From Nitrososphaerota archaeon (lineage in GTDB: Archaea > Thermoproteota > Nitrososphaeria > Nitrososphaerales > JACPRH01): a stretch of 64,000 nt of DNA. A program made the translations under genes and the position numbers. The stretch is taken from assembly GCA_023379805.1 (NCBI GenBank), contig JAMCPI010000016.1:72514-136513 (forward strand). The letters run 5' to 3'. Numbering within the stretch: position 1 is the first letter of the stretch; every line of letters begins with the position of its first letter. The notes under the pieces were generated by a model. That model was not told where the DNA came from. It did no database searches and saw nothing but the letters and a program-made list of their open reading frames with translations. Positions 1 to 64,000 of this stretch are shown in pieces.

Positions 1-127
1 AGACTGAGTTCAGAACATACTCGATTAAGCTGCTCTCTGTTGATCCAGGTTCAGAGAATTGTGTAGGTATTTCTACGTCCTCCTTGCCTGTTACTAAAAC
101 TACAGCAGATCGGTTGCTCATACTCAT
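1..127 (-). CDS. Partial unknown protein, N-terminus only
   Basis: An open frame runs from ATG at 127 (or a second ATG at 121) off the left edge, giving about 42 residues beginning MSMSNRSAVVLV. A TATA-like box (tttatatg on the minus strand, about 171-180) lies at a distance that fits a short leader. The visible part is a beta-strand-like VVLVTG stretch followed by a polar segment. No family is recognised and the rest of the gene lies outside the window. The double start MSMS is also seen at the start of the nucleotidyltransferase ending at 2342. Confidence 0.5.
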   Translation of the reverse strand, partial: MSMSNRSAVVLVTGKEDVEIPTQFSEPGSTESSLIEYVLNSV

Positions 128-420
128 CTATCTATAGATCTTCTCCGTGAAGCAGAGGCAAATCATGTTCCGCATATAAAACTGCGGTGCCGATCGTCCT
201 ATCAACTACCTCTTGCGTTGAAGCCGTCACCTTAAAAGATTATCTGAACCGTTAAGAGTCATTTTGCATCTATCTTACCTGTTGCTGACGCCTCCATTAA
301 GTTAGCTCTCTAGCGATTAATCTGGTTATTGCTTGATAAGGTACAGTTATATTATGGGAAGAGCGAATCGGGAATTGTTTGCTAGATGAGCGGGCTGTCT
401 GGTTACGCGTCTAGTTTTGT

Positions 421-738
421 TTATTCTGGTTGTTTTCGGTTTCGAAGACCCTTCCATTTTACCCAAGGTTGGATTAGGTCCGCCCAGTCGTCGTGGATCT
501 CTTCAGAATGGTTTTTGAAGCAGTTATGCTCGCTTGATAGCGATGCTTTGCAAACAGGGCAGTATCTTTTTCGTGTCCAGTTGTCTACGTCGATGCTCCA
601 GCTCTCCGGAAACAGCTCGTCGCGCAGCTCACTGTACTGCTCACGAAGCATTCTGCGTCGCGTATTAAGTAGAGCTGGAGGAAGATCCACGTGATCTTCC
701 TCAATATTATCAAGATTTGCCGTAGCGCGTTGGCTCAA
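421..738 (-). CDS. Small C2H2 zinc-finger protein
   Basis: A 105-residue protein whose central part has classical C2H2 spacing: CPVC, twelve residues, then H-x4-H. The remainder is charged, with Trp-rich patches at the C-terminus (DDWADLIQPW). Archaeal proteins of this kind are usually nucleic-acid or protein binding, but no target can be read from the sequence. A plus-strand frame of similar length overlaps it but has no recognisable motif, so the minus strand is preferred. It is a single gene upstream of nothing obvious on its left. Confidence 0.6.
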   Translation of the reverse strand: MSQRATANLDNIEEDHVDLPPALLNTRRRMLREQYSELRDELFPESWSIDVDNWTRKRYCPVCKASLSSEHNCFKNHSEEIHDDWADLIQPWVKWKGLRNRKQPE

Positions 739-862
739 TTTGAGTAGTTCTACAGATCGTGATGGGTATTAATCGAGATGACAATCTTTCTTTACACGAC
801 ATATGCAAGACGATTGACAAACCAAGACAGATGCGAAGATGCTCAGCAAGAAGGTGAAATGG

Positions 863-1345
863 CTATCGTTTGTAGCCGATTCGTCGTAGAAACTCATGTC
901 GTTCTCGGCGATCCTTCTCCGACTCTACTCCTAGACTCTTCACGCCGTCGACGACGCCCATTATACCTCTGCCCTGCTGCGTCTCCGCTATAATTACTTC
1001 GACGGGGTTCGCTGTGGCGCAGAAGATTGACGCAACTTCTTCGACCATCTTAACTCGGTTCAGGATGTTGATTGGGAAGCTGTCGCGTAAAATGATTACG
1101 AAGATATGGCCTGCTGATATGTCCTTGGCGAAGCTGACCGCTATATCCTGCAGATTATTGTCGTTGCCGTCGTAGCGGATGAGCGCAGGTCCGCTTGACT
1201 CGCAGAAGGCTACGCCAAACTTGATCAAAGGGCTGCTTGAGATAAGTGTCTCATACAGGTCTTCAACTGTTTTTATGAAATGCGCCTGTCCAATAATTAG
1301 GTTCAGGCCTTCAGGAACCTTTATACTCACAGTCACAAGGTTCAT
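863..1345 (-). CDS. Adenosine-specific kinase family protein (DUF355-type)
   Basis: About 160 residues matching the archaeal adenosine/AMP-binding family typified by PAE2307. Recognisable blocks in order are [54 protein letters not shown] and [11 protein letters not shown]. The ATG at 1345 is chosen because the family begins just before the VSIKVPEG strand and because it avoids overlap with the upstream gene, which stops at 1377. A longer frame to 1417 is possible but would add an atypical basic extension. It probably shares a transcript with the nucleotidyltransferase upstream. The physiological role of the family is not settled. Confidence 0.88.
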
Positions 1346-1376
1346 TTCGGAGATATATAGTAGCAAGCCGTTATAT

Positions 1377-2342
1377 CTATTCTTTGGAGATGTCCTTCGC
1401 GATGGATTTAGCCGCATCCTTAAGGTAGGAACTTCGCTCTTTCAGGAGCGCTTCTTCGGAGGTGAGCCCGATTAACCTAACTATTTGTAGCCGCAGCTCG
1501 CTGTTTAGCAGCTCGCTGAAGATATTTTGATACTGTGGACTTATGCTTGTTGAGCGGCACTTAGACTCGTATATCTCTTCGATTGTTCTTGTGAGTTCAG
1601 CTCCTAAGTTGCAGTAGGCGTCGACCACAGAGTGTGACTTTACGAGATGTTTGCTGCGCGCCTCCGCTAACTGATAAGCGTATTTTGACGTATCTGATGG
1701 CTCCAGTCCAAGAACTTCACGTAGCGCATCAAGTCGCCTCATCACAGTTACATCCGTAGCCATGTCCAAACCCTGTATCTTTGACCACGATCCGAAGAGG
1801 TCACCGGCATCTTCAGAAGCTATGCGAAACTCAGCTAGGAGATGTGAGATGCGAGGCACTGCTCCTTTCGAGGCGACGACAGCTGCAGCTAGGTTGTAGC
1901 CTGAACTCTTCAGCCAAAAATCTGCTTCAAACAGGTTACCTGCTTTAAACGAGTCTTGATGGCGACCCAGATCAGCCAGAGACTCGAATATTGTGCGTCT
2001 AGCAAAGCGTTGTAGCCGTTGAGGCGCCTCAGCAGTTATGCGTGACTCCTGATGTTTGAGGCTCCACTTGGGATCCGCTATGATGTTTAGGTCCGTTAAT
2101 GCGAGCGAGAACCGCTCTTCAGATGCGTTTAGAAGTGTCGCCTCATTCAAGAAGAGGAGATCGACTATTCGACCGTTGATTACGCGTCTTTCAAACCGTT
2201 TTTCGCTTTCAGAGATGATTAAGTAATCATATTCGCAGTCCGGGTACTCCTCTCCTGAGGTGTGGCATCCGATGAGACCTAGGGCCGAATTAGGAAATTC
2301 ACTTCTAAGAGCATAGACTATACTAGAATCATTTCGGCTCAT
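1377..2342 (-). CDS. Predicted nucleotidyltransferase with helical C-terminal domain
   Basis: About 321 residues. Residues near 20-45 read GLIGCHTSG then CEYDYLII, which fits the G-S/C-x(n)-D/E-x-D core of the pol-beta (MNT-like) nucleotidyltransferase fold, although one acidic position is Glu. The C-terminal 200 residues are helical, as in nucleotidyltransferase-HEPN-type proteins. The start is ATG 2342 or GTG 2348. A BoxA-like cttaag near 2370 would place transcription start close to 2344, so the message is probably leaderless. The substrate is unknown. Confidence 0.6.
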
Positions 2343-2802
2343 ACTCACATTTTTCAGGCAATACCATCTTAAGCCTTACGAAGAAACAGGAACTACTGTT
2401 CAAACCCATCATTGCAGTATCTGTATGAAATGACTCTTACGCTGCTGCTTACAGAGCTGCTACTGTGTTGTTTTACAGACAATTGAATAGATGGTTGAAT
2501 GCTTAGCAATATTTGCAATGCTTCGAGGTGCACGCACGCGTGCTAAAAATACTAGGAGAGGGTTCTATATACTCTTGAAATGTGCGTAGGAATCGAGATG
2601 CCACTCTACAGGAGCTGCTTGAATTGAAGCCCAGTGCTTGCAACGCTTGTTGAAACCGTTGATTCTGGTTGCAAGATTATCCTAGATGATTATTTTCTGG
2701 CTTTATGTGGGAGTTGCTTGTAACATTGTTCTAGGTTGCTGAGCCTGCATAATCTGGTTAGTTGTTGTTGACGGATTGGCTGTAGCATTGGTATGGGTCT
2801 AG
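2343..2802. other. Gene-poor interval with a possible gene remnant
   Basis: No complete gene is seen. Plus-strand positions about 2589-2723 contain two short frames that would join by a one-base shift near 2640, reading RDATLQELLELKPS and then LVETVDSGCKIILDDYF. This looks like protein-coding composition without an intact frame, so a decayed gene is possible. The left part carries the promoter of the nucleotidyltransferase. Confidence 0.3.
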
Positions 2803-3408
2803 TTAGGGTACTACTGTTTGTATTTGGTCGTTTTTGTGTTTGCCTAGGTGTTGTTGATGATGTTTCAGTGTTTTCTGGGATGATGCGACTTTAGTGCTGA
2901 TTGGGGTGGTTACTCCTAGTTGAGGCATCGCTGTGATGAATGCGAGTGATTGGACGAACTGTTTCTCATCTTCTTTTTCGTGTCTCGGAGGGGCTGTTAG
3001 AAGTGGCGCTATGTCTCGAATGATTCTCTTGGTGCGTGTTTCACCTAGAAATCTTCGTCTGGCTTTCATCCAATCTGCGAAGTGCTGGTTGAGCCGTGGG
3101 ATAGCTCTGTCTATCGCCTTATCTAGGTTGTAGTTGTTTTGAAGAAGAACTTTCACTATTCCTTCACGCGTTATGTCATATGTGTGATCTGCTTCTCCTT
3201 CGGCGTTTTCTGAGTCAACTAATGTTATGAAGCCTTTGCTGTAGAGCACACATACCGCTTTAGCTACGGTTGTTTTTGTGCATGATCTACGCATCTTTTC
3301 CATTTTGGTAGTTAACTGACGCTGGTCTGCTTTGCCGTTCTCCGCCAGGTGAATCAGTATTTTCATTGAGCATCGAGTGGTGTTCTGTGTCTGTGAATCA
3401 GATATCAT
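2803..3408 (-). CDS. Winged-helix DNA-binding protein
   Basis: About 201 residues. The first 90 have winged-helix character: MKILIHLAENGKADQRQL, then a recognition-helix region around TTVAKAVCVLYSKGFI and a wing ending in YDITREGIVKVL. The rest is basic and helical with no known domain. ATG 3408 is preferred over the in-frame TTG at 3417. A BoxA-like aattataata lies about 30 bp upstream of the ATG. The gene lies immediately outside the left arm of the 58-bp inverted repeat and reads away from the island. Confidence 0.6.
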   Translation of the reverse strand: MISDSQTQNTTRCSMKILIHLAENGKADQRQLTTKMEKMRRSCTKTTVAKAVCVLYSKGFITLVDSENAEGEADHTYDITREGIVKVLLQNNYNLDKAIDRAIPRLNQHFADWMKARRRFLGETRTKRIIRDIAPLLTAPPRHEKEDEKQFVQSLAFITAMPQLGVTTPISTKVASSQKTLKHHQQHLGKHKNDQIQTVVP

Positions 3409-3504
3409 TTTTAGCAAGATTATTGTACGGCATTCATCTATTATAATTCTGCGGCTGATTACTCATCCAGTAGCAGCCGCCTCAGTCAATAAACCTCTTC
3501 ACCA

Positions 3505-3562
3505 GGTTCTGGTGCGTCTTCGGGTCTTCAGCCTTCCTGACGGTGGGGTGGTGCAGGTCGGG
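3505..3562 (+). repeat. Left arm of 58-bp perfect inverted repeat
   Basis: The 58 bases from ggttctggtgcgtcttcggg to ggtggtgcaggtcggg are the exact reverse complement of 7934-7991. Inside, the match continues for about five more bases with one mismatch (tcatct versus tcatgt). Outside, only a weak resemblance continues. The arm lies about 95 bp upstream of the winged-helix gene that starts at 3408. Confidence 0.95.
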
Positions 3563-3633
3563 AGATGACTTGCTTTTCTGGCTAGGATACTGTAACATGA
3601 TTTGTACGGTCTAAGGCTTCCCGTTTATTCTAG

Positions 3634-5434
3634 TTAGAGTGTTGATTGTTTTGGATGGTATTTTCGTTTGTGAGTTTCAGTCTTCTCGTATGTGGCTGTG
3701 AATCTACCGCCCTGCTTTACATAGTCTGGGCAATCAATTGTTTTACCGTTGAATAGATCTGCTATTGTTAGTAGCTGAATTTTTGGATAGTGCTTTTCTC
3801 CAGTAATTTCCTTGACATCATATGTTCCAGCCGCTATCGCTTCATCAATCATTGGTTGAGTTGGGTCGTTTAGGCTGATAAGAACACCAATTGCCGCGCC
3901 TTCCCGTTCAACAACACCTCTCAAGTCGCGGACATAGCTAACATTCAGCTTTCCAGATTTAACTGAGAACACTATCTGCTTAGGTTTTTCTTCATCCATA
4001 ATATAGATTGCATGGGTTCGGTCAATCTTCTTAGTGGTCATCTCAAAGAAGTAGAGACGCCCATCTATACCCTTGTCTGCACCCTTCTTCTGCTCTACAG
4101 GTCTTGCACCAACCAACCCTAAAGCCCACCACTGGAACTGATATGCGTCTTGTGCAGCTAACGCGATCGCGTCTGGAAGTGATATAGGTTCACCAACAAC
4201 TTTGTACTTGGCTTTTATCCCATATGCATCGAATAATCTGTGCTTAATCAGCGAAATAGCCAAATGCGTGATGTCTATTCCTACCCATGTACGGCCAAGT
4301 CTCTGAGCTACAGCTACAGTTGTGCCACATCCGCAGAATGGATCAAGGACCATCCCATTCGGTGGGCAGGAGCTGCGGATAATGCGGTCTAGGATTCCTT
4401 CAGGCTTTTGGGTAGGGTAATCTAGGCGTTCTTTATCCCTAACTGAAAGCCATTTCACATCCTGATCAATGCCTTTTTCAGCGTCTCCGTAAACACAACC
4501 TGTAGTCCCTGGTTGGTACGCCCATATGTCTTGGTATGGAACACCCGGAGCATCTGCGACATAATACTTGTATCTTGGAACGGTTTTCGTCTTACCCCAA
4601 TGGATTAAACCAGCTTCATCTAGCTTATCCAGTCGTTCGAGTAGAGGATATTTTGATAAATCATCCCTTTTTAACTCCTTATACTTGCTGTAAAGCCAAG
4701 ATGCAGGTTGCCAATGTCTACCCACCGATGTAGGATTATAACCCCGCCACGGTTGACCACTATCACCGCTTCTTCTCCCCGGGCCCGTGAGCGCAACTGA
4801 TTGATACCCCCCCCCGATCATCATGTTCTCTAAAGAAGTCTTCAACATATTCTTTTGTGTATGGGCCTTTCTGCGGTTTGAAATAGGCGCTGTTCGTTTT
4901 GGCGTAGAATAGTATCGTCTGGTGAATGGGCCCATACATCTTGTTACTTTTGTTTGAACCAGTTCGCCTCCAGATGATTTCGTTTCTAAAGTTGATTGGA
5001 AGAAAGATTGAATCCATTAACAGCTTTAGATAATGACTCGCGGTCGAATCACAATGTAGGTAGATTGATCCAGTGGGCTTTAACACGCGGCGAAGCTCCA
5101 TTAAACGCGGAGCCATCATCACCAGATATGCCATCATGTCGTTTGAACCTAAGAACGACCTGAACGCTTGAATGACTTGAGCGACTCCACCGCCTTGAAG
5201 AATTATCGCTCGGTAAACTTCCTCTGCTTCTCTGCTCCAATGCCAAGTATCCTTGAAAACTTTGATCTGTGATTTAGAAAGCGAACCGTTCTTCTCTTCG
5301 AAAAGTATGTTATAGTTTTGATCGCTATTGAACGGTGGATCTAGGTAAATTAAATCTACTGAACTAGATTCGAAGTATCGCTGTAGAATATCGAGATTAT
5401 CCCCGTAATAGAGCCTATTCTCGGTGATGCTCAC
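3634..5434 (-). pseudogene. DNA methyltransferase fused to PD-(D/E)XK nuclease, frameshifted at a G9 tract
   Basis: Two overlapping minus frames form one gene of about 600 residues. The N-terminal frame (5434 to 4763) has the catalytic LDPPF motif near residue 32. The second frame (to 3634) has LDPFCGCGTT, the SAM-binding motif, so the order is beta-class amino-methyltransferase (N6-adenine or N4-cytosine). After it comes a domain with GIDGRLYF and IVFSVKSGK, resembling an Mrr-like PD-(D/E)XK nuclease core. The frames meet at nine G residues (plus-strand C run at about 4807-4815). Eight or eleven G would restore DDRGGYQSVAL. This could be a real frameshift, a phase-variable switch or a base-calling error. 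Confidence 0.85.
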
Positions 5435-5466
5435 GCCAGAATAGTCAGTAGTGTTTCAATATAAGC

Positions 5467-6651
5467 CTAAACCATGCTATTCTGCTTAACTGAATTTGCG
5501 GCTGCCCTTTTGATTAGTTCTTTCCACCTTATTCCATCTAAGCCTAAGTCTAACCCTGCTATCTGTGCGGGGGTCTTTCCAGCTAATCCCATGTGTGGCC
5601 TGATGAAATTGTAATTTATCCTGATTCCGTCAGCCTGTATTTGCGCTGTTTCATCGTGATCCATTCCTCTCATCGTTTTCTCTCTATCTCTGATTGTATT
5701 GTTGATTCGCTCTATGCTTTGATTAAGTCCTTCCTCTCTTTGTCCTACTGATCTGATGTTCTCGGTTCTCGGCCCTTTCAGGGTGAAGAACTCTTTGTTG
5801 AAAGCCTCGTTGTAAGATTGCAACCCATCATGTACCACTACAATGGCTCTTTTCTCCATCAACTTCTTACTGTCTTGGAATACAGCTCTTGCATCTTGTA
5901 TCTCTCTTCTCTGTGATACTCTGCTGGCCAGTAGGTAGCGTGTGTCGTGGTCGGACATATTCCAAAGCCATGCATAATGTCCCTTTTCCATTTCGTCCTT
6001 TCTGACGTGGATCATCATTTCATCCACGTGGTATATGCCTGAGAGGTTTGGTGCCTGTAGCTCATCCACGAATTCCTTTGCGATCTTGACGTACTTCTGA
6101 ATCCACCGGATTATTGTTGAGTGTTCCACCTTAATGCTGTAGAACTGCTCTAAGGTGTCCTTGATCTTTCTGAATGAGTTGCCCTTAAAGTACAAATCTA
6201 AGGCTAAACAAACGAGCTTGCCGTCATTCTTCATCTTCAAGAAGCCCTCGTTAACCACGAACCTGTACCCGCAAACCTTGCAGTAGAAACGCTGAACCTG
6301 ACCCGCCTGATTCTTCCTGACTCCTCTCTTTACAATCTCTGGGGAACCGCACTTCTTACAGCTTAGTGATTGTGGTTCGGGTAGTTGTAGTGGTTGGGAG
6401 AAATTCTGTGACAAGGCATTGTCTCTCAGAGTAATAGAGAAGTTTGTGGCGTAGATGTGCTTGCATACTACGCCTCTGCTTGTGAAGTCTGGGCACTCGC
6501 ATCTCCATTCACCTCCCTGCTTGGCAACCTGATACCAACCATTGCTGCTCTGTGACTTCACTCGATATGTTTTCGAGTCCACACGGTCGATCGTTCCAGC
6601 CTGTGCAACTATTGCTAAAGCCCTCATTTTGCGCCCATTGTCCGTGTTCAT
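5467..6651 (-). CDS. SWIM zinc-finger plus IS6/IS240-like DDE transposase
   Basis: A 394-residue protein. Residues about 45-75 carry a SWIM finger (CECPDF...CKHIYA). A zinc ribbon follows (CKKCG...YCKVCG). The catalytic part has YHVDEMMI, VVVHDG and NQSIERINN, which supply the D, D and E of the IS6-type DDE core, with the helix-turn-helix segment before them. It ends with the usual YNFIRPHMGLAGKTPA block. No matching terminal inverted repeats were found by eye close to its ends, so it may be a domesticated or end-decayed copy rather than an intact insertion sequence. It sits 30 bp from the methyltransferase start. Confidence 0.85.
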   Translation of the reverse strand: MNTDNGRKMRALAIVAQAGTIDRVDSKTYRVKSQSSNGWYQVAKQGGEWRCECPDFTSRGVVCKHIYATNFSITLRDNALSQNFSQPLQLPEPQSLSCKKCGSPEIVKRGVRKNQAGQVQRFYCKVCGYRFVVNEGFLKMKNDGKLVCLALDLYFKGNSFRKIKDTLEQFYSIKVEHSTIIRWIQKYVKIAKEFVDELQAPNLSGIYHVDEMMIHVRKDEMEKGHYAWLWNMSDHDTRYLLASRVSQRREIQDARAVFQDSKKLMEKRAIVVVHDGLQSYNEAFNKEFFTLKGPRTENIRSVGQREEGLNQSIERINNTIRDREKTMRGMDHDETAQIQADGIRINYNFIRPHMGLAGKTPAQIAGLDLGLDGIRWKELIKRAAANSVKQNSMV

Positions 6652-6680
6652 ACCCTGATATACCCTGCAATATTACCCTA

Positions 6681-6705
6681 TGGTAGTAAGTAATATATAC
6701 GTTGC
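6681..6705 (+). promoter_or_regulatory. Operator/promoter-like site before RHH gene
   Basis: tggtagtaagtaatatat and the next bases match 20 of 25 positions of the site at 59909-59933, which also precedes RHH-family genes. The site contains a TATA-like core, and the flank ttaccctatggtagtaa is a partial dyad. It lies about 30-50 bp before the ATG at 6732. Autoregulation by the RHH protein is inferred. Confidence 0.45.
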
Positions 6706-6731
6706 GGTATAATGGGGTATAGTGGAGTAAC

Positions 6732-6869
6732 ATGGGTAAGAAAGTCAAGACCAGCATAGCATTAGATGAAGATCTACTGAAATGGATAGACTCTGAAGTA
6801 GCTACCAAGAGGTTCGCCAATCGTACTCACGCCATAGAGTATGCTATCATGAAGCTCAAGGAGTCTTAG
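6732..6869 (+). CDS. Short ribbon-helix-helix (CopG-like) protein
   Basis: A 45-residue protein beginning MGKKVKTSIALDEDLLKWID and ending IMKLKES. The strand KTSIALDE, helix LLKWIDSEV and turn RFANRTHAIEYAI fit the RHH fold, which binds DNA as a dimer. It reads toward and directly abuts the next RHH gene on the opposite strand (6870). An operator-like site lies upstream at 6681-6705. No toxin gene is adjacent, so it may be a stand-alone repressor of the island. Confidence 0.75.
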   Translation: MGKKVKTSIALDEDLLKWIDSEVATKRFANRTHAIEYAIMKLKES

Positions 6870-7067
6870 TTAGCGCCTTTCCTCTTCCTCTAATATCTTG
6901 ATAATCCTGCGAACCTTATCGTCAAGATCTTTTTGTCGTTGCTGATATACACCAAGTGCCTGCCGAAGAACTTCTGGCACGCTTAGATCCTCTTGTTGGC
7001 CAATCCTCTTCGCTAGCTCGACAGTCTCATTGTCTAATGTAACGGCTTTCTTTCCTTCCCTCGGCAT
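6870..7067 (-). CDS. Ribbon-helix-helix protein with coiled C-terminus
   Basis: A 65-residue protein. The N-terminal half (KKAVTLDNETVELAKRIG then LSVPEVLRQALGVY) fits an RHH domain. The C-terminal 25 residues are highly charged and helical (DDKVRRIIKILEEEERR). It is convergent with the RHH gene ending at 6869, with no spacer. TATA-like sequence (atatatctt on the minus strand, near 7097-7105) gives a plausible promoter. It may be an antitoxin-type regulator, but no partner is visible. Confidence 0.65.
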   Translation of the reverse strand: MPREGKKAVTLDNETVELAKRIGQQEDLSVPEVLRQALGVYQQRQKDLDDKVRRIIKILEEEERR

Positions 7068-7202
7068 GTTCTTTCTCTGGACTGTCCATATAATAACAAG
7101 ATATATATAGCTTTACATTGCCAAGACTAGCAGGGACTGTATTTGGACTGTCCAATTGCGAGGAATGGGTTAAACCACCCGATAACGCAGGAGGGGTGAA
7201 GG

Positions 7203-7566
7203 TTGCAAAGCAGTGTAACAATCAGAAATCTAAATCAAGCGCCAGAAGGTAAAATTGTCTTGGTTCCCAAAGAGCTTCGTAGCATTTACGAATACAAGAA
7301 TCCCATTCTCACCGAGAAACGTACCTATGATAGCGAGGGCCGACTACAATCAGAGGAGCGAACTATCAGGGCGGATTCGCTTACTGTTTACCCTCTAGGG
7401 GACAGCCAAGGGCGACGATTAGAGCTACCCAAGTTCGGAATCAATCCTTAGCTGTCCGAGAGGATAGTACAGACCAAGATCTCGCTGGCGCAGTAGTCGT
7501 TGGGTTCGGTGTTGGACTACTTGCGCTTGGCGTATTAGCCTTCCTAGCATGGCGCTCACGACGCTA
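7203..7566 (+). pseudogene. Frame-broken membrane-anchored protein
   Basis: The first frame (TTG 7203 to stop 7451, 82 residues, starting MQSSVTIRNL) stops after KFGINP. A frame shifted by two bases is open from at least 7385 and continues through DQDLAGAVVVG into a hydrophobic helix (VGLLALGVLAFLAW) and a basic RSRR end at 7564-7566. The second frame has no start codon of its own, and the helix-plus-Arg end is a typical membrane anchor. The simplest reading is one surface protein broken by an indel. The soluble part is not recognised. Confidence 0.5.
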
Positions 7567-7622
7567 GGTATCCATTGGGCGGATGATCCTTAGCCCATCC
7601 CACCTTTTTTCTTTTCGTAGTT

Positions 7623-7691
7623 GCCAGAGCGCATGGTTGCGGGGTGGTGATTAGTAGCTCCTCCCACGGGGTTCGATTCCCTGCTCTGGCT
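7623..7691 (+). other. tRNA-like remnant
   Basis: A seven-base acceptor stem (gccagag with ctctggc) encloses a full T arm (cgggg, loop ttcgatt, ccctg) and a discriminator-position T. The 37 bases between them are too few for normal D, anticodon and variable regions, and no five-base anticodon stem forms. This is therefore not called as a working tRNA. A tRNA fragment at an island edge is a common sign of past integration. Confidence 0.4.
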
Positions 7692-7700
7692 TCTAACATA

Positions 7701-7931
7701 CTATACTATTAATGTTAGGCTTTGATCTTTGTTTGTTGCAGTAGATAAGGCGGTTGGTCGGTTTAAAGGTACACTATTGATGTCTCTTACCTCGACAATT
7801 ATTCTTCCAGCATTCTGAGGGATGTTTGTTACTTCAACAGTAAATCCAGAATTACCAGAACGTGTTATCTTTCCACTTAACACCATAATCTCTTCAGAAG
7901 AAACTATGGTTAAGATAAGCATTTCCTTCAT
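7701..7931 (-). CDS. Small hypothetical protein
   Basis: A 76-residue frame beginning MKEMLILTIV, rich in beta-forming residues (GKITRSGNSGFTVEVTNI, RIIVEVRDINSVPLN). No family is recognised. Its start codon abuts the right arm of the 58-bp inverted repeat, so any promoter would lie within that arm. It could be a small surface or binding domain, or not be expressed at all. Confidence 0.35.
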   Translation of the reverse strand: MKEMLILTIVSSEEIMVLSGKITRSGNSGFTVEVTNIPQNAGRIIVEVRDINSVPLNRPTALSTATNKDQSLTLIV

Positions 7932-7933
7932 GT

Positions 7934-7991
7934 CCCGACCTGCACCACCCCACCGTCAGGAAGGCTGAAGACCCGAAGACGCACCAGAACC
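7934..7991 (-). repeat. Right arm of 58-bp perfect inverted repeat
   Basis: Exact reverse complement of 3505-3562. It ends 10 bp before the BRE/BoxA of the TFB gene, so it is in the position of an upstream control element for that gene as well as an island boundary. Confidence 0.95.
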
Positions 7992-8000
7992 CTTCACCAA

Positions 8001-8015
8001 AAGGCTTAAATATTT
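8001..8015 (+). promoter_or_regulatory. BRE/BoxA promoter of TFB gene
   Basis: aaaggcttaaatattt is a strong archaeal BRE plus BoxA. Transcription would start near 8037 and give a leader of about 30 bases before the ATG at 8069. Confidence 0.7.
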
Positions 8016-8068
8016 AGAACGATAATGTATTAGTTAGCAGATAAAAGGTTTTCGGGTGAAATAGAAAA

Positions 8069-9007
8069 ATGCAAGGAGATAGAGATTATTCTCGCTTATT
8101 CCGCCTACAAAGATCAGTAGGTCATTGTCCTAGATGCGGAAAGGGACCGATGGTTGTCGACACTGGTGGTGGCGAACTCTTCTGCAGTAACTGCGGCTTC
8201 GTAGTGAAGGAGAAGATAGAGGAGATCGGACCAGAGTGGAGAGCCTTCTCTAAGGAGGAGAAGGATGACCGAAGCCGAACAGGTATCCCTACATCGCTAG
8301 CTATGCACGACATGGGTCTAGCAACCGTCATCGGCTACGAAAACAGGGATGCTGCAGGAAGATCTCTTCCATCATCGATACGTTCTACAATTGAACGTCT
8401 CCGAACTTGGGACGGTAGAAGTCAGGTACATGAGCCTGTTGACCGTAACTTGCGACAGGCCTTCAGCGAATTAGACCGGCTAACAGATAAGCTCAACGTA
8501 GGTGACGCAGTTATCGAGAAGGCCGCATACATCTACCGCAAGGCGTTGGAGCGTGGTCTAGTCAGGGGAAGATCAATCTCAGCACTCATTGCTGCGTCAA
8601 TCTACGCAGCCTGTCGTGATACAGAGACCCCTAGAACCCTGAAGGACGTAGCGGCTATCAGCAACGTGAAGAAGAAGGATATAGCAAGATGTTACAGGCT
8701 TCTTCTCCGAGAAATGGATCTTAAGATGCCCGTAGTCGATCCCACGAAATGTGTTTCAAGGATTGCTAGCAGATCCGGTCTATCTGAGAAGACCAAGCGC
8801 AGAGCCTTAGACATCCTGAAGAAGGCCGGCGAGACAAAGACCTCTGCAGGTAAGGATCCTATGGGTCTGGCTGCAGCCGCGTTATACGTTGCCTGTGTAT
8901 TGGAAGGGGAGAATAAGACTCAGAAGGATGTAGCTGAAGCGGCTGGAGTAACAGAAGTCACCATAAGAAACAGATACAAGGGACTAAAGGCTGTCCTAGA
9001 CATCTAG
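8069..9007 (+). CDS. tfb: Transcription initiation factor B (TFB)
   Basis: A 312-residue TFIIB orthologue that recruits RNA polymerase to TBP-bound promoters. The N-terminal zinc ribbon uses C20, C23, C39 and C42 (CPRCG and CSNCG). The B-reader/linker region follows (GPEWRAFSKEE), then two cyclin-like repeats, each with the family pattern (AAYIYRKALERGLVRGRS with AASIYAACR, and ALDILKKAG with AAALYVACV). The last helix-turn-helix is in VTEVTIRNRYKGL. Length and domain content are normal. It is monocistronic, with its own BoxA and the right inverted-repeat arm upstream. Archaea of this group usually carry several TFBs, so this may be one of a set. Confidence 0.96.
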   Translation: MQGDRDYSRLFRLQRSVGHCPRCGKGPMVVDTGGGELFCSNCGFVVKEKIEEIGPEWRAFSKEEKDDRSRTGIPTSLAMHDMGLATVIGYENRDAAGRSLPSSIRSTIERLRTWDGRSQVHEPVDRNLRQAFSELDRLTDKLNVGDAVIEKAAYIYRKALERGLVRGRSISALIAASIYAACRDTETPRTLKDVAAISNVKKKDIARCYRLLLREMDLKMPVVDPTKCVSRIASRSGLSEKTKRRALDILKKAGETKTSAGKDPMGLAAAALYVACVLEGENKTQKDVAEAAGVTEVTIRNRYKGLKAVLDI

Positions 9008-9132
9008 ATCTAGGCACGGCCTCCTTTTCTCTATAGCCAGTTAACTAGACACATCGGCGAGAATTTACACTTACCTGTCCAAGCAGTCTTTAGGAAAGTT
9101 TGGTTGATTCACCGGCTGAACAGCAAGTTTGT

Positions 9133-9672
9133 TTAGCTAGGATTTGATTCTACTAAACGTCGTCTTTCTTCCAGCAGCTCGACAACGATCGCCATGATGT
9201 TGTGTATCTGATCGTATGATGAGATTGATAGGCGGCTGTTCCTATTAAGGCCAGTGACCTGGTTTTCTAAGGCTACTACGTTTGATGCCAAGTCGCCATC
9301 TAGGTCGATTAATCTATCGAGTTTCACAGGGTCGATTCTGCCGTCTGGTTCGATAAGGCTACTGTAGCCTTGCGCTTCTAGGGATCTGAACTCACCGAAC
9401 AGGCTCATTAGGTCAATATATACCTGACCTAGCATTTCACGTGTTTGGCTTGATCGTGAGCGATTCAGCAATGTATCAACTGTGTCAAGAGCATTTGCAG
9501 TTCGAGAAATGAGGTGGCTGCTAATGTACAAGTCAACTTCTCGCATATCGCGCCACGTTGTTTGGCTTAGTCGTACTGCGCGTTGGAGCCTAGAAGCGAG
9601 CCGTTGCGCTCCTTTTAGCTGCTCCGAGAACTTCTCTGGCGATCCACCTTTCTTATCTTGTTCGCCCGCCAT
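9133..9672 (-). CDS. Helical hypothetical protein
   Basis: About 179 residues starting MAGEQDKKGG. ATG 9672 is preferred because the longer frame to 9750 adds an atypical segment. The protein is almost entirely helical and charged, with long amphipathic stretches (LKGAQRLASRLQRAVRLSQ, VVELLEERRRLVES). It has no cysteines, membrane segments or catalytic motifs. A coiled-coil structural role, possibly like a CdvB/ESCRT-III-type helical protein, can be imagined but is not supported by a diagnostic motif. Confidence 0.55.
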   Translation of the reverse strand: MAGEQDKKGGSPEKFSEQLKGAQRLASRLQRAVRLSQTTWRDMREVDLYISSHLISRTANALDTVDTLLNRSRSSQTREMLGQVYIDLMSLFGEFRSLEAQGYSSLIEPDGRIDPVKLDRLIDLDGDLASNVVALENQVTGLNRNSRLSISSYDQIHNIMAIVVELLEERRRLVESNPS

Positions 9673-9976
9673 GACGAAACTACCTAGCAAATCGACGTCT
9701 TTAAACCTTATTGTGTCTCGTCTTACGCCTAGATTCTTTGTAGGTACCATTATTTCAACTACGCCTATTCGTCCACTTCACGCTAGAAGGATCTTTAGGG
9801 TGCGGGGGGCGGGATAGGTGCAGGCATGTGGCTCCTGCACCTCTGGGGAAAATACTGACCAGCCTGTCATCTTAGCCGCCACAACCCCAGCTTTACAGTA
9901 CCTCTTTTGTCTGTAAAGCGGAAAGGAACAGAGCGAATTTAGATGTGTTTGATCATAAAAAGAGTGGAGGCGACTC
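9673..9976. other. Intergenic interval with a 9-bp dyad
   Basis: Between two minus-strand genes. gctttacag at 9890-9898 and ctgtaaagc at 9911-9919 form a perfect 9-bp inverted repeat with a 12-base loop, about 60-90 bases beyond the stop of the quinoprotein gene. No T run follows on either strand, so it may be an mRNA 3-prime hairpin or a protein site. Confidence 0.4.
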
Positions 9977-12238
9977 CTATGGTCGCCTTCGTGTCGCCAG
10001 AACTCCAGCTGCGATCACAGCTATGACAGCTATTCCGATTGCTGCGTAGGTGATTTCAGGCTGAAGACCGGTGGTCTCGGTAACGGATTGCGTAACAGTT
10101 TGAGTCTGTGCTGGCTCGGTAGCGGTTGATGTCACTGTCTTTGCTGAAGCAGTTGATACTACTGTTGTAGCTGATGTTGTAGTCACAGTCGTGGCTGAAG
10201 TGGTTATTGATGTGGATACTGAGGTTGATGTTGTTGTGGCGGTTGATGTTATAGTAGTTGCAGCAGCTGTAGTTGTGACTGTGGTTGTTTGCTGGGCTCC
10301 GCCCGGCGACCCTCCTGATACCCTGTCAGATAGTCCGATACCTATGACGGTGCCTGGCATCGACGGGACTATTGCGCTGGCGCCTGAGCCGACGATTGTG
10401 AATATCATTTGTTTGCCTTTGCTATCTTGTCCTGTTGTTACACCGATCTTCAAATCTGAGCCTAAGTTCATTTCATGTATTAGTTTGCCGCTGTTCTTGT
10501 CGAAGAACCTCATGTAGCCGTCTACGAAGCCGGTGAAGAGCAGAGTCGGGGTGACCAACATGTGGCTTCGCTGCTGAGCCACATCGTAGAACCACGTCCA
10601 TTTCACCTTGCCTGTAGCCGCATCTCTAGCGACTATTGTCGTGTTTGTTTTCGGATATTGTTTGGTTATTGAGACACTGCCACCTTCCTTCGGAGGGGGT
10701 GAGTCTACTAGTTGGGCTTGTAAGGCGGATGCGTAATGGTAGACTGTTTGAGTTCCAGGATCGTATGACATGTCTGTGGCGAAGATGCCGTTCAGGAAGT
10801 ATGGGTATAATTCACATGGTCTTCCACAGTAGGTGCTGTTGTCTGGTGAGAGCATTTCTCTCATGTCGTAGTGACTACTTATGTTAGTGAGATGGTAGCG
10901 AACACCGCCTTGATACGGCTCCTTCAATGCTGCTTGGCCGATTTGTCCCCAACTTACTTGCTCGTTGACAACGTCAACCACATAGTGGGGCTTGCCTGTA
11001 TTAGCGTCCATTACATACAGCCGTCCTTCTTTGCAGCCCTTCATGTAGACCTTGCCTAGTCCCTGAACATCTGCCAGTATGCCTCCCCAGTTGCAGTCAT
11101 AGTCGTAGGGATCACGCGGGAATGGCTGTAGCCACCAGACACGTTTGCCTGCGTTCAGGTCAATAGCCATTATTGTGCTGCCGTAGAGCCTTGGTCCGGG
11201 TGTAGCACCGACGTATGTGTAGGGTCCTTGGTTGCCTGTTTGGGTGTATAGGATGCCGGTTTCTTCATCAACTACCAGCTGTCCACCCCAGTTAGCTGTG
11301 ACACCGCCGTAGATACTTGGTGTCTGATCAGGCTGGGCCCAGTCCCATTCAAGGTTCTGAGGAACCTTTGCTGCTACTTCACTGCATGGAGTTGTTAGGA
11401 AGAAGCCTATGTTGCACTCTTGTAACGCCCAGTCTTTAGTGGGTTTGTCTTGTGGTGGGAAGCTGAAGACACGCCAGGTTATTTGTTTGGTATTCATATC
11501 GACACCCATCATAACGTGACGGGCATCGCCGTTGTAGATGTAGCTGTGCATGCTTCCAGGTAGAACGAAGATGAACTGGTTGCCGCTATCGTAGGTTCCG
11601 ACTCCGTCTTGACTTGCGGTTCCCTGTCTGTACTTGTACAGGTTGCCTGGGACATCCTTGCAGAGGTCTTTCACCCAGAAGGATGTTTTGCCGCTTGTAG
11701 CGTTGATGCCGTAGAAGTCGCAGGCCATGCCGTTTATTAGTAGTGCGTCGCCTTTTTCCCAATACTTTATTCCGTGTAGGTGTGCATTGAGGATACCTAG
11801 TGCGCCTGCATTGTTTGGAAGAAGCATCGGTAGCCTCTTCTCGATGTCTTGCTGGTTGATGGTATAATCGTGAACCCATTTCTGCTTGCCTGACGCGGCG
11901 TCGATGGCGTAGGTTCTTAGATAGTTTGTTGTGACGAATACTCTGCCGTTTCTGACAATTGGTGGAGTTGATGACCCTTCATTGATTGATAGGGCTTGGA
12001 TCGCTGAGGATGATTTGGATGCTAGTGGGAAGATCCACTTCACTTCGAGATTCTTGACGTTGTCGTTGTTGATTTGCGTCTGGGGACTGTAGTTCCAGCC
12101 CCAAGAGTTACCGTTCAAGTACTGCCAATCCTTTTCGGTGTTGGCGAGTGGTGCTGCATACGCGAAGCTTGTTGATATTATGCTGAGGATAAGGGATGCA
12201 AGAATAGTTATTCCTGACATTCTATTATTTTTTAGCAT
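9977..12238 (-). CDS. Cell-surface PQQ-type quinoprotein dehydrogenase
   Basis: A 753-residue protein. The N-terminal signal peptide (ITILASLILSIISTSFAYA) is followed by a beta-propeller typical of PQQ-dependent alcohol dehydrogenases, with repeated docking motifs such as NVKNLEVKWIF, YAIDAASGKQKWVH, LYVMDANTGK and ARDAATGKVKWTW. Residues about 655-720 are a Thr/Ser-rich linker and the end is a membrane helix plus RRRP, so the enzyme is displayed outside the cell on a stalk. Known relatives oxidise alcohols or sugars and pass electrons to cytochromes. Substrate and cofactor here are inferred. No PQQ synthesis genes are in the window. A BoxA at 12285-12293 gives a leader of about 25 bases. Confidence 0.88.
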   Translation of the reverse strand: MLKNNRMSGITILASLILSIISTSFAYAAPLANTEKDWQYLNGNSWGWNYSPQTQINNDNVKNLEVKWIFPLASKSSSAIQALSINEGSSTPPIVRNGRVFVTTNYLRTYAIDAASGKQKWVHDYTINQQDIEKRLPMLLPNNAGALGILNAHLHGIKYWEKGDALLINGMACDFYGINATSGKTSFWVKDLCKDVPGNLYKYRQGTASQDGVGTYDSGNQFIFVLPGSMHSYIYNGDARHVMMGVDMNTKQITWRVFSFPPQDKPTKDWALQECNIGFFLTTPCSEVAAKVPQNLEWDWAQPDQTPSIYGGVTANWGGQLVVDEETGILYTQTGNQGPYTYVGATPGPRLYGSTIMAIDLNAGKRVWWLQPFPRDPYDYDCNWGGILADVQGLGKVYMKGCKEGRLYVMDANTGKPHYVVDVVNEQVSWGQIGQAALKEPYQGGVRYHLTNISSHYDMREMLSPDNSTYCGRPCELYPYFLNGIFATDMSYDPGTQTVYHYASALQAQLVDSPPPKEGGSVSITKQYPKTNTTIVARDAATGKVKWTWFYDVAQQRSHMLVTPTLLFTGFVDGYMRFFDKNSGKLIHEMNLGSDLKIGVTTGQDSKGKQMIFTIVGSGASAIVPSMPGTVIGIGLSDRVSGGSPGGAQQTTTVTTTAAATTITSTATTTSTSVSTSITTSATTVTTTSATTVVSTASAKTVTSTATEPAQTQTVTQSVTETTGLQPEITYAAIGIAVIAVIAAGVLATRRRP

Positions 12239-12589
12239 ATGTAATCAATTACAATTAGTGTTTCCTTGGCGTTAAAAACAGTGTCTATTTATACAAAATA
12301 ATGATAATAAACATAAGTGGCTACACAGGTATTCACAACAAGTATAGGGCGGTTATCTACGTATTATGCCATGCGAGTGTTTAGAGAGTACTATTACATG
12401 TAAAGTGTTTATGATCAATACTGTTTGGCATTAACTTGTTGTGGATTCATCTTATCCGACCTGCTCTAGAGTGGGGGTATGATTGATGGTCAAGAAGCAT
12501 TGGGTGTATGATGGTGTCGGATGAGCCGGTCGGTGTTTTCTGGATTTACAGACTATTTATTACAGGTTAAGCGGATATCTAGTGTATCG
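12239..12589. other. AT-rich intergenic interval
   Basis: The left end carries the quinoprotein promoter. The rest, between two minus-strand genes, has no convincing frame, RNA structure or repeat. Confidence 0.5.
12285..12293 (-). promoter_or_regulatory. BoxA of quinoprotein gene
   Basis: tataaatag on the minus strand, about 50 bp before the ATG at 12238, predicts transcription start near 12263. Confidence 0.55.
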
Positions 12590-13954
12590 TTAGGTCTCTT
12601 TTGGTGGACCGACGGCTGAGATGACCATCTTGGTCTTGCCGGTTTTGCGGTCAGGAGATATGAGGTTCACAGGCTCCAGTTCAAAGGTTACATGTCCAAG
12701 TAGGTTCTTCCCAGATAGTATCTCCTCCATTCGTCTAGTGACTGCAGTTAAGATAGCATCCTTATCGCCATCAGTAACTAGTTTGAGGCGGAGACGGTTG
12801 CGTTCTTCTTGAAGTACCTGTAGACGTTTGAGGCCGGGTACAAAGAATTCTATGAAGACCATCGGGTGTATTGTCTCATAGCCGCCGTGATTGTTTTCGA
12901 CCCAGATGACTTCCTCTTGCCTACCTATTATGCTCTTTAAGAGCGGAAATGGTAGGCCACAGTCGCATTCCTCGTCGGAGTAAATTGCTATGTCATTCAT
13001 TCGGTATCGAATGAGCGGTTGGCATCTGTTGTAGAGGTTGGTTAGCACCACCTGTCCAGGATGTCCCGGTTTGACAGGCTCATTCTTTTCATTAAGAAGT
13101 TCAAGCACATGCTGGTCGTTAAAGACGTGCAGCCCTTGGTGCTCGGAGCAGTCTTGAGCAATGCCTATTGATTCAGAGGCTGCATAGAAATTGTAAGGAG
13201 TCACACCAAACGCCTCTTCAATAATGTGGCGAGCCTTATCATCCAGTGGCTCAGCTGATGACACAATGTTGGTCGGGTGAATATCTAGGCGTCCAGCAAG
13301 CTGCTCGGAAGCAAGAAGCACCAGTCCAGACGCATAACTGCGTAGATCGTCGGGCCTGAATCTATTGAGGCGGCTTACTATTTGGGTTGTCGGCTCATTC
13401 ACGGAGGCGTCGGTATATGCAGCCAGAATCCGTGGAACTGATGAGGCGAAGGTTACGCCTGCGTAGTGGCCGTCTGTGAGTCCAACAAAGGCCATTCGTT
13501 TGCGTTTAGGTCCGATGCCGAAGTTTGTGCAGCGAGCAAGAACAAGCGCTTTCAGAGTATCCCAGCCAAGCGAATCATACGTGAATATCCCGATTTTGCC
13601 TGAGGTGCCTGAGGTGTGAATGGCCACAAATTTTCCGCGGTATCTCTTACCTACTGCAGCCGTTGCCAAATGCTGTTCCAATTCTGCTCTCTTGAGCCTT
13701 GGATCAGTTGTTACGTTGTCAAAGTTATCCATAACTGTCTGCTTATCTATTGTTGGAAGTGGTTCGAGGCCGTTCTCAAGAAGCCGATCCGGTTTTTTAT
13801 CACCGTACAGTTGGCGGTAGAATGCAGATTTTGAGATAGCGTGGTTGACCATGACTTGAATATTATTCTGTTGAATAGATTCGACCTCTCGGCTATTCAT
13901 TTTAGAGGTGCGCTCGAACTGGCGCTTCAGAGAAAGAATTCTTATAATACTCAT
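12590..13954 (-). CDS. PaaK-like AMP-dependent CoA ligase (phenylacetate-CoA ligase / F390 synthetase family)
   Basis: A 454-residue adenylate-forming enzyme. The phosphate-binding loop is HTSGTSGKIG near residue 115. The YxxSE motif is YAASESIGIAQDC, and the later blocks RYRMND and GRQEE match the C-terminal hinge of the PaaK/coenzyme F390 synthetase branch. CDCG may bind metal as in that family. Such enzymes activate an aryl or other carboxylate as acyl-AMP and then usually acyl-CoA. The substrate cannot be told from sequence. No paa catabolic genes are adjacent, so a biosynthetic or F420-related role is equally open. Confidence 0.82.
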   Translation of the reverse strand: MSIIRILSLKRQFERTSKMNSREVESIQQNNIQVMVNHAISKSAFYRQLYGDKKPDRLLENGLEPLPTIDKQTVMDNFDNVTTDPRLKRAELEQHLATAAVGKRYRGKFVAIHTSGTSGKIGIFTYDSLGWDTLKALVLARCTNFGIGPKRKRMAFVGLTDGHYAGVTFASSVPRILAAYTDASVNEPTTQIVSRLNRFRPDDLRSYASGLVLLASEQLAGRLDIHPTNIVSSAEPLDDKARHIIEEAFGVTPYNFYAASESIGIAQDCSEHQGLHVFNDQHVLELLNEKNEPVKPGHPGQVVLTNLYNRCQPLIRYRMNDIAIYSDEECDCGLPFPLLKSIIGRQEEVIWVENNHGGYETIHPMVFIEFFVPGLKRLQVLQEERNRLRLKLVTDGDKDAILTAVTRRMEEILSGKNLLGHVTFELEPVNLISPDRKTGKTKMVISAVGPPKET

Positions 13955-14098
13955 GGTGACTTCACCCCTACATCTCCATTCATACTCAGCACCGTATCTT
14001 AATTATTATCGGTATATGCTTCTCACCTAACTCCTTGCTTATCTCTTCAATATCACGTTCTGGTCTCGTAAGATAAATAAAGTGGAGGAATTCACTGT

Positions 14099-14929
14099 AT
14101 GAACGTACAGATGACGAAGTCGGAGCGGTCGGTAGCGGTACTGACTAGAAAGCAATACAGCGAGGTCAGTGATGTCGCATCTTTATTGATGCATCATCTC
14201 AACAAAGTCGGTTTCAAAGTTTACACAAACATTTCATTGAAGAGTGGCTTAGTTGAATACGTTGAATCTATCAAGGACATGAAGCAGCTCAAACCTGACC
14301 TTTTGGTGTCTGTTGGTGGTGACGGTACGCTTCTATGGGTTATCCGAGAGATGGATGGTGATACACCGATTTTAGGTGTGAACGTCGGGGGTCGAGGAGT
14401 GCTTGCTGAGGTTAAGCCTGAGAATGTGGGTCAAGCCGTTGAGCGGCTCAGCAAAGGCGAGTATGTCTTAGAGGAACGTTTCAGACTGGTCGCTTCAGTC
14501 GGCTTAACGATGCTGCCGCCTGCCCTGAACGAGGTTTACATGACGCGACTTTCACAGATCCGAACCAGCACCTTTACCATCACAGTCAACGGTGATACTA
14601 TCCAGCAGAAAATGGATGGATTGATAGTCTCTACTCCAACCGGTTCGACGGGGCATTCTTTATCATTTGGTAGCCCGTTTATACATCCGGCGGTGCAGGC
14701 GCTTCTGTTAATGCCTATTGCACCTATAAACAGGTTGCCCTCAATAATTCTGCCTGTTGGGCCAGTAGAGGTAGTGTCAAACTTCGATGTCGCATTAGCT
14801 ATTGATGGTCAGGAGGAGAGGGTGGTACACGCTCAAGATAAGGTGCTAATCAAGAAGCATGCTCAAAGCGCTAGATTCATTAGATTCAAAGGACAAGGTC
14901 TGCAGCAGCTAGTGAACTTGGGTTTCTGA
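14099..14929 (+). CDS. nadK: NAD kinase
   Basis: A 276-residue ATP- or polyphosphate-dependent NAD kinase, the source of NADP in the cytoplasm. It has the signature GGDG at residues 73-76, then GVNVGGRGVLAEV and the substrate block STPTGSTGHSLSFGSP, with a C-terminal beta domain (AIDGQEER). Length fits the archaeal family. It is the first gene of a plus-strand run with nob1 (15-bp gap) and moaE (15-bp gap), so the three are probably cotranscribed. Confidence 0.93.
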   Translation: MNVQMTKSERSVAVLTRKQYSEVSDVASLLMHHLNKVGFKVYTNISLKSGLVEYVESIKDMKQLKPDLLVSVGGDGTLLWVIREMDGDTPILGVNVGGRGVLAEVKPENVGQAVERLSKGEYVLEERFRLVASVGLTMLPPALNEVYMTRLSQIRTSTFTITVNGDTIQQKMDGLIVSTPTGSTGHSLSFGSPFIHPAVQALLLMPIAPINRLPSIILPVGPVEVVSNFDVALAIDGQEERVVHAQDKVLIKKHAQSARFIRFKGQGLQQLVNLGF

Positions 14930-14943
14930 AGAGAAGAATCAAG

Positions 14944-15591
14944 ATGGGACGTCAAAACGCAGGTCGTACTCGCCGTAGCAATGGGCGGCGTTCTCCGGAA
15001 AACAATGGTTTTCAAATTCATTTGCCGTCTGGACATGGTTTTTCAAGACTCGGCTCCCCTGAACGTGTAACCGTTCTGGACGCGACTGCCTTCTACGCGG
15101 GTGTTCCCTATACCAGCCTTGCAACATATTACACAACCGATTCTGTTGTAAAAGAGGTTTCGCACCGGAAAGCCAAGAGTGTTTCGATTGAGGATCTTGT
15201 AGAAGCGGGGCGGCTGAGGATCTACAATCCTTCAACTAGGTCCGAGGAACGGGTGCAGGCGGCCGCTCAAAGAAGTGGAGACTTCTCAAGTCTCTCAGGA
15301 GCTGACATCTCGGTAGTGGCTCTTGCTCTTGAACTGAAGGAAAGAGGTTCCGATGTGACGGTTATCTCTGATGATTATGCTGTTGAGAACTTATCCTCTA
15401 TCCTCGGTATTAAACGGGTCTCGGTGATGACCGGAGGCATCAAGAAAGTTGTGGAGTGGTTGACATACTGCCCAGGATGCGGAAAGGTTTTTCGAGATCA
15501 GGGCCTACAGGTATGTGATGTCTGTGGCTCAACGCTCAAGAGGAAATTCAAAAGTGGTAGCGGCGCAAGTCAGAAGACGCCACAAGTATGA
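14944..15591 (+). CDS. nob1: Nob1 rRNA-maturation endonuclease
   Basis: A 215-residue protein with a PIN domain (first acidic residue D46 in VLDATAF, later GADISVVALALEL and VISDDYAVEN) followed by a zinc ribbon (CPGCG then CDVCG). This order is diagnostic of Nob1, which cuts the 3-prime end of 16S rRNA precursor in the pre-40S-like particle. The first 40 residues are a basic, Gly/Arg-rich extension absent from short homologues; a later non-ATG start cannot be excluded. It lies between nadK and moaE. Confidence 0.9.
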   Translation: MGRQNAGRTRRSNGRRSPENNGFQIHLPSGHGFSRLGSPERVTVLDATAFYAGVPYTSLATYYTTDSVVKEVSHRKAKSVSIEDLVEAGRLRIYNPSTRSEERVQAAAQRSGDFSSLSGADISVVALALELKERGSDVTVISDDYAVENLSSILGIKRVSVMTGGIKKVVEWLTYCPGCGKVFRDQGLQVCDVCGSTLKRKFKSGSGASQKTPQV

Positions 15592-15605
15592 TGGAGGTTT
15601 AGGGA

Positions 15606-16040
15606 ATGCTGGAATCAGGGATATATAGTAAAGAGCGGCTTGACATCTCAACACTGGTTAATGATTTGCTTGCGGAGAAGCACCCAGAGAACGTTGGGGC
15701 AATAGTCACGTTTCTCGGCATTGTAAAGAAGTCTGGGTTAGAAGGCAAAGAAGTTGATCGAATAGAGATGGAATCCTATGAAGAGCATGCTAGTAAAACG
15801 ATCCAGAAGATATGTCGAGAGGTTGAGGCAAAGTACGGCGCCACCTCAGTCAGGATTTACCACATGATAGGCAAGTTCAAAGTCGGTGATCCGCTAGTCT
15901 TCGTTATCGTTACAGCTCAAAATCGGAGCCAAGCAATTCCTGCGCTGGAAGAAGCTATTCACCGATACAAGACCGAACCAGCACTTTGGAAGAAAGAAGT
16001 TTATGTCGACGAAACCAGCCAATGGATAAGCCACGCTTAA
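15606..16040 (+). CDS. moaE: Molybdopterin synthase catalytic subunit MoaE
   Basis: A 144-residue protein that inserts sulfur into precursor Z to make molybdopterin, working with a MoaD-type thiocarboxylate donor. Family blocks seen are GAIVTFLGIVKKSG, RIEMESYEEHA, IYHMIGKFKVGDPLVFV and the active-site RYKTEPALWKKE with its catalytic lysine. Its length is normal. A MoaD/ThiS-like protein is encoded at 55593-55850 and could be the partner. The presence of molybdenum cofactor synthesis implies Mo/W enzymes elsewhere in the genome. Confidence 0.93.
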   Translation: MLESGIYSKERLDISTLVNDLLAEKHPENVGAIVTFLGIVKKSGLEGKEVDRIEMESYEEHASKTIQKICREVEAKYGATSVRIYHMIGKFKVGDPLVFVIVTAQNRSQAIPALEEAIHRYKTEPALWKKEVYVDETSQWISHA

Positions 16041-16163
16041 CAATCTCATTTAGGCGTTCTTTGGCTAGCTCGCTACAGCAATTATCGGCCTGCCAAGCTC
16101 GAAGACATGCAATAAACTAGAAGTACACCTTATTATCCATCTTCGGGACAAGACTTGTACCGG

Positions 16164-16958
16164 TTACGGGTTCAGGAGCTCTTGGAACTCGGCTTTAACA
16201 GGCTGCTTTGTCTCCTCCCACTCGGCATAGCCTCGTGAATACAGCTTGACATTATCATGCCCAGCAAGCCTCAACGCCACATAAAGGTGTGATGAGGTCA
16301 TACCATCTTTGCAGTAGACTATTATCTGCGTATTCTTTTCGAGACCATGTTCCTTGAAGATTTGTTTCAGACGCTCCTTAGGTAAGAAGCTACGCTTCCG
16401 GTCTACCAGTATCTGCCACGATAGGTTCAGCGCACCTAGAATATGGCCGTTCAAAAAGTCCATTCGTTCTCCTGCATCCAGCACTAGTCCAGAGCCGCGG
16501 TGGAGCACATCTTGGATATCTTTCATCGTAGCCATCAGGCGCTTACCACTTCTGGCGGTGAAGCTTCCTGAAGGTACTTCGGGCTCATCTTGAGTTGTGT
16601 CTCCACCGTCCTGCGCATAGGTTGAGAAGTTCCTATCAAGTAAATGGAGATTACTGTGGCCGTAGAGCTCAAGCGTCCACAGCAGTCTAGACGCGTAGAC
16701 ACCGCGCTGGTCATCGTAAACTACCACCGGCGAGTTACTACAAACACCCAGATGTCTCATCAGATTCGAGAATTCATCAGGTTCGGGGGCATCCTTCAAC
16801 CGCCCAACTATTTTTACGAACTCAGTTACTGGCAGAGATTTTGCTCCGGGGATATGCCCAGCTTCATAGTCCTGTGTCCGGCGGACATCGATTAATCTAG
16901 TCTCAGTAACACGCGCATTTATCCACTGTGGATTAACAAGTGAGATACCCAAGTCCAT
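16164..16958 (-). CDS. Two-domain rhodanese sulfurtransferase
   Basis: About 264 residues with two rhodanese domains. The first (LIDVRRTQDYEAGHIPGAKSLPV, VVVYDDQRG) lacks the catalytic cysteine. The second carries it in VYCKDGMTSSHL. The active-site loop CKDGMTS differs from both CRKGVT (thiosulfate) and CGSGVT (mercaptopyruvate) types, so donor preference is unclear. ATG 16958 is chosen because it clears the upstream gene; a GTG at 16982 would overlap it. It ends a three-gene minus operon with a sulfite/nitrite reductase, suggesting sulfur handling. Confidence 0.88.
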   Translation of the reverse strand: MDLGISLVNPQWINARVTETRLIDVRRTQDYEAGHIPGAKSLPVTEFVKIVGRLKDAPEPDEFSNLMRHLGVCSNSPVVVYDDQRGVYASRLLWTLELYGHSNLHLLDRNFSTYAQDGGDTTQDEPEVPSGSFTARSGKRLMATMKDIQDVLHRGSGLVLDAGERMDFLNGHILGALNLSWQILVDRKRSFLPKERLKQIFKEHGLEKNTQIIVYCKDGMTSSHLYVALRLAGHDNVKLYSRGYAEWEETKQPVKAEFQELLNP

Positions 16959-16969
16959 TACCTCTCTTT

Positions 16970-17140
16970 TTACGCCGCGCACTCTCCGCGTGAAGTCTTC
17001 ACCTTGAAAGGCCCAGTTAAGCCCCAGTCAGTATAAGCGTCTGGCGCTGATTCATATGGCGGAAGCCTAGTAACCTCTTCAAGAGCTTCTATTACTCGCA
17101 GCTGCAACTTTGTCACTTCTTTTTTCTTGATTTGCATCAT
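16970..17140 (-). CDS. Small protein in sulfite-reductase operon
   Basis: About 56 residues from MMQIKKKEVTK to GECAA, helical at the N-terminus (LQLRVIEALEEVTRL) with one C-terminal cysteine. It begins a few bases after the reductase stop (17148) and ends 11 bases before the rhodanese start, so it is translationally placed within the operon. No family is recognised. The position and a C-terminal Cys suggest a sulfur- or electron-transfer accessory, but this is an inference. Confidence 0.6.
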   Translation of the reverse strand: MMQIKKKEVTKLQLRVIEALEEVTRLPPYESAPDAYTDWGLTGPFKVKTSRGECAA

Positions 17141-17147
17141 TTTCTGC

Positions 17148-18782
17148 TCATTCGCCTCGCTCCGAGAATAACCTATCAACCCATGATTGGAATGATTCTC
17201 CGTCCTGTCTCTGTGCTCGGTAGGTATCTAAAATCTTGGAGACTGCTTCAGGCACTTTCTTGGCTGGTATCATCATCATTATGTCGCCGAACCTCACCGA
17301 TCCATCGTAAACCTTTCCCCCCATCACTAAATGGTAGTGCGGCACCATCTTGCCTTTGATTCTCTGAGCTGAGCCGAAAAACCCTATCGTCGCGACGTGG
17401 TGTTGTCCACAGGCGTTCGGGCATCCGCTCACCTTGATACTTACACCCTTGAAATCCTCATTAAGCATTAAGTTATCGCTCGCAGCCAAGTGCTCCGACA
17501 GCTTCATGGCCAACCGATGTGAGCGAGTGACTCCGAGGTTGCAAGTATCCGCTCCGGGGCAACCTACTACATCGCAAATGGTATCTGCACCTGGACTCGC
17601 CAGATCAGCTTTCTTAAGATCCTGATACAGACTATGCAGATCTGCACTACCAATCCATCGAAGCACAACATTTTGTCTAATTGTTGTTCTGACTAAACCA
17701 TTACTGTACTTCTCCGCAGCATCAGCTAAAAGACTGAGCTGTCTTGCCGTAATATCACCCCCGATTAACATTACAGTGACTGCGTAGAATCCTTCCTGCT
17801 TCTGTTTTACAACATTGGTTTTGAACCATCTAGCAAACCCAGCATCTACAGCCTCTGATTCAATGCTACGGTTGGGTTGCTTAACCATAATATACCGCAT
17901 ATTCTCTTTCTCCTTTTCTGCGCTCTCTATCTGCATCTCAGGATCACCTGCTTTAGTAGCCCTGAGAGTCCATCGCTCCTTCTGGACTACCCGCCTAAAC
18001 TCATCTATACCGAGCTGTTCGATGATGAACTTCATCCGCGCCCTGAATGTGTTTTCACGGTTTCCTAATCTGTCAAATATGCGGAGCACCGCCTCGATCG
18101 TGAGAAGGAGATCCTTAGCGGGCGTAAAGTCTTCAATAAGGTAGGGGACTCTTGGAGGTGTACCTAATCCACCACCTACATGAATCCTGAAGCCTCTAAC
18201 TTTTTGGCCGTCAACCTCTTTCACGACCGCAATTGCTCCAACATCGTTTATTCCGGTGATAACACAGTCATCACCGCATCCTGAGAAGGCTATCTTGAAC
18301 TTCCTCGGGAGATTCTGCGATATAGGATTACGCATAAGGTATCTGGAGACCTGTTTGGCGTAAGGTGTAACGTCAAACTGCTCTTTCTTGCAGACGCCTG
18401 CAAGATGGCAGGCAGTGACGTTTCGCACAGTGTTACCAGATGCCTCTCTAGTAGTGATATCAACTTCTCCGAGTCGTCGAAGCACTTCGGGAATAGCCTC
18501 TAAGGCAATCCAGTAAAACTGGATATCTTGACGCGTAGTTACATGCCCGATACCAGTGGAAAATATCTCAGCGGTCTCCCCTAAGACACGGAGCTGATCC
18601 GCAGTTAGCTCACCAAAAGGTATCTTTACCCGGATCATCTGGATATTCTTCTGAAACCTAACGCCATATATCCCGTTCTGTAAACGGAATCGGCGCCACT
18701 CTTCTTCGCCTAATTCACCAGCCTTGTATCGTCTAACCTCATTTGATACACGTTCAACATCTGCACTGATGTTGGGATTCAT
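17148..18782 (-). CDS. Sirohaem sulfite/nitrite reductase (ferredoxin-type)
   Basis: About 544 residues with two ferrodoxin-like half repeats and two sirohaem domains. The first half shows TTRQDIQFYWI, NVTACHLAGVCKKE and the basic FSGCGDDC patch. The second half has the cluster ligands in CPGADTC and SGCPNACGQHH, the C-x5-C and C-x3-C pattern that binds the 4Fe-4S/sirohaem. It reduces sulfite to sulfide or nitrite to ammonia by six electrons; sequence alone does not decide. The neighbouring rhodanese favours sulfite assimilation. ATG 18782 follows an in-frame GTG at 18785. Confidence 0.92.
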   Translation of the reverse strand: MNPNISADVERVSNEVRRYKAGELGEEEWRRFRLQNGIYGVRFQKNIQMIRVKIPFGELTADQLRVLGETAEIFSTGIGHVTTRQDIQFYWIALEAIPEVLRRLGEVDITTREASGNTVRNVTACHLAGVCKKEQFDVTPYAKQVSRYLMRNPISQNLPRKFKIAFSGCGDDCVITGINDVGAIAVVKEVDGQKVRGFRIHVGGGLGTPPRVPYLIEDFTPAKDLLLTIEAVLRIFDRLGNRENTFRARMKFIIEQLGIDEFRRVVQKERWTLRATKAGDPEMQIESAEKEKENMRYIMVKQPNRSIESEAVDAGFARWFKTNVVKQKQEGFYAVTVMLIGGDITARQLSLLADAAEKYSNGLVRTTIRQNVVLRWIGSADLHSLYQDLKKADLASPGADTICDVVGCPGADTCNLGVTRSHRLAMKLSEHLAASDNLMLNEDFKGVSIKVSGCPNACGQHHVATIGFFGSAQRIKGKMVPHYHLVMGGKVYDGSVRFGDIMMMIPAKKVPEAVSKILDTYRAQRQDGESFQSWVDRLFSERGE

Positions 18783-18997
18783 CACCTTAAACTACGCCCC
18801 CAAGGAGAACCCTCTTCGATCAATGATAGGTAAAGTTGGAAGATATCGAAGCTAAGTGTAGCTGTGACAAAGATGATCACCTTTCATCTTAGCCGTCTCC
18901 ACCTTAAAACGGCGTTATACAACCTATTTAAGGCTTATCAAAACAAAAATGAGTAAACTTTATTCGCACTATCTCCATATTGAATAATGGAAACATT

Positions 18998-19432
18998 ATG
19001 CGTGAGAGAAGATTTGAATTCAAGGATCTTATCGACGTACTTCAAAATGAGCATCGAGAGTTTGATAAGCAGTTGAGGGCGATGGACGAAGCTCTCACAA
19101 AAGGCGATAATAGGAAGGCCGGCAAGACGCTTCTAGAGATGAATCGCCTTTTTCGTCAGCACACCATTGATGAAGAGTCAAGAGTGTTGAAGATGCTTAT
19201 TGACAGATACGGGCGTGAAGGGAGCCACAACGATATTGAAACCATGCATGAACATCAAACCATCTTCAGCAAGATTGAAGAGTTAGCAGGAATGGCTAAC
19301 CTATCTCCTAATGAACGCGCATCAAAGAAGGCGGAGCTAGATAGACTTCTCAGGCAGCATTTCGATAATGAAGAGAAAAACATTTTTCCTAAAGCGCTTC
19401 ACTCATTTAAGGATCTGGAAGAAGTCACTTAA
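18998..19432 (+). CDS. Hemerythrin-like domain protein
   Basis: About 144 residues forming a four-helix bundle with the HHE iron ligand pattern: NEHREFDKQL, RQHTIDEESRVL, MHEHQTIF and RQHFDNEEKNIFP. Such proteins bind a di-iron centre and sense or carry oxygen or NO, or protect against oxidants. ATG 18998 is chosen over an in-frame TTG at 18980 because the family begins close to FKDLIDVLQNEH. It is a single gene divergent from the sulfite reductase operon. Confidence 0.9.
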   Translation: MRERRFEFKDLIDVLQNEHREFDKQLRAMDEALTKGDNRKAGKTLLEMNRLFRQHTIDEESRVLKMLIDRYGREGSHNDIETMHEHQTIFSKIEELAGMANLSPNERASKKAELDRLLRQHFDNEEKNIFPKALHSFKDLEEVT

Positions 19433-19523
19433 CCTAATCTAGAATACGCTAATCAATATCATGGTAGACGGTTACGGTTCAGAAGGTAAACCGGGTCAAC
19501 GCAAGAAAAAGATATGTGTCGGG

Positions 19524-20078
19524 CTAGAACTGCATTCTCGCAATTACCTGATGCTCAGTCACATCGGTTTTTACCTCGATTCCTATAGCCTTGAATATCG
19601 AAGTTAACAGAGCTGAGTGAAACATCGACCATTTCAGACCCTTGTCATGGTTCAATATCAGCACATGTTTGTGACCTTCTGTTCCGTATTCTGCATGAAA
19701 GGCTCTTCCGTAAGTGGATCCTATTGTGTCAATGGCTCTGAGCACGTTGCTGGCTGACAGCGTATTGTAACGGTACTGAACGAACTCTTTAATGAAGTCT
19801 TTTCCCGGTCCCTCTCCTATTTCTAGGATCTTTTCATCTGGAACGGAGTCGATGATTTTCTTGACGAGCGGTGTTGGGAAGGTAACGGAGCCGAACTTTT
19901 CCGCATATATCTCCCATTCTACTAATCTTCTCAGACTATTGTTAATCAGAGCATTTACGCTGAGCCTTTCGGCGCTAGCTAGCTTCTTTAGATGCTCCTC
20001 AATATCCGCGTCTATCCTTATTGTTCTGGTCACAGCCCGCCTAGCCGCATGAGTTTCAGTGTTAAGCACTATGTCCAT
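19524..20078 (-). CDS. RHH regulator with conserved C-terminal domain, copy A
   Basis: About 184 residues. The N-terminus (RRAVTRTIRIDADIEEHLKK) is a ribbon-helix-helix DNA-binding domain. The rest is a separate alpha/beta domain with EYAEKFG-like, FIKEFVQYRYNTL and HVLILNHDKGLKWSMF blocks shared with the next gene. The last part, TEHQVIARM, is also shared. ATG 20078 is supported by a BoxA-like aaatatact near 20108, which predicts a leaderless message. The C-terminal domain may sense a ligand or mediate oligomerisation, but the function is unknown. Confidence 0.75.
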   Translation of the reverse strand: MDIVLNTETHAARRAVTRTIRIDADIEEHLKKLASAERLSVNALINNSLRRLVEWEIYAEKFGSVTFPTPLVKKIIDSVPDEKILEIGEGPGKDFIKEFVQYRYNTLSASNVLRAIDTIGSTYGRAFHAEYGTEGHKHVLILNHDKGLKWSMFHSALLTSIFKAIGIEVKTDVTEHQVIARMQF

Positions 20079-20154
20079 TATACTGCGCCTCCAATATATA
20101 CGTGGCAGTATATTTTTGATATCATAATACATAACTCGCCGTAATAGTTGAATG

Positions 20155-20733
20155 TCAACGGTAATAATCTAGCCTTCCGCCTACTGAAACGGTTCCTTTC
20201 ATGTTTGTTTTTCTGTCGGGGTCCGGAAAGACGATTAGTATCTGATGCTCAGTGTTTTCAATTGAGGCACCTATAGACAACAAGTCATTGAATATTGCTC
20301 TCAACGTTTCTCTGTAGTAAAGACACCATTTTTCGCTCTTATCATGCTGGCATATTATATGATACATGCCATCTTTGATGGACTCTTCATACCGGAAGTT
20401 CTCCATTAACCCCCATAGGCGAATAGCCTTTAGCACGGTCCTAAGGTTGACAGTCTTGAATGAAAACATAACGTACTCTTTGAACACATATTGTCCAGTC
20501 CACTGTGCAAGCTCCTCAATTTCTTCATCTTCTAGCTTATCCATGATCTTGTTAACGCTTGCTGCGAACATCATAATTACGCCAAACCTTTCAGCGTAAT
20601 AGTCTAGCTCAACATACTTACGCAAGATTTTATTGCGCAGCAGATTCGCGTTTGTCCTAGTTTTAACGGCTATTTCTGTAATAGCTCGATCGACTTCTTC
20701 ATCTAGCCTAATAGTACGTGTTACACTTACCAT
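20155..20733 (-). CDS. RHH regulator with conserved C-terminal domain, copy B
   Basis: About 192 residues and a diverged paralogue of the preceding gene product: RHH start (SVTRTIRLDEEVDRAITEI), YYAERFGVIM, YVFKEYVMFSFKTVNL, HIICQHDKSEKWCLYYRETL and ENTEHQILIVF. It adds a short C-terminal tail. ATG 20733 is preferred over TTG 20742. The two genes lie in tandem with about 76 bp between them and each may have its own promoter. They probably came from an old duplication. Confidence 0.75.
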   Translation of the reverse strand: MVSVTRTIRLDEEVDRAITEIAVKTRTNANLLRNKILRKYVELDYYAERFGVIMMFAASVNKIMDKLEDEEIEELAQWTGQYVFKEYVMFSFKTVNLRTVLKAIRLWGLMENFRYEESIKDGMYHIICQHDKSEKWCLYYRETLRAIFNDLLSIGASIENTEHQILIVFPDPDRKTNMKGTVSVGGRLDYYR

Positions 20734-20913
20734 AGCGACCAACCCGTTGTATTTAGTTCGTCTTCTTGCGATAAAAACATTCTGTTAGTGTTTTCACGTT
20801 GGTACTCTATTTCAAAGTATTCATAATGAGTACGAGACATTAAAGTAGAACACAAGTTAATAGATAATATACGTGGAACTTATCACGACCATGCGCCCTC
20901 AAAGACCATAACC

Positions 20914-21312
20914 TTGCTCTCTAAAACACCATTAGAATGCTCAACAAAGACTTCAGAGCTTCCAGGCCTGAGGCGAAGAGCCTTGAGAAAAGGCCTTTGG
21001 TTCAAGATACTATCCAGCGTTGAACGTGGCTTAGTGAACCTAACCATCAAGTACGTGAAGGAGCCTAGGAGCCCGATGCTCATCAGCGCCCTTTCCGAAA
21101 TAGTGATGAGGCTATTGGCTGCTGTAAAATCCACGTACCTGTTCGTTCTTGAGTCTATCGGTCGCCCCATAGCAGCGCAACGGGCTGCTGCAGCTTTGTC
21201 TTGGGGCAATAGGCAATCTAAGGATTGGCTTAGTGATCGAGCGTTCTGGCGTTTTTTGGGGTTGAGTGCACGTAACTTGAATTGGGATATCACGAGTGTG
21301 TGTAAAGTATGA
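20914..21312 (+). CDS. Possible small helical protein
   Basis: A 132-residue frame from TTG 20914, overlapping the start of the next gene by four bases. The codon choice looks protein-coding. The peptide has a hydrophobic helix (LISALSEIVMRLLAAV) and an Ala/Trp-rich second half (RAAAALSWGNRQSKDW). A TATA-like gataatata lies at about 20863-20871. A minus frame (20883-21293) fully overlaps it and also has a hydrophobic stretch, so strand assignment is uncertain. No family is recognised. Confidence 0.4.
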   Translation: MLSKTPLECSTKTSELPGLRRRALRKGLWFKILSSVERGLVNLTIKYVKEPRSPMLISALSEIVMRLLAAVKSTYLFVLESIGRPIAAQRAAAALSWGNRQSKDWLSDRAFWRFLGLSARNLNWDITSVCKV

Positions 21313-21668
21313 TGTCAACAAATATCGGAATAAGAAGAAACATAGATAAATCGAAGCGAAACCAGTACGAAGTCATCGCAAACATATTAGAAACGGCCGT
21401 GTCATGCCGTCGAAAGACGAGGATCATGTATCGATGCCGCCTCAATTACAACCAGCTGCAAAGATACTTGGACTTGGCGATCAACCATAAGTTGCTGGAA
21501 TCTCTTCCCGACAAGACCTATCAGACAACTCCAAAAGGGTTGCGATACCTTGAAGTGTTCGAAGCCTTGTCACAGAGCCGCAAATCATTCGTTAAACTCC
21601 TACACCGGTTAGACGAAATGCTCGCAGTGCCAGACCTCTCAAACGAGACTCTGCTAGAGGCACAGTAA
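21309..21668 (+). CDS. Small winged-helix DNA-binding protein A
   Basis: A 119-residue protein of the short winged-helix type that is abundant in Thaumarchaeota. Key blocks are YEVIANILETAV, RIMYRCRLNYNQLQRYLDLAI, LESLPDKTYQTTPKGLRYLEVF, that is helix, recognition helix and wing, then a helical tail. It overlaps the preceding frame by four bases. A second, related protein follows at once, suggesting tandem duplication and probably paired regulation of a nearby gene such as the glycan locus. Confidence 0.82.
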   Translation: MMSTNIGIRRNIDKSKRNQYEVIANILETAVSCRRKTRIMYRCRLNYNQLQRYLDLAINHKLLESLPDKTYQTTPKGLRYLEVFEALSQSRKSFVKLLHRLDEMLAVPDLSNETLLEAQ

Positions 21669-21689
21669 AAAAGAGGAGATCTGAATTAG

Positions 21690-21955
21690 GAACTAGAACA
21701 CTTACAACAGGAAAGAATAGGAATACTGTTGAGATCATTGCGACTGTGCTGTCTCAAGCGCTGGAAGGAAAAACCAAAACAAACATCATGTACGATGCTA
21801 ATTTGAACTACGGCCAGTTACAGAAGTATCTACCAATCTTTGTCAGCAAAGGGCTGATAAAAATATCTAAGCAGAATGGACGCGTGATCTACATAACGAC
21901 AGAAAAAGGCAAGCAATTCTTGGACCTCTACGACGGTATTAACGAGCTGCTGTGA
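21690..21955 (+). CDS. Small winged-helix DNA-binding protein B, start unclear
   Basis: The open frame aligns with winged-helix protein A from RNTVEIIATVLSQAL through NIMYDANLNYGQLQKYL to TTEKGKQFLDLYDGI. The only GTG (21746) would remove the first helix. Upstream the homologous frame stays open back past 21668 but no ATG, GTG or TTG is seen before the conserved part. Either a rare start codon is used, or expression depends on frameshifting from gene A across the aaaaaa run at 21669, or an indel has damaged the start. The 5-prime coordinate is therefore approximate. Confidence 0.65.
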
Positions 21956-21998
21956 AGCAGCTGCAACACAACGCCCAAGTTACTGGTTAGAATGCAAA

Positions 21999-22457
21999 AT
22001 GAGCGAGCCAACTAGAAGAAACGGTGTTATCGAGTCAGGACTTCGCCAGACGCCCAGAATCTACTTTAGATTCGTTCTGACCGACCCGGCCACCACATGG
22101 TTCAAGCTGTCTATGACCGTTGTTGGAGCCTATCTAATCAGCCTCTCTTTCCCAACGAACAACTTACTATCTATGTATACTAGAGCAATTACGGGTGCGG
22201 TTATTCTGCTGCTACTACCAGGTTTAGCGACTCAGCAGCTTCTATCAGCCGGGCGGTCTCTGCATGTTGTCGAGACTGTGGCCTTTTCAATTGGGCTCAG
22301 CGTCATCATCACTACCTTTCTATCAGCCATTGTCAACTTCAGCCCTGCAGGCCTAGCCACGACGCCAATTATATCCACATTGATACTGTACACTGTATCG
22401 GTCTCGACGTTTGCTACGTTCAAGGAATTCCAATGCCTACACACAAACACGCTTTAA
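21999..22457 (+). CDS. DUF1616-like membrane protein, N-terminal half
   Basis: A 152-residue protein with three to four membrane helices (LSMTVVGAYLISLSF, ITGAVILLLLPGLA, VAFSIGLSVIITTFLSAIV, ISTLILYTVSVSTFA). The LPGLA, ETVAFSIGLS and NFSPAGLATTPI blocks match the membrane half of DUF1616 proteins, which open many archaeal surface-polysaccharide loci. It stops early, 25 bases after the next gene has begun in another frame, and that gene resembles the missing C-terminal part. It may be a split or frameshifted DUF1616 gene. Confidence 0.65.
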   Translation: MSEPTRRNGVIESGLRQTPRIYFRFVLTDPATTWFKLSMTVVGAYLISLSFPTNNLLSMYTRAITGAVILLLLPGLATQQLLSAGRSLHVVETVAFSIGLSVIITTFLSAIVNFSPAGLATTPIISTLILYTVSVSTFATFKEFQCLHTNTL

Positions 22458-23569
22458 GATTAATTATGGTGCACATCTTGCTCGCCACAGTGATTCCGGC
22501 ATTCGCGTTTAGCGGCGTAAGCGCGATGCCCAACGATACCGGACAAAACTCTGCGCAGCCCTGTTTAGAGAATAGAATAATCGATACGGCGAACTTAATT
22601 ATGAAAGCGAAGACACTTGGCGTAGATTCGGACAGTCTTTCACATCTGTATTTAAAGCTGAATGAGACCGTAGCAGATCTCAGCGGATCCAGCGCTTTGC
22701 CTGCAGGTACTGGCTGCGTAGCTGCTGATAACTATCCTTCACAATCACAGATCATAGGGTTGATAGCAAAGACGACTAATCAGCTGATGGCTGATAAGGA
22801 TCAAAAAAGTGGCAGTGGCGAATTCGCTCTGCAAGCCTCACCACTTCTAGGCTTGGTTTTAGTGCCTGCGAGTGGAGTTGTTACAGCTTTAACATTCGAA
22901 GCTGTGCGTCGAATGAGAATCAGAACCTCAAGAAACGAAGATGTTGGTTTGGCTGAGCGCAACTGGTCTAAAGAAGGTCAAAGGCAGGCGTTTACGGTCT
23001 TGATATGCAGCGTGATGATCTACTCTTTGGTCTTCTTTATTGCAATGAATCCGCGACATGAAGATCAGTTCTACACGCTTTCCATTCTTGACTCGAACCT
23101 CAAGACCTCCGCGTACTACCCCTCTACCGCGGGGCTGGTCAACGTTGGAGAAAATGTGTCGTGGTCGGTCGAAGCAGAGGGTCATAAGATACCTGCAAGC
23201 ATGCTAAGACTTTCAGTTGGTGTAGCAGGCTCACCCACACAATTAACCACATACTTTCCTGAGCCTGATACTGAAACGCTCGCTGAATACTACCATGTTG
23301 CCCAGAACGGGGAAACTTGGAGATTACCGTTGAATTGGAGCGTAATTTCAGTGGCTAGAAGTAATATTGACGTGAACATGTGTGTAGATATAAACGGTGT
23401 TGTCTCTAACGTAACATTTCCATCTAAGGATGGCAACCAGCGGTTAGTCATTGGGCTCTGGGTGTTTGATCCAAATCAGCACAACTATAGACTAGAATCT
23501 TGGCTTCAAATGTGGTTTGAGGTTTCAAGTTATCGCCTTAGTGATGCTCAAGCGCCTAGGTGTGAATGA
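22433..23569 (+). CDS. Membrane protein with DUF1616-like external domain
   Basis: A 378-residue protein: an N-terminal hydrophobic signal (MVHILLATVIPAFAFSGVSA), an external helical segment, two membrane helices (LLGLVLVPASGVVTALTF and FTVLICSVMIYSLVFFIA) and a C-terminal beta domain starting FYTLSILDSN that resembles the extracytoplasmic end of DUF1616 proteins (LVNVGENVSWSVEAEG). It overlaps both neighbours, sharing 25 bp with the previous gene and ATGA with the sugar nucleotidyltransferase, so it is tightly coupled into the glycan operon. Its role is unknown. Confidence 0.65.
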   Translation: MPTHKHALRLIMVHILLATVIPAFAFSGVSAMPNDTGQNSAQPCLENRIIDTANLIMKAKTLGVDSDSLSHLYLKLNETVADLSGSSALPAGTGCVAADNYPSQSQIIGLIAKTTNQLMADKDQKSGSGEFALQASPLLGLVLVPASGVVTALTFEAVRRMRIRTSRNEDVGLAERNWSKEGQRQAFTVLICSVMIYSLVFFIAMNPRHEDQFYTLSILDSNLKTSAYYPSTAGLVNVGENVSWSVEAEGHKIPASMLRLSVGVAGSPTQLTTYFPEPDTETLAEYYHVAQNGETWRLPLNWSVISVARSNIDVNMCVDINGVVSNVTFPSKDGNQRLVIGLWVFDPNQHNYRLESWLQMWFEVSSYRLSDAQAPRCE

Positions 23570-24393
23570 GCAATTTGACCACATCTGATCGTACACACGA
23601 GCACCTTGATTTGAATGATATGGAATTGGAAAAAGTTAAGACCGTAATAATGTGCGGCGGTAATGGAGTTAGATTAAGACCATTATCGCTGTACATTCAG
23701 AAATGTATGATACCGATGCCGGTATCAGAGAAGCCCCTGCTTGAACACATCTTATCGCTGATAAGATTCCACGGCCTGCGCGATGTTACCTTCTTAATCG
23801 GCTACAAGGGTGAGCAGATAATGAACTACTTTGGTAACGGCGACAGATTCAATATGAAGATAGGCTACACCAAAGACCGGGAAGAGGTAAAGGGCTCCGG
23901 CTGGGCACTCTTCAACGCGTTTGAGCAACAAAGCATCTCCAAAGAAGATACTATTCTGATATATTATGGAGACGTATTATCAAATGTAGATCTTTCGGAT
24001 GTGCTTCGGCAGCACCGGTCTACTGGCGCCGCAGCAACACTGGTAACTAGCCCTAGTTATCATCTTCCAGTAGGTGTAGTTCAAACTGAGAATGGGCAAG
24101 TAACATCAATCATCGAGAAGCCCCATTTGCAGATACAAGTCGGTATCGGTCTCATGGTCATTGAAGGCTTCACTCTACATCTGCTAGAATCGCTCTGTAA
24201 GCGTATGAATAACGTCGATATTATGTCAAACTTCATGCCTAGCCTAATGTCTCATGGCTACGTCGGCGCCTATCCTACCGACGCATTCTGGTACGATGTC
24301 GGATCCTTGGAGAAATACGAAAAGCTTGGGCAGCTACCTCTCGAAAAGTTGTTGACAAACGGCATCACGGTAGTCCAAACCCAGACAATCTAG
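23566..24393 (+). CDS. Sugar-phosphate nucleotidyltransferase
   Basis: A 275-residue NTP-transferase with the nucleotide-binding start MCGGNGVRLRPLS, the KCMIPMPVSEKPLLEH block and the metal-binding YYGDVLSNVDL. It makes an NDP-sugar from a sugar-1-phosphate and NTP in the cytoplasm. MCGG and KCMIP differ from the usual AGGxGTRL and KPMLP forms, so the sugar is not predicted. There is no left-handed beta-helix C-terminus. It is the first soluble enzyme of the glycan locus. Confidence 0.88.
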   Translation: MSNLTTSDRTHEHLDLNDMELEKVKTVIMCGGNGVRLRPLSLYIQKCMIPMPVSEKPLLEHILSLIRFHGLRDVTFLIGYKGEQIMNYFGNGDRFNMKIGYTKDREEVKGSGWALFNAFEQQSISKEDTILIYYGDVLSNVDLSDVLRQHRSTGAAATLVTSPSYHLPVGVVQTENGQVTSIIEKPHLQIQVGIGLMVIEGFTLHLLESLCKRMNNVDIMSNFMPSLMSHGYVGAYPTDAFWYDVGSLEKYEKLGQLPLEKLLTNGITVVQTQTI

Positions 24394-24420
24394 ACTAGCT
24401 TAAAGTTAAGGGGAATAATT

Positions 24421-25551
24421 GTGCAACTAGATAATCTCCACATACCATTCGCAATGCCTTACTTCGACAAAGAGATGGAGGAGGCTGCAATATACTCGTT
24501 AAGAAACGAGAAGTATGTGTTGGGTGAAAGTGTATTTAGGTTAGAGGAAGAGTTTGCGCGTTACTGCGGAACAGAACATGCAGTCTCAACATCCTCCGGA
24601 ACAAACGCACTCCAAATTGCCCTTATCGCAATGGAAATGCGCCGTAACTTTGGGGTGCTCACTCCTGCGATGTCCTTCGTAGCTTCGGCAAACTGCACGA
24701 TTCAAGCTGGAGGGGACCCTGTCTTTGTCGATATAAATCCAGATAGATATACAATTGACGCTTCAGCAATCGAGTCAGCATTAACTAAGAACTGCGCGGC
24801 GATACTGCCAGTCCACCTCTACGGGCAACCAGCAGACATGAATGAGATTATGGATATTGCAGCTCGAAGAAACCTAAAGGTTGTAGAGGACGCGGCGCAA
24901 GCTCATGGAGCAACATATAGAACCTTAAAGGTAGGTGCGATCGGCGATGCAGGATGCTTCTCATTCTACCCAACTAAGAACATGACTGTTTGCGGCGACG
25001 GCGGCATGATCACAACCAACGACCCCAAGATCGCGAAAATTTCCGCTAAACTCAGGGATTGTGGAAGAGCAGACCGCTATACTCATGACCGAATAGGCTA
25101 CACCTCAAGGCTAAACACCGTTAACGCAGCTATTGGACGAGTTCAGCTCCGACATCTAGACGAGTGGGATCGTAAACGACAGAAAGTAGCTGAGAAATAC
25201 TACTCACGACTCAAAGACGTGGAAGAAGTAAAGATCCCACCACACACAAACGAAGACTCCACACCAGTCTACCACCTATACGTAATTCAGACGAAGCGAC
25301 GCGACAGCTTGAAGGAATGGCTTGAAGCATCTGGAGTACAATGCGCAGTTCATTACCCAACAGCTATCCCATTGCAGCCAGCCTACCAAGGCCGCTACGG
25401 TTTCGCTTCCGGCAGCTTCCCTGTCGCTGAAAAACTCGCAGAGAACGCGCTTAGTTTACCCATGTTCCCTTCACTACAAGATAATCAAATTGCTTACATC
25501 TGTGAAAAGATTGTTGAGTTCTACGATCAGCAGCAAATCTCATCATCATAA
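24421..25551 (+). CDS. DegT/DnrJ/EryC1-type sugar aminotransferase
   Basis: A 376-residue PLP-dependent aminotransferase from GTG 24421. It has SSGTNALQIAL, VEDAAQAHGA and the PLP-lysine region FSFYPTKNMTVCGDGGM, and ends normally. It converts a keto-sugar nucleotide to an amino sugar. With the Gfo/Idh dehydrogenase at 27115 and the hexapeptide acetyltransferase at 28100 it makes up the set known as WbpB-WbpE-WbpD or WlbA-C-B, which builds 3-acetamido (2,3-diacetamido) uronic acids. That pathway assignment is an inference from content. Confidence 0.92.
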   Translation: MQLDNLHIPFAMPYFDKEMEEAAIYSLRNEKYVLGESVFRLEEEFARYCGTEHAVSTSSGTNALQIALIAMEMRRNFGVLTPAMSFVASANCTIQAGGDPVFVDINPDRYTIDASAIESALTKNCAAILPVHLYGQPADMNEIMDIAARRNLKVVEDAAQAHGATYRTLKVGAIGDAGCFSFYPTKNMTVCGDGGMITTNDPKIAKISAKLRDCGRADRYTHDRIGYTSRLNTVNAAIGRVQLRHLDEWDRKRQKVAEKYYSRLKDVEEVKIPPHTNEDSTPVYHLYVIQTKRRDSLKEWLEASGVQCAVHYPTAIPLQPAYQGRYGFASGSFPVAEKLAENALSLPMFPSLQDNQIAYICEKIVEFYDQQQISSS

Positions 25552-25608
25552 CCATCTTCAGCATCGCAGCCTCGACCTAATGTATGGTTTGCATAGGTTA
25601 CACCTAGT

Positions 25609-27105
25609 TTGAGGACTAATACTCAACCAGAAGTTATTGGCGCCGTTGCGGTTAACACAGTCTATCTTTCCATAGATGTCGTCTTAACCGCTGCATTAGG
25701 GATGCTCTTCTGGATCGTGGCAGCTAGGTTCGTTCCGGTGCAGGATCTCGGAGAAGCAACAATTGCCACAACCGTGGCTACATTGTTTGCTTTAACTGCT
25801 GGAACACGAATTGCCGCTTCAAAGTTCATAGGAGAATATAAGGATAAACACGACTTTGGAGCAATAAGACGCGGCGTAGTTACATGCGCCAAGATAACGC
25901 TGCTCATCGGGGTCGGATCCATGTCGATAGTCTTCTTTGTTACGCCTTGGCTGGCCAAGACGGTGTACGCCGACCCTGCTCTTGTTACCCTACTACCCAT
26001 CGCCGCTCTCCTAATACCATTAATCTGCATCTGGGACTTCCTTAACGGTATTTTTGTTGGGCTGCAAAAGGCAGTTTACCAATTAGCTGTAAACACAGTT
26101 ATCTCACTTAGCAAGATTCTGTTACTGATCGCGTTCACCTACCTAGGATTCAAGTCCGAGAGCGTTGTGCTAGCTTTTCTATTCAGCTACCTGATCGCTG
26201 TTGTTGTGGCTGTACTGCAGGCTTTCGTCAGGATCGCACCGATATCATTTCCCAAGCAGTCATCACCGACCCCGTCGGATACAAAGGATGAGCGAAAGAT
26301 AATTGGTTTCTCGCTGGCAAATTACGGAAGCAACACCATTGTTAAGATAAAGACAACTTTGCCGCTTCTAATTATTGGTCTCTACAGCATGTCGGTAGTG
26401 CCTCTCTATAACATAGCCTATCTGGTAACTGCCTCAACTATAACGCTGGTCAGCACGGTGGGAATTGTGTTCATCCCGGCAGTCTCAAAAGAGATGAGAT
26501 CCTCGCTGGAAAAGGCTTCAGAGTTAGTTAACCCTGTTTTTGCAACTGCGTTAATGGCTGCTGGCCCGTTGTTTATCGCGTTAATAGTCTTTCCAAGCAA
26601 CCTACTTTCACTAGTTTCGAGCGAGTATGTTTCAGCAGCGCCAGCAATGAGAATCCTTGCGATGGGCGCGATATTCGTCTCGTTCGGTGCTATTCTACAA
26701 TCGCTCCTTAACGCATCAGGAAAAGCAAAACTTGTCCTTGGAGCAACGGCAGTCTACACCGCAATAGAGATGATATCGGCCTATGCGCTAATCAACTCAT
26801 ACGGCATGCTTGGAGCCGCGTTCAGCTTCTTGATATCCGGGCTGATCAACTCATCTATCAGTATGTATTTTGTTAGCCACACAGGCTTATCTATAGATTT
26901 TGGGCGGCTACTTAAACCTCTTTTCTGCATAGGATTCGCATGCGCACTAGGGCTAATGCTACTCAATGTTATGGCGCAACCGGTTATTCCAGTGGCCCTA
27001 ATTACTGGCGCAACCTACCTGGGGATTGCCAGATTTTCAAGAGCCTTCGGTGCAACAGAGTTTAACATACTCTGGAACGCCATCAAAGGAAGCGTCGGGT
27101 TCTAA
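25609..27105 (+). CDS. Polysaccharide flippase (Wzx/MATE-like)
   Basis: A 498-residue polytopic protein with about 12-14 helices and the fold order of the oligosaccharide flippase family: VNTVYLSIDVVLTAALGMLFWIVAARFV at the start (read as separate helices), GIFVGLQKAVYQLAVNTVI in the middle, and the AAPAMRILAMGAIFVSFGAILQSLLNASG block near residue 350. It is expected to move lipid-linked oligosaccharide across the cytoplasmic membrane to the outside. Start TTG 25609. The gene lies inside the operon between the aminotransferase and dehydrogenase. Confidence 0.88.
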   Translation: MRTNTQPEVIGAVAVNTVYLSIDVVLTAALGMLFWIVAARFVPVQDLGEATIATTVATLFALTAGTRIAASKFIGEYKDKHDFGAIRRGVVTCAKITLLIGVGSMSIVFFVTPWLAKTVYADPALVTLLPIAALLIPLICIWDFLNGIFVGLQKAVYQLAVNTVISLSKILLLIAFTYLGFKSESVVLAFLFSYLIAVVVAVLQAFVRIAPISFPKQSSPTPSDTKDERKIIGFSLANYGSNTIVKIKTTLPLLIIGLYSMSVVPLYNIAYLVTASTITLVSTVGIVFIPAVSKEMRSSLEKASELVNPVFATALMAAGPLFIALIVFPSNLLSLVSSEYVSAAPAMRILAMGAIFVSFGAILQSLLNASGKAKLVLGATAVYTAIEMISAYALINSYGMLGAAFSFLISGLINSSISMYFVSHTGLSIDFGRLLKPLFCIGFACALGLMLLNVMAQPVIPVALITGATYLGIARFSRAFGATEFNILWNAIKGSVGF

Positions 27106-27114
27106 CTATTTTTG

Positions 27115-28125
27115 ATGACCGAAGAAAAGCGCGTTAAACCCGTTAACGTCGGGGTAATAGGCGCAGGATATTGGGGAAGAAAAGTAATCCAAGAATACCT
27201 TAACTTGAGCCAGATCAACAAGGACATAAAACTGCTCGCTGTGAGCGATGTATCACCGAAAAGTCTAGCACTCTACAAAGACAAAGTGCACATTCCTTTC
27301 CTGTACTCAGATTTCCAGGAGCTCCTTGAACATCCAGACATAGACGCAGTCCATATATGTACTCCAAACGAAACCCACTACAACATCGGCATGAACGCGT
27401 TGAAGGCAGGCAAACATGTTCTGATGGAGAAACCTATCGCTGTAACATCTCAACAAGCATCTGAATTAGTTTCGTTCGCTCGCTCCACTGAAAGAATTCT
27501 CGGCGTCGGACACATATACAGATTCAACAACGCAATCGACGAAGCAAGACGGATTGTTCAAAGCAGGAAGTTAGGGCGTTTGTTCCATGTGCGCCTACAA
27601 TGGACAACCTATGAATCATTAATGCTTGGACGGGACATAATCTTCGACTTAGGACCTCACCCAATCGATATTATGAATAAGCTTCTTGATGACTGGCCTG
27701 AAACAGTCAACTGCAACGCAATATCTTGCCGGCAGACGAATGAAGAGGTCGCGTATATCTCCTGTGAATTCAAAGACGGACTCTCATCCCAAGTAGAGAT
27801 GAGCTGGCTTCTACCTGGAAAGGTAAGAGAACTGTCAATCATAGGATCCGAAGGTTCACTCAAAATCGACTGTTTAAACCAGAAGATGGAGCTATACAAC
27901 GGCAACCACCACACATTAACGTTAGAGGCAGCGGCTAACAACACAATTCTGTCCGAGATAACGCATTTTGTGCAAAACGTCTCAAAGGTTAGAGACGAAA
28001 AGGCACAAGTTACTCTTCAGAACGGTGGGGTTTTAGGTGCGCGTGTAGTCGATGTTCTAGCCGCAGCAAAAGAATCTCGCCGCAACAAGAGAGCAGTTCA
28101 TGTCAACTACAACAGATACGACTGA
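27115..28125 (+). CDS. Gfo/Idh/MocA family sugar dehydrogenase
   Basis: About 336 residues. The NAD-binding start is [17 protein letters not shown], followed by the family markers [16 protein letters not shown] and the catalytic GPHPIDIM. In the Wbp/Wlb route the equivalent enzyme oxidises C3 of a UDP-GlcNAc uronate before transamination. ATG 27115 follows an in-frame TTG at 27112, seven bases after the flippase. It overlaps the acetyltransferase by 26 bp, so the two are coupled. Confidence 0.92.
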
Positions 28126-28615
28126 ATTGGAACAGGCCAAGCAACAGGCATCTGAAACGCCTGGATCGAACTTCAGCGTAATCAAGAGCATCATAACAGG
28201 TCGAAAAACAAGGATTTACGATCAAGTTAACCTGTACAAATGCCACATCGGAGAAAACTGCAAAATAGACGCGTACGTCTATATCGAGGAAGGCGTACGT
28301 ATCGGAAACAACTGCAAGATCCGCGCCTTCGCGTTCATCCCGACCGGGGTCACTATCGGCGATAACGTATTCATCGGACCTCGAGTCACCTTCACCAACG
28401 ACAAGTACCCCCGGGTAAACGGTGAGTGGCAGCTCCTGAAAACCGTTGTACAAGACGATTCATCTATAGGTGCTGGAAGCATAATTCTCCCAGGCGTAAA
28501 TATCGGACGGAACGCACTAATTGGAGCAGGATCTGTCGTAACATGTAACGTGCCCGACTCTGCAATAGTAGCAGGCGTCCCAGCTAGACTTGTAAGGTTC
28601 AAGAAAGGAAAATGA
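28100..28615 (+). CDS. Hexapeptide-repeat N-acetyltransferase (WbpD/WlbB-like)
   Basis: A 171-residue left-handed beta-helix acetyltransferase. Hexapeptide repeats run through [33 protein letters not shown] and [24 protein letters not shown]. The FTNDKYPR motif is characteristic of the WbpD/WlbB group, which acetylates the 3-amino group of UDP-linked 3-amino-glucuronic acid. It overlaps the dehydrogenase upstream and shares ATGA with the glycosyltransferase downstream. Confidence 0.93.
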
Positions 28616-29343
28616 GTGTCTCGCCTCGAAACACAATCATCGCTATTATCCCTGTGTACGCGGAGTACACTATAGGCAAAGTGATAAAGCAGTTCAAAGA
28701 CGGACTAGTCGATGAAATCTGCGTAGTACTCGATTCACCAGATCCTGATATCGCAGATATGGTGATCAACGCCGAGACAACAACACCAATAAAGATAATC
28801 AAAAACAAACAGCGAAGCGGGATCGGTGCAGCTATCAGACAAGGATTCGAGTATGCGCTCACAAAAGGGTTTAGCATAGTTGTGGTTATGGCTGGAAACG
28901 GAAAGGACACACCTCTCGAAATTCCTGTGCTTCTCAACCCAATCGTTAACGACGGTTACGATTACGTTCAAGGCTCCCGATATCTTCCAGGAGGCAGACC
29001 AGTCAATACTCCAATAGTTAGACGCATATTCATCAGGCTCTTCCCTGTAGTCTGGAGGTTATCAACAGGATTCAAATGCACCGATGTTACCAACGGCTTC
29101 AGAGCATACAAGATCAGGCTAATCACGGATAGCCGAGTTAATATCAGACAGAACTGGTTATGCGGATACGCTTTAGAATACTACATACATTACAAAGCAA
29201 TTACCCTGAAATACAAAGTTACCGAGGTTCCCGTCTCAAAGGTGTATCACTCGCGAACCAACTACTCAAAAATCTCGCCGCTTAAACACTGGTGGCAGAT
29301 ACTGGGCCCGTTAATCACGTTGCGATTAGGGATACACAAGTAA
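28612..29343 (+). CDS. GT2-family glycosyltransferase (DPM1-like)
   Basis: A 243-residue GT-A fold enzyme. [18 protein letters not shown] starts the nucleotide-binding domain, VVLDSPDPD follows, and the metal-binding region reads [11 protein letters not shown], a recognised variant of the polyprenyl-phosphate glycosyltransferase branch. [10 protein letters not shown] and [10 protein letters not shown] are typical later motifs. There is no C-terminal membrane pair. It probably transfers a sugar to a lipid carrier or glycan intermediate. Confidence 0.9.
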
Positions 29344-29380
29344 AACATTTTTCCCGGTAGGTTAGCTGCAAATAGAAACG

Positions 29381-30946
29381 GTGTCCTTTGAGACCGGAGG
29401 AGCAAACGAGACTCAAGCTTTAGAGTCCCTGCTTCACTTCTGGGGCATCAGCCACCTTCGAGGCGAGTCAGGCAGCGGACAGATTCATATCAGGAGGATA
29501 AAAGAGTGTAGCCCACTGAATAGTCAGTATCCGACGGGGGTTCAACTGCTCATAGTCGACAGCGAAGTTATGCCGCAGTTCCTTCAATCTAACAATATTC
29601 AGTTCTGGTGCTGCGACAACGTGCAGGTACCCGTTAAAATTGATGGTAATGCCGCTTTCACAGTTTCGATCAACAGGTTATACGTCCTAAGGCGCCCAGG
29701 CTTAGTATCGGTTGAACGGGTAGGTGGTTTTGATCTAGTATATCGAGTAGAAGGAACACGAACCTACCTTGCAGCATTTGATATCTTGAAGCTCTTCGAC
29801 TCAACCTTAAAGGAGAGTTTGGAGGATATCCCATCGACTGCTTTCCGGATATTCGCGCATCTGCCTTTTTCATACAGTCTCATTCCAAAGCAGGCTAGGA
29901 ACTACCTGTTGAGGCGAAGCGCTAAGAGACATACAATCCCACAATATAGCAGGTTCTGTTTAATTGACGGGTTGTCATACCTATTTTTAGCACTGTTATT
30001 AATCTCCTCCAAGAAGATTATCCCCACATTATCATTCTGGAAAGATGACCGGAAGTATGCTTTCGCAGTGACTCATGATGTGGAGTCGAGAAATGGATTT
30101 GAGAAGCAGAGCTTGAATATTAGACAAATCGAAGAGAGCCTCGGGATCAAGTCTCTATGGAACTTCCCTTCGCACAGATACCATATCTCTCAGGACGGTA
30201 TTCGAGAGGTGGTTCAGAAGCACATCATAGGTGTACACGACACTACTCATGACGGCCGGCTTGCCCTACTGGAGGATGACGAGATAATTCGCAGGCTGAC
30301 TCTTTGCAGAGAGCGAATCAGCGAGCTCTCTGGATCACAGATAGCTGGTTTTAGAGCTCCGCTGCTTCAACACACCCAAAGTCTTCTCAAAGGTGTCTAT
30401 GAAGCCGGTTTCACTTACGACAGCTCCTGTCCTACTTGGGAGCCTGTCTCAAGCTTGAACGGCAAAAGCCATGGAGTCAGAACTGTATTCCCCATAAACC
30501 TTGACGGTTTAACAGAGATCCCGGTAACGCTTACGCAGGATCATCAAATGATTTGCCTTCTAAAAACTCATCCTGAGAAATGTGTTCAGCAATGGTTGGC
30601 GCAGTCGAACTGGATAAAACAGGTAGGTGGAATAGTGTTGCTACTAGTTCACCCCGAATACTCTTTCTCAGAGCCTCAATACATCCCACTCTACAGAATT
30701 CTTCTCAGCTCCTTCGCATCGGACAAGACCTGCTGGATTACTAACACAGATGATTTAGCAGCATGGTGGCGGGTAAGATACGAGTCAAGCGTGAAGGAGA
30801 AAAACGGGAACATTGAGGTAGAGATAGTTGATGGCGGATCATTCGAAACGGACGCCTTAAAGATCAGACTGTTCACCTCATACGATGATGTTAACGGGTT
30901 TCACTCTATGCCACGCGAAGAACGCGTTAGTTACGTCGCCAGTTAG
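29381..30946 (+). CDS. NodB-like polysaccharide deacetylase with N-terminal extension
   Basis: A 521-residue protein from GTG 29381. The C-terminal half is a polysaccharide deacetylase domain with FAVTHDVESRNGF (catalytic Asp and metal Asp), GVHDTTHDGR (metal histidines, H-x3-H), FRAPLL and a final LVHPEYSF. The N-terminal 240 residues are a separate alpha/beta part with no known domain. It is expected to remove acetyl groups from a glycan or modify lipid-linked sugar. No signal peptide is visible, so it may act in the cytoplasm, which is unusual for the family. Confidence 0.82.
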   Translation: MSFETGGANETQALESLLHFWGISHLRGESGSGQIHIRRIKECSPLNSQYPTGVQLLIVDSEVMPQFLQSNNIQFWCCDNVQVPVKIDGNAAFTVSINRLYVLRRPGLVSVERVGGFDLVYRVEGTRTYLAAFDILKLFDSTLKESLEDIPSTAFRIFAHLPFSYSLIPKQARNYLLRRSAKRHTIPQYSRFCLIDGLSYLFLALLLISSKKIIPTLSFWKDDRKYAFAVTHDVESRNGFEKQSLNIRQIEESLGIKSLWNFPSHRYHISQDGIREVVQKHIIGVHDTTHDGRLALLEDDEIIRRLTLCRERISELSGSQIAGFRAPLLQHTQSLLKGVYEAGFTYDSSCPTWEPVSSLNGKSHGVRTVFPINLDGLTEIPVTLTQDHQMICLLKTHPEKCVQQWLAQSNWIKQVGGIVLLLVHPEYSFSEPQYIPLYRILLSSFASDKTCWITNTDDLAAWWRVRYESSVKEKNGNIEVEIVDGGSFETDALKIRLFTSYDDVNGFHSMPREERVSYVAS

Positions 30947-30963
30947 ATTAGGTAGCTAATCAA

Positions 30964-32208
30964 ATGCCCAAGCACACACTAGTTTTTTTCCTAGATGCTA
31001 TTCGCTTTGATTACTTGATGGATGGATATATGCCGTATTTAGCGGATCTCGGGAAGACTGGGAACGCGTTTAGGCTTAATACGATACTTGCGTTCGATGG
31101 GATTGCCCCAACTGCTTACACAGGAGTTTACCCGGATAGCCACTCTATATGGACACAGTTTGTTCTGGATGAGAATGGACAATTTAACTGGCTCAAGCCG
31201 TTCATACCTGTAGCGACAGGGCTGGACAAGTTATTTAGTTTGTCTCAAACATCAAAGAAGATCTTTCGTCACTCACTTCTAACCCTTTCAAAGATGAATG
31301 GGCGATTGAGCGGCTACCCTAGTATCGGCCAGATCCCACTGAACTTTCTCACGAGATTCGGTGTATCTACGCAGGAGAACTTTCTCACGACGGACAGCAT
31401 CAACAGTTACCCTACCTTCCTCTCGATATTGAGGAAGAGCGGTGTAAGCGTGCAGATAGTTGATCATCCGGAGCTGGGCTCAGATAACGATGTTGTTGAA
31501 TCCGCTCTGGAGATCAAGCGACCATCCGAAGTTACTTTCCTCAGGCTTTGGGATCTAGACTCGATAACTCATAGAAATGGAGTTAAATCGGAAGCGGCCC
31601 GGAGGGCAATAAAAGAAAACGACCAAAACGTGAAACGCGTAGTTGAACACTTTCAGCAGATTACACATGACACGGTTAACGTTTTAGTCTTCGCGGATCA
31701 CGGAATGGTAAACGTGAAAGGCAACGTAGATCTTGTGAAGACACTTAATGAGAGTGGACTTCACCTGGGTATTGATTACCTAGCGTTTCTGGATTCAACA
31801 ATCGCCCGCTTCTGGGCTGAAGATGACGTAATTCGCAGGATCGGGGCGACTCTGCAATATTTGGATGGCGGCAGAATCCTGAATAAAAAAGACCTTCAGA
31901 CGCTTCATATTCCGGCTACAGACCCGCATGGAAAACTTCTATTTCTCGCCGACCCCGGTATTGTAATTCGACCTAACTTCTTTCAAGGAGCAGCCTCAAT
32001 CGCAGCAATGCATGGTTATGATCCATCCACACCTGATATGGATACAATCTTTGTGACGAACATACCAAATCGCCGTAACAATAAGAGTATTCATGGTAGT
32101 GGCGATAACGGAGCGAATGCGCAGATGGTTGATATCGCTCCAACTATCCTTGACGCTTTAGGTTACGAGTACCCAAGCCACATGCTTGGGAAATCTCTTC
32201 TGGCCTAA
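30964..32208 (+). CDS. Alkaline-phosphatase superfamily phosphodiesterase
   Basis: A 414-residue protein of the type I phosphodiesterase/nucleotide pyrophosphatase branch. The two-metal site is built from FFLDAIRFD near residue 11, the GIAPTAYTGVYP nucleophile region (Thr), WDLDSITHRNG and FADHGM. There is no signal peptide. It could hydrolyse a nucleotide-sugar, add or remove phosphoethanolamine-like groups, or act as a mutase. Its place inside the glycan operon suggests work on a sugar phosphate. Substrate unassigned. Confidence 0.85.
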   Translation: MPKHTLVFFLDAIRFDYLMDGYMPYLADLGKTGNAFRLNTILAFDGIAPTAYTGVYPDSHSIWTQFVLDENGQFNWLKPFIPVATGLDKLFSLSQTSKKIFRHSLLTLSKMNGRLSGYPSIGQIPLNFLTRFGVSTQENFLTTDSINSYPTFLSILRKSGVSVQIVDHPELGSDNDVVESALEIKRPSEVTFLRLWDLDSITHRNGVKSEAARRAIKENDQNVKRVVEHFQQITHDTVNVLVFADHGMVNVKGNVDLVKTLNESGLHLGIDYLAFLDSTIARFWAEDDVIRRIGATLQYLDGGRILNKKDLQTLHIPATDPHGKLLFLADPGIVIRPNFFQGAASIAAMHGYDPSTPDMDTIFVTNIPNRRNNKSIHGSGDNGANAQMVDIAPTILDALGYEYPSHMLGKSLLA

Positions 32209-32262
32209 GATTCTCTGCTGGGTGCCGTAATAACAACAGATAGTCAACGCGCGAACTGGTTT

Positions 32263-32952
32263 TTGATAATAACAATTAGTGGCTTAGACGGCTCAGGAAA
32301 GAGCACCGTCGCACAGAAATTGGTAAAGACATTGCGATCTCGAGGAGTCCGTTGCCGTTATATTTGGATGGGTTGGAAACCGTCCGTTTCCTACCCGTTT
32401 TTAGGACTAATGAGGCTGACCGGTCAGACAAGGCGAGTCAAGATCAACGGTAAAACATTCGTGATACGTGATTACCGGTTTAAGCCGATAAGAGCAGTTT
32501 GGCCTTACATCCTACTCGTTGATTATGTGGTGAACTGCGTAGTCAGGGTTAGGTTAGCTAGGCTTAGCGGAGAACATTTGGTATGTGATAGATACGCATA
32601 TGATTTCTTAGCTCAGCTTTACGAAGAGAAGATGTGCCCTTCTATTTTGCACAGGCTTGCTCTAAAGTTGTTTCCTTTACCATCCATCTCCTTCTTATTT
32701 GATGTTCATGAACATACATCGTGGGAGCGAAGCATGGCTGGTGAGCGAACCTTTGAGCAACCCCTGTACAACTTTACGGCAAGACGAAAGATCTATCTTC
32801 AGCTAGCTCAACAATATGGGATGAAGATTGTGGACAGCCAGCTAAGCCCGGATCAAATGGTCAACGAAATATTACGTACGCTACCAGTTGCAATGGATGG
32901 CACCGCGCCACCAGCTGACACAACAACATCACCTCTACGTTTAACGAGATAA
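32263..32952 (+). CDS. Thymidylate-kinase-like P-loop kinase
   Basis: A 229-residue protein from TTG 32263. It has the P-loop GLDGSGKST at the N-terminus and the dTMP kinase-type VCDRYAYDFLAQLY block, but the middle part (YIWMGWKPSVSYPF) and C-terminus depart from true thymidylate kinases. Similar proteins inside polysaccharide loci are thought to phosphorylate other small substrates. A sugar or nucleoside kinase role in the locus is inferred. The last 20 residues are Pro/Thr-rich. Confidence 0.8.
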   Translation: MIITISGLDGSGKSTVAQKLVKTLRSRGVRCRYIWMGWKPSVSYPFLGLMRLTGQTRRVKINGKTFVIRDYRFKPIRAVWPYILLVDYVVNCVVRVRLARLSGEHLVCDRYAYDFLAQLYEEKMCPSILHRLALKLFPLPSISFLFDVHEHTSWERSMAGERTFEQPLYNFTARRKIYLQLAQQYGMKIVDSQLSPDQMVNEILRTLPVAMDGTAPPADTTTSPLRLTR

Positions 32953-32956
32953 TACT

Positions 32957-33853
32957 TTGTCGCTCAGAGCTAGCGTCGCGGTAATAACCTATAACTCAGG
33001 GGAAACTATTCGTGACTGTCTGTGCTCCATTCTCAACCAAGATATTCCTCGCTCAGCGTATGAGGTACTGGTTGTAGATTCAGGATCCACTGATGGTACC
33101 GCTGAGCTAGTTCGTACAAAGCAGAATGTGCGACTGATAATTGATGAGCGGAAGGGACGAGGTTTGGCTAGAAATGTTGCGATACGTAATGCTAAATCTG
33201 ATATAGTGGTCTTCATAGACGCTGATTGTGTTGCTGCTCGAGACTGGTTAAGGACACATATTGAGGTGCTTAATGATAAGAAGATGGCTGCGCTTGGCGG
33301 CGCGGTGCTGTTTCCACCTCAGAGCAGCTGGTTGATCAGAACTCAACATCATCTTTACTTCGGCGGGTTAGAGCGTAAAAAAAATGCTGTAACCTGGGAT
33401 TTGGCCACCTGCAACATAAGTTTCCTTAGGCAGCCTCTAGAAAAGATAGGGTTCTTTGATGATACTGTACACCAAGGCGAGGATACGTTGTTATGTTGGA
33501 AACTGGTTGAAAACGGCTATGAAGTTGGTTTTCACCCGGGTCCCAAGGTAATGCATCTTTACAAGGATATGACGCTAAGCGACTTTCTACGTTTGAAGCG
33601 TAGAGACGGCTCTACTGATTACAACCTCCAACTGCTGTTTAGCGGGAAAGGGCCGTACCGACTCCCAACAGGCAGAGTTAGCGTGCTCTTACTTTCTCCG
33701 CTTCTCTTCACAGCAAGAGTTGCCAGATATGCTTCGAAAGTCAAGAGTACCGCAGGTGTTTTAGCTGCACTGGGAGCATTGGGACACTTGATTTTAGCAT
33801 CAGGCTACTGGGTAATCGGCTACCTAGGCGCCTCGAGAAGAAGGACGCGCTAA
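32957..33853 (+). CDS. GT2-family glycosyltransferase
   Basis: A 298-residue enzyme from TTG 32957, four bases after the kinase. It has AVITYNSGETIRDCL, VVDSGSTDGTAEL and the DxD-type metal site FIDADCVAARDWL, then the acceptor-side GEDTLLCWKLVENGYEV. The C-terminus holds two hydrophobic helices (VLLLSPLLFTARVARY and LAALGALGHLILASGYWVIGYL, each counted separately), so it is probably membrane-bound and extends a lipid-linked glycan. Confidence 0.92.
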   Translation: MSLRASVAVITYNSGETIRDCLCSILNQDIPRSAYEVLVVDSGSTDGTAELVRTKQNVRLIIDERKGRGLARNVAIRNAKSDIVVFIDADCVAARDWLRTHIEVLNDKKMAALGGAVLFPPQSSWLIRTQHHLYFGGLERKKNAVTWDLATCNISFLRQPLEKIGFFDDTVHQGEDTLLCWKLVENGYEVGFHPGPKVMHLYKDMTLSDFLRLKRRDGSTDYNLQLLFSGKGPYRLPTGRVSVLLLSPLLFTARVARYASKVKSTAGVLAALGALGHLILASGYWVIGYLGASRRRTR

Positions 33854-33876
33854 GCAGGCAGCTAGGTAAGTAAGGT

Positions 33877-35040
33877 TTGAAGATAGCGATAGTTGGCCAA
33901 GACATTAACCCTCCGTGGGTGGAGGGTGTGAGAAACTTGGCATATGGATTGGCCGGTAAGCTCGCTGAGTCAGGTAATGAAGTACATATCATTACGAAAA
34001 GCGGAGTAGGCTGGCAAGAGGAGGTTACCGATAGAATAACGGTTCACAACGTAGGGAACCCCATTTCCATGACCGGTCCCGACGTGTTAAGACGTCTTGG
34101 CCGGGAAGTAGACGTGATACATTTCCAGCATTTCCACGTACACAAATCGTTTCTGCTATGGAACCTCTTAAGCAACTCCGATGTTAAGAAGGTGGGTTAT
34201 GTCTGTGTTCCACCTTATCTTCCTTTGCAGAGTTGGTTAACTCATATCGCTAAACATCCTAGAGAGGCCTTTACCAAGATTCAGTGCATCTCACATCCTC
34301 GGCTCATTGAGTGGATGGGACACGTTGACAGAACTGTTACTACAAGCAACTACATCGGGCATATGCTTAACGGTAAAGGAAAAGGTCATGCTGAAGTCAT
34401 CTATCCATTCATAGATGTAGCAAAATTTGTTGAAGCCAGAAAGAGACGTAACGAGACTAGAAACAGCATAGGTGTCAAAGATAAGGATCCTTTGCTGATG
34501 TATGTGGGTAACCATCGTTGGATTAGGGGTGAAGATCAGTTTCTGATTGCGCTAGCAAAGATTAGACGTCGGTTCCCGAACGCTGGCGCAGTATTAGTGA
34601 CGCCGCTTCCTTTAACCAAATATATCATTAAGTTGATTGAGCATCTTTCACTGAACGGATCGTTGTTCATCGTCTCCAGAGACACACCGACCGACATACC
34701 GGCGCTTTACGCAGCAGCTGACGCCTATGTCTTTTCAGGTGTTTCAGCCGAAGCAGGGTTTGCGGCATCTGTAGACCCCCCGTTATCAGTAATTGAGGCT
34801 CTTTCAGCCAGAACCCCAGTGATCAGCTACGCAGTAGGCGAGATGGAGCATTTAGCATCACAAATAGACGGCATAAAGACGGTTCCCATAGGCGCCAACG
34901 ATCTCTTAGCTGGGGCCATAATGAAGACTCTTGAAGAGGGTGATACATTACCGGGGACAGATCTTCTGAAGAAGAATTTTGATGCAACGGTTCAAGCAGA
35001 GAGATTTCTCAAGATTTACAGACAGATACTAGGCAGCTAG
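33877..35040 (+). CDS. GT4-family glycosyltransferase
   Basis: A 387-residue GT-B fold enzyme from TTG 33877. IAIVGQDINPPWVEGVRNLA forms the N-terminal donor-proximal loop, and the C-terminal half has VGNHRWIRGEDQFL, ALYAAADAYVF and the retaining E-x7-E motif region SVIEALSARTPVIS. It is cytoplasmic or peripherally membrane-bound and adds a sugar to the growing glycan. It ends one base before the next gene. Confidence 0.92.
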   Translation: MKIAIVGQDINPPWVEGVRNLAYGLAGKLAESGNEVHIITKSGVGWQEEVTDRITVHNVGNPISMTGPDVLRRLGREVDVIHFQHFHVHKSFLLWNLLSNSDVKKVGYVCVPPYLPLQSWLTHIAKHPREAFTKIQCISHPRLIEWMGHVDRTVTTSNYIGHMLNGKGKGHAEVIYPFIDVAKFVEARKRRNETRNSIGVKDKDPLLMYVGNHRWIRGEDQFLIALAKIRRRFPNAGAVLVTPLPLTKYIIKLIEHLSLNGSLFIVSRDTPTDIPALYAAADAYVFSGVSAEAGFAASVDPPLSVIEALSARTPVISYAVGEMEHLASQIDGIKTVPIGANDLLAGAIMKTLEEGDTLPGTDLLKKNFDATVQAERFLKIYRQILGS

Positions 35041-35041
35041 C

Positions 35042-36916
35042 ATGGTCTCGACTCGTCAACAGAGCGCCTTCATTCTTCTAGTGGCCGGCGCGGTGATGAT
35101 GCACTTCTACTTTTACAACATAGACTTGAATCCGCAATCATTAGATATTTTGTATGGCGGCATCGCACTCCAAGTTCTAAGTGTTGTCACTGTATCTCTA
35201 GATCTGTTGAGAAAGAAAGATAAGTCTGAGATTTCGCTCTCATTCTACGCACTTTACGTCTTCGCATTCGCCTTATCGCAGGCAACCATCAACCTCACCC
35301 GTTTCTCTCTTTTACCGGGCACAGATCTTTTGGCTGAAGTAAACGTTGCTGAACAGACTCTGCGACTTTCCTACTGGGATTTCTCGCGGGTAAGTGAGCA
35401 TCGCTATATGTCAAGCCTCGCGGTGACAGTGCTGCCAACGGTGTTTGCAAGATTCACTGGAATAAATGACATGTACACCGTGTTTGCCTTGATTAACACC
35501 CTCTTCATCAGTCTAACACCTGTTCTGCTGATTCTTCTAGTGACACGCTTTTTCAATGACATTCGACTGGGGATATTATCATCTATCCTCGTCGTTCAGA
35601 ACTACTTTTTCTATTATACGCTGGATCTTATAATGAAGAGCACAATTGCTTATGTGTTGCTGATACTGAGCATTATATGCCTAACTTATAAATCGCGAAA
35701 ATATCAATTCTTAAGCATCGTTTTTCTTTCAGCGCTCGTCTTTGTCCACTACACAATCGGGATTCTAGCATTCATATTTATGACTACTCTAATTCTGTTC
35801 AGAACACTACTGACGCGCAATAACTTGGAGATGCACCGGAGCAACATCCTATATTTGCGAGGACTGACCATTGTAGGCTGCATTGTAGCGGTCTGGGTCG
35901 TATTCGCAGCAACGTCCGTGTTTGTCTCTATTGTTGATGTAATCAGATCTGTTTTGGGAGAGGTACTAAATCTTGCGTCGGGTTTGCCATTAACTGGTAA
36001 CATGTTGAGACAGGGTGCAGAAGTAGGGTATGTTACTTCATCGCCAGCAGGCCCTGCAGTAACGATCTTTTTCGAAATACAAAGCGGGCTCATGCTGTTA
36101 GGCGGACTGTTCCTGTTCGCTAGCGTTGCTGATAGGCGATACCAAGGTAGGCGTTTTGGACGCTTTATTGCAAAGATACCTTCTGCATCGGATATGTATG
36201 GATATCTTGAAGAAAATACGGACGCTTATGTGTTAGCCGGTTTGAGTGTGTTGTGTTTGCTGGTAGCATGGTTTGTTTTACCAGTTGTATCATCCCAGAT
36301 TAGTATATTCAGAATAGCGAACTTCAGCTTAATCGTTACTCCGTTCTTCATGGCGGTGGTTCTGTACCGTTTTCTTAACTCGGCTTCTCGCCGCTTTTTA
36401 CAGGTGTTTGCATTGGTCTTTTTGCTACTTATGCTCCCGATGAATATGATGATTCCTAATCAGGAGCGGAATGTTCTATATCACCCGATAGATTCTCTTG
36501 AACCTGCGAAGCAGCTGGACGTACTCTCCTCGCAGTATCAAACAGGATACGCGCAGCAACTCACTGGTTGGATGACAAAACATCTACCTGCAGACGCGGA
36601 CGTCCGAACTGATGCGGTCGGCAGATATGCAATAAAGACGCTCCTTCCAGTAAACTCAACTATACAGTGGACCCAGTCGGATACACCCAACAAATGGCCG
36701 ACGTATAATGGCACTGATCGGTACTTCTTGGTCAATGGCATCTCAATCGAAAACCGCACATGGATTTACGCTAAGCTGCAAGGCCGACAATATGTGTATC
36801 TAAACTCCCCAACTTTTTTCGGTGATTGGCAAAATCTAATCTTCAACTCAGGGGAATTCTATATTTTTCAACATTCTTCAGAAGAGACGGACGATTCGTC
36901 TACTGCGGCTAATTGA
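35042..36916 (+). CDS. Large polytopic membrane protein, possible GT-C glycosyltransferase
   Basis: A 624-residue protein with about 12-14 membrane helices in the first 490 residues and a soluble C-terminal part of about 130 residues (LTGWMTKHLPADADVRTD to the end). This shape matches GT-C enzymes of the PMT/ArnT or oligosaccharyltransferase type, which use lipid-linked sugars outside the membrane. A conserved acidic loop near the start (LLPGTDLLAEVN) could hold the catalytic Asp. Family membership was not confirmed by a diagnostic motif. It directly follows the GT4 gene. Confidence 0.65.
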   Translation: MVSTRQQSAFILLVAGAVMMHFYFYNIDLNPQSLDILYGGIALQVLSVVTVSLDLLRKKDKSEISLSFYALYVFAFALSQATINLTRFSLLPGTDLLAEVNVAEQTLRLSYWDFSRVSEHRYMSSLAVTVLPTVFARFTGINDMYTVFALINTLFISLTPVLLILLVTRFFNDIRLGILSSILVVQNYFFYYTLDLIMKSTIAYVLLILSIICLTYKSRKYQFLSIVFLSALVFVHYTIGILAFIFMTTLILFRTLLTRNNLEMHRSNILYLRGLTIVGCIVAVWVVFAATSVFVSIVDVIRSVLGEVLNLASGLPLTGNMLRQGAEVGYVTSSPAGPAVTIFFEIQSGLMLLGGLFLFASVADRRYQGRRFGRFIAKIPSASDMYGYLEENTDAYVLAGLSVLCLLVAWFVLPVVSSQISIFRIANFSLIVTPFFMAVVLYRFLNSASRRFLQVFALVFLLLMLPMNMMIPNQERNVLYHPIDSLEPAKQLDVLSSQYQTGYAQQLTGWMTKHLPADADVRTDAVGRYAIKTLLPVNSTIQWTQSDTPNKWPTYNGTDRYFLVNGISIENRTWIYAKLQGRQYVYLNSPTFFGDWQNLIFNSGEFYIFQHSSEETDDSSTAAN

Positions 36917-36934
36917 ATGTGAAGATACTATCCA

Positions 36935-37948
36935 ATGAATAAAGACACGTTAACATTGTGCAGTAGCAAACAGTGTGAAACTTATGATGCTTTGTGCATC
37001 GGTGACATCTTTTACGACCTAGTCTTTCTTCTAGACGATTCGCCCACGAACATTCCTCAGGGTGGAATCGCCTACTGCCCGCAGATGAAGCTTACGCCTG
37101 GAGGAATTGGAAATGTTGCGGCGGGAGTTTCGGCGTTAGGTGGCTCAGCCTACCTTATGGGAAGATCTGGGAACGACGTGTTTTCAGAGATGTACGCTCA
37201 GGATCTCAAGCAACGAGGAGTTGACTACCACATGTTAGTGAGTAAAGATAGTGCCACGGGTATCCTCGCTTCACTGGTAGATGCATCTGGCGAACGCTCC
37301 TTTGTAGTGCATAGAGGCGCAAATGACGGTATGTCTTTTACAGATATTCTTCCGGCGCTGAAGCAGGTCAAGGCTAAATTCCTGTTTACTGCAGGTTACT
37401 CCTTTTTCGCTCCGCCTCAAAATGAGACGATCATAAGCTTAATCAAGCATTTCAAGGAGAGAAACACCAAGGTGATTTTTGATCCAGCTGTATTCAACCT
37501 CGTAAAAGTTAGGAAAAAATACTATGAGGCGGCTTTAGAGTATAGTGATGTTCTTCTTCCGAACGCGGAGGAGGCGAAGGAGCTTTCAGGGGAACAGGAT
37601 CTAATGAGAGCGTTATGCATGTTAAGTGAGCATCGAACGGTAATATTGAAAATTGGGCGAAACGGCTGCATAGCTGCCCATGATGGAGATGTGATATGTT
37701 ACCCGGGAAGTCTGGGTCAAGCGGTGGACACAACAGGTGCCGGTGATGCTTTTGCAGCCGCTGTGATTTTCGGTTTTTCACATGGCTATGAATTGGAGGA
37801 TGTATTGAAGCTTGCCACATGGTTTTCCGGCAAGAAGGTGGAGTCAGTCGGGCCAAGATCTTATCCACCCCCGACTGATATTGCGATGTTCCTGAACAAA
37901 GTTAACGGGAATAGTAGAAGAAAAATTGTTAGAGGGCAACTGACTTGA
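36935..37948 (+). CDS. PfkB-family carbohydrate kinase
   Basis: A 337-residue ribokinase-fold enzyme. Residues about 18-60 have CIGDIFYDLVF and GGIGNVAAGVSALGG. The catalytic and anion-hole motif DTTGAGDAF has its GAGD at 268-271. It phosphorylates a sugar or nucleoside with ATP. Placement in the glycan locus suggests preparation of a sugar phosphate for activation, as in the ADP-heptose route, where an HldE-like kinase partners a nucleotidyltransferase. The stop overlaps the start of the next gene (TTGA). Confidence 0.9.
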   Translation: MNKDTLTLCSSKQCETYDALCIGDIFYDLVFLLDDSPTNIPQGGIAYCPQMKLTPGGIGNVAAGVSALGGSAYLMGRSGNDVFSEMYAQDLKQRGVDYHMLVSKDSATGILASLVDASGERSFVVHRGANDGMSFTDILPALKQVKAKFLFTAGYSFFAPPQNETIISLIKHFKERNTKVIFDPAVFNLVKVRKKYYEAALEYSDVLLPNAEEAKELSGEQDLMRALCMLSEHRTVILKIGRNGCIAAHDGDVICYPGSLGQAVDTTGAGDAFAAAVIFGFSHGYELEDVLKLATWFSGKKVESVGPRSYPPPTDIAMFLNKVNGNSRRKIVRGQLT

Positions 37949-39024
37949 AAACAAGTCCGAGACTGTCGACAAGACCAGCTAGCGCCACGTTGATCGACAT
38001 AATGTTCCATGAAGAGCTAGGCAGCCTGCTTGAAGAGCACATTGAGGAGAATCTGGATGAGATCTTAAAGACCGCTTGGCGTAATAGAGTCACTTATAGA
38101 TTCTTGTCCAAAGTAATTGTCTCCTCGACGAGTCTACGCGAGAGATTGGCTTGCCTATTAGAGGCTGAGAACATTCGGCAAAAACGGATTCTCGCACTGA
38201 TTGACCGAGTGAACAACCTGCTCGTAGAGGGCGAGGTAGAGCATGTTCTGATGAAAACTATGGATAACTATCCTGACTTCGGACATGATATCGATTATCT
38301 AGTGGACGGGGATTTCGATACGGCGAGAAGACTGATTGAGAGCCGGCTGGGTGGCAAGAGAGTGAAGCGGCTCTCTTTAGCGGATCGGATTGTCGGGAAG
38401 AGCGCGTTCACAATCCCTGAACCGTTAGGATGCGGTGCTGGAGTTGAGGTGGAGATCTACCCGAGAGTCTCGCAGGTTGGAGAGAAGAATCTTTTCACCG
38501 AGATCATACTTGAAAGAGCTAAGAACGCAGAGATAGGTGGAATCCGTGCAAGAGTTCCTTCAAAGGAGGATCAGCTCCTCATCACCTGCGTCCATGCGTT
38601 TTACAGATCACTAGGGATTCGGCTGTCCGAAATATACAATTCAATTAACCTAATTAAAAGCGGAGGACTAGATTGGGATTATGCCTTTGATCATGCTGTT
38701 ACAGGCAACATATCTCGCGGCTTCTCATTCTTCATAAGGCTTCTCGACGATTTTCACCAGAGGTATCTAGGTCGTGAACTGGTCCCCACAAGTGTTTTGC
38801 GGAGGTCAGAAAGGTTGTTCTGTGGCCAAATTCAGATACCGTCGAACTATCCTAATGAGTTTGGTTTCAACTACTTCATTACAACTTATCTCAACAAAGG
38901 ATTGTCAGACGCTTATGATTTACGGTTGAGATCTGCAGGCAGCGCATTGATAGTTGCGCCGACTTTAGGGGTACTTGCCTCTATGCTTTACAGGACAACC
39001 GGAAAAACAAACCTCATCTGGTAA
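37945..39024 (+). CDS. Uncharacterised nucleotidyltransferase-family protein
   Basis: A 359-residue protein coupled to the PfkB kinase by a TTGA overlap. The middle reads LMKTMDNYPDFGHDIDYLV, with a D-x-D at D115-D117 as in the PF14907-type nucleotidyltransferases found in polysaccharide loci, followed by a helical C-terminus. The usual GS motif is replaced by KTMDNYP. The reaction is unknown. Coupling to a sugar kinase suggests it acts on the phosphorylated product or transfers a nucleotidyl or phospho-sugar group. Confidence 0.7.
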   Translation: MKTSPRLSTRPASATLIDIMFHEELGSLLEEHIEENLDEILKTAWRNRVTYRFLSKVIVSSTSLRERLACLLEAENIRQKRILALIDRVNNLLVEGEVEHVLMKTMDNYPDFGHDIDYLVDGDFDTARRLIESRLGGKRVKRLSLADRIVGKSAFTIPEPLGCGAGVEVEIYPRVSQVGEKNLFTEIILERAKNAEIGGIRARVPSKEDQLLITCVHAFYRSLGIRLSEIYNSINLIKSGGLDWDYAFDHAVTGNISRGFSFFIRLLDDFHQRYLGRELVPTSVLRRSERLFCGQIQIPSNYPNEFGFNYFITTYLNKGLSDAYDLRLRSAGSALIVAPTLGVLASMLYRTTGKTNLIW

Positions 39025-39214
39025 TCCCGCAGTGATTGTTAACTGCCTATACCATCGAGAGATGTACCTTGATTTTGAGATGGATGATGCTGTCGGGATC
39101 GCTGTACAAACTGAACCGTGACGCGGATAAAAGGAATCGGCATATGCATTTCCAATATAGCAACCTAATTCATTCACTATGTGAAGATTCTTGAATCGAA
39201 TCTGGAGGAGTCGT

Positions 39215-40384
39215 ATGTATGCAACTAGTCCCTTTAAATCTAGCAATGCCTATGCTGTTAACATTAGTATAGCGGTCATTTTGTCGGGCATAATTGTTCC
39301 GTCAAATGTTGTAATGAACGCGGTGGCAGCGTCAAACTTCGCTATAACTCCGATGCGTCTCGGCACACATCATGTTCCTGAGGGATCAGGTATAGTGGCC
39401 TCTAGAACGTATCCTGGGATTTATTGGATGATATCTGACTCAGGTAATCCGGCGCATCTCTATGCAATTGATAAATCTGGAGCAACTAAAGGTGTCTTCA
39501 AAGTGTCAGGGGCGACTAATCGTGATTGGGAGGACATTGCCATTGATGGAAGTGGTCACATATGGATAGGCGACATAGGTGACAACAGTAAGGTCTACAG
39601 TAGCTACATTGTTTACAAGGTTAACGAGCCAAATCCTTACGACAGTGCAACAAGTACTTCAGCAGCGACCGCTTACAGGTTCGTCTACCCTGACGGGGCG
39701 CATGATGCTGAGGCTCTTTTCGTCTGGCAGGGCACGCCATACATAGTGCAGAAGAACTGGGCTTCAGAGGTTTACGCCTTTCCTACCTTAGATTCGTCAC
39801 GAATTGTTGCGCTGAAGTACGTAGGTAAGTTTGCTGGAGGCAATGCGATTACAGGTGCCGATATATCAACTGATGGACATCGGCTTGCCTTGATTAATGA
39901 TAATTACAATTATCACTGGATAATCGAGCGAAGCGCAACCTCCACCAACGTAACCGACTTCTTCACTTCACCCACTAAGCAGTGGCGTATCTACTACTCC
40001 AACCAGCAGGGCGAAGCAATAGGCTTCTCAGAGGGGTCTGGCTTCGTCGTAGCAAGCGAGCAAGGAGGTTTCTGGAAGGTTGATCGAGACATGTATGACG
40101 AAACCTCAGACTCGCCTAAAACACCTGCATCCATATCGGGCAAGTACACCTTAGCTTGGGGTACATATGATTACGGTAATGCCCGCGACGTGACCGTTCT
40201 TCCCCAAGAAGAGATTCCTAGCAACTCAAACATTCGGGTTCGTGCACACTTGGATATTTCACCATACGTAGTTAACGGACAAAACACTGTTACATTCCGA
40301 CAGAACTGCATAATCCACAGTAATTCCGCAGCTCACTATCAATGGGATAGCCCCCGAATTATCTCGCTTACAAATTTAGGGTAA
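39215..40384 (+). CDS. Secreted beta-propeller-like surface protein
   Basis: About 389 residues. ATG 39215 gives a signal-like hydrophobic helix (VNISIAVILSGIIVPSNVVM) and then repeated beta elements such as GIYWMISDSGNP, WEDIAIDGSGHIWIGDIGDN and AIGFSEGSGFVVASEQGGFW, which suggest an NHL- or esterase-like propeller. The C-terminus (HLDISPYVVNGQNTVTFRQN) matches the beta domain repeated twice in the 1058-residue protein at 43913-47089. It has no membrane anchor at the C-terminus. Role unknown, probably glycan or surface binding. Confidence 0.72.
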   Translation: MYATSPFKSSNAYAVNISIAVILSGIIVPSNVVMNAVAASNFAITPMRLGTHHVPEGSGIVASRTYPGIYWMISDSGNPAHLYAIDKSGATKGVFKVSGATNRDWEDIAIDGSGHIWIGDIGDNSKVYSSYIVYKVNEPNPYDSATSTSAATAYRFVYPDGAHDAEALFVWQGTPYIVQKNWASEVYAFPTLDSSRIVALKYVGKFAGGNAITGADISTDGHRLALINDNYNYHWIIERSATSTNVTDFFTSPTKQWRIYYSNQQGEAIGFSEGSGFVVASEQGGFWKVDRDMYDETSDSPKTPASISGKYTLAWGTYDYGNARDVTVLPQEEIPSNSNIRVRAHLDISPYVVNGQNTVTFRQNCIIHSNSAAHYQWDSPRIISLTNLG

Positions 40385-40387
40385 CCG

Positions 40388-41506
40388 GTGAATGCTGGAG
40401 TTACTGTTATCTTGACTGATTCTTACGTAGCCCTCTTTGTCCCGCTGGTTGCGCTTCTCCTCGCACCCTACGTCTGGATTGCGTTGGTTACACTCAAATA
40501 CGGCAGGCGGCAATACTTGATAAAGGATTACTCATATCAGCCGACAGTCACCGTTTACCTGCCAACTTATAATGAGGAAGGACGAATTAAAGCAAAGCTC
40601 AAAAACCTACTTTCTCAAGACTATCACATCTCTGAGATTCTAATACTTGACTGCTCAACCGACAACACGTCGAGCATAGTGCAAGAGTTTCAGAAGAATT
40701 ACCCATCTATCCGGCTGATTAGACAACAAAAACGAATTGGAATGGCTAGGACGTTCAACCAAGCTATTCAGGAAGCTAAAGGTGAAATTTTTGTTAAGAC
40801 TGATTGCGACTCCTTAACGGCTTCAAGGGAAAGCCTCCGGGAGCTAATCGCCAACTTCACAGATCCAAGGGTAGGCGGAGCAACCGGGATATGCGAAGCG
40901 AAGAAAGGCGTAGAGAAGTACTTCCGGTCAGTTCAGACACTGCTACAGGTGGCTGAAACCAATATTGACAGCACAATCATTGGACATTCAGCGAGCCTCC
41001 TAGCGTTCAGAAAATCTGCTTTAACGTCCGTTAACCCCGACTCAGCAGCAGAGGACACAGAGGAGCTGATACTCGTCAGAAAGAATGGTTACAGAACATT
41101 AATCGACACAACCGTAGTCTCATACGAAGAGGTGCCTGAGGGATTCACAGCCAGACGAACGCAGAAGGATAGGCGAGCCCACGGAATAATACAGGCGGTC
41201 ATTCGAAACAGGGACATTCTCTTCAACAGAAAATACGGCAAGTACGGGTTAATGGTGTATCCGCAGTTCCTATTCATCTTGGTATTATCTCCACTATTCA
41301 TGTTATCTGCAGCGCTCATCATCACGTACATAGGCTTCGTAGCTGCACCCAACTTGCTTCTACTTACACTTGCTTTGATATTCCTGAGTTACTTGGCTAA
41401 ACCAAGCCTCTACGGCGCCGTTATCGATGTTCAGATAAGTGGTTTAGTTGGAACTTTCAGGATGTTGCGTGGCAAAAACGACCCAGTGTGGCGCAAAGTA
41501 CGGTAG
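40388..41506 (+). CDS. Membrane GT2-family glycosyltransferase
   Basis: A 372-residue enzyme from GTG 40388. One N-terminal membrane helix precedes the GT-A domain (VTVYLPTYNEEGRIKAKL, ILDCSTDNTSS, metal site KTDCDS). EDTEELILVRKNGYR gives the catalytic base region and QKDRRAHGII stands where processive enzymes have QxxRW. The C-terminus has two to three helices. It probably polymerises or extends a surface polysaccharide at the membrane. Confidence 0.9.
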   Translation: MNAGVTVILTDSYVALFVPLVALLLAPYVWIALVTLKYGRRQYLIKDYSYQPTVTVYLPTYNEEGRIKAKLKNLLSQDYHISEILILDCSTDNTSSIVQEFQKNYPSIRLIRQQKRIGMARTFNQAIQEAKGEIFVKTDCDSLTASRESLRELIANFTDPRVGGATGICEAKKGVEKYFRSVQTLLQVAETNIDSTIIGHSASLLAFRKSALTSVNPDSAAEDTEELILVRKNGYRTLIDTTVVSYEEVPEGFTARRTQKDRRAHGIIQAVIRNRDILFNRKYGKYGLMVYPQFLFILVLSPLFMLSAALIITYIGFVAAPNLLLLTLALIFLSYLAKPSLYGAVIDVQISGLVGTFRMLRGKNDPVWRKVR

Positions 41507-41542
41507 AGGCAAAAACAGCCGGATACACAGGATTAGTCTGAA

Positions 41543-42982
41543 ATGCTCAACACGGGAACAAGCAGCAACAACGGTCAGGGTTTAGTTAAAGGTAAAGATT
41601 CAGAGCAAAAAGTTAGATTCACCTCTACAGGTAATGAACGGGCTGACGCCGAGTTAGATGATCAACTGAACATAATGGTAGATGAGCTTGTAAAACTGTT
41701 CGGCGCAGACTGCTCGGTGCTTTTGGCAGGCGGTTTCGGAAGAGGTGAAGGAAGCGTCAAGATACTGGATAATGGTAGGATTGTTCCGCTTCAAGATTTC
41801 GACACTTACGTGATCTCTAATGCGTTTGTGCAGGAACATCTTCTGAACGAGACTAAATTGCGTATCAGGGAGCGAATTAGCGAAAGATTAGGTTTTGATG
41901 TTGCTCATGTAGGGTTCAGAGTTGATGTGGAGGTGATTTCGCCCGAGGATCTCACAAGACTTCCACCTGATATCAGTGCATATGAGCTTAAGGTTGCCAG
42001 CAAGGTTTTGTATGGTCCAGATAAGAGAGGCTTTATCCCACTGAAAGAGGCGGATATTGCGCTCTCAAGCGGAGCAATAACATTGTTTCATAGGGCAATT
42101 GGCCTGATCCGACATGTAACCCCCGGGATGCTAACCGGTGCAGAGCCGATTCCAGAGGAGAAGAGGTTCGGCTGCATCTACGAGTGCTGCAAGGTATACA
42201 TTGAGATCTGCACAAGCTTCTCGCTCCTCGGCGGCTTCTATGCACCTAGCTATCGAGAACGCGCAGAACTGTTCAATAAATTCTATAGGCAACGTTTTCC
42301 TGAACTTTCCGAGACATTGTCATCGATTCCGGATGAGGTTCGTATTTGTACAAATGCGAAATTGACCTCGGATTTCAGTGGGTTCAGCGATCCTGTGAAG
42401 CTGTGGTTTGCCACACGGTTGTCATACTTGCCTTGCTTCAGGTTCTTCATGGGCAGGTTCCTGAATGTAGACGGTAATGTTGATGACCAGCAGAGGTATT
42501 TTGAGCAAGTTTACAGACGGTTAAGACGCGTGTTTTTCAGGGAATACCTCACCCAGTTCTTGCGAATCAACGGGTTTAAGTCCAGCAGATTCCTTCCGCC
42601 AGCAATTCTCTTTTCACAGATGTATGATAATCTACGATATGTTAGTAAGGCGAAGCGTATTGAAGGAGGCTACCCCTCTAGATTAACCTTTGACTGGGGC
42701 TCCCCACTGCTGAAGATATTCATCTCCGCGCTCCTCCTGCTCTTCGCTATTGATGAGTTAGGACGAGTGCATCAAAAATATCTGGATCAGACTGAGCGAA
42801 TTCTCTCCGGAATATATCCGTTACACAAAAAAAAGAATCTCACCTTAGAGCAGAGATGGGTGTATCTTCGGGACGCCTGCTTCAAGGCACACATGCTATA
42901 CTTTGCCAGAAAGCCTGGAAAGATAGGCTCTTTCTCAGTGGCAAAACTGTTGAAGCAAAGGTCGGGGATTCATGCCCATTGA
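41543..42982 (+). CDS. MNT-fold nucleotidyltransferase of unknown role
   Basis: A 479-residue protein. Residues 61-70 read LAGGFGRGEG and D85-x-D87 lies in QDFDTYVI, the G-G-x-G-R/S and D-x-D core of the pol-beta superfamily; a third acidic residue is likely in DVEVISPEDL. The long C-terminal region is helical with a near-hydrophobic stretch (LLKIFISALLLLFAI). It is the last soluble gene of the glycan run. It resembles nucleotidyltransferases of exopolysaccharide loci but the substrate cannot be named. Confidence 0.68.
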   Translation: MLNTGTSSNNGQGLVKGKDSEQKVRFTSTGNERADAELDDQLNIMVDELVKLFGADCSVLLAGGFGRGEGSVKILDNGRIVPLQDFDTYVISNAFVQEHLLNETKLRIRERISERLGFDVAHVGFRVDVEVISPEDLTRLPPDISAYELKVASKVLYGPDKRGFIPLKEADIALSSGAITLFHRAIGLIRHVTPGMLTGAEPIPEEKRFGCIYECCKVYIEICTSFSLLGGFYAPSYRERAELFNKFYRQRFPELSETLSSIPDEVRICTNAKLTSDFSGFSDPVKLWFATRLSYLPCFRFFMGRFLNVDGNVDDQQRYFEQVYRRLRRVFFREYLTQFLRINGFKSSRFLPPAILFSQMYDNLRYVSKAKRIEGGYPSRLTFDWGSPLLKIFISALLLLFAIDELGRVHQKYLDQTERILSGIYPLHKKKNLTLEQRWVYLRDACFKAHMLYFARKPGKIGSFSVAKLLKQRSGIHAH

Positions 42983-43091
42983 CTGCTGAGTCTCGATAGG
43001 TTGGTGTAACCGCTCTACCCTAACGCCTAGAGGTGGTGTAGACCCTGTTGCATAATAACTAGGTTCGCGATTATAGTGTGGTAGGTAACTA

Positions 43092-43772
43092 GTGTATTTT
43101 GTTGGCCATATGGCACTAGGCTATCTTGTAGGTAGATCAGTAGCGGAGAAAACTAATTTGCAGGTCTCCGGCGCTGCACTGTTTTTTCTATCTATCCTGC
43201 CGGATTTCGACTTATTCTTCTCCAGCTTTGGATTAGAGCATGGAACTATTACTCATTCGTTAACGTTCTGGTTCGCCCCAATTCTTTTCGCAGCAGTTAT
43301 GTTTGGTGTTAAGAAGACCCTTATCTATTCTTCAGCGCTGCTCTCGCACTTTCTAATTGGAGACATTGTTCTGGTACCTACTTCAATTTTATGGGGTGTA
43401 TCTTCAGTTGTGCCGACTCTCGGCTTCGGGGTTTCGACGCTCAAACATGCTTTGCTAGAGAGTTCACTTTTTGCACTGTTTCTCCTCTATTTGAGGATGA
43501 ATCCGGTCGAAAGAGCCTCATTGTTTAGAAGCAAGCTCACCAGTGCTCTTCCCTTCGGCTCCGCTCTTTTCCTCACCGTATTCATGACCTTCATTTACGA
43601 TGCGTCTGATCCTGAGCTTAATCCCGTTCTGTTCCACTCAATACCTAACCTTATACTGTTAATAGCAAACGCAGGATTCCTACTGCTCTTGATCCAGTCT
43701 ATTCCGACGGCTTATACGAGCAGATCAAGCGAACCTAGCCACCCTAAGCGAAATAGTTTCAAGTACCAGTAA
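43092..43772 (+). CDS. DUF457/YdjM-like membrane-bound hydrolase
   Basis: A 226-residue protein from GTG 43092. The metal-binding start MYFVGHMALGYLVGR, SILPDFDLFF and HGTITHSLTFW are the His/Asp motifs of the YdjM/DUF457 family of predicted membrane-bound metal-dependent hydrolases. Five to six membrane helices follow. It closes the plus-strand glycan run. The function of the family is poorly known, and a membrane lipid or surface phosphoester substrate is possible. Confidence 0.85.
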   Translation: MYFVGHMALGYLVGRSVAEKTNLQVSGAALFFLSILPDFDLFFSSFGLEHGTITHSLTFWFAPILFAAVMFGVKKTLIYSSALLSHFLIGDIVLVPTSILWGVSSVVPTLGFGVSTLKHALLESSLFALFLLYLRMNPVERASLFRSKLTSALPFGSALFLTVFMTFIYDASDPELNPVLFHSIPNLILLIANAGFLLLLIQSIPTAYTSRSSEPSHPKRNSFKYQ

Positions 43773-43912
43773 AAACGCCCGTAGAAAATAGGAGCCGGAA
43801 AAAAATACCTGACGTCTGTTTTGCGATTGAAAATTGGAGGCAGATTAGCCTAATTCGCTTTATCAATATATCTTAATGACCGTTTGAAAAAGAAAATTGG
43901 TCGTGGACCGGC

Positions 43913-46900
43913 TTAGGCAGTCCACGAGTTTATAGGGGTTTTCTCTTCTTTGGAGTAAACCTGTGCAGTCGAAGTTGAGGTAAGTGGGCTTAGAAGCAGA
44001 GTGCTAAACGTTGTGTTGCTAGTGTTCGGGGCTAATCCAATTGAACTAGTTGTGCTTGACGTGTTGCTTGTCATTAGTAATGTAGTGGCGCTTGGGTTTT
44101 TGTTGAATGTCCATGCTGCATGCATTGGTGCTCCGGTTTGGTCGTAGATCTGGACTGTGACTGTACTTCCTGAGACTGTTACTAGTGCGAAACCGTAGTT
44201 GGGGGTGCACCAGTCTGCTCTCGATAAGCAGCCGTAGAGAGGTGCGCCTGCAGCGCCCACGATGAACTCCTCATACGCACGGTTTGTGTTGACACCGGAT
44301 ATCCTGCTGCTATCAATGTGCGCGTAGGCTGTTATGTGCTCATGGCCGTGGAAGACAGCCATGATGGAGGGATGTGCATTAGTGATTGTTGTCCATTGTG
44401 CTGGAGGAATAGCTGGTGGAGAGCAGTGACTATCAGAGTCACAGTAGACGGGAGCGTGCCACTCAAGGAAGGTGAGTATGCATCCAGTACCGCCGCAACC
44501 AGTTCTTTCTGCAGTAGTGAGGTCTGCATCCAGCCAGTTCAGCTGATCTGCGCTGGGTCTTGTTGAGCTGACATCATTTATTACTGTCATTCCGACGAAG
44601 TGGCTGTTGCCATAGTCGAATGAGAAGTCAAGCCCATCTTGACCTGGACGGTAGTTATAGTTTGTTCCACCGAACGAAGCTACGATTGCTCTTATGTTGA
44701 AGCTGCTTAGCCACAACGCGGTGTCTCCGGCATCATGGTTACCCATAACAGGCACTGTTTTTGTGACCAAGTTGCTGTTCACTATGCTCTTCCAGACTGA
44801 GGGACAGTTGCTCTGGCTGAAGTCATAGCATAGGTCCCCTGTGAAGAGCTGGAAGGCAGGATTGAAGCTGTTCGCGGTGTTTGAGAGTTGAGACAGCACA
44901 TCCGTATTCACAGGCTGGCTTGCACTATTCCCCCGACTATCCCCCATAACAACGAACTTGAACGACGCCGCAGCTGTAGCAGTAGTGGTAGTAGTCGTAG
45001 TACTAGTGGTTGTTGTGGTGGTTGCTGTTGTTGTTAGGTCTTTGATCCATGTGCCTGTTGTTGAGCTGCTCCAGTAGATTATGCCTACGACGTTTTGTGC
45101 TTGGAAGAGTTTGATGCTGTTTTGTATCCATTGGTCGTCTAGGCCTCCGGCGGTGTTTCCGTATATGTTTCCGAACTCTCCTACCTCGAACAGCTGGTTG
45201 GGATATTTCTGCTGCGCCTGAGCGATTTGCAGCGGAACCGAGGAGCATTGTGATCCGGTGCGTCCGGTGCTGCCCCAGTAGCCTTGCAGAGTCGCCAGAT
45301 CAGCCCAGCATGCTGCCCAGGTGCCTGAGCTTGTCTTGTACTCGGCGCGGTACCAGTGGACTGAGCTGATTATCTTCGGATCGTTGAAGGATACGAAGTT
45401 GGAGTAATACTCAAACATCGGAGCCTCCTCCGCAATTATGATACGGTTGTCCCCATTACTTCTCAGTGCCTGTGCTATTTCTGCGATGCGTTGATGCCAT
45501 CCTGTCCGTATGCTGGAGCTTACTGTTGATGAGGTGTAGCTGCAGTAGGTGGGCTCGTTCATCACGTCGAAGCCTATCACCCGTGGGTTGCTGCGGGTTA
45601 GCTGAGATATTTTCAGCAGCAGGTTCGTTAGATGCGCAGCCCCAGTTGTTCCGTCGGTGAGAATTGATGTGGTGTAGAAGTTTGTGCTGAAGTCGCTTGC
45701 GTAGGAGTTGGCTGGTGCGCAGTACTGTGAGCCCAAAAAGTTGTTAAGGTTCTGCGCGTGTGAAGCGGTGTCTGAGTCGGCGTGTATCTTGACTACGACG
45801 TTTATTCCCTGCTGAGTCAACGCGTTTATCTGATCCATCATGTTCTGCATCGCAGCGCTATCGTAGGTGAATACCGAGGGGCTCGCACTCGTCTCAAGAG
45901 ATCCCCACTCCTTCACCAGCTTAACGGTGTTGAAGCCCGCGCTCTTAATGTTCAAAGCATCAGTAGCATAATTACCTGATATGAAGTTCTCAGGAATATC
46001 ACCATAGTTCAACCCAACCATAGTGAACCTGCCACCCGTCGACGTATCAACCAACCCACCATTAACAACATCAACAGCATAAGCGGTTACCTGTACTCCT
46101 GACTGAGAGGTTGTAGTAGTGGTAGAAGTAACAGCAGTAGTAGTGGTGGTAGACGTAGAGGTTGTAGTTTGAGTGGTGGTTGTAGATGCAGGGACGGCGG
46201 TGGTATTAGTAGTGGTTGTAGTTGTGGTTGCTTGGGAAACAGTGAAGCTGTAGCTTACTGAGCTTGTTCCACCTACCCATATGTCGTGGTAGGTACTGTC
46301 ACTCAGCAATACTCCCGTAGGGCCAGTTACTTGGACATTCTTTACTCCAGAGGAGTAGATGTTCTGACGGAAAGTAATTGCATTACTTCCAGATACTGCA
46401 TACTTGGATATGTCGAGTGAGAAGCTTGCAAATACGTTGTTGTTGTTAGAAGACTCCACTGCAGGTAAAGTGGCTGCTACTTGACTGTTGACGAGTATAG
46501 AGACTTCGCCCTTGTTGTCGTAGTCGTAGCCTTGCCAAGACAGAGTATAGGTTGATCCGCTAGGTGTAGAGTTTGTAGTGGTTGAAGTTGTGGTAGTAGT
46601 GGTTGTTGAGGTTGTGGTTGTAGTTGTGGTTGCTTGGGAAACAGTGAAGCTGTAGCTTACTGAGCTTGTTCCACCTACCCATATGTCGTGGTAGGTACTG
46701 TCACTCAGCAATACTCCCGTAGGGCCAGTTACTTGGACATTCTTTACTCCAGAGGAGTAGATGTTCTGACGGAAAGTAATTGCATTAGCGCCAGATACAA
46801 CATATTTAGATATGTCCAGCGTTACACTGATGAATACTTTTGCGTTTTGCGGCGAGTAACTTGACGGCAGCGTAGCTACAACTTGGTTGTTGACAAGCAC

Positions 46901-47089
46901 GGACACTTCGCCCTTGTTGTTGTAGTCATACCCTTGAAAAGTCAGGGTATAGACCTGCGAAGTGCTTGTAGTCGCTGCTGCGGCCGAACCCAGCACAAAA
47001 CCGGTCGATATAGTACTTCCTGTTGGAAGCAATAGGCTGAGCACCAATAGTGATGCTAGCGTTCTTCTTAGGTTATGTTGTTCACTCAT
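43913..47089 (-). CDS. Giant surface protein: two beta domains, GH5-like glycosidase, metallophosphoesterase
   Basis: A 1058-residue secreted protein. A signal peptide (LASLLVLSLLLPTGSTIS) is followed by two related beta domains (about residues 45-155 and 176-290) separated and followed by Thr-rich linkers. A GH5-like TIM barrel (about 335-690) has the acid/base Glu in DVMNEPT near 512 and the nucleophile Glu in VGEFGN near 637. After another Thr linker comes a calcineurin-like phosphoesterase (about 715-990) with VVMGDSRGN, FTGDLC, GNHDAG and FHGHEH. The end is Thr/Ser-rich without a clear membrane helix. It should act outside the cell on glycans and a phosphoester. I do not know this domain combination from described enzymes. 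Confidence 0.88.
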   Translation of the reverse strand: MSEQHNLRRTLASLLVLSLLLPTGSTISTGFVLGSAAAATTSTSQVYTLTFQGYDYNNKGEVSVLVNNQVVATLPSSYSPQNAKVFISVTLDISKYVVSGANAITFRQNIYSSGVKNVQVTGPTGVLLSDSTYHDIWVGGTSSVSYSFTVSQATTTTTTTSTTTTTTTSTTTNSTPSGSTYTLSWQGYDYDNKGEVSILVNSQVAATLPAVESSNNNNVFASFSLDISKYAVSGSNAITFRQNIYSSGVKNVQVTGPTGVLLSDSTYHDIWVGGTSSVSYSFTVSQATTTTTTTNTTAVPASTTTTQTTTSTSTTTTTAVTSTTTTTSQSGVQVTAYAVDVVNGGLVDTSTGGRFTMVGLNYGDIPENFISGNYATDALNIKSAGFNTVKLVKEWGSLETSASPSVFTYDSAAMQNMMDQINALTQQGINVVVKIHADSDTASHAQNLNNFLGSQYCAPANSYASDFSTNFYTTSILTDGTTGAAHLTNLLLKISQLTRSNPRVIGFDVMNEPTYCSYTSSTVSSSIRTGWHQRIAEIAQALRSNGDNRIIIAEEAPMFEYYSNFVSFNDPKIISSVHWYRAEYKTSSGTWAACWADLATLQGYWGSTGRTGSQCSSVPLQIAQAQQKYPNQLFEVGEFGNIYGNTAGGLDDQWIQNSIKLFQAQNVVGIIYWSSSTTGTWIKDLTTTATTTTTTSTTTTTTTATAAASFKFVVMGDSRGNSASQPVNTDVLSQLSNTANSFNPAFQLFTGDLCYDFSQSNCPSVWKSIVNSNLVTKTVPVMGNHDAGDTALWLSSFNIRAIVASFGGTNYNYRPGQDGLDFSFDYGNSHFVGMTVINDVSSTRPSADQLNWLDADLTTAERTGCGGTGCILTFLEWHAPVYCDSDSHCSPPAIPPAQWTTITNAHPSIMAVFHGHEHITAYAHIDSSRISGVNTNRAYEEFIVGAAGAPLYGCLSRADWCTPNYGFALVTVSGSTVTVQIYDQTGAPMHAAWTFNKNPSATTLLMTSNTSSTTSSIGLAPNTSNTTFSTLLLSPLTSTSTAQVYSKEEKTPINSWTA
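46212..46385 (+). repeat. 174-bp exact direct repeat, copy 1
   Basis: Bases 46212-46385 are identical to 46614-46787 (offset 402). The repeat covers the C-terminal half of the beta domain and the beginning of the Thr-rich linker in the giant surface gene. Confidence 0.95.
46614..46787 (+). repeat. 174-bp exact direct repeat, copy 2
   Basis: Identical to 46212-46385. The sequences on both sides diverge, so recent gene conversion or partial duplication is more likely than a simple whole-domain copy. Confidence 0.95.
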
Positions 47090-47135
47090 AGACCAACTTG
47101 AGCGTTGGTCTGGACGTTTTTTCTATAACATAATG

Positions 47136-47155
47136 TGTGTAACAAATGTTACACA
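47136..47155. promoter_or_regulatory. 20-bp palindrome, likely operator
   Basis: tgtgtaac-aaat-gttacaca is a perfect 8-bp inverted repeat with a 4-bp spacer, just upstream of the TATA-like box for the giant surface gene. Its shape fits a dimeric winged-helix or RHH regulator site. Confidence 0.6.
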
Positions 47156-47289
47156 TGTTAGCTTAAGGTGCTTGTCTAAAGCACAGATGCGTCGATCTTT
47201 GTTAAGCAAACCCGCACAACAACTTACAAGAAAGTACTAAGCATCCGAGGCTGAACTGCATCATACAGAACCGTGGCGAGTAAAAATAA

Positions 47290-47424
47290 ATGAAGTTCTA
47301 TTATGTTGACAAGCATTTGTGGGAGCGTGCGCCAACATTGTTCTATCAGGCACATCGATTTCGTTTATCGCGCACGTTGTTTTTCGTTACAATGTCATTA
47401 CGCTATTCGATGGACCCAAATTGA
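47290..47424 (+). CDS. Possible 44-residue protein
   Basis: ATG frame reading MKFYYVDKHLWERAPTLFYQ and ending MDPN, basic and aromatic-rich. No promoter or ribosome site stands out and no family is recognised. It could be a chance frame or a remnant. Confidence 0.2.
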   Translation: MKFYYVDKHLWERAPTLFYQAHRFRLSRTLFFVTMSLRYSMDPN

Positions 47425-47597
47425 TACATCATACTTTGCTGGAAAATCTTTAACAAGATCATCTATAACCGTGAATAGTAATAGAGTTTAATATCGGCGC
47501 GCTGCTGGTAATTCGTTTAAATTATTTTGAGATAGTGATAGCCTTTGTTATGTAGTTCATATGTTTTATATCTATTTCTTGAATAAGTCCGAAGCCA

Positions 47598-47604
47598 TTT
47601 ATAC
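47598..47604 (+). promoter_or_regulatory. BoxA of cytochrome gene
   Basis: tttatac about 30 bp before ATG 47631 predicts transcription start near 47627 and an almost leaderless message. Confidence 0.55.
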
Positions 47605-47630
47605 AGCGCTCCAGATATACATAGAGACCA

Positions 47631-48719
47631 ATGAATAGAAAATCGTTAGCGATCCTTTCACTACTAATCGCAGTATCAACCGTACTATTACTGAATACAG
47701 CGTACTCATTCGTAAATGGAGCAGTAGGATACTCAGGCAATCCCGCTACACATGGCGGCGCAATCTGTACCAACTGCCATGACGGAGGTATCGTGCCTAG
47801 CGTTACGCTCGTTGGCCCAGCAAATGTAACTGTTGGATCAACCCATAATTACACTCTAGTAATTGGCGTAGCCCAAGCCTTCGGTGCTCTAGACGTCTCA
47901 GTGACTGGAGGAACGCTAAATGCGACACAAAACGGAACTCAGGTTCGCTCAGGCGAACTAGTACAAACGATGCGAAGACCAGCAAACTCGTTCGGCATCG
48001 TTGAGTTCGGATTTAACTGGACAGCACCAGCTACAGTAAGCAATGTCACCATGTACGCAGCAGGAAACTCCGTCAACGGTGACGGCGACACAACAGGTGA
48101 TAACGCCAACAAGACCAAACTCATAATAAAAGTTCTAGCCCCAACAACCACTAACACTACCACTACCACCACTACTAACACCACCACAACTACAACTACG
48201 AATACCACTACCACCACAACAAACACTACGACAACTACGACCCGAACAAACACTACCACACCTTTAGCAAACACTACTACAGTTACTGTAACTTCAACTG
48301 TGACTTTACCGCCAACTACAGTTACAACAACCGTTACTAGCGCACCAACCACTGTCACGACCACTCGTACGGTTACTCAGACCACAACCGTAACAACTAC
48401 AGTAACTCAACCAGCCAGTACCACTACCAGCACTAAGACAGTAACATCAACTACTACCGAAACTAGAACTGTAACTAAAACAACTACTAAAACCGTAACT
48501 ATCCACGACCACGGAAAAACGCTTTACAAGAATCTATGCGCCTCTTGCCACGGGTCAGATGCACGAGGCGGAGCAGTCCATCAAAGTGTCGTAGATGCAT
48601 CCTCTAGTGAAATCAAGGAAGCAATACAAGAAGAACAGAAGATGAAGTTCCTCAAATTCCTGTCAAATAACGCCATCTCCGAAATCAGCAACTACCTCAA
48701 ATCACTAGGAGACTCATAG
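47631..48719 (+). CDS. Surface c-type cytochrome with two haem motifs and Thr-rich linker
   Basis: A 362-residue secreted protein. A signal peptide (LAILSLLIAVSTVLLLNTA) is followed at residues 46-50 by CTNCH in a beta domain (about 50-175, like Reeler/choice-of-anchor haem domains). Residues about 185-290 are almost pure Thr/Val linker. The C-terminus is a small cytochrome c domain with CASCH at 303-307 and a likely Met ligand near 338. Each CxxCH should bind a covalent haem. Its job is probably electron transfer at or beyond the cell surface, perhaps serving the quinoprotein at 9977-12238, although the two genes are far apart. There is no C-terminal membrane anchor. Confidence 0.85.
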   Translation: MNRKSLAILSLLIAVSTVLLLNTAYSFVNGAVGYSGNPATHGGAICTNCHDGGIVPSVTLVGPANVTVGSTHNYTLVIGVAQAFGALDVSVTGGTLNATQNGTQVRSGELVQTMRRPANSFGIVEFGFNWTAPATVSNVTMYAAGNSVNGDGDTTGDNANKTKLIIKVLAPTTTNTTTTTTTNTTTTTTTNTTTTTTNTTTTTTRTNTTTPLANTTTVTVTSTVTLPPTTVTTTVTSAPTTVTTTRTVTQTTTVTTTVTQPASTTTSTKTVTSTTTETRTVTKTTTKTVTIHDHGKTLYKNLCASCHGSDARGGAVHQSVVDASSSEIKEAIQEEQKMKFLKFLSNNAISEISNYLKSLGDS

Positions 48720-48738
48720 CCAAAACCAACTAATAATA

Positions 48739-48779
48739 GGGGCATAACCTTCAAGCTGGTTAGCCCCAACCCCCTTTTT
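48739..48779 (+). terminator. Hairpin plus T-run terminator
   Basis: ggggcataacc and ggttagcccc pair with one bulge, followed by a C-rich spacer and five T residues at 48775-48779. It lies 20 bp after the cytochrome stop. Confidence 0.6.
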
Positions 48780-48837
48780 GACAAAAATATCTCGCAAATA
48801 AATAGCGCCAAGTATAATCAAAACAGCATAACTAAGA

Positions 48838-48909
48838 TGGACCGGGGGGGATTCGAACCCCCGACCTTCCGCGTGCAAGGCGGATATTCTACCACTGAAC
48901 TACCGGCCC
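48838..48909 (-). tRNA. tRNA-Ala (TGC)
   Basis: A 72-base cloverleaf on the minus strand. The acceptor GGGCCGG pairs with CCGGTCC and includes the G3-U70 pair that marks alanine tRNA. The anticodon stem TCCGC/GCGGA encloses CTTGCAC, giving anticodon TGC. The T arm is cgggggttcgaatcccccg, and A is the discriminator. CCA is not encoded and no intron is present. A TATA-like tataatc lies about 35-45 bp upstream. Confidence 0.95.
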
Positions 48910-49070
48910 GAACAGAATTCTGTCAAGCAACCCGCACACGAGGTGATTATAACGGTTACTGATAGAGTTCTTCACTCCAAGCTACATAAGATTCAAAAAG
49001 TAGTTGCAAACACAGTCCAGAAAGATTTAACCGGTTGTGAATCCTGCCCTGAAGTAGCCCGGGGGCAGTC

Positions 49071-49206
49071 AGCCCGGTGGAGGAGAAACGATCTCTCCGC
49101 CGAGTGTAGCGGTCAAGCAAGGGCGAAGAGCCTCTTGAATACTGGCCTTTGGTCTCTCGTAGGAGGAGAGCCGGTGACGCCAGTTCGAATCTGGCCCGGG
49201 CTACCA
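49071..49206 (+). tRNA. tRNA-Gln (TTG) with three probable introns
   Basis: Exons can be joined into a normal glutamine tRNA: acceptor agcccgg with ccgggct, D arm gtgtagcggtcaagca, anticodon stem ctggc/gccgg with loop c-t-t-t-g-g-a (anticodon TTG at 49149-49151), T arm gccag-ttcgaat-ctggc, discriminator A at 49203, and encoded CCA at 49204-49206. Probable introns are 49080-49103 (24 nt, near position 9/10), 49120-49139 (20 nt, near 25/26) and 49153-49168 (16 nt, canonical 37/38); boundaries may move by a base or two. A second agcccgg at 49056 leaves the 5-prime end open. A BoxA-like gatttaa lies at about 49024-49030. Confidence 0.78.
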
Positions 49207-49290
49207 CATCAATCTAACTGTTCTAGATTACTATTGACCCTATCAGGCGGCCAAGTCTTTGGTTACAGCGAAGCCTGTCATGAAAGGGTG

Positions 49291-49857
49291 TTATCCGTGG
49301 ACGATTACTGGGATTTCCTCGAGCGATATTCGCGACTCTGCTCCGCTCTTTGTGTGCATAACTGAGTAGACAGATATGTAGTATTGCCCCGGTTCTACTC
49401 GTACTTGGATGATCGGGTCTTCGATTGCCTTCCAGTGCAGTCCGACTCCGCTCGTCCACTGCTCCCCAACACCGAAAACCCGCCCTGATTCATTACGGTA
49501 CACAGGAATAGCTATACCGTAAACCTTTACGCCGTTTTGGTCTTTGACGTCAAAACTGACTATCGGGTCAACCAATTGTGAGTTGTTTCCAAGGTTTTTC
49601 AGGCTAATCGTAAGGTAGACGTCTCCTGCGAAGTGAACGCTTACAATATTAGGCCGCGCAGTAAGATTGAACCCATCCTTGATTAAGGTGTAGCTGCTTC
49701 CAGAAGCCTCATTATGGCCCAATGTTGACTGCGTGGTTTTGCTGCCTGTGTCTACGGTGGGGCGAGTAGAGGTGGGGTACATCGTGAGAGCGACTACCAA
49801 CACGATTACAGCTATTATCGCGATGGCCGCGACCGCGAGTCGTTTAACGCTATTCAT
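49291..49857 (-). CDS. Membrane-anchored extracellular protein
   Basis: A 188-residue protein with an N-terminal membrane helix (LAVAAIAIIAVIVLVVALTM), a short Thr/Ser linker and one beta-sandwich-like domain (FAGDVYLTISLKNLGNNSQ, PIVSFDVKDQNGVKVYGI, VRVEPGQYYISVYSV). The pattern resembles immunoglobulin-like or BsuPI-like inhibitors but no diagnostic motif is seen. It faces the outside. Its 3-prime end lies about 85 bp from the convergent tRNA-Gln gene. Confidence 0.65.
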   Translation of the reverse strand: MNSVKRLAVAAIAIIAVIVLVVALTMYPTSTRPTVDTGSKTTQSTLGHNEASGSSYTLIKDGFNLTARPNIVSVHFAGDVYLTISLKNLGNNSQLVDPIVSFDVKDQNGVKVYGIAIPVYRNESGRVFGVGEQWTSGVGLHWKAIEDPIIQVRVEPGQYYISVYSVMHTKSGAESRISLEEIPVIVHG

Positions 49858-50100
49858 CCGTTGTACATCTAAGGTAGACCTATTTAGTGATTCATTTTTC
49901 GAAATGGTATGACAACCCCAGATTCAACACATTCGTTGAAAGCAGTTGACATGATAATGCGCACTCTGTATAAACTCTGATGATATCGATTTTCAAAGCG
50001 AAACACAAAAACCACTTACATAACCCAAGCGCTATTTGACGAGAGCATCATAGGAGGAGCATACGAAATTACTTACTGCAACAAGTGCGTCTCTAGCCTA

Positions 50101-50547
50101 ATGGTTGACGCTGAAGGAATAAGTGATAAAGTAGTCACTGCTCCTGCGGAAAGAAGACGTGCAATAGCTGTTTTTATCATAATCGTGTCTTTGATTGGTT
50201 TTGCAGGGTTGCTAACCTATCAGACTGCGTTAACCGCTGAGAAGGATAGATTTTATCTCTCTATTGGGCTGTATGCAAACTACACGCATGAATGTTACTA
50301 CCATAACCCTGGAACCTGCGACGCCCAGTTCAAATCCACCCCAGTCAAGTATCGCATAGAATCACTAGACGGCAGTTTTTTGCTTGAAAACACGGTAAAA
50401 ACAACTGACAAAGGTTGGCTGGACTTTTATCTCCCGAAAAACCAGAAGTACAACGCCGAATTTGAGTTACAAGGAATGCGGGGCTCAGGAGTGATCTCAA
50501 CCGAAGCAGATGCACGAACCTGCATCTCTACAATAAAGGTGAACTAG
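50101..50547 (+). CDS. Membrane-anchored extracellular protein
   Basis: A 148-residue protein with one membrane helix at residues about 22-42 (AVFIIIVSLIGFAGLLTY) and an external beta domain containing four or five cysteines (HECYYHNPGTCD, ARTCIST) that could form disulfides. In-frame sequence upstream of the ATG remains open and encodes CNKC, so a longer N-terminus with a metal site is possible. No family is recognised. Confidence 0.6.
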   Translation: MVDAEGISDKVVTAPAERRRAIAVFIIIVSLIGFAGLLTYQTALTAEKDRFYLSIGLYANYTHECYYHNPGTCDAQFKSTPVKYRIESLDGSFLLENTVKTTDKGWLDFYLPKNQKYNAEFELQGMRGSGVISTEADARTCISTIKVN

Positions 50548-50585
50548 TAGACAGCCACGTAACAAGCAGCTAACACAGTTGTTTG

Positions 50586-51611
50586 TTAACTTCCGCCGCG
50601 GCTATCCGCAGCAGCAGGCTCAGAGGCGGGCGGTGAAGTGGCTGGTTCGTCTGGGCTTCGTCTCATCCATATAACCCCAACCAATGCGACTGTAGCCGCT
50701 GTCACCACGGTTGCTGCCAAAATTAGAATAGGCTCCCTGTATTTTGTAAGCAGGTCTGAAGAGGAGTATGTTCGTGTCTCCGGATCGTAAATACCTCTCT
50801 CAACTAGGTATTTTCGTATGGCTTGACGCGCCTCAATGCTTGAGTAACTGTAGCCTACAAGCTGAGTTGCATTAGCGTCGCTCCAGCTCTGACCCTGCTC
50901 CTGAAGCATGAGCGCAACATCGACATACTCGTTTGTGAAGGAGTAGCTGTTGAATTGAAGCAACGTTTTGAACAGTTGTTCTCTGCTGAAGCCTTTGGAG
51001 ACTAGAAACTCAAGCAGGCCAAGCGCTGCGAAACCGTGGCTGCAATCAGGTTTGAGCGTAGGCGCGTTGCAACAGGGCCTATAGCTGTTCAACGCAACAT
51101 CTTCAATCAACATTTGCTGCGCGGGTGAGAACTTGAAGAGCACGAGGCTCCCGTATTTGGCGGGTCCAACCGGGGAAGTTTTATTCCCATACATATGGGC
51201 TGAACTGTTTAAAATTGGGTTCGCGTTAACGAAAGCTACCGCCCAGAAGATGTACATAAGGTAGGTTTTGCTCGCATTATCAATGCGAATGATCTCATGC
51301 GACTCTCCGTCGAACCGCGCCGCCTCCGAATCAGTTAGACCGTGACCCCGGGACTCAATCAAGCCCTTGTTTAGGAGCGTAGTGTTAACTGCTCCGAGAG
51401 CCTTCAGTTCAGGTAGAAGATTACCCCACTCAACAGGGATTGAGACACCGTCACGCGGCGCCACCTCATTTCGAAGCACTTCTATCCGGCTGTCCGCAGC
51501 CAGAGCTGCAGGAATCATCTCCGCGAACACGATAGACACTATCAGAGAAGTAGCAACACAGATTCTAGGCCATTTTTTAGTCCCATCTGTATGGAGAGAC
51601 TTCTTTCGCAC
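50586..51611 (-). CDS. Secreted membrane-anchored protein with CC...DCSHG motif
   Basis: A 341-residue protein: signal peptide (VATSLIVSIVFAEMIPAALA), an external domain, then a C-terminal membrane helix (ILILAATVVTAATVALVGVIW) and a Pro/Ala/Ser tail. Near residue 180 the sequence RPCCNAPTLKPDCSHGFAAL puts three cysteines and a histidine close together, which resembles metal- or haem-binding PCYCGC-type proteins but is not identical. It may bind copper or another metal at the cell surface. The role is unknown. Confidence 0.65.
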   Translation of the reverse strand: MRKKSLHTDGTKKWPRICVATSLIVSIVFAEMIPAALAADSRIEVLRNEVAPRDGVSIPVEWGNLLPELKALGAVNTTLLNKGLIESRGHGLTDSEAARFDGESHEIIRIDNASKTYLMYIFWAVAFVNANPILNSSAHMYGNKTSPVGPAKYGSLVLFKFSPAQQMLIEDVALNSYRPCCNAPTLKPDCSHGFAALGLLEFLVSKGFSREQLFKTLLQFNSYSFTNEYVDVALMLQEQGQSWSDANATQLVGYSYSSIEARQAIRKYLVERGIYDPETRTYSSSDLLTKYREPILILAATVVTAATVALVGVIWMRRSPDEPATSPPASEPAAADSRGGS

Positions 51612-51674
51612 AGCAGTTCAAGATGAGTATATCCGTAATAAACGTACTCGAAATTCTTTGAATTAGTCGTAGCC

Positions 51675-52349
51675 TTAGCCTTGCAGCGGCAAAGCCAGCT
51701 CCCGTATCTTGTCCTGCCAATCCACTGCCTTCACGATACCGCTTGCTACAAGAACCCCGACTGAGCCTAGCTTCAACGCTGAAGCGACATCTTCACCTGT
51801 CACGATGCCTGCACCACATATCACGCGAACAGAATGATCTACCTTTCGAGCCGCTTCAACAGCTCTTGACACAATCTCAGGCTGAGCCTTGGAGACCGCA
51901 ATCCCTGAGCCTATTAGCTCAGGAGGCTCTATGGCTACAAAATCAGGCCCCAACCCCGTTATCTGGGCAACCTCATCAGATGTTTTTGCGCAAACAACTG
52001 CAGTCAAACCAATCCCCTTCAAACGATGCACCGTTTCCCCGATTACCTCGAAAGGCAGCCTCTTCTCGCTGTGGTTAACTAATGAGCCGGCTGCGCCCAG
52101 CGCCTTCACCATTTCTGGAACAATCGCCCCGGTTGTGCTGCCCTCCTTCGCCGGATCAGTGTGCTGCGCCAGCACCGGAATTGATACTGCCTGAACAACT
52201 TGTCCTAGAGAAGGAAGAGGCGGCGCCACCGCAATCTCAACGCTTAGTTCGCCTGCGACCTCCTCAGCTGCCTTTGCCAGTCTGACGGCTTGGTCACCTG
52301 AGACCTCGGTGTAATTCTTCATGTTAATTATGAGTATGGGAGTCCTCAA
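51675..52349 (-). CDS. tpiA: Triosephosphate isomerase, archaeal type
   Basis: A 224-residue TIM of the short archaeal form, from TTG 52349. It has the N-terminal IINMKNYTEV (catalytic Lys), LAQHTDP, NHSEKRLPF (catalytic His region), AIEPPELIGSG with the catalytic Glu, and the phosphate loop GAGIVTGEDVASAL. It interconverts DHAP and glyceraldehyde-3-phosphate. It lies 24 bp downstream of the FBP aldolase/phosphatase, so the two form a gluconeogenic operon. Confidence 0.95.
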   Translation of the reverse strand: MRTPILIINMKNYTEVSGDQAVRLAKAAEEVAGELSVEIAVAPPLPSLGQVVQAVSIPVLAQHTDPAKEGSTTGAIVPEMVKALGAAGSLVNHSEKRLPFEVIGETVHRLKGIGLTAVVCAKTSDEVAQITGLGPDFVAIEPPELIGSGIAVSKAQPEIVSRAVEAARKVDHSVRVICGAGIVTGEDVASALKLGSVGVLVASGIVKAVDWQDKIRELALPLQG

Positions 52350-52372
52350 TTTCCAGCAGACTTCTTTAGGGG

Positions 52373-53473
52373 CTATGAAGTCCGTTTAAACCTCTGTTCA
52401 AGCTTCTCCAAGACTGAGTGAAGGGTGGTGTATTCCATCTCTTCAGGCCCTAGTCTAGCAGGCATGAAGGGGCCATGCCGCCTGAGATAGTCAGCGATCT
52501 CGTTAGCCTTAGTTCGAGCAAGATCGAACGCGGGATCATCGAATAGGTCAGCCGGACCAACCAGCTTCCCGTTCGCGATGTTGAAGCCTAAGCCGAGAAC
52601 TCTCGGAGGACCATCGAACCGTGTACAGTTAGCGTTCTTCATTCCAACAGGCATTAACGGCCCGTTATGGGAGCCTCTCATCCATCCTGCGACTAGGTGA
52701 GGGAACGCGAAAGGCTCTAGGATCTCGCCTGCAGCAGGGAGACCGTGCTGTGCCCTGACGAACACTACAGGATCGTCCTTTCCGACATATTTTCCAGCTA
52801 TAAGCGCTAGTCGAGTGGTGCTGGCGACTGCAGCTAACTGGTTATCTCGTTTCGCGTGGATTGATTGAATAATGTATCGGCCAGTATTTCCGATAAGTGC
52901 AAGCAGATCGTAGGACTCTTCAGGGGTGTGAAGATCAACAAACTTGTCCTCCATCACATCCATAACGCGGAAGACAGCGCCATCATGCAGCCGCTCGTCA
53001 ATCACGAGTCCAGCTGTGCAGAACGGATCGGCGAAAATCCTGTAGAGAGGTAGGTTCCAAGCACCTGGCTCAGTCTTGTCCGCCATAAAGATAAGCACAG
53101 TCTCAGCTGGGCGCTCTTCAAACTCGGCCTCCGCGACACCGGGTCCCATTCCCTTCAGGTTACCGGAGAAGGCTGTTGCTAGAAGATCTTGGCCTGCAGC
53201 GTAAAGTTTGAGCCTCTTAGAGACGTTTTCCGTTACTTGGGTAAAGGTGTCCCAAGCCAGTTTATGCACCTCATCGTTACCTTCTCCATTTGTGTGCGTC
53301 ATAATTAGCTCAAGGTCGTCTCCAGCGTGGGTAACGTAGAAGTCGGTTAACAAGCCGGATTCTTTCGCTTCACCGAGCTTCTTCCTAGCCTCCTCCATCT
53401 GCTCCGGGATGACGGTGTAGTGACCCGATAAGCTTCCGACGTCTGCTTTGATAACGGATAAGGTGATCTTCAA
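52373..53473 (-). CDS. fbp: Fructose-1,6-bisphosphate aldolase/phosphatase (bifunctional)
   Basis: A 366-residue type V FBP aldolase/phosphatase from TTG 53473. The protein begins KITLSVIKADVGSLSGHY, the conserved metal- and substrate-binding N-terminus. Further blocks include THTNGEG, TAFSGNLKGMGPG, MADKTEPGAWNLPLYRIFADPF and GSHNGPLMP. It converts triose phosphates directly to fructose-6-phosphate, marking gluconeogenesis. The downstream partner is triosephosphate isomerase. Confidence 0.96.
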   Translation of the reverse strand: MKITLSVIKADVGSLSGHYTVIPEQMEEARKKLGEAKESGLLTDFYVTHAGDDLELIMTHTNGEGNDEVHKLAWDTFTQVTENVSKRLKLYAAGQDLLATAFSGNLKGMGPGVAEAEFEERPAETVLIFMADKTEPGAWNLPLYRIFADPFCTAGLVIDERLHDGAVFRVMDVMEDKFVDLHTPEESYDLLALIGNTGRYIIQSIHAKRDNQLAAVASTTRLALIAGKYVGKDDPVVFVRAQHGLPAAGEILEPFAFPHLVAGWMRGSHNGPLMPVGMKNANCTRFDGPPRVLGLGFNIANGKLVGPADLFDDPAFDLARTKANEIADYLRRHGPFMPARLGPEEMEYTTLHSVLEKLEQRFKRTS

Positions 53474-53554
53474 GATTTAATCCTCCGATAAACGCCTCTT
53501 CGGCTTTCTATAAGATAAACGTTGTCGATTAAATTTTTTACTGAATCTGCGCGG

Positions 53555-53650
53555 TTAGTTGTCTTCGTCCCAGTCTTCGTCGAGATCCTCTAGGTCGTCG
53601 AGATCCTCTTCTGACTCGAAATCGTCTTCGCTTGCCATTAAACCGAACAT
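53555..53650 (-). CDS. Acidic 31-residue microprotein
   Basis: MFGLMASEDDFESEEDLDDL and a further eleven mostly acidic residues, ending at a TAA at 53555. About half of the residues are Asp or Glu. A clear BoxA (ttataaatag, minus strand 53671-53680) places transcription start at about the ATG, so the message is leaderless. The promoter and start agreement argue for a real gene. The role is unknown; acidic tails of this kind may bind basic proteins or metals. Confidence 0.6.
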   Translation of the reverse strand: MFGLMASEDDFESEEDLDDLEDLDEDWDEDN

Positions 53651-53670
53651 AGCCTTCTCCCAAAGAGGAT

Positions 53671-53680
53671 CTATTTATAA
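53671..53680 (-). promoter_or_regulatory. BoxA of acidic microprotein gene
   Basis: ttataaatag on the minus strand, centred about 26 bp before the ATG at 53650, gives a leaderless start. Confidence 0.6.
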
Positions 53681-53821
53681 CATTTTCTTTTTAACCGTTT
53701 CCTGCTCAAAATCAGAAGCGGCTAAAAAGCGCGCGATGTATCTATTCACATATTAAGACGCATTCCGTAACAATCCTCAGATGATTCGAACAGCCTAAAT
53801 ATAACATAGGAAAGATTAAAA

Positions 53822-54454
53822 TTGGATGTGCGCAAATTTAACTGCTACACCGACGACCTAACTGAAGCAGCCGACATTGTCAAAAAAGGGGGGGTAGTCA
53901 TCTATCCAACCGATACGTTATACGGAATAGGCTGCAACCCCTACAACGAAGAGGCAATTGAAAAGGTGGTTCGGTTGAAGCGACGTGGTGCACAACCGTT
54001 GCCTGTACTCTGCTCAGATATTGGTAGAGCAGAGACCTTGGTGCACCTAGGGGAGACTGGGCGCCAGCTAGCTAACCGGTTTTGGCCCGGCGGACTCACA
54101 ATAGTTGCGAAGGCTATTGACAAAAACCTGCCCAGCAGGCTCACTGGCTCCTCAGGCACACTCGGTGTCCGAGTTCCGGATCATCAGGGAGCTTTGAAAC
54201 TAATCTCTCTCTGCGGAGGCTGCTTGATAGGGACAAGCGCAAACATCTCGGGAGAACCTGCGCTCGAAACACCTGAAGAGATACTTGAAGTATTTGACGA
54301 GAAATTTGATGCTTTAATCTACGGAGGCGAAAAGTCTTTAGGCACCCCTTCAAGCGTCGTCGATGTGGTCGATGGCAATCTACGCATCGTCCGTGAAGGA
54401 CTTGTTCCGTCAGAGAGGATATTGCAGTCGATTAGAGATAAAAAAAGTAGGTAG
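53822..54454 (+). CDS. sua5: L-threonylcarbamoyladenylate synthase (Sua5/YrdC)
   Basis: A 210-residue enzyme that makes threonylcarbamoyl-AMP from Thr, bicarbonate and ATP for tRNA t6A modification. It has GGVVIYPTDTLYGIGCN, KRRGAQPLPVLC, FWPGGLTIV, GVRVPDH and IGTSANISGEPA, all YrdC-domain blocks. The C-terminal Sua5 extension domain is absent, as in YrdC-type proteins. The start is TTG 53822 or GTG 53828; BoxA taaatataac at 53794-53803 makes either nearly leaderless. It is followed at once by a THUMP-domain gene, with Cgi121 convergent. Confidence 0.95.
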   Translation: MDVRKFNCYTDDLTEAADIVKKGGVVIYPTDTLYGIGCNPYNEEAIEKVVRLKRRGAQPLPVLCSDIGRAETLVHLGETGRQLANRFWPGGLTIVAKAIDKNLPSRLTGSSGTLGVRVPDHQGALKLISLCGGCLIGTSANISGEPALETPEEILEVFDEKFDALIYGGEKSLGTPSSVVDVVDGNLRIVREGLVPSERILQSIRDKKSR

Positions 54455-54460
54455 TTGCGG

Positions 54461-54997
54461 ATGGTAGAGAAGAACACTTTCCTATTGACGACGGCTCGAG
54501 GAGCCGAGGACTCAGGTGGATCGGAGATGTATATGCTCCTAACCGAGTTCGGTGATAGCAGAGCGAAGATTACTCGAACCGGCGTATCAGGTGTTTTGCT
54601 TGTAGAAACAGAGCTTCCTCATCAGGAAGTTATTGAGATGTTGAAGAAGATGATGGAGTTTGAGCCTTGGCGTGCTCGATCAATGCTTCGGCTGATACCG
54701 GTTGAAAAAGTGGTGGATCTTGATATTGAGCAGATCAAGGAATCCGTGAAGCCTCTGATGGAGAAAATAGGGCCGGAAGAGTCTTTCAGGATAACGATCG
54801 AGAAGCGACACTCGGATCTGTCGCGAGGTGATTTAATTGAGGCCATTGCTTCGACAACGAGTCGTAGAGTAGATTTGGAGAACCCTGATTGGGTTGTTCT
54901 CGTAGAAGTTATCCGCGACACAGTTGGCCTCTCAGTAGTGAGACCATCACAAATCATCAGTGTAGTCAAAGTTAAACGCGGAGACGCTCAGTCGTAA
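54461..54997 (+). CDS. THUMP-domain RNA-modification protein (Tan1-like)
   Basis: About 178 residues. The N-terminal TTARGAEDSGGSEMYMLLTEFGD and the THUMP core (SFRITIEKRHSDLSRGDLIEAIAS, VDLENPDWVVLVEVI) match the TAN1/THUMPD1 group that presents tRNA to the ac4C acetyltransferase. There is no catalytic domain. ATG 54461 is preferred over TTG 54455. It lies directly after sua5 with a gap of a few bases, so the pair is cotranscribed and points to tRNA modification. Confidence 0.88.
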   Translation: MVEKNTFLLTTARGAEDSGGSEMYMLLTEFGDSRAKITRTGVSGVLLVETELPHQEVIEMLKKMMEFEPWRARSMLRLIPVEKVVDLDIEQIKESVKPLMEKIGPEESFRITIEKRHSDLSRGDLIEAIASTTSRRVDLENPDWVVLVEVIRDTVGLSVVRPSQIISVVKVKRGDAQS

Positions 54998-55027
54998 ACG
55001 GATAAGAAAGTAAAAGTGTTTTTTGAC

Positions 55028-55549
55028 TTACCGGTGCAATAGAGCAACCGTGGCCCTCTCAGCCAAGATTCCTGATAGACAGTTGTTCCGCGACTGAAGA
55101 GTAGATTCTAAGGTTTTATCCTCAATACCGTGATGTTTTCTGAGCGCAGCCTCCTTCTCCGGAGTCAAAATCAAAAGATCTTCAGAAACTTCACCTAGCT
55201 GGCTGACAACATCCGCTATCCGCTTCAGCGCACCCTCTTTTCCAACAACTATGAATATAACGTCAAACCTGCCTTTCTTGAGACCGACAGTGGCTAGTGC
55301 GTTAGCGACCCTGGAGTCACAGGCTACTCGCAGAAGAATCTCGATGTCGAACTTAGCCCGTGATATCCGCCGCTTATCCGCAGTCCACGCCTGACGAACC
55401 ACCGCCCAAAGATGACTCAAATCAGCTACAAACCGGGCATCTACAGCCTGCACAGCAACAGCGTCTATTGCACTGGTTCTCAGATGTTCCATAAATGATG
55501 TTGGCGCATCAACATCCACCCCCTTAACAGGGATTGCAGCGGCCCTCAC
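55028..55549 (-). CDS. cgi121: KEOPS complex subunit Cgi121
   Basis: A 173-residue protein from GTG 55549. The pattern FDIEILLRVACDSRVANAL, LKKGRFDVIFIVVG and a C-terminal helix rich in Leu matches Cgi121/TPRKB, the KEOPS subunit that binds the 3-prime CCA end of tRNA and Bud32. It is convergent with the sua5-tan1 pair, 31 bp apart, making a local t6A cluster. The other KEOPS genes are outside the window. The start region before the first helix is less well conserved. Confidence 0.8.
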   Translation of the reverse strand: MRAAAIPVKGVDVDAPTSFMEHLRTSAIDAVAVQAVDARFVADLSHLWAVVRQAWTADKRRISRAKFDIEILLRVACDSRVANALATVGLKKGRFDVIFIVVGKEGALKRIADVVSQLGEVSEDLLILTPEKEAALRKHHGIEDKTLESTLQSRNNCLSGILAERATVALLHR

Positions 55550-55592
55550 ATCATCTTCCAGACGAATCGTGTGTAGGTGGATAGTTACTCAC

Positions 55593-55850
55593 TCAGCCTC
55601 CATGGGAGACGGGAATCAGTGTCACTTCATCACCAGACTCTAGAACGACTCCAATATCTCCGGATATCGCGACACCGTTAACCGCGACTAGGACGCTGGA
55701 CAGTAGCTCAGAGTAATCTACTTCCGCTTCGCCTTCGATTCCGTAAACAGTTTTCAAGGCCGCGGCGAGCTCAACAGAGTTCTGATTAAACGTGAATATT
55801 TCTCCACCCAGCCTCTTTCCGAGGCTCCCGAGAACCTTAATCCTAATCAT
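55593..55850 (-). CDS. MoaD/ThiS-like ubiquitin-fold sulfur carrier
   Basis: An 85-residue beta-grasp protein: IRIKVLGSLGKRLGGEIF, VVLESGDEVTLIPVSHGG. It ends in Gly-Gly, which is needed for adenylation and thiocarboxylation. It could donate sulfur to MoaE (15606-16040), act in tRNA thiolation, or serve as a SAMP-type protein modifier. No E1-like ligase is adjacent. It lies 42 bp upstream of the cgi121 start on the same strand. Confidence 0.85.
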   Translation of the reverse strand: MIRIKVLGSLGKRLGGEIFTFNQNSVELAAALKTVYGIEGEAEVDYSELLSSVLVAVNGVAISGDIGVVLESGDEVTLIPVSHGG

Positions 55851-55903
55851 GACCGGTTAACAGCACCTTCACAATAGGCCACTAGGCCTACTAGTTATGT
55901 GCA

Positions 55904-56116
55904 CTATTCTGCGGCAACTTCTAGAATCGCTGGTTCAGTCTTCGGTGAACTGAGTTTCATCTCCCGAGTAATGATCCCAGCTATCTGGTTCCTCAACGCC
56001 TTCGACTTTACGTTAGCGACCTTCTCCAAGACTTCCTTGTTCTTCTCGAAGTCATCACTAAAAGAGGCGCGGTGCGCTTCCAAGACCTGATTTGCGATAC
56101 GCTTGATGCGATCCAT
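55904..56116 (-). CDS. rps17e: Small-subunit ribosomal protein S17e
   Basis: A 70-residue ribosomal protein with MDRIKRIANQVLEAHRASF, DDFEKNKEVLEKVANVKSK and LRNQIAGIITREM, the S17e core. The N-terminus is shorter than in many homologues and the C-terminal tail is acidic. A BoxA ttatata near 56147-56153 serves it. It is a stand-alone or last-in-run gene upstream of the MoaD-like gene. Confidence 0.9.
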   Translation of the reverse strand: MDRIKRIANQVLEAHRASFSDDFEKNKEVLEKVANVKSKALRNQIAGIITREMKLSSPKTEPAILEVAAE

Positions 56117-56461
56117 TAGTACTTACCACGGAAAGGTCTCTGCGGCACAGACTATATAACTTAACCCACATATTTCTCCGTAAACAAGGGTAAACACCTA
56201 CGGGGCCTCACCGATATTCACACATAAGCAGGAAAGAGGTGCTTATCATGATGTTGCCGAGAGAAAAAAATTCTTTACTTATCTAACATGGAGCAAGTGA
56301 ACTTTCCTCCGCCTTTGATGGCTCTAATGACGTGTCAGTGCAGAATAATGCGGCAAGACTAGCGCACTTCTTATCAGGGCAATATATCTAGACCACTTAC
56401 TCAATATGCAACAACTGAGCAAAAAATAAAAACATGTCCCGACAACCAATAATGTTCTCAC
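56117..56461. other. Intergenic interval between divergent genes
   Basis: The left end carries the S17e promoter and the right end a BoxA-like aaaaaataaaa before the gene at 56462. A 6-bp hairpin (taagca, tgctta) lies near 56225-56245. Nothing else is seen. Confidence 0.5.
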
Positions 56462-56803
56462 TTGCCTAAGAGTGATGCTCCGCGAAACCCTACGCGGAAA
56501 GAGTTCGATGGCCTTTTAATGCGGATGATCGACGACAATCTACTTCAGGTTTTCGGCAGCAGCGCTACGGATACGATTTTCCTGTATTTTGACAGGAGAA
56601 ACGGTTGGTCGAAAGAAGACATCCCGAGTCATGTGGATGAGTTCATCATCGGCCTGCAAGATTTGCTCGGCATCGGCGCAACCTCACTTGAACGGCTTTT
56701 GCTAAAGACGCTCTGTACCAACCTTAAGATGAATTACGATCCTGAGTCGAACGTAAAGTTCGCTACATACGTGCAAAAACTGAGGGCGCAGTTTGAGGAG
56801 TAA
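56462..56803 (+). CDS. Conserved-looking hypothetical protein next to response regulator
   Basis: A 113-residue protein from TTG 56462. It is helical and acidic, with FDGLLMRMIDDNLLQVFG, TIFLYFDRRNGW and LLLKTLCTNLKMNY blocks and no membrane segment. No family is named with confidence. It sits about 35 bp upstream of a CheY-like response regulator on the same strand and may be part of the same signalling unit. Confidence 0.6.
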   Translation: MPKSDAPRNPTRKEFDGLLMRMIDDNLLQVFGSSATDTIFLYFDRRNGWSKEDIPSHVDEFIIGLQDLLGIGATSLERLLLKTLCTNLKMNYDPESNVKFATYVQKLRAQFEE

Positions 56804-56838
56804 CGAGTTGTTGGAGAAAAAAGAAGGTGACTTATTGA

Positions 56839-57294
56839 ATGAATAAGAAAAGAATCCTGATAGTAGATGACGACAAGACTATTCTCACAAGCTTCAGCGA
56901 GATCCTGCAGTCGAAAGGCTACAGCATCGATACAGCCGAGAACGGAACAGAGGCACTAGCAAAAACAGACAAGGCGTTCTATAACCTAGTCCTGCTGGAC
57001 ATAAAGCTCCCAGACATGGAAGGCATAGATCTACTGAACTCGATAAAAGAAACCAGTCCCAAAATGATGAAGATAGTGATTTCAGGATACGCAAGCCTCG
57101 AAAACTCTGTAGCAGCTCTAAACCGAGGAGCAGACGCATACCTCATAAAACCCGTCGACCCCGAAGAACTAGTAAGAGTAGTAGGTGAAAAACTGAAAAA
57201 GCAAGAGATATCTGGAAATATGAGCCAAGAAAAGGTCAGCGAATGGATAGAGAGCCGCGTACGCAAACTAGCGCAGGAATCCGAAGACAATTAA
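56839..57294 (+). CDS. CheY-like response regulator
   Basis: A 151-residue receiver-domain protein. The acidic pocket is VDDDK near residues 9-13, the phosphoacceptor is D54 (LLDIKLPDMEG), then Ser in VISGYAS and the conserved Lys in LIKPVD. A 30-residue helical tail follows (EWIESRVRKLAQESED), so there is no output DNA-binding domain. It needs a histidine kinase from elsewhere. It is probably cotranscribed with the preceding gene. Confidence 0.93.
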   Translation: MNKKRILIVDDDKTILTSFSEILQSKGYSIDTAENGTEALAKTDKAFYNLVLLDIKLPDMEGIDLLNSIKETSPKMMKIVISGYASLENSVAALNRGADAYLIKPVDPEELVRVVGEKLKKQEISGNMSQEKVSEWIESRVRKLAQESEDN

Positions 57295-57405
57295 CAGCCT
57301 AAAGGGCCAAGAAGCGTCAGAGACAAACAGCCCCTGATCAAAAGACAACATCTAGTTCTGCTTGAACACAAAAACCTTATCAGAAACGGCTGAGAAAAAA
57401 GTATT

Positions 57406-57900
57406 ATGCCGTTCTCGTTAAGCAGTTCAAGCTTCAAAAACGGCGAGAAAATACCGGCTCAACACACCTGCGACGGTAGTAACGTATCACCCGCTCTGTC
57501 CTGGACAAATCCTCCGAATGGAACAGAGTCCTTCGCACTCATAGTGGATGATCCGGACGCCCCATGGGGCATATTCAATCACTGGGTCCTCTTCAATATC
57601 CCTAAGAGTACCACTCAGTTGCCTGAGGGTGTACCAAGCAAAGCAATCCTCGACAACGGCGCAGTCCAAGGTAAAACCAGCTTTAACACGATTGGCTACG
57701 GCGGTCCATGTCCACCTACAGGGCCACCTCACAACTATCGATTCCATGTTTATGCGTTAGACACAATACTTGATCTTAAAGCAGGTGCATCAAGAAGTGC
57801 TGTTCTAAACGCGATCAAGAACCATGTGCTGGGCGAGGCGGAGTTAACCGCCAAATATAGCAGAGCTCAACTAACAAGCTTAAGATCAGCCCCAAGGTAG
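57406..57900 (+). CDS. PEBP / YbhB-YbcL family protein
   Basis: A 164-residue phosphatidylethanolamine-binding-protein fold. It shows CDGSNVSPALSW, VDDPDAPWGIFNHW and GPCPPTGPPHNYRFHVYAL, the anion-binding pocket motifs. These proteins bind small anions or lipids; the archaeal role is unknown. There is no signal peptide. Its 3-prime end overlaps that of the convergent TatD gene by 34 bp. Confidence 0.93.
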   Translation: MPFSLSSSSFKNGEKIPAQHTCDGSNVSPALSWTNPPNGTESFALIVDDPDAPWGIFNHWVLFNIPKSTTQLPEGVPSKAILDNGAVQGKTSFNTIGYGGPCPPTGPPHNYRFHVYALDTILDLKAGASRSAVLNAIKNHVLGEAELTAKYSRAQLTSLRSAPR

Positions 57901-58646
57901 CTCTCAGAGTTCCGATGAACCATCGTAACTGTGTCGTCATAAGGCATCTTTAGAATAGAAGCTATTGTAAACAGCACGCTTGGAAGGAAGGACGGAAGCG
58001 CCATTCGACCTCCGAAGCATCCACCGAAGTGCACGGGCCCGTCAGTTTCAGTCAAGATGTATTCAGAAGACATCGAAGCGACCAGTTGTCGCTTGTTTTT
58101 AGAGTAAACCAGCGCGGGGCCGAATGACGCATAATACCCCCTTGAATTGGCTTCACGCAGATCCTGCAAATCCCCCGCGAACCAGTGAAGCAGCACACCT
58201 TTCAAACTATACGACGGCAACATCCCCAGTATCTCGGTCAGAGTACCTCGGCTGTGAATAGATACAGGTTTACCTAGCTTTTCCGCAACCTCCAGCTGCA
58301 TTCTAAAGGCCTTAAATTGAGCCTCACTAACCTTATCCGTTGAACCCAGCCGCCTATCCAAGCCTATCTCACCAATCCCGGCCGCAACGCCCTTTGCTTC
58401 ATCTAGGAGATGCCAAAAACGATTGAGATCCGCGGCTTCAGCATTCTGCGGATGAATACCGATGAAGGGGACGATCTTGCCCTGAAACTCCTCTGCGAGC
58501 TTAAGGCTCTTCACAGAGGTTTCAAAGTCAACCGCAACTGATACAAGTATTATGCGAGTGGTTTTGAGGTAGGTCTTTATGTAAGGAAATAGAGCTTTGT
58601 AATCCTCGTCAGTTAAATGTATGTGAATATCAACTGGGCTAGCCAT
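57867..58646 (-). CDS. TatD-family metal-dependent hydrolase
   Basis: A 259-residue TIM-barrel hydrolase. Metal ligands are in VDIHIHL, IGEIGLDRR, SIHSRG, LLHWFAG and TETDGPV. Family members include 3-prime to 5-prime DNases and related phosphoesterases. It overlaps the PEBP gene at the 3-prime ends. The length is typical for archaeal TatD-like proteins. Confidence 0.9.
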   Translation of the reverse strand: MASPVDIHIHLTDEDYKALFPYIKTYLKTTRIILVSVAVDFETSVKSLKLAEEFQGKIVPFIGIHPQNAEAADLNRFWHLLDEAKGVAAGIGEIGLDRRLGSTDKVSEAQFKAFRMQLEVAEKLGKPVSIHSRGTLTEILGMLPSYSLKGVLLHWFAGDLQDLREANSRGYYASFGPALVYSKNKRQLVASMSSEYILTETDGPVHFGGCFGGRMALPSFLPSVLFTIASILKMPYDDTVTMVHRNSESYLGADLKLVS

Positions 58647-58814
58647 ATGTGACTTCTATCCGTTAGGAAGATGATATAATGCTTTTTACAAGCCGTTTTT
58701 CGCTAAATAGCTTCGTTTCAAACTACTACATGTCAGTTTGCAGAACAACTAAGAAGGCAGCCACGGTTGTTAATCATTTTCTCTGATTCCTCGGCTGTCA
58801 AAAATACGTTAACG

Positions 58815-59168
58815 CTACTTCATGCTGTACAGAATCACGCCGTCGATCGTATATACATCTACAGCCCAAGTTCCCCCTCTCGGCGTCGGCGGGTTTGAAA
58901 GTTTCTGCCCCCAGAAAGCAATTAAATTGCCAGTCGCCAAAGCGGTCTCTAACAAGGTCTGTAATCTATGCTCAGACGTTAAGACCGCGACCGTCTTTCC
59001 GGGTGTGTCACGTAGCGCGACTAGGGCATGACAGCCGATGAAGGTTGAAAGCGCATAGCCTTCGACTAGAGTCACATGACCAAACAGCTCTACTGTCGGC
59101 GCAGCAACCAACTTACCGATATCAACTTTGATTCCTCTCTCAATTTTTACTCGCTCCAAAATACTCAC
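58815..59168 (-). CDS. Hypothetical protein
   Basis: A 117-residue beta-rich protein with VELFGHVTLVEGYALSTFIGCH, ALRDTPGKTVAVLTSEH and GGTWAVDVYTIDGVILY. There are no membrane helices or metal motifs. The strand pattern suggests a small sensor or roadblock-like fold, but that is only an impression. It is a single gene between TatD and the histone region. Confidence 0.55.
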   Translation of the reverse strand: MSILERVKIERGIKVDIGKLVAAPTVELFGHVTLVEGYALSTFIGCHALVALRDTPGKTVAVLTSEHRLQTLLETALATGNLIAFWGQKLSNPPTPRGGTWAVDVYTIDGVILYSMK

Positions 59169-59492
59169 TCTTCATTAACGAAGACCATTGTAGTTAATAA
59201 AGATACAACATAACGATTATGATTTCTCATTTAGTGGTTGAATATTTATTCGGTGTAACATCCAACCAGCTGATGATTTAACGGAATCGTGTTCTGAAGT
59301 GGCCGTAGACGCGCACTTAAGCATGGTAGAGTCACATTTAGAGTCGGAATTGTGAGAAAAAGGTGTTAGCTGCTCCTTTATCGGCACCTATCGACTGAGA
59401 GGATTGGTTATTCCGAGAAAAACAGCAGATTAATGCCTTTTTATCCTGTGAAAGGTTAAATATTGACGTCTTTGCAAGATCATGCGGTAAAT
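59169..59492. other. Intergenic interval before histone gene
   Basis: No gene or RNA is called. The right end has the histone promoter (59456-59464). A box C-like ctgatga with a ctga further on occurs near 59271-59298 but the spacing and second half do not fit a C/D guide RNA. Confidence 0.4.
59456..59464 (+). promoter_or_regulatory. BoxA of histone gene
   Basis: ttaaatatt, with aaagg as BRE, places transcription start near 59485-59490, immediately before ATG 59493, and argues against the upstream in-frame TTG start. Confidence 0.6.
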
Positions 59493-59711
59493 ATGGCTGA
59501 AACCGAATTTGGGCTCGCTGCGCTCTACAGAATCATCAAGAAGGCGGGTGCAGAACGTGTTGGTGATGATGCTGCACAGGAGCTACGTGTTACACTTGAG
59601 CAGATTGGGGATAGAGTTGCGAAGCAGGCAGTAGAGTTTGCGGATCATGCTGGCCGCAAAACTGTGAAGGCCGCTGACATTAAGCTGGCTGTAAAGTCAC
59701 TTAATCTTTAG
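59493..59711 (+). CDS. Archaeal histone
   Basis: A 72-residue histone fold beginning [20 protein letters not shown], then [20 protein letters not shown] and [19 protein letters not shown], that is alpha1, alpha2 and alpha3 with the R-T/D pair. It wraps DNA as a dimer that can oligomerise. An in-frame TTG at 59463 would add ten residues, but the promoter position supports ATG 59493. The 3-prime end overlaps the convergent RHH gene by 11 bp. Confidence 0.95.
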
Positions 59712-59880
59712 ACCCGCCACCACTGCCGCTAGTGGTCTTTTCCTTGGAGCGGTAGCTTTCAATCAGCTCAATGATGGTCTCGTCGAAGGTTCTTCTTTGG
59801 CCATCTTTAGCTGTGAGGGCCGCGGAGATCCTGGTCAGCTCTTTGTGTGTGCTGTCCGTGAGTTTCATCGTTTTGACCAA
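59701..59880 (-). CDS. RHH regulator / antitoxin-like protein
   Basis: A 59-residue protein starting [20 protein letters not shown], with a helix-turn-helix-like [13 protein letters not shown] and a flexible Ser/Gly tail. This is a VapB/CopG-type RHH domain. The TTG start at 59880 is supported by a strong ribosome site (ggaaggaggat) about eight bases upstream. It is divergent from the gene at 59964, with an operator-like site between them at 59909-59933. No toxin gene is recognised. Confidence 0.75.
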
Positions 59881-59908
59881 GGCCGCTATCCTCCTTCCTT
59901 TTTACTAA

Positions 59909-59933
59909 TGGTAGTAGCAAATATATATGTTAC
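59909..59933. promoter_or_regulatory. Operator-like site between divergent genes
   Basis: tggtagtagcaaatatatat and the next bases match the site at 6681-6705 at 20 of 25 positions. The flanking ttactaatggtagtagc is a partial dyad and the core contains a TATA element usable in either direction. Confidence 0.5.
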
Positions 59934-59963
59934 TATAGGAAGTAATAAATACTAAGGGTAGTA

Positions 59964-60137
59964 ATGGGTATACCAGGGATATTAATGCGCTCCGAAACTA
60001 TTTCGGATAAGCAGACCCGGATTATCAACCGAAGTATTTACCAGTTGGATGAAGAGAACCGATCAGATATGCGGCTAGATACACTAACAGAAATGGATCG
60101 AATCCTTAGACGGTTAGACCAAATAGAGAAGGTTTGA
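59964..60137 (+). CDS. 57-residue divergent partner of RHH regulator
   Basis: MGIPGILMRSETISDKQTRI leads a charged helical protein ending LDQIEKV with many Arg and Asp residues. It reads away from the RHH gene; the TATA-like core at 59919-59930 would give a leader of about 12 bases. It has no toxin motif known to me. Its helical, charged nature suggests a second DNA- or protein-binding factor controlled by the same operator. Confidence 0.5.
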   Translation: MGIPGILMRSETISDKQTRIINRSIYQLDEENRSDMRLDTLTEMDRILRRLDQIEKV

Positions 60138-60531
60138 GAGACAAGTTGACGGGTAAAATCATTGCCCTAAGAAAAAAATCCGTAACAGCCCAAATGGGGT
60201 CTCGTCTCACATCATGTTCTAGGAATGTAAATTAGTACTGACTGTTTGCACGATGTTTTGTTACATAGACGATCATTATCAAAAAAGTCACTTGTTTTTC
60301 TGGGAGATATCGTAAGATCACGGGCGACCAACCCACCAGAGGGCTTGCTCTCTGGATGATCCTTATGCGGTATCTCCCATGCTTAAGCAGAGTCTGATCG
60401 ACTACTAGACGACAAAGAGTATAAGTTGATTACGATTTCCCTTCGCATCTGAGCAGTAAGCAAGAGAATCGATAGGAGGGATAGTTCTATCTTATCCACC
60501 TGAGTCTTATCTTATAAGTGGGGAGTTTAAA
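60138..60531. other. Intergenic region with a structured RNA candidate
   Basis: Apart from the hairpin at 60301-60379 and a promoter-like atcttataag near 60510-60519 for the Tsr3 gene, nothing is recognised. Confidence 0.5.
60301..60379 (+). ncRNA. Candidate structured RNA
   Basis: The ends tgggagatatcg and cggtatctccca pair over 12 bp with one G-U. Inside, taagatca pairs with tgatccttat through a bulge, and ccagag pairs with ctctgg around ggcttgct. The nested stem with an internal ggatgatcc resembles a kink-turn-bearing guide or regulatory RNA. No ACA box follows the closing stem, so it is not a standard H/ACA RNA. No family is assigned. Confidence 0.45.
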
Positions 60532-61089
60532 GTGTTACAGCAGATGTGGCGCGCTGAGCAATCTGATGTGGAGAAACGGTTTGAGATCCGGGTGTTCGCC
60601 CTTGAGATGGGGCAGGATGATCCTAAGAAGTGCTCATCGGCTAAACTCTGCCGTTTCGGTCTCGCAACACCCATACATCAATTTCAACGGATCCCGAGAA
60701 ACGCTGTGGTGCTAAACCCCGCTGTCAGCGAAGTCTTTTCACCCAAGGATAAGGAAGCCCTCAAAGGTGGGCTCGTAGCAATCGATTGCTCTTGGAAACG
60801 CGCTGAAGAGGTCTTCAAGCATCGATTCCGAGGAGTGAACAGAAGACTCCCCCTACTTCTTGCATCTAACCCAATCAACTACGGTAAACTTGGGATGCTG
60901 AGCTCAGCAGAAGCGATAGCCGCTACGTTATACATCGCAGGTTACGTTGAGCAAGCTCAGCGGGTTCTCTCAATCTTCAAATGGGGCAACACCTTCCTAA
61001 CGTTGAACCACGATCCGCTCGAAGATTACCGTGCAGCTGAAACACCCGAACATGTGCTTAAAACAGAGCAAGAATACTTCAAACACTAA
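60532..61089 (+). CDS. tsr3: Tsr3 rRNA aminocarboxypropyltransferase
   Basis: A 185-residue SPOUT-like enzyme that modifies the hypermodified pseudouridine of small-subunit rRNA using SAM. The N-terminal RLI-like motif (MGQDDPKKCSSAKLCRFG) and the DUF367 core (VVLNPAVSEVFSPKD, GLVAIDCSWKRAEEV, LPLLLASNPINYGK, LSSAEAIAATLYIAGY, WGNTFLTLNHDPLEDY) are clear. Start GTG 60532; ATG at 60544 is possible. A candidate RNA lies about 150 bp upstream. Confidence 0.95.
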   Translation: MLQQMWRAEQSDVEKRFEIRVFALEMGQDDPKKCSSAKLCRFGLATPIHQFQRIPRNAVVLNPAVSEVFSPKDKEALKGGLVAIDCSWKRAEEVFKHRFRGVNRRLPLLLASNPINYGKLGMLSSAEAIAATLYIAGYVEQAQRVLSIFKWGNTFLTLNHDPLEDYRAAETPEHVLKTEQEYFKH

Positions 61090-61126
61090 TCAAGAAACGA
61101 ACAGCAGATTGATTAGCTGGCTGGAT

Positions 61127-61951
61127 TTACAGCCAAGATAGACCTGCTTCAGGCCGGGCTAAAGCAAGCATTGCGAAATCGGTTATAATCAAAATTCTGA
61201 CAAGAATTCGCGGCTTATTCACATCATTCTTGGATAACATATACGCGATTACGAGCCTAAGCAGTATAGGTATTGTTACGTATAGCAGGTATATCTGTGA
61301 GAAACCGAATAAGAGCCATAACAGGGGATAGGCTGCGACTGGCACGAGAATCAGGGAAATTGCCAGTTCTCTAGCTCGTCCCTCACCGAATTTGACTGCG
61401 ATAGTTATTTTGTTGGCGCGGCGATCTCCAGCAATGTCCTTCAACGAAATAATCATAATGGCGCTTGTGAAGATAACCAGAAAGAGCGCCAGCGCAGCGG
61501 AAGAGAGGGTCAAATTCCGCATTACGATGAACCCTCCTAGAAAAGGGATAGTTGATGTTGACACGCTGAGATAGACGAATGAGCCGACTGGTCTATCCTT
61601 CAACCTTGTTCCAAAGTTGTAGGACACCCACAGAACAACGCCTAAAGTAGCCACTATCGCAAAAAGAAGCCAATCAAGCGTCCACGCTAAAAGTAGACCA
61701 GACACCATCAGCGATATTGATAGGACAGCGGCTTGCCTCTTAGTCAATACACCGGTGACTAGAACTCGATCCGGCGCATTTCTCTTGTCAGACTCGTAGT
61801 CACCAATATCATTTAACGCATTAGCAGAGATGTGTAAGAGGAAGACGGTTAAGGCCAGCATTATTAGAGAGGTAAGATCGGTTTGACCGGCGATATAGTA
61901 GCCGGACAGAGCAGGTACTACCGTTGAAAATGTCCGCTGAACTCTGAGCAT
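61127..61951 (-). CDS. UbiA-family prenyltransferase (GGGP/DGGGP synthase-like)
   Basis: A 274-residue polytopic enzyme with about eight helices. The first prenyl-diphosphate motif is NALNDIGDYESDKRN and the second DIAGDRRANKITIAVKFG. These are the Asp-rich, Mg-binding loops. In archaea this branch usually adds the second geranylgeranyl chain to make membrane ether lipids (DGGGP synthase), though quinone prenylation is possible. It is a single gene upstream of the V4R gene on the same strand. Confidence 0.88.
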   Translation of the reverse strand: MLRVQRTFSTVVPALSGYYIAGQTDLTSLIMLALTVFLLHISANALNDIGDYESDKRNAPDRVLVTGVLTKRQAAVLSISLMVSGLLLAWTLDWLLFAIVATLGVVLWVSYNFGTRLKDRPVGSFVYLSVSTSTIPFLGGFIVMRNLTLSSAALALFLVIFTSAIMIISLKDIAGDRRANKITIAVKFGEGRARELAISLILVPVAAYPLLWLLFGFSQIYLLYVTIPILLRLVIAYMLSKNDVNKPRILVRILIITDFAMLALARPEAGLSWL

Positions 61952-62067
61952 ACTAAAGCAGATTTGACGGACTTCATGAATCGGATATATTGTAGTTTCC
62001 TCCTTCCTAACCTTTCTTCAAGATACCGATGTAGGCTTGGGGGAGCACCATTCGACGTACCGCTTTG

Positions 62068-63558
62068 CTAGTCCATCTCTATCTTAAATATACATGCTTC
62101 GTCGCCAACAGCTTTGCACTCAATCTCTTTACACTTCGTTCGGGTTTTGAAAATGACTCCGCAAATCCCTTCCACGGTTCCCTCGATCGTTGAGCACACT
62201 GGACCTGTATGAGTGATGCCGCTGCACCACCAGCATTCAGGAACCTCCAGAAGATACTCCTTCTCGGAGACTTTGGTGATTTCAGTCTTTATCCGGTAGG
62301 CCGTGTAAAACGTTAACTCAAGTATTTTAGGGACGTAATCCGAATCGACCCTTAACGAACTGTTTTCGCCCAGCATCCGTATGTGTTTTATCGCAGTCTC
62401 TCTCGCACCAATCTCGTTGAACCGCTTCTGCATCTCAAGCAACCGCTCCATATAATCTGTCTCCTTCAGATCAAGTTTAGCAAGCAGCATATCAATGAAA
62501 GCTAACGTCGATTTCCGATTATACAGATATGAGTCTAACGGGATAGTCCTGGGCTTAGCGATGCTTGCACCAATCACTTTTGTGGTGAACCAAGTTGGTA
62601 AATTAAGCGCGAAACGGGTGCGGCTACTGATTCGGGTCTTCTTGGAAAACTCTGATTTAGACGGCGCAGGTAACCTGACTACCCTTAACACATCTGAAAT
62701 CTGCCACGCAGCTATCTTCTGCAAAATATGATCAAAGTCCTCAGGAAAGACTTCGCCTATCTCGGACAGAAGCTTATCCTGCACCTGTGAGAGCATCCAG
62801 TTCTCATACACAGAGTCGTTGGTAGACTTCTTCTCACCAGGCACGACCTTAAGAAACCGAAGATTATTTTTGTAATCAGCTACGCGGTTCACTATCTCCT
62901 CCTGGTCATACGACACAAGCTCATCTGTGAACCTATCCTCTAATCTTATCAGCAGACGACCACTGTCGAGAACGTATTGAAACTCCTTAAGGTGAGACTC
63001 AGGGCTGCAGCATCGTATTGGCTTCAAATACGATCTGAACCGGCTCTCCGTTTGATCTACTCTGATCTCGACGGCCCCGTCTACGACGGCGAGTATCTTT
63101 CGCTCCAAATCCTGGAATGTGCCTTTCGGAAGAATATAGAACTCAACTGTTCCCGCTTCACGAATGTTCTTCTGCCAAGCCATCAACAGGCGGAGCACAT
63201 CGTCAGGCTCATTCTTCATAATCATGTCTGGAAGGGCTGTATGGATGATCGGTATGCTCGGGTATTGAGTGCGTACTTTGTTCACACTTATGCTGATGTC
63301 ACTCAGGGGTTGATCTCCGATTGCTAAGGTATGTTCGTCAGGCGACTGTGACGTATAGGGAATAACTTCAAAATGCCTCTCGATGTAGCGCAGACCATAA
63401 TTCTCGAAAAGCACATGTAAAAGTTTCTGGGCTTCAGAGAAGGTCTCGTCAAGCATAAGGACGGACGAGCCGTAGTTCAGATGAATTATACGGTCGAACA
63501 ACGGGTGTCCTGTAAGGAACTTTTTCCCCGATGGAACGGGCCGTTCGTACTCACTCAT
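62068..63558 (-). CDS. V4R-domain protein with decayed RecA/KaiC-like domain
   Basis: A 496-residue protein. The first 200 residues follow the layout of KaiC/RecA-like ATPases (TGHPLFDRIIHLNYGSSVLML) but the Walker A position reads DETFSEAQ and has lost GKT. A middle helical part follows. The C-terminus is a V4R domain with CWWCSGI, GPVCSTIEG, FKTRTKCKEIECKAVGDEACIF, whose cysteines and acidic residues form a metal or small-molecule site. V4R domains sense ligands in regulators. This one likely senses a ligand without ATPase activity. Confidence 0.78.
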   Translation of the reverse strand: MSEYERPVPSGKKFLTGHPLFDRIIHLNYGSSVLMLDETFSEAQKLLHVLFENYGLRYIERHFEVIPYTSQSPDEHTLAIGDQPLSDISISVNKVRTQYPSIPIIHTALPDMIMKNEPDDVLRLLMAWQKNIREAGTVEFYILPKGTFQDLERKILAVVDGAVEIRVDQTESRFRSYLKPIRCCSPESHLKEFQYVLDSGRLLIRLEDRFTDELVSYDQEEIVNRVADYKNNLRFLKVVPGEKKSTNDSVYENWMLSQVQDKLLSEIGEVFPEDFDHILQKIAAWQISDVLRVVRLPAPSKSEFSKKTRISSRTRFALNLPTWFTTKVIGASIAKPRTIPLDSYLYNRKSTLAFIDMLLAKLDLKETDYMERLLEMQKRFNEIGARETAIKHIRMLGENSSLRVDSDYVPKILELTFYTAYRIKTEITKVSEKEYLLEVPECWWCSGITHTGPVCSTIEGTVEGICGVIFKTRTKCKEIECKAVGDEACIFKIEMD

Positions 63559-63702
63559 CTCAATACCCTAGATTAAGAAAAAATCACCTGCATTTTTAGA
63601 ATATAAATCTAGCGTAAATAATATATAGGCAGAACCTAATCATACGATACTCTTGTTTAGACCCGTGTAGACCCAATCACATGGGAGGAGCAAGAACGCT
63701 AA

Positions 63703-64000
63703 ATGGAAATGGCCGCACCCGAGCAGCGTACAGTACCGCGCCGTAAAGGCGAGAAGGAAGGTCTTAACCTACTGCATAAGCTCGCCGGCACCACTTGGGT
63801 TATTTTCGGCCACACATATCCATCACTCAAAGTTAGCGACTCGATGAATTTGTTCAAAACTAGCCTCTCATTATACGAGGATCACCTGCTTCATGACTTA
63901 GATCCTGCGACCTGCACTCCTTACCGCGCGCTCCTGAAAGAAGCACATATGAAAAAGAAGCACTGGGTCTACGCAGGCTACATGGCGACTCTCAGCAGTC
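63703..64000 (+). CDS. Partial unknown protein, N-terminus only
   Basis: ATG 63703 begins MEMAAPEQRTVPRRKGEKEG, then LNLLHKLAGTTWVIFGHTYP and a helical stretch (SMNLFKTSLSLYEDHLL), running off the right edge with no stop. gggaggag lies about 14-20 bases upstream. No family is recognised from about 99 residues. It is divergent from the V4R gene. Confidence 0.55.
   Translation, partial: MEMAAPEQRTVPRRKGEKEGLNLLHKLAGTTWVIFGHTYPSLKVSDSMNLFKTSLSLYEDHLLHDLDPATCTPYRALLKEAHMKKKHWVYAGYMATLSS

Follow-up and report, generated by a model that had tools for sequence, protein, structure and literature searches.

A predicted secreted GH5-metallophosphoesterase fusion in an uncultured Nitrososphaerota archaeon, with evidence for module exchange at a Thr-rich linker

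Introduction

Secreted enzymes that combine two catalytic domains with accessory modules are known among bifunctional CAZymes, for example the xylanase-glucuronoyl esterase CkXyn10C-GE15A (PMC8280721). Metallophosphoesterase (MPE) domains of family PF00149 occur in plant and mammalian purple acid phosphatases and, joined to a sugar-binding-type module, in the discoidin (F5/8C)-MPE proteins of Streptomyces and Kitasatospora plasmids. Marine heterotrophic thaumarchaea have been reported to lack glycoside hydrolases (PMC7300363).

Here, we describe a protein encoded in a 64,000-nucleotide stretch of DNA (the window; contig JAMCPI010000016.1, positions 72,514 to 136,513) from a Nitrososphaerota archaeon, in which two copies of a module that we call B precede a GH5 glycosidase domain and an MPE. 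Like CkXyn10C-GE15A, it has two catalytic domains, accessory modules and predicted secretion, but it differs in having a phosphoesterase as its second enzyme, a B module that falls outside recognised CBM families, and an archaeal host. Its likeness to the discoidin-MPE proteins is confined to the MPE (29% identity), as those proteins are without GH5 and carry a binding module unrelated to B. Each catalytic family is already known; a limited search of the open-access literature found no description of a GH5-metallophosphoesterase enzyme or of this domain order, and the fusion thus appears to be without an earlier report, as an initial annotation of this DNA had supposed.

Results

Layout of the gene

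The gene (43913..47089, minus strand) is an ATG-initiated ORF of 1058 amino acids with zero internal stops, and the ORF, Pfam matches and residue map together describe a predicted secreted modular protein of the order signal-B-B-GH5-MPE. All of its parts lie on the minus strand. The signal peptide region (residues 1-38, 46976..47089) has its hydrophobic core at about residues 14-33, the hydropathy maximum, and is followed by B module 1 (residues 39-152, 46634..46975; phmmer against genus proteins, alignment and AF2 model) and B module 2 (residues 175-286, 46232..46567; phmmer, alignment and repeat to the first copy). The residue map places a Thr-rich linker at residues 287-333 (46091..46231), with 28 of 47 residues Thr, and a C-terminal Ser/Thr tail without a membrane anchor at residues 1004-1058 (43916..44080); the linkers of the protein are 60-77% Thr. 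The intact reading frame and these linkers bear out the original description of a single-gene fusion. The product had also been called a surface protein, and here only export is supported, its natural reading from the sequence: the surface anchor is unproven, since the single hydrophobic stretch in a Kyte-Doolittle scan of the 1058 residues is the N-terminal signal-like one, with no TM-like segment beyond the signal region that could form a C-terminal membrane anchor.

The two catalytic domains

Both enzyme families proposed initially were recovered in Pfam above the gathering score. The GH5 domain (residues 334-690, 45020..46090), delimited by Pfam, PDB profile matches, alignment and the residue map, matches PF00150 over residues 373-676 (E 3.8e-18, 66.4 bits vs a gathering score of 23.5). 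Its MNEP motif holds N511 and the acid/base E512 (45554-45556), and its GEFG motif the nucleophile E638 (45176-45178); both glutamates are invariant in the alignment of 7 genus GH5 copies. In common with known GH5 enzymes, every copy has NEP with the acid/base, the HxY motif, the nucleophile E and the W. Further active-site residues of the window copy (H436, N511, H578, Y580, W673) are also present, and these H, N, H, Y and W are kept by all 7. One conserved GH5 residue is changed, Lys390 standing where the 'VRL' strand normally has Arg, with Lys also found in 4 of 6 relatives (5 of 7 genus copies). A profile of the 7 copies matches solved endoglucanases and endoglycoceramidases in the PDB, and because the matches spread over both, a substrate or subfamily cannot be named.

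The MPE domain (residues 701-1003, 44081..44989; Pfam, alignments, AF2 model and PDB fold match) matches PF00149 over residues 711-919 (E 3.7e-7, 31.2 bits vs a gathering score of 21.5). Its motifs are GDSRG (D717), GDLCY (D752/Y755), GNHD (N784/H785), WHAP (H878) and GHEH (H916/H918), and the di-metal ligands D, D, N, H, H, H are invariant in 6 of 6 genus MPE copies and in distant homologues. The early reading that catalytic residues are kept thus stands for MNEP, GEFG, GDSRG, GNHD and GHEH, and needs amending for the one conserved GH5 Arg. GNHD is intact in the window copy, whereas 2 of the 6 genus copies (C7 and C12 of the same genome) have GNRD. These GNRD paralogues (L015:5325-6221, L016:5858-6757) keep the metal ligands, and their catalysis is possibly altered or lost.

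A PDB sequence-profile search with the MPE gave no match, so a fold search was used instead. The AF2 model (pLDDT 76) had as its top Foldseek matches the purple acid phosphatases 3zk4, 1xzw and 4dsy (E 1e-12 to 1e-11, TM about 0.65), and on these best matches the fold is predicted to be purple-acid-phosphatase-like. The domain has in common with the plant and mammalian enzymes the Pfam family, the predicted fold, GDxxY, GNHD, H and GHxH; it differs by its motif I, GDSR vs GDxG, and by having no match at E<=1 to the purple acid phosphatase N-terminal domain PF16656 in Pfam. Small purple acid phosphatases are also without PF16656, so its absence bears on large plant-type enzymes only. In the same genome, Pfam does call PF16656 in L043, which is likewise a Thr-linked protein. 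The Tyr ligand of GDLCY, Y755, is present in the window copy and absent from the C43 copy of the genus-mate described below and from most distant homologues.

The B module and its partners

The two beta domains noted at the N-terminus in the initial annotation are both there, and they turn out to be copies of one module, B, of ~110 residues. Codons 235-292 or thereabouts in B2 repeat codons 101-158 of B1 exactly over 174 nt (about 46213-46789), which points to a duplication or conversion in recent times; the repeat may alternatively be an assembly-sensitive spot. The AF2 model of B (pLDDT 86) is nearly all beta. B alone has no convincing Pfam match, and its PDB matches are weak, including BcsB and CBM35/36/60, the latter fold matches being non-significant (E>=0.01). 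We infer a CBM-like, glycan-binding role for B, tentatively given the weakness of these matches.

We compared the genome of origin (G000; 17 contigs, MAG-type) with its genus-mate in JACPRH, 'Thaumarchaeota archaeon NC_groundwater_674' (G001). G000 has 15 copies of B and G001 has 33; none of 99 other relatives in an order-level set has any. The same 99 genomes yielded no GH5 of this genus and, bar one marginal match at 27% identity, none of its MPE. Across the two species, B is combined with GH5, MPE, PF04185, PHP-like, beta-helix, propeller and PEGA modules, phosphoesterase-like modules recurring among these partners, and modules are reshuffled over at least 16 proteins. Layouts in G000, besides the B-B-GH5-MPE of the window, are GH5 alone, propeller-B-MPE-B, B-B-MPE-B-PEGA-like-B, B-B-MPE, propeller-B, PEGA-array-B and B with an unknown domain. 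Those of G001 include, with GH5, B-B-GH5-B-PF04185, GH5 alone, propeller-GH5, propeller-(PEGA/B)n-GH5 and PEGA-GH5, and without it propeller-B-B-MPE-B, MPE alone, B-B-B with a PHP-like domain, beta-helix-B-B and others. The PHP-like case (G001 L084:743-3112; PF02811 below cut-off) adds another phosphoesterase-type fold to the partners of B. No PF04185 module was found in G000.

Origin of the fusion

The nearest relatives of the two catalytic domains lie in different G001 proteins: the GH5 is closest to that of C12 (83% protein identity), in the B-B-GH5-B-PF04185 layout, and the MPE to that of C33 (85%), in propeller-B-B-MPE-B, the nearest MPE paralogue in G000 being 81% identical. The C12 gene (JACPRH010000006.1) is orthologous to the window gene and colinear with it through GH5 into the linker that follows, with continuous DNA homology from 78 nt ahead of the ATG to codon ~702 at 78% identity; beyond this, it has a B module and a PF04185 phosphoesterase where the window protein has its MPE. 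DNA homology to the C33 gene runs from codon 685 to 999. In the DNA alignments, the two tracts overlap solely in the GH5-MPE Thr linker, codons 685-702 (44984..45037), where homology to the GH5-PF04185 orthologue stops and homology to the MPE protein starts. Because the tracts meet only there, these alignments show a module exchange as the origin of the fusion: one of the two lineages swapped its C-terminal catalytic unit, with a breakpoint in or next to the Thr-codon tract. Beyond the second enzyme, homology between the tails of the window gene and its G001 orthologue is not supported (613 of 2000 shuffles were equally good).

The fusion is found in none of 398 sampled genomes of the phylum, so the domain order that the initial annotation proposed to look for in other genomes is not seen there; GH5 and MPE profile matches fall in different genomes, the genome of origin excepted. 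It was also absent from the plasmids searched. The GH5-MPE pairing is not conserved: of the two species sequenced for this genus, one has it, in a single protein, and the orthologue in the other has PF04185 in place of the MPE. Viral origin or carriage was considered and set aside, as MPE, GH5 and B were without relatives in IMG/VR scans and GH5-MPE is absent from phage records.

In a multi-contig MAG-type assembly and at a low-complexity linker, the joint could in principle be a chimaeric join between separate GH5 and MPE genes, the outcome that the initial annotation had named as counting against it. Misassembly is nonetheless unlikely at the sequence level, since no exact repeat >26 nt is shared at the joint with the paralogue loci fetched from the same genome, the linker's best matches elsewhere in the genome span just about 36-65 nt at 73-87% identity, and the 81% identity to the nearest paralogue leaves the window MPE differing by 19% in protein from that copy. 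The orthologue, moreover, likewise continues as a multi-module protein after GH5, and we consider a chimaera highly improbable.

Genomic setting and host

The gene sits at the edge of a surface-glycan biosynthesis cluster of roughly 20 kb on the plus strand (about 22-43 kb; 21999-43772). The cluster encodes a DegT aminotransferase, a Wzx-like flippase, a MocA-type oxidoreductase, several glycosyltransferases, and deacetylase-like and PF01663 phosphodiesterase-like proteins, along with sequences that by eye look nucleotidyltransferase-like or of hexapeptide type; interspersed with the glycosyltransferases are also a thymidylate-kinase-like protein and a PfkB kinase. Within the cluster, phmmer against genus proteins identifies a relative with propeller module E and a partial B module (39191..40384, plus strand), perhaps a member of the propeller-B-MPE-B family that has degenerated. 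We do not claim module E as a phytase-type phosphoesterase, its Pfam match to Phytase-like PF13449 being weak and below cut-off. On the other side, the neighbour at 47631-48719 is a Thr-rich exported protein with a C-terminal cytochrome-c-like domain (PF13442), and a Val-rich ORF antisense to its Thr-rich tract (47939-48364) is almost surely a coding artefact.

Neither G000 nor the 4 other genomes of its family yielded AmoA, which is carried by 7 of the 25 genomes searched, and the window encodes a PQQ-dependent dehydrogenase at 9977-12238. This combination is in line with a heterotrophic host, a groundwater archaeon that would not oxidise ammonia. Next to B proteins (L016, L017) lie other PQQ-dehydrogenase-like proteins, which carry Thr linkers and an anchor at the C-terminus.

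Discussion

Sequence comparison supports the domain identities, the intact catalytic motifs and a module exchange with its breakpoint in the GH5-MPE Thr linker. For the function of the protein, the reading that we favour, at a probability of about 0.55, is that it represents one combination among the secreted modular hydrolases of a CAZyme-like, lineage-specific kit that serves the release of sugar and phosphate, each member being built from the shared beta-sandwich B, Thr-rich linkers and interchangeable catalytic modules. Once exported, the protein would be held on a glycan or cell surface by its two B modules; GH5 would cut a beta-glycoside by a retaining mechanism, with E512 as acid/base and E638 as nucleophile, and the di-metal MPE would remove phosphate from nearby phosphoesters. 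Placing both enzymes together would help a thaumarchaeon that does not oxidise ammonia to scavenge carbon and phosphorus, and the two activities need not fall on the same molecule. The existence in Streptomyces of an MPE joined to a glycan-binding-type module, discoidin, speaks for such a kit; the Lys at the conserved GH5 Arg position speaks against it, as does the adjoining glycan-biosynthesis cluster, which would equally suit an enzyme that remodels or turns over the surface polysaccharide made by the archaeon itself. That neighbourhood, with its own propeller-B protein, makes self-remodelling a serious and fair rival, but the gene lies on the strand opposite to the cluster, its G001 orthologue shares none of its neighbours in the 16 kb examined, and a GH5-only paralogue pair stands outside any such cluster in the loci read, all of which leave self-remodelling doubtful.

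The initial annotation had gone further and suggested a dedicated phosphoglycan enzyme, GH5 and phosphoesterase acting in sequence on one phosphorylated polymer, with teichoic-acid- or phosphomannan-like polymers as possible substrates. Part of this finds an echo in the orthologues, both of which place a phosphoesterase C-terminal to GH5, in unrelated folds (MPE and PF04185), which could reflect convergent selection, and the window MPE keeps its motifs although others of the genus have GNRD. The suggestion, however, takes the fusion as a selected unit, and the modules mix freely: each genome has a single such pairing, GH5 is also found by itself or next to propeller or PEGA modules, 3 other proteins of G000 and 2 of G001 have an MPE but no GH5, and no phosphoglycan-specific family is involved. 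A shared phosphoglycan substrate is therefore a conjecture that conservation does not back, and we judge it unlikely. Such free mixing, the 174-nt duplication or conversion within B and a breakpoint inside a linker would also fit a recombination accident at repetitive Thr linkers in which one domain contributes little; the intact ORF and the retention of motifs in both domains at 15-17% divergence from their relatives argue against neutral shuffling of this kind, which we consider rather improbable. Returning to the kit, a bolder and at present speculative form of it would be cellulosome-like without scaffoldins, the lineage-specific beta-sandwich and Thr-codon linkers serving as a recombination platform on which a glycosidase and unrelated phosphoesterases are repeatedly exchanged, yielding bifunctional phosphoglycan-degrading enzymes.

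The clearer result is the evolutionary one, as two related genomes catch the swap of a catalytic module with its breakpoint narrowed to an 18-codon Thr linker. The GH5-phosphoesterase fusion offers a testable candidate for joint release of sugar and phosphate. More broadly, an uncultured thaumarchaeal genus without AmoA would gain a repertoire of secreted hydrolases, in contrast to the marine heterotrophic thaumarchaea (PMC7300363), a comparison that we draw as a contrast and not as a claim of kinship.
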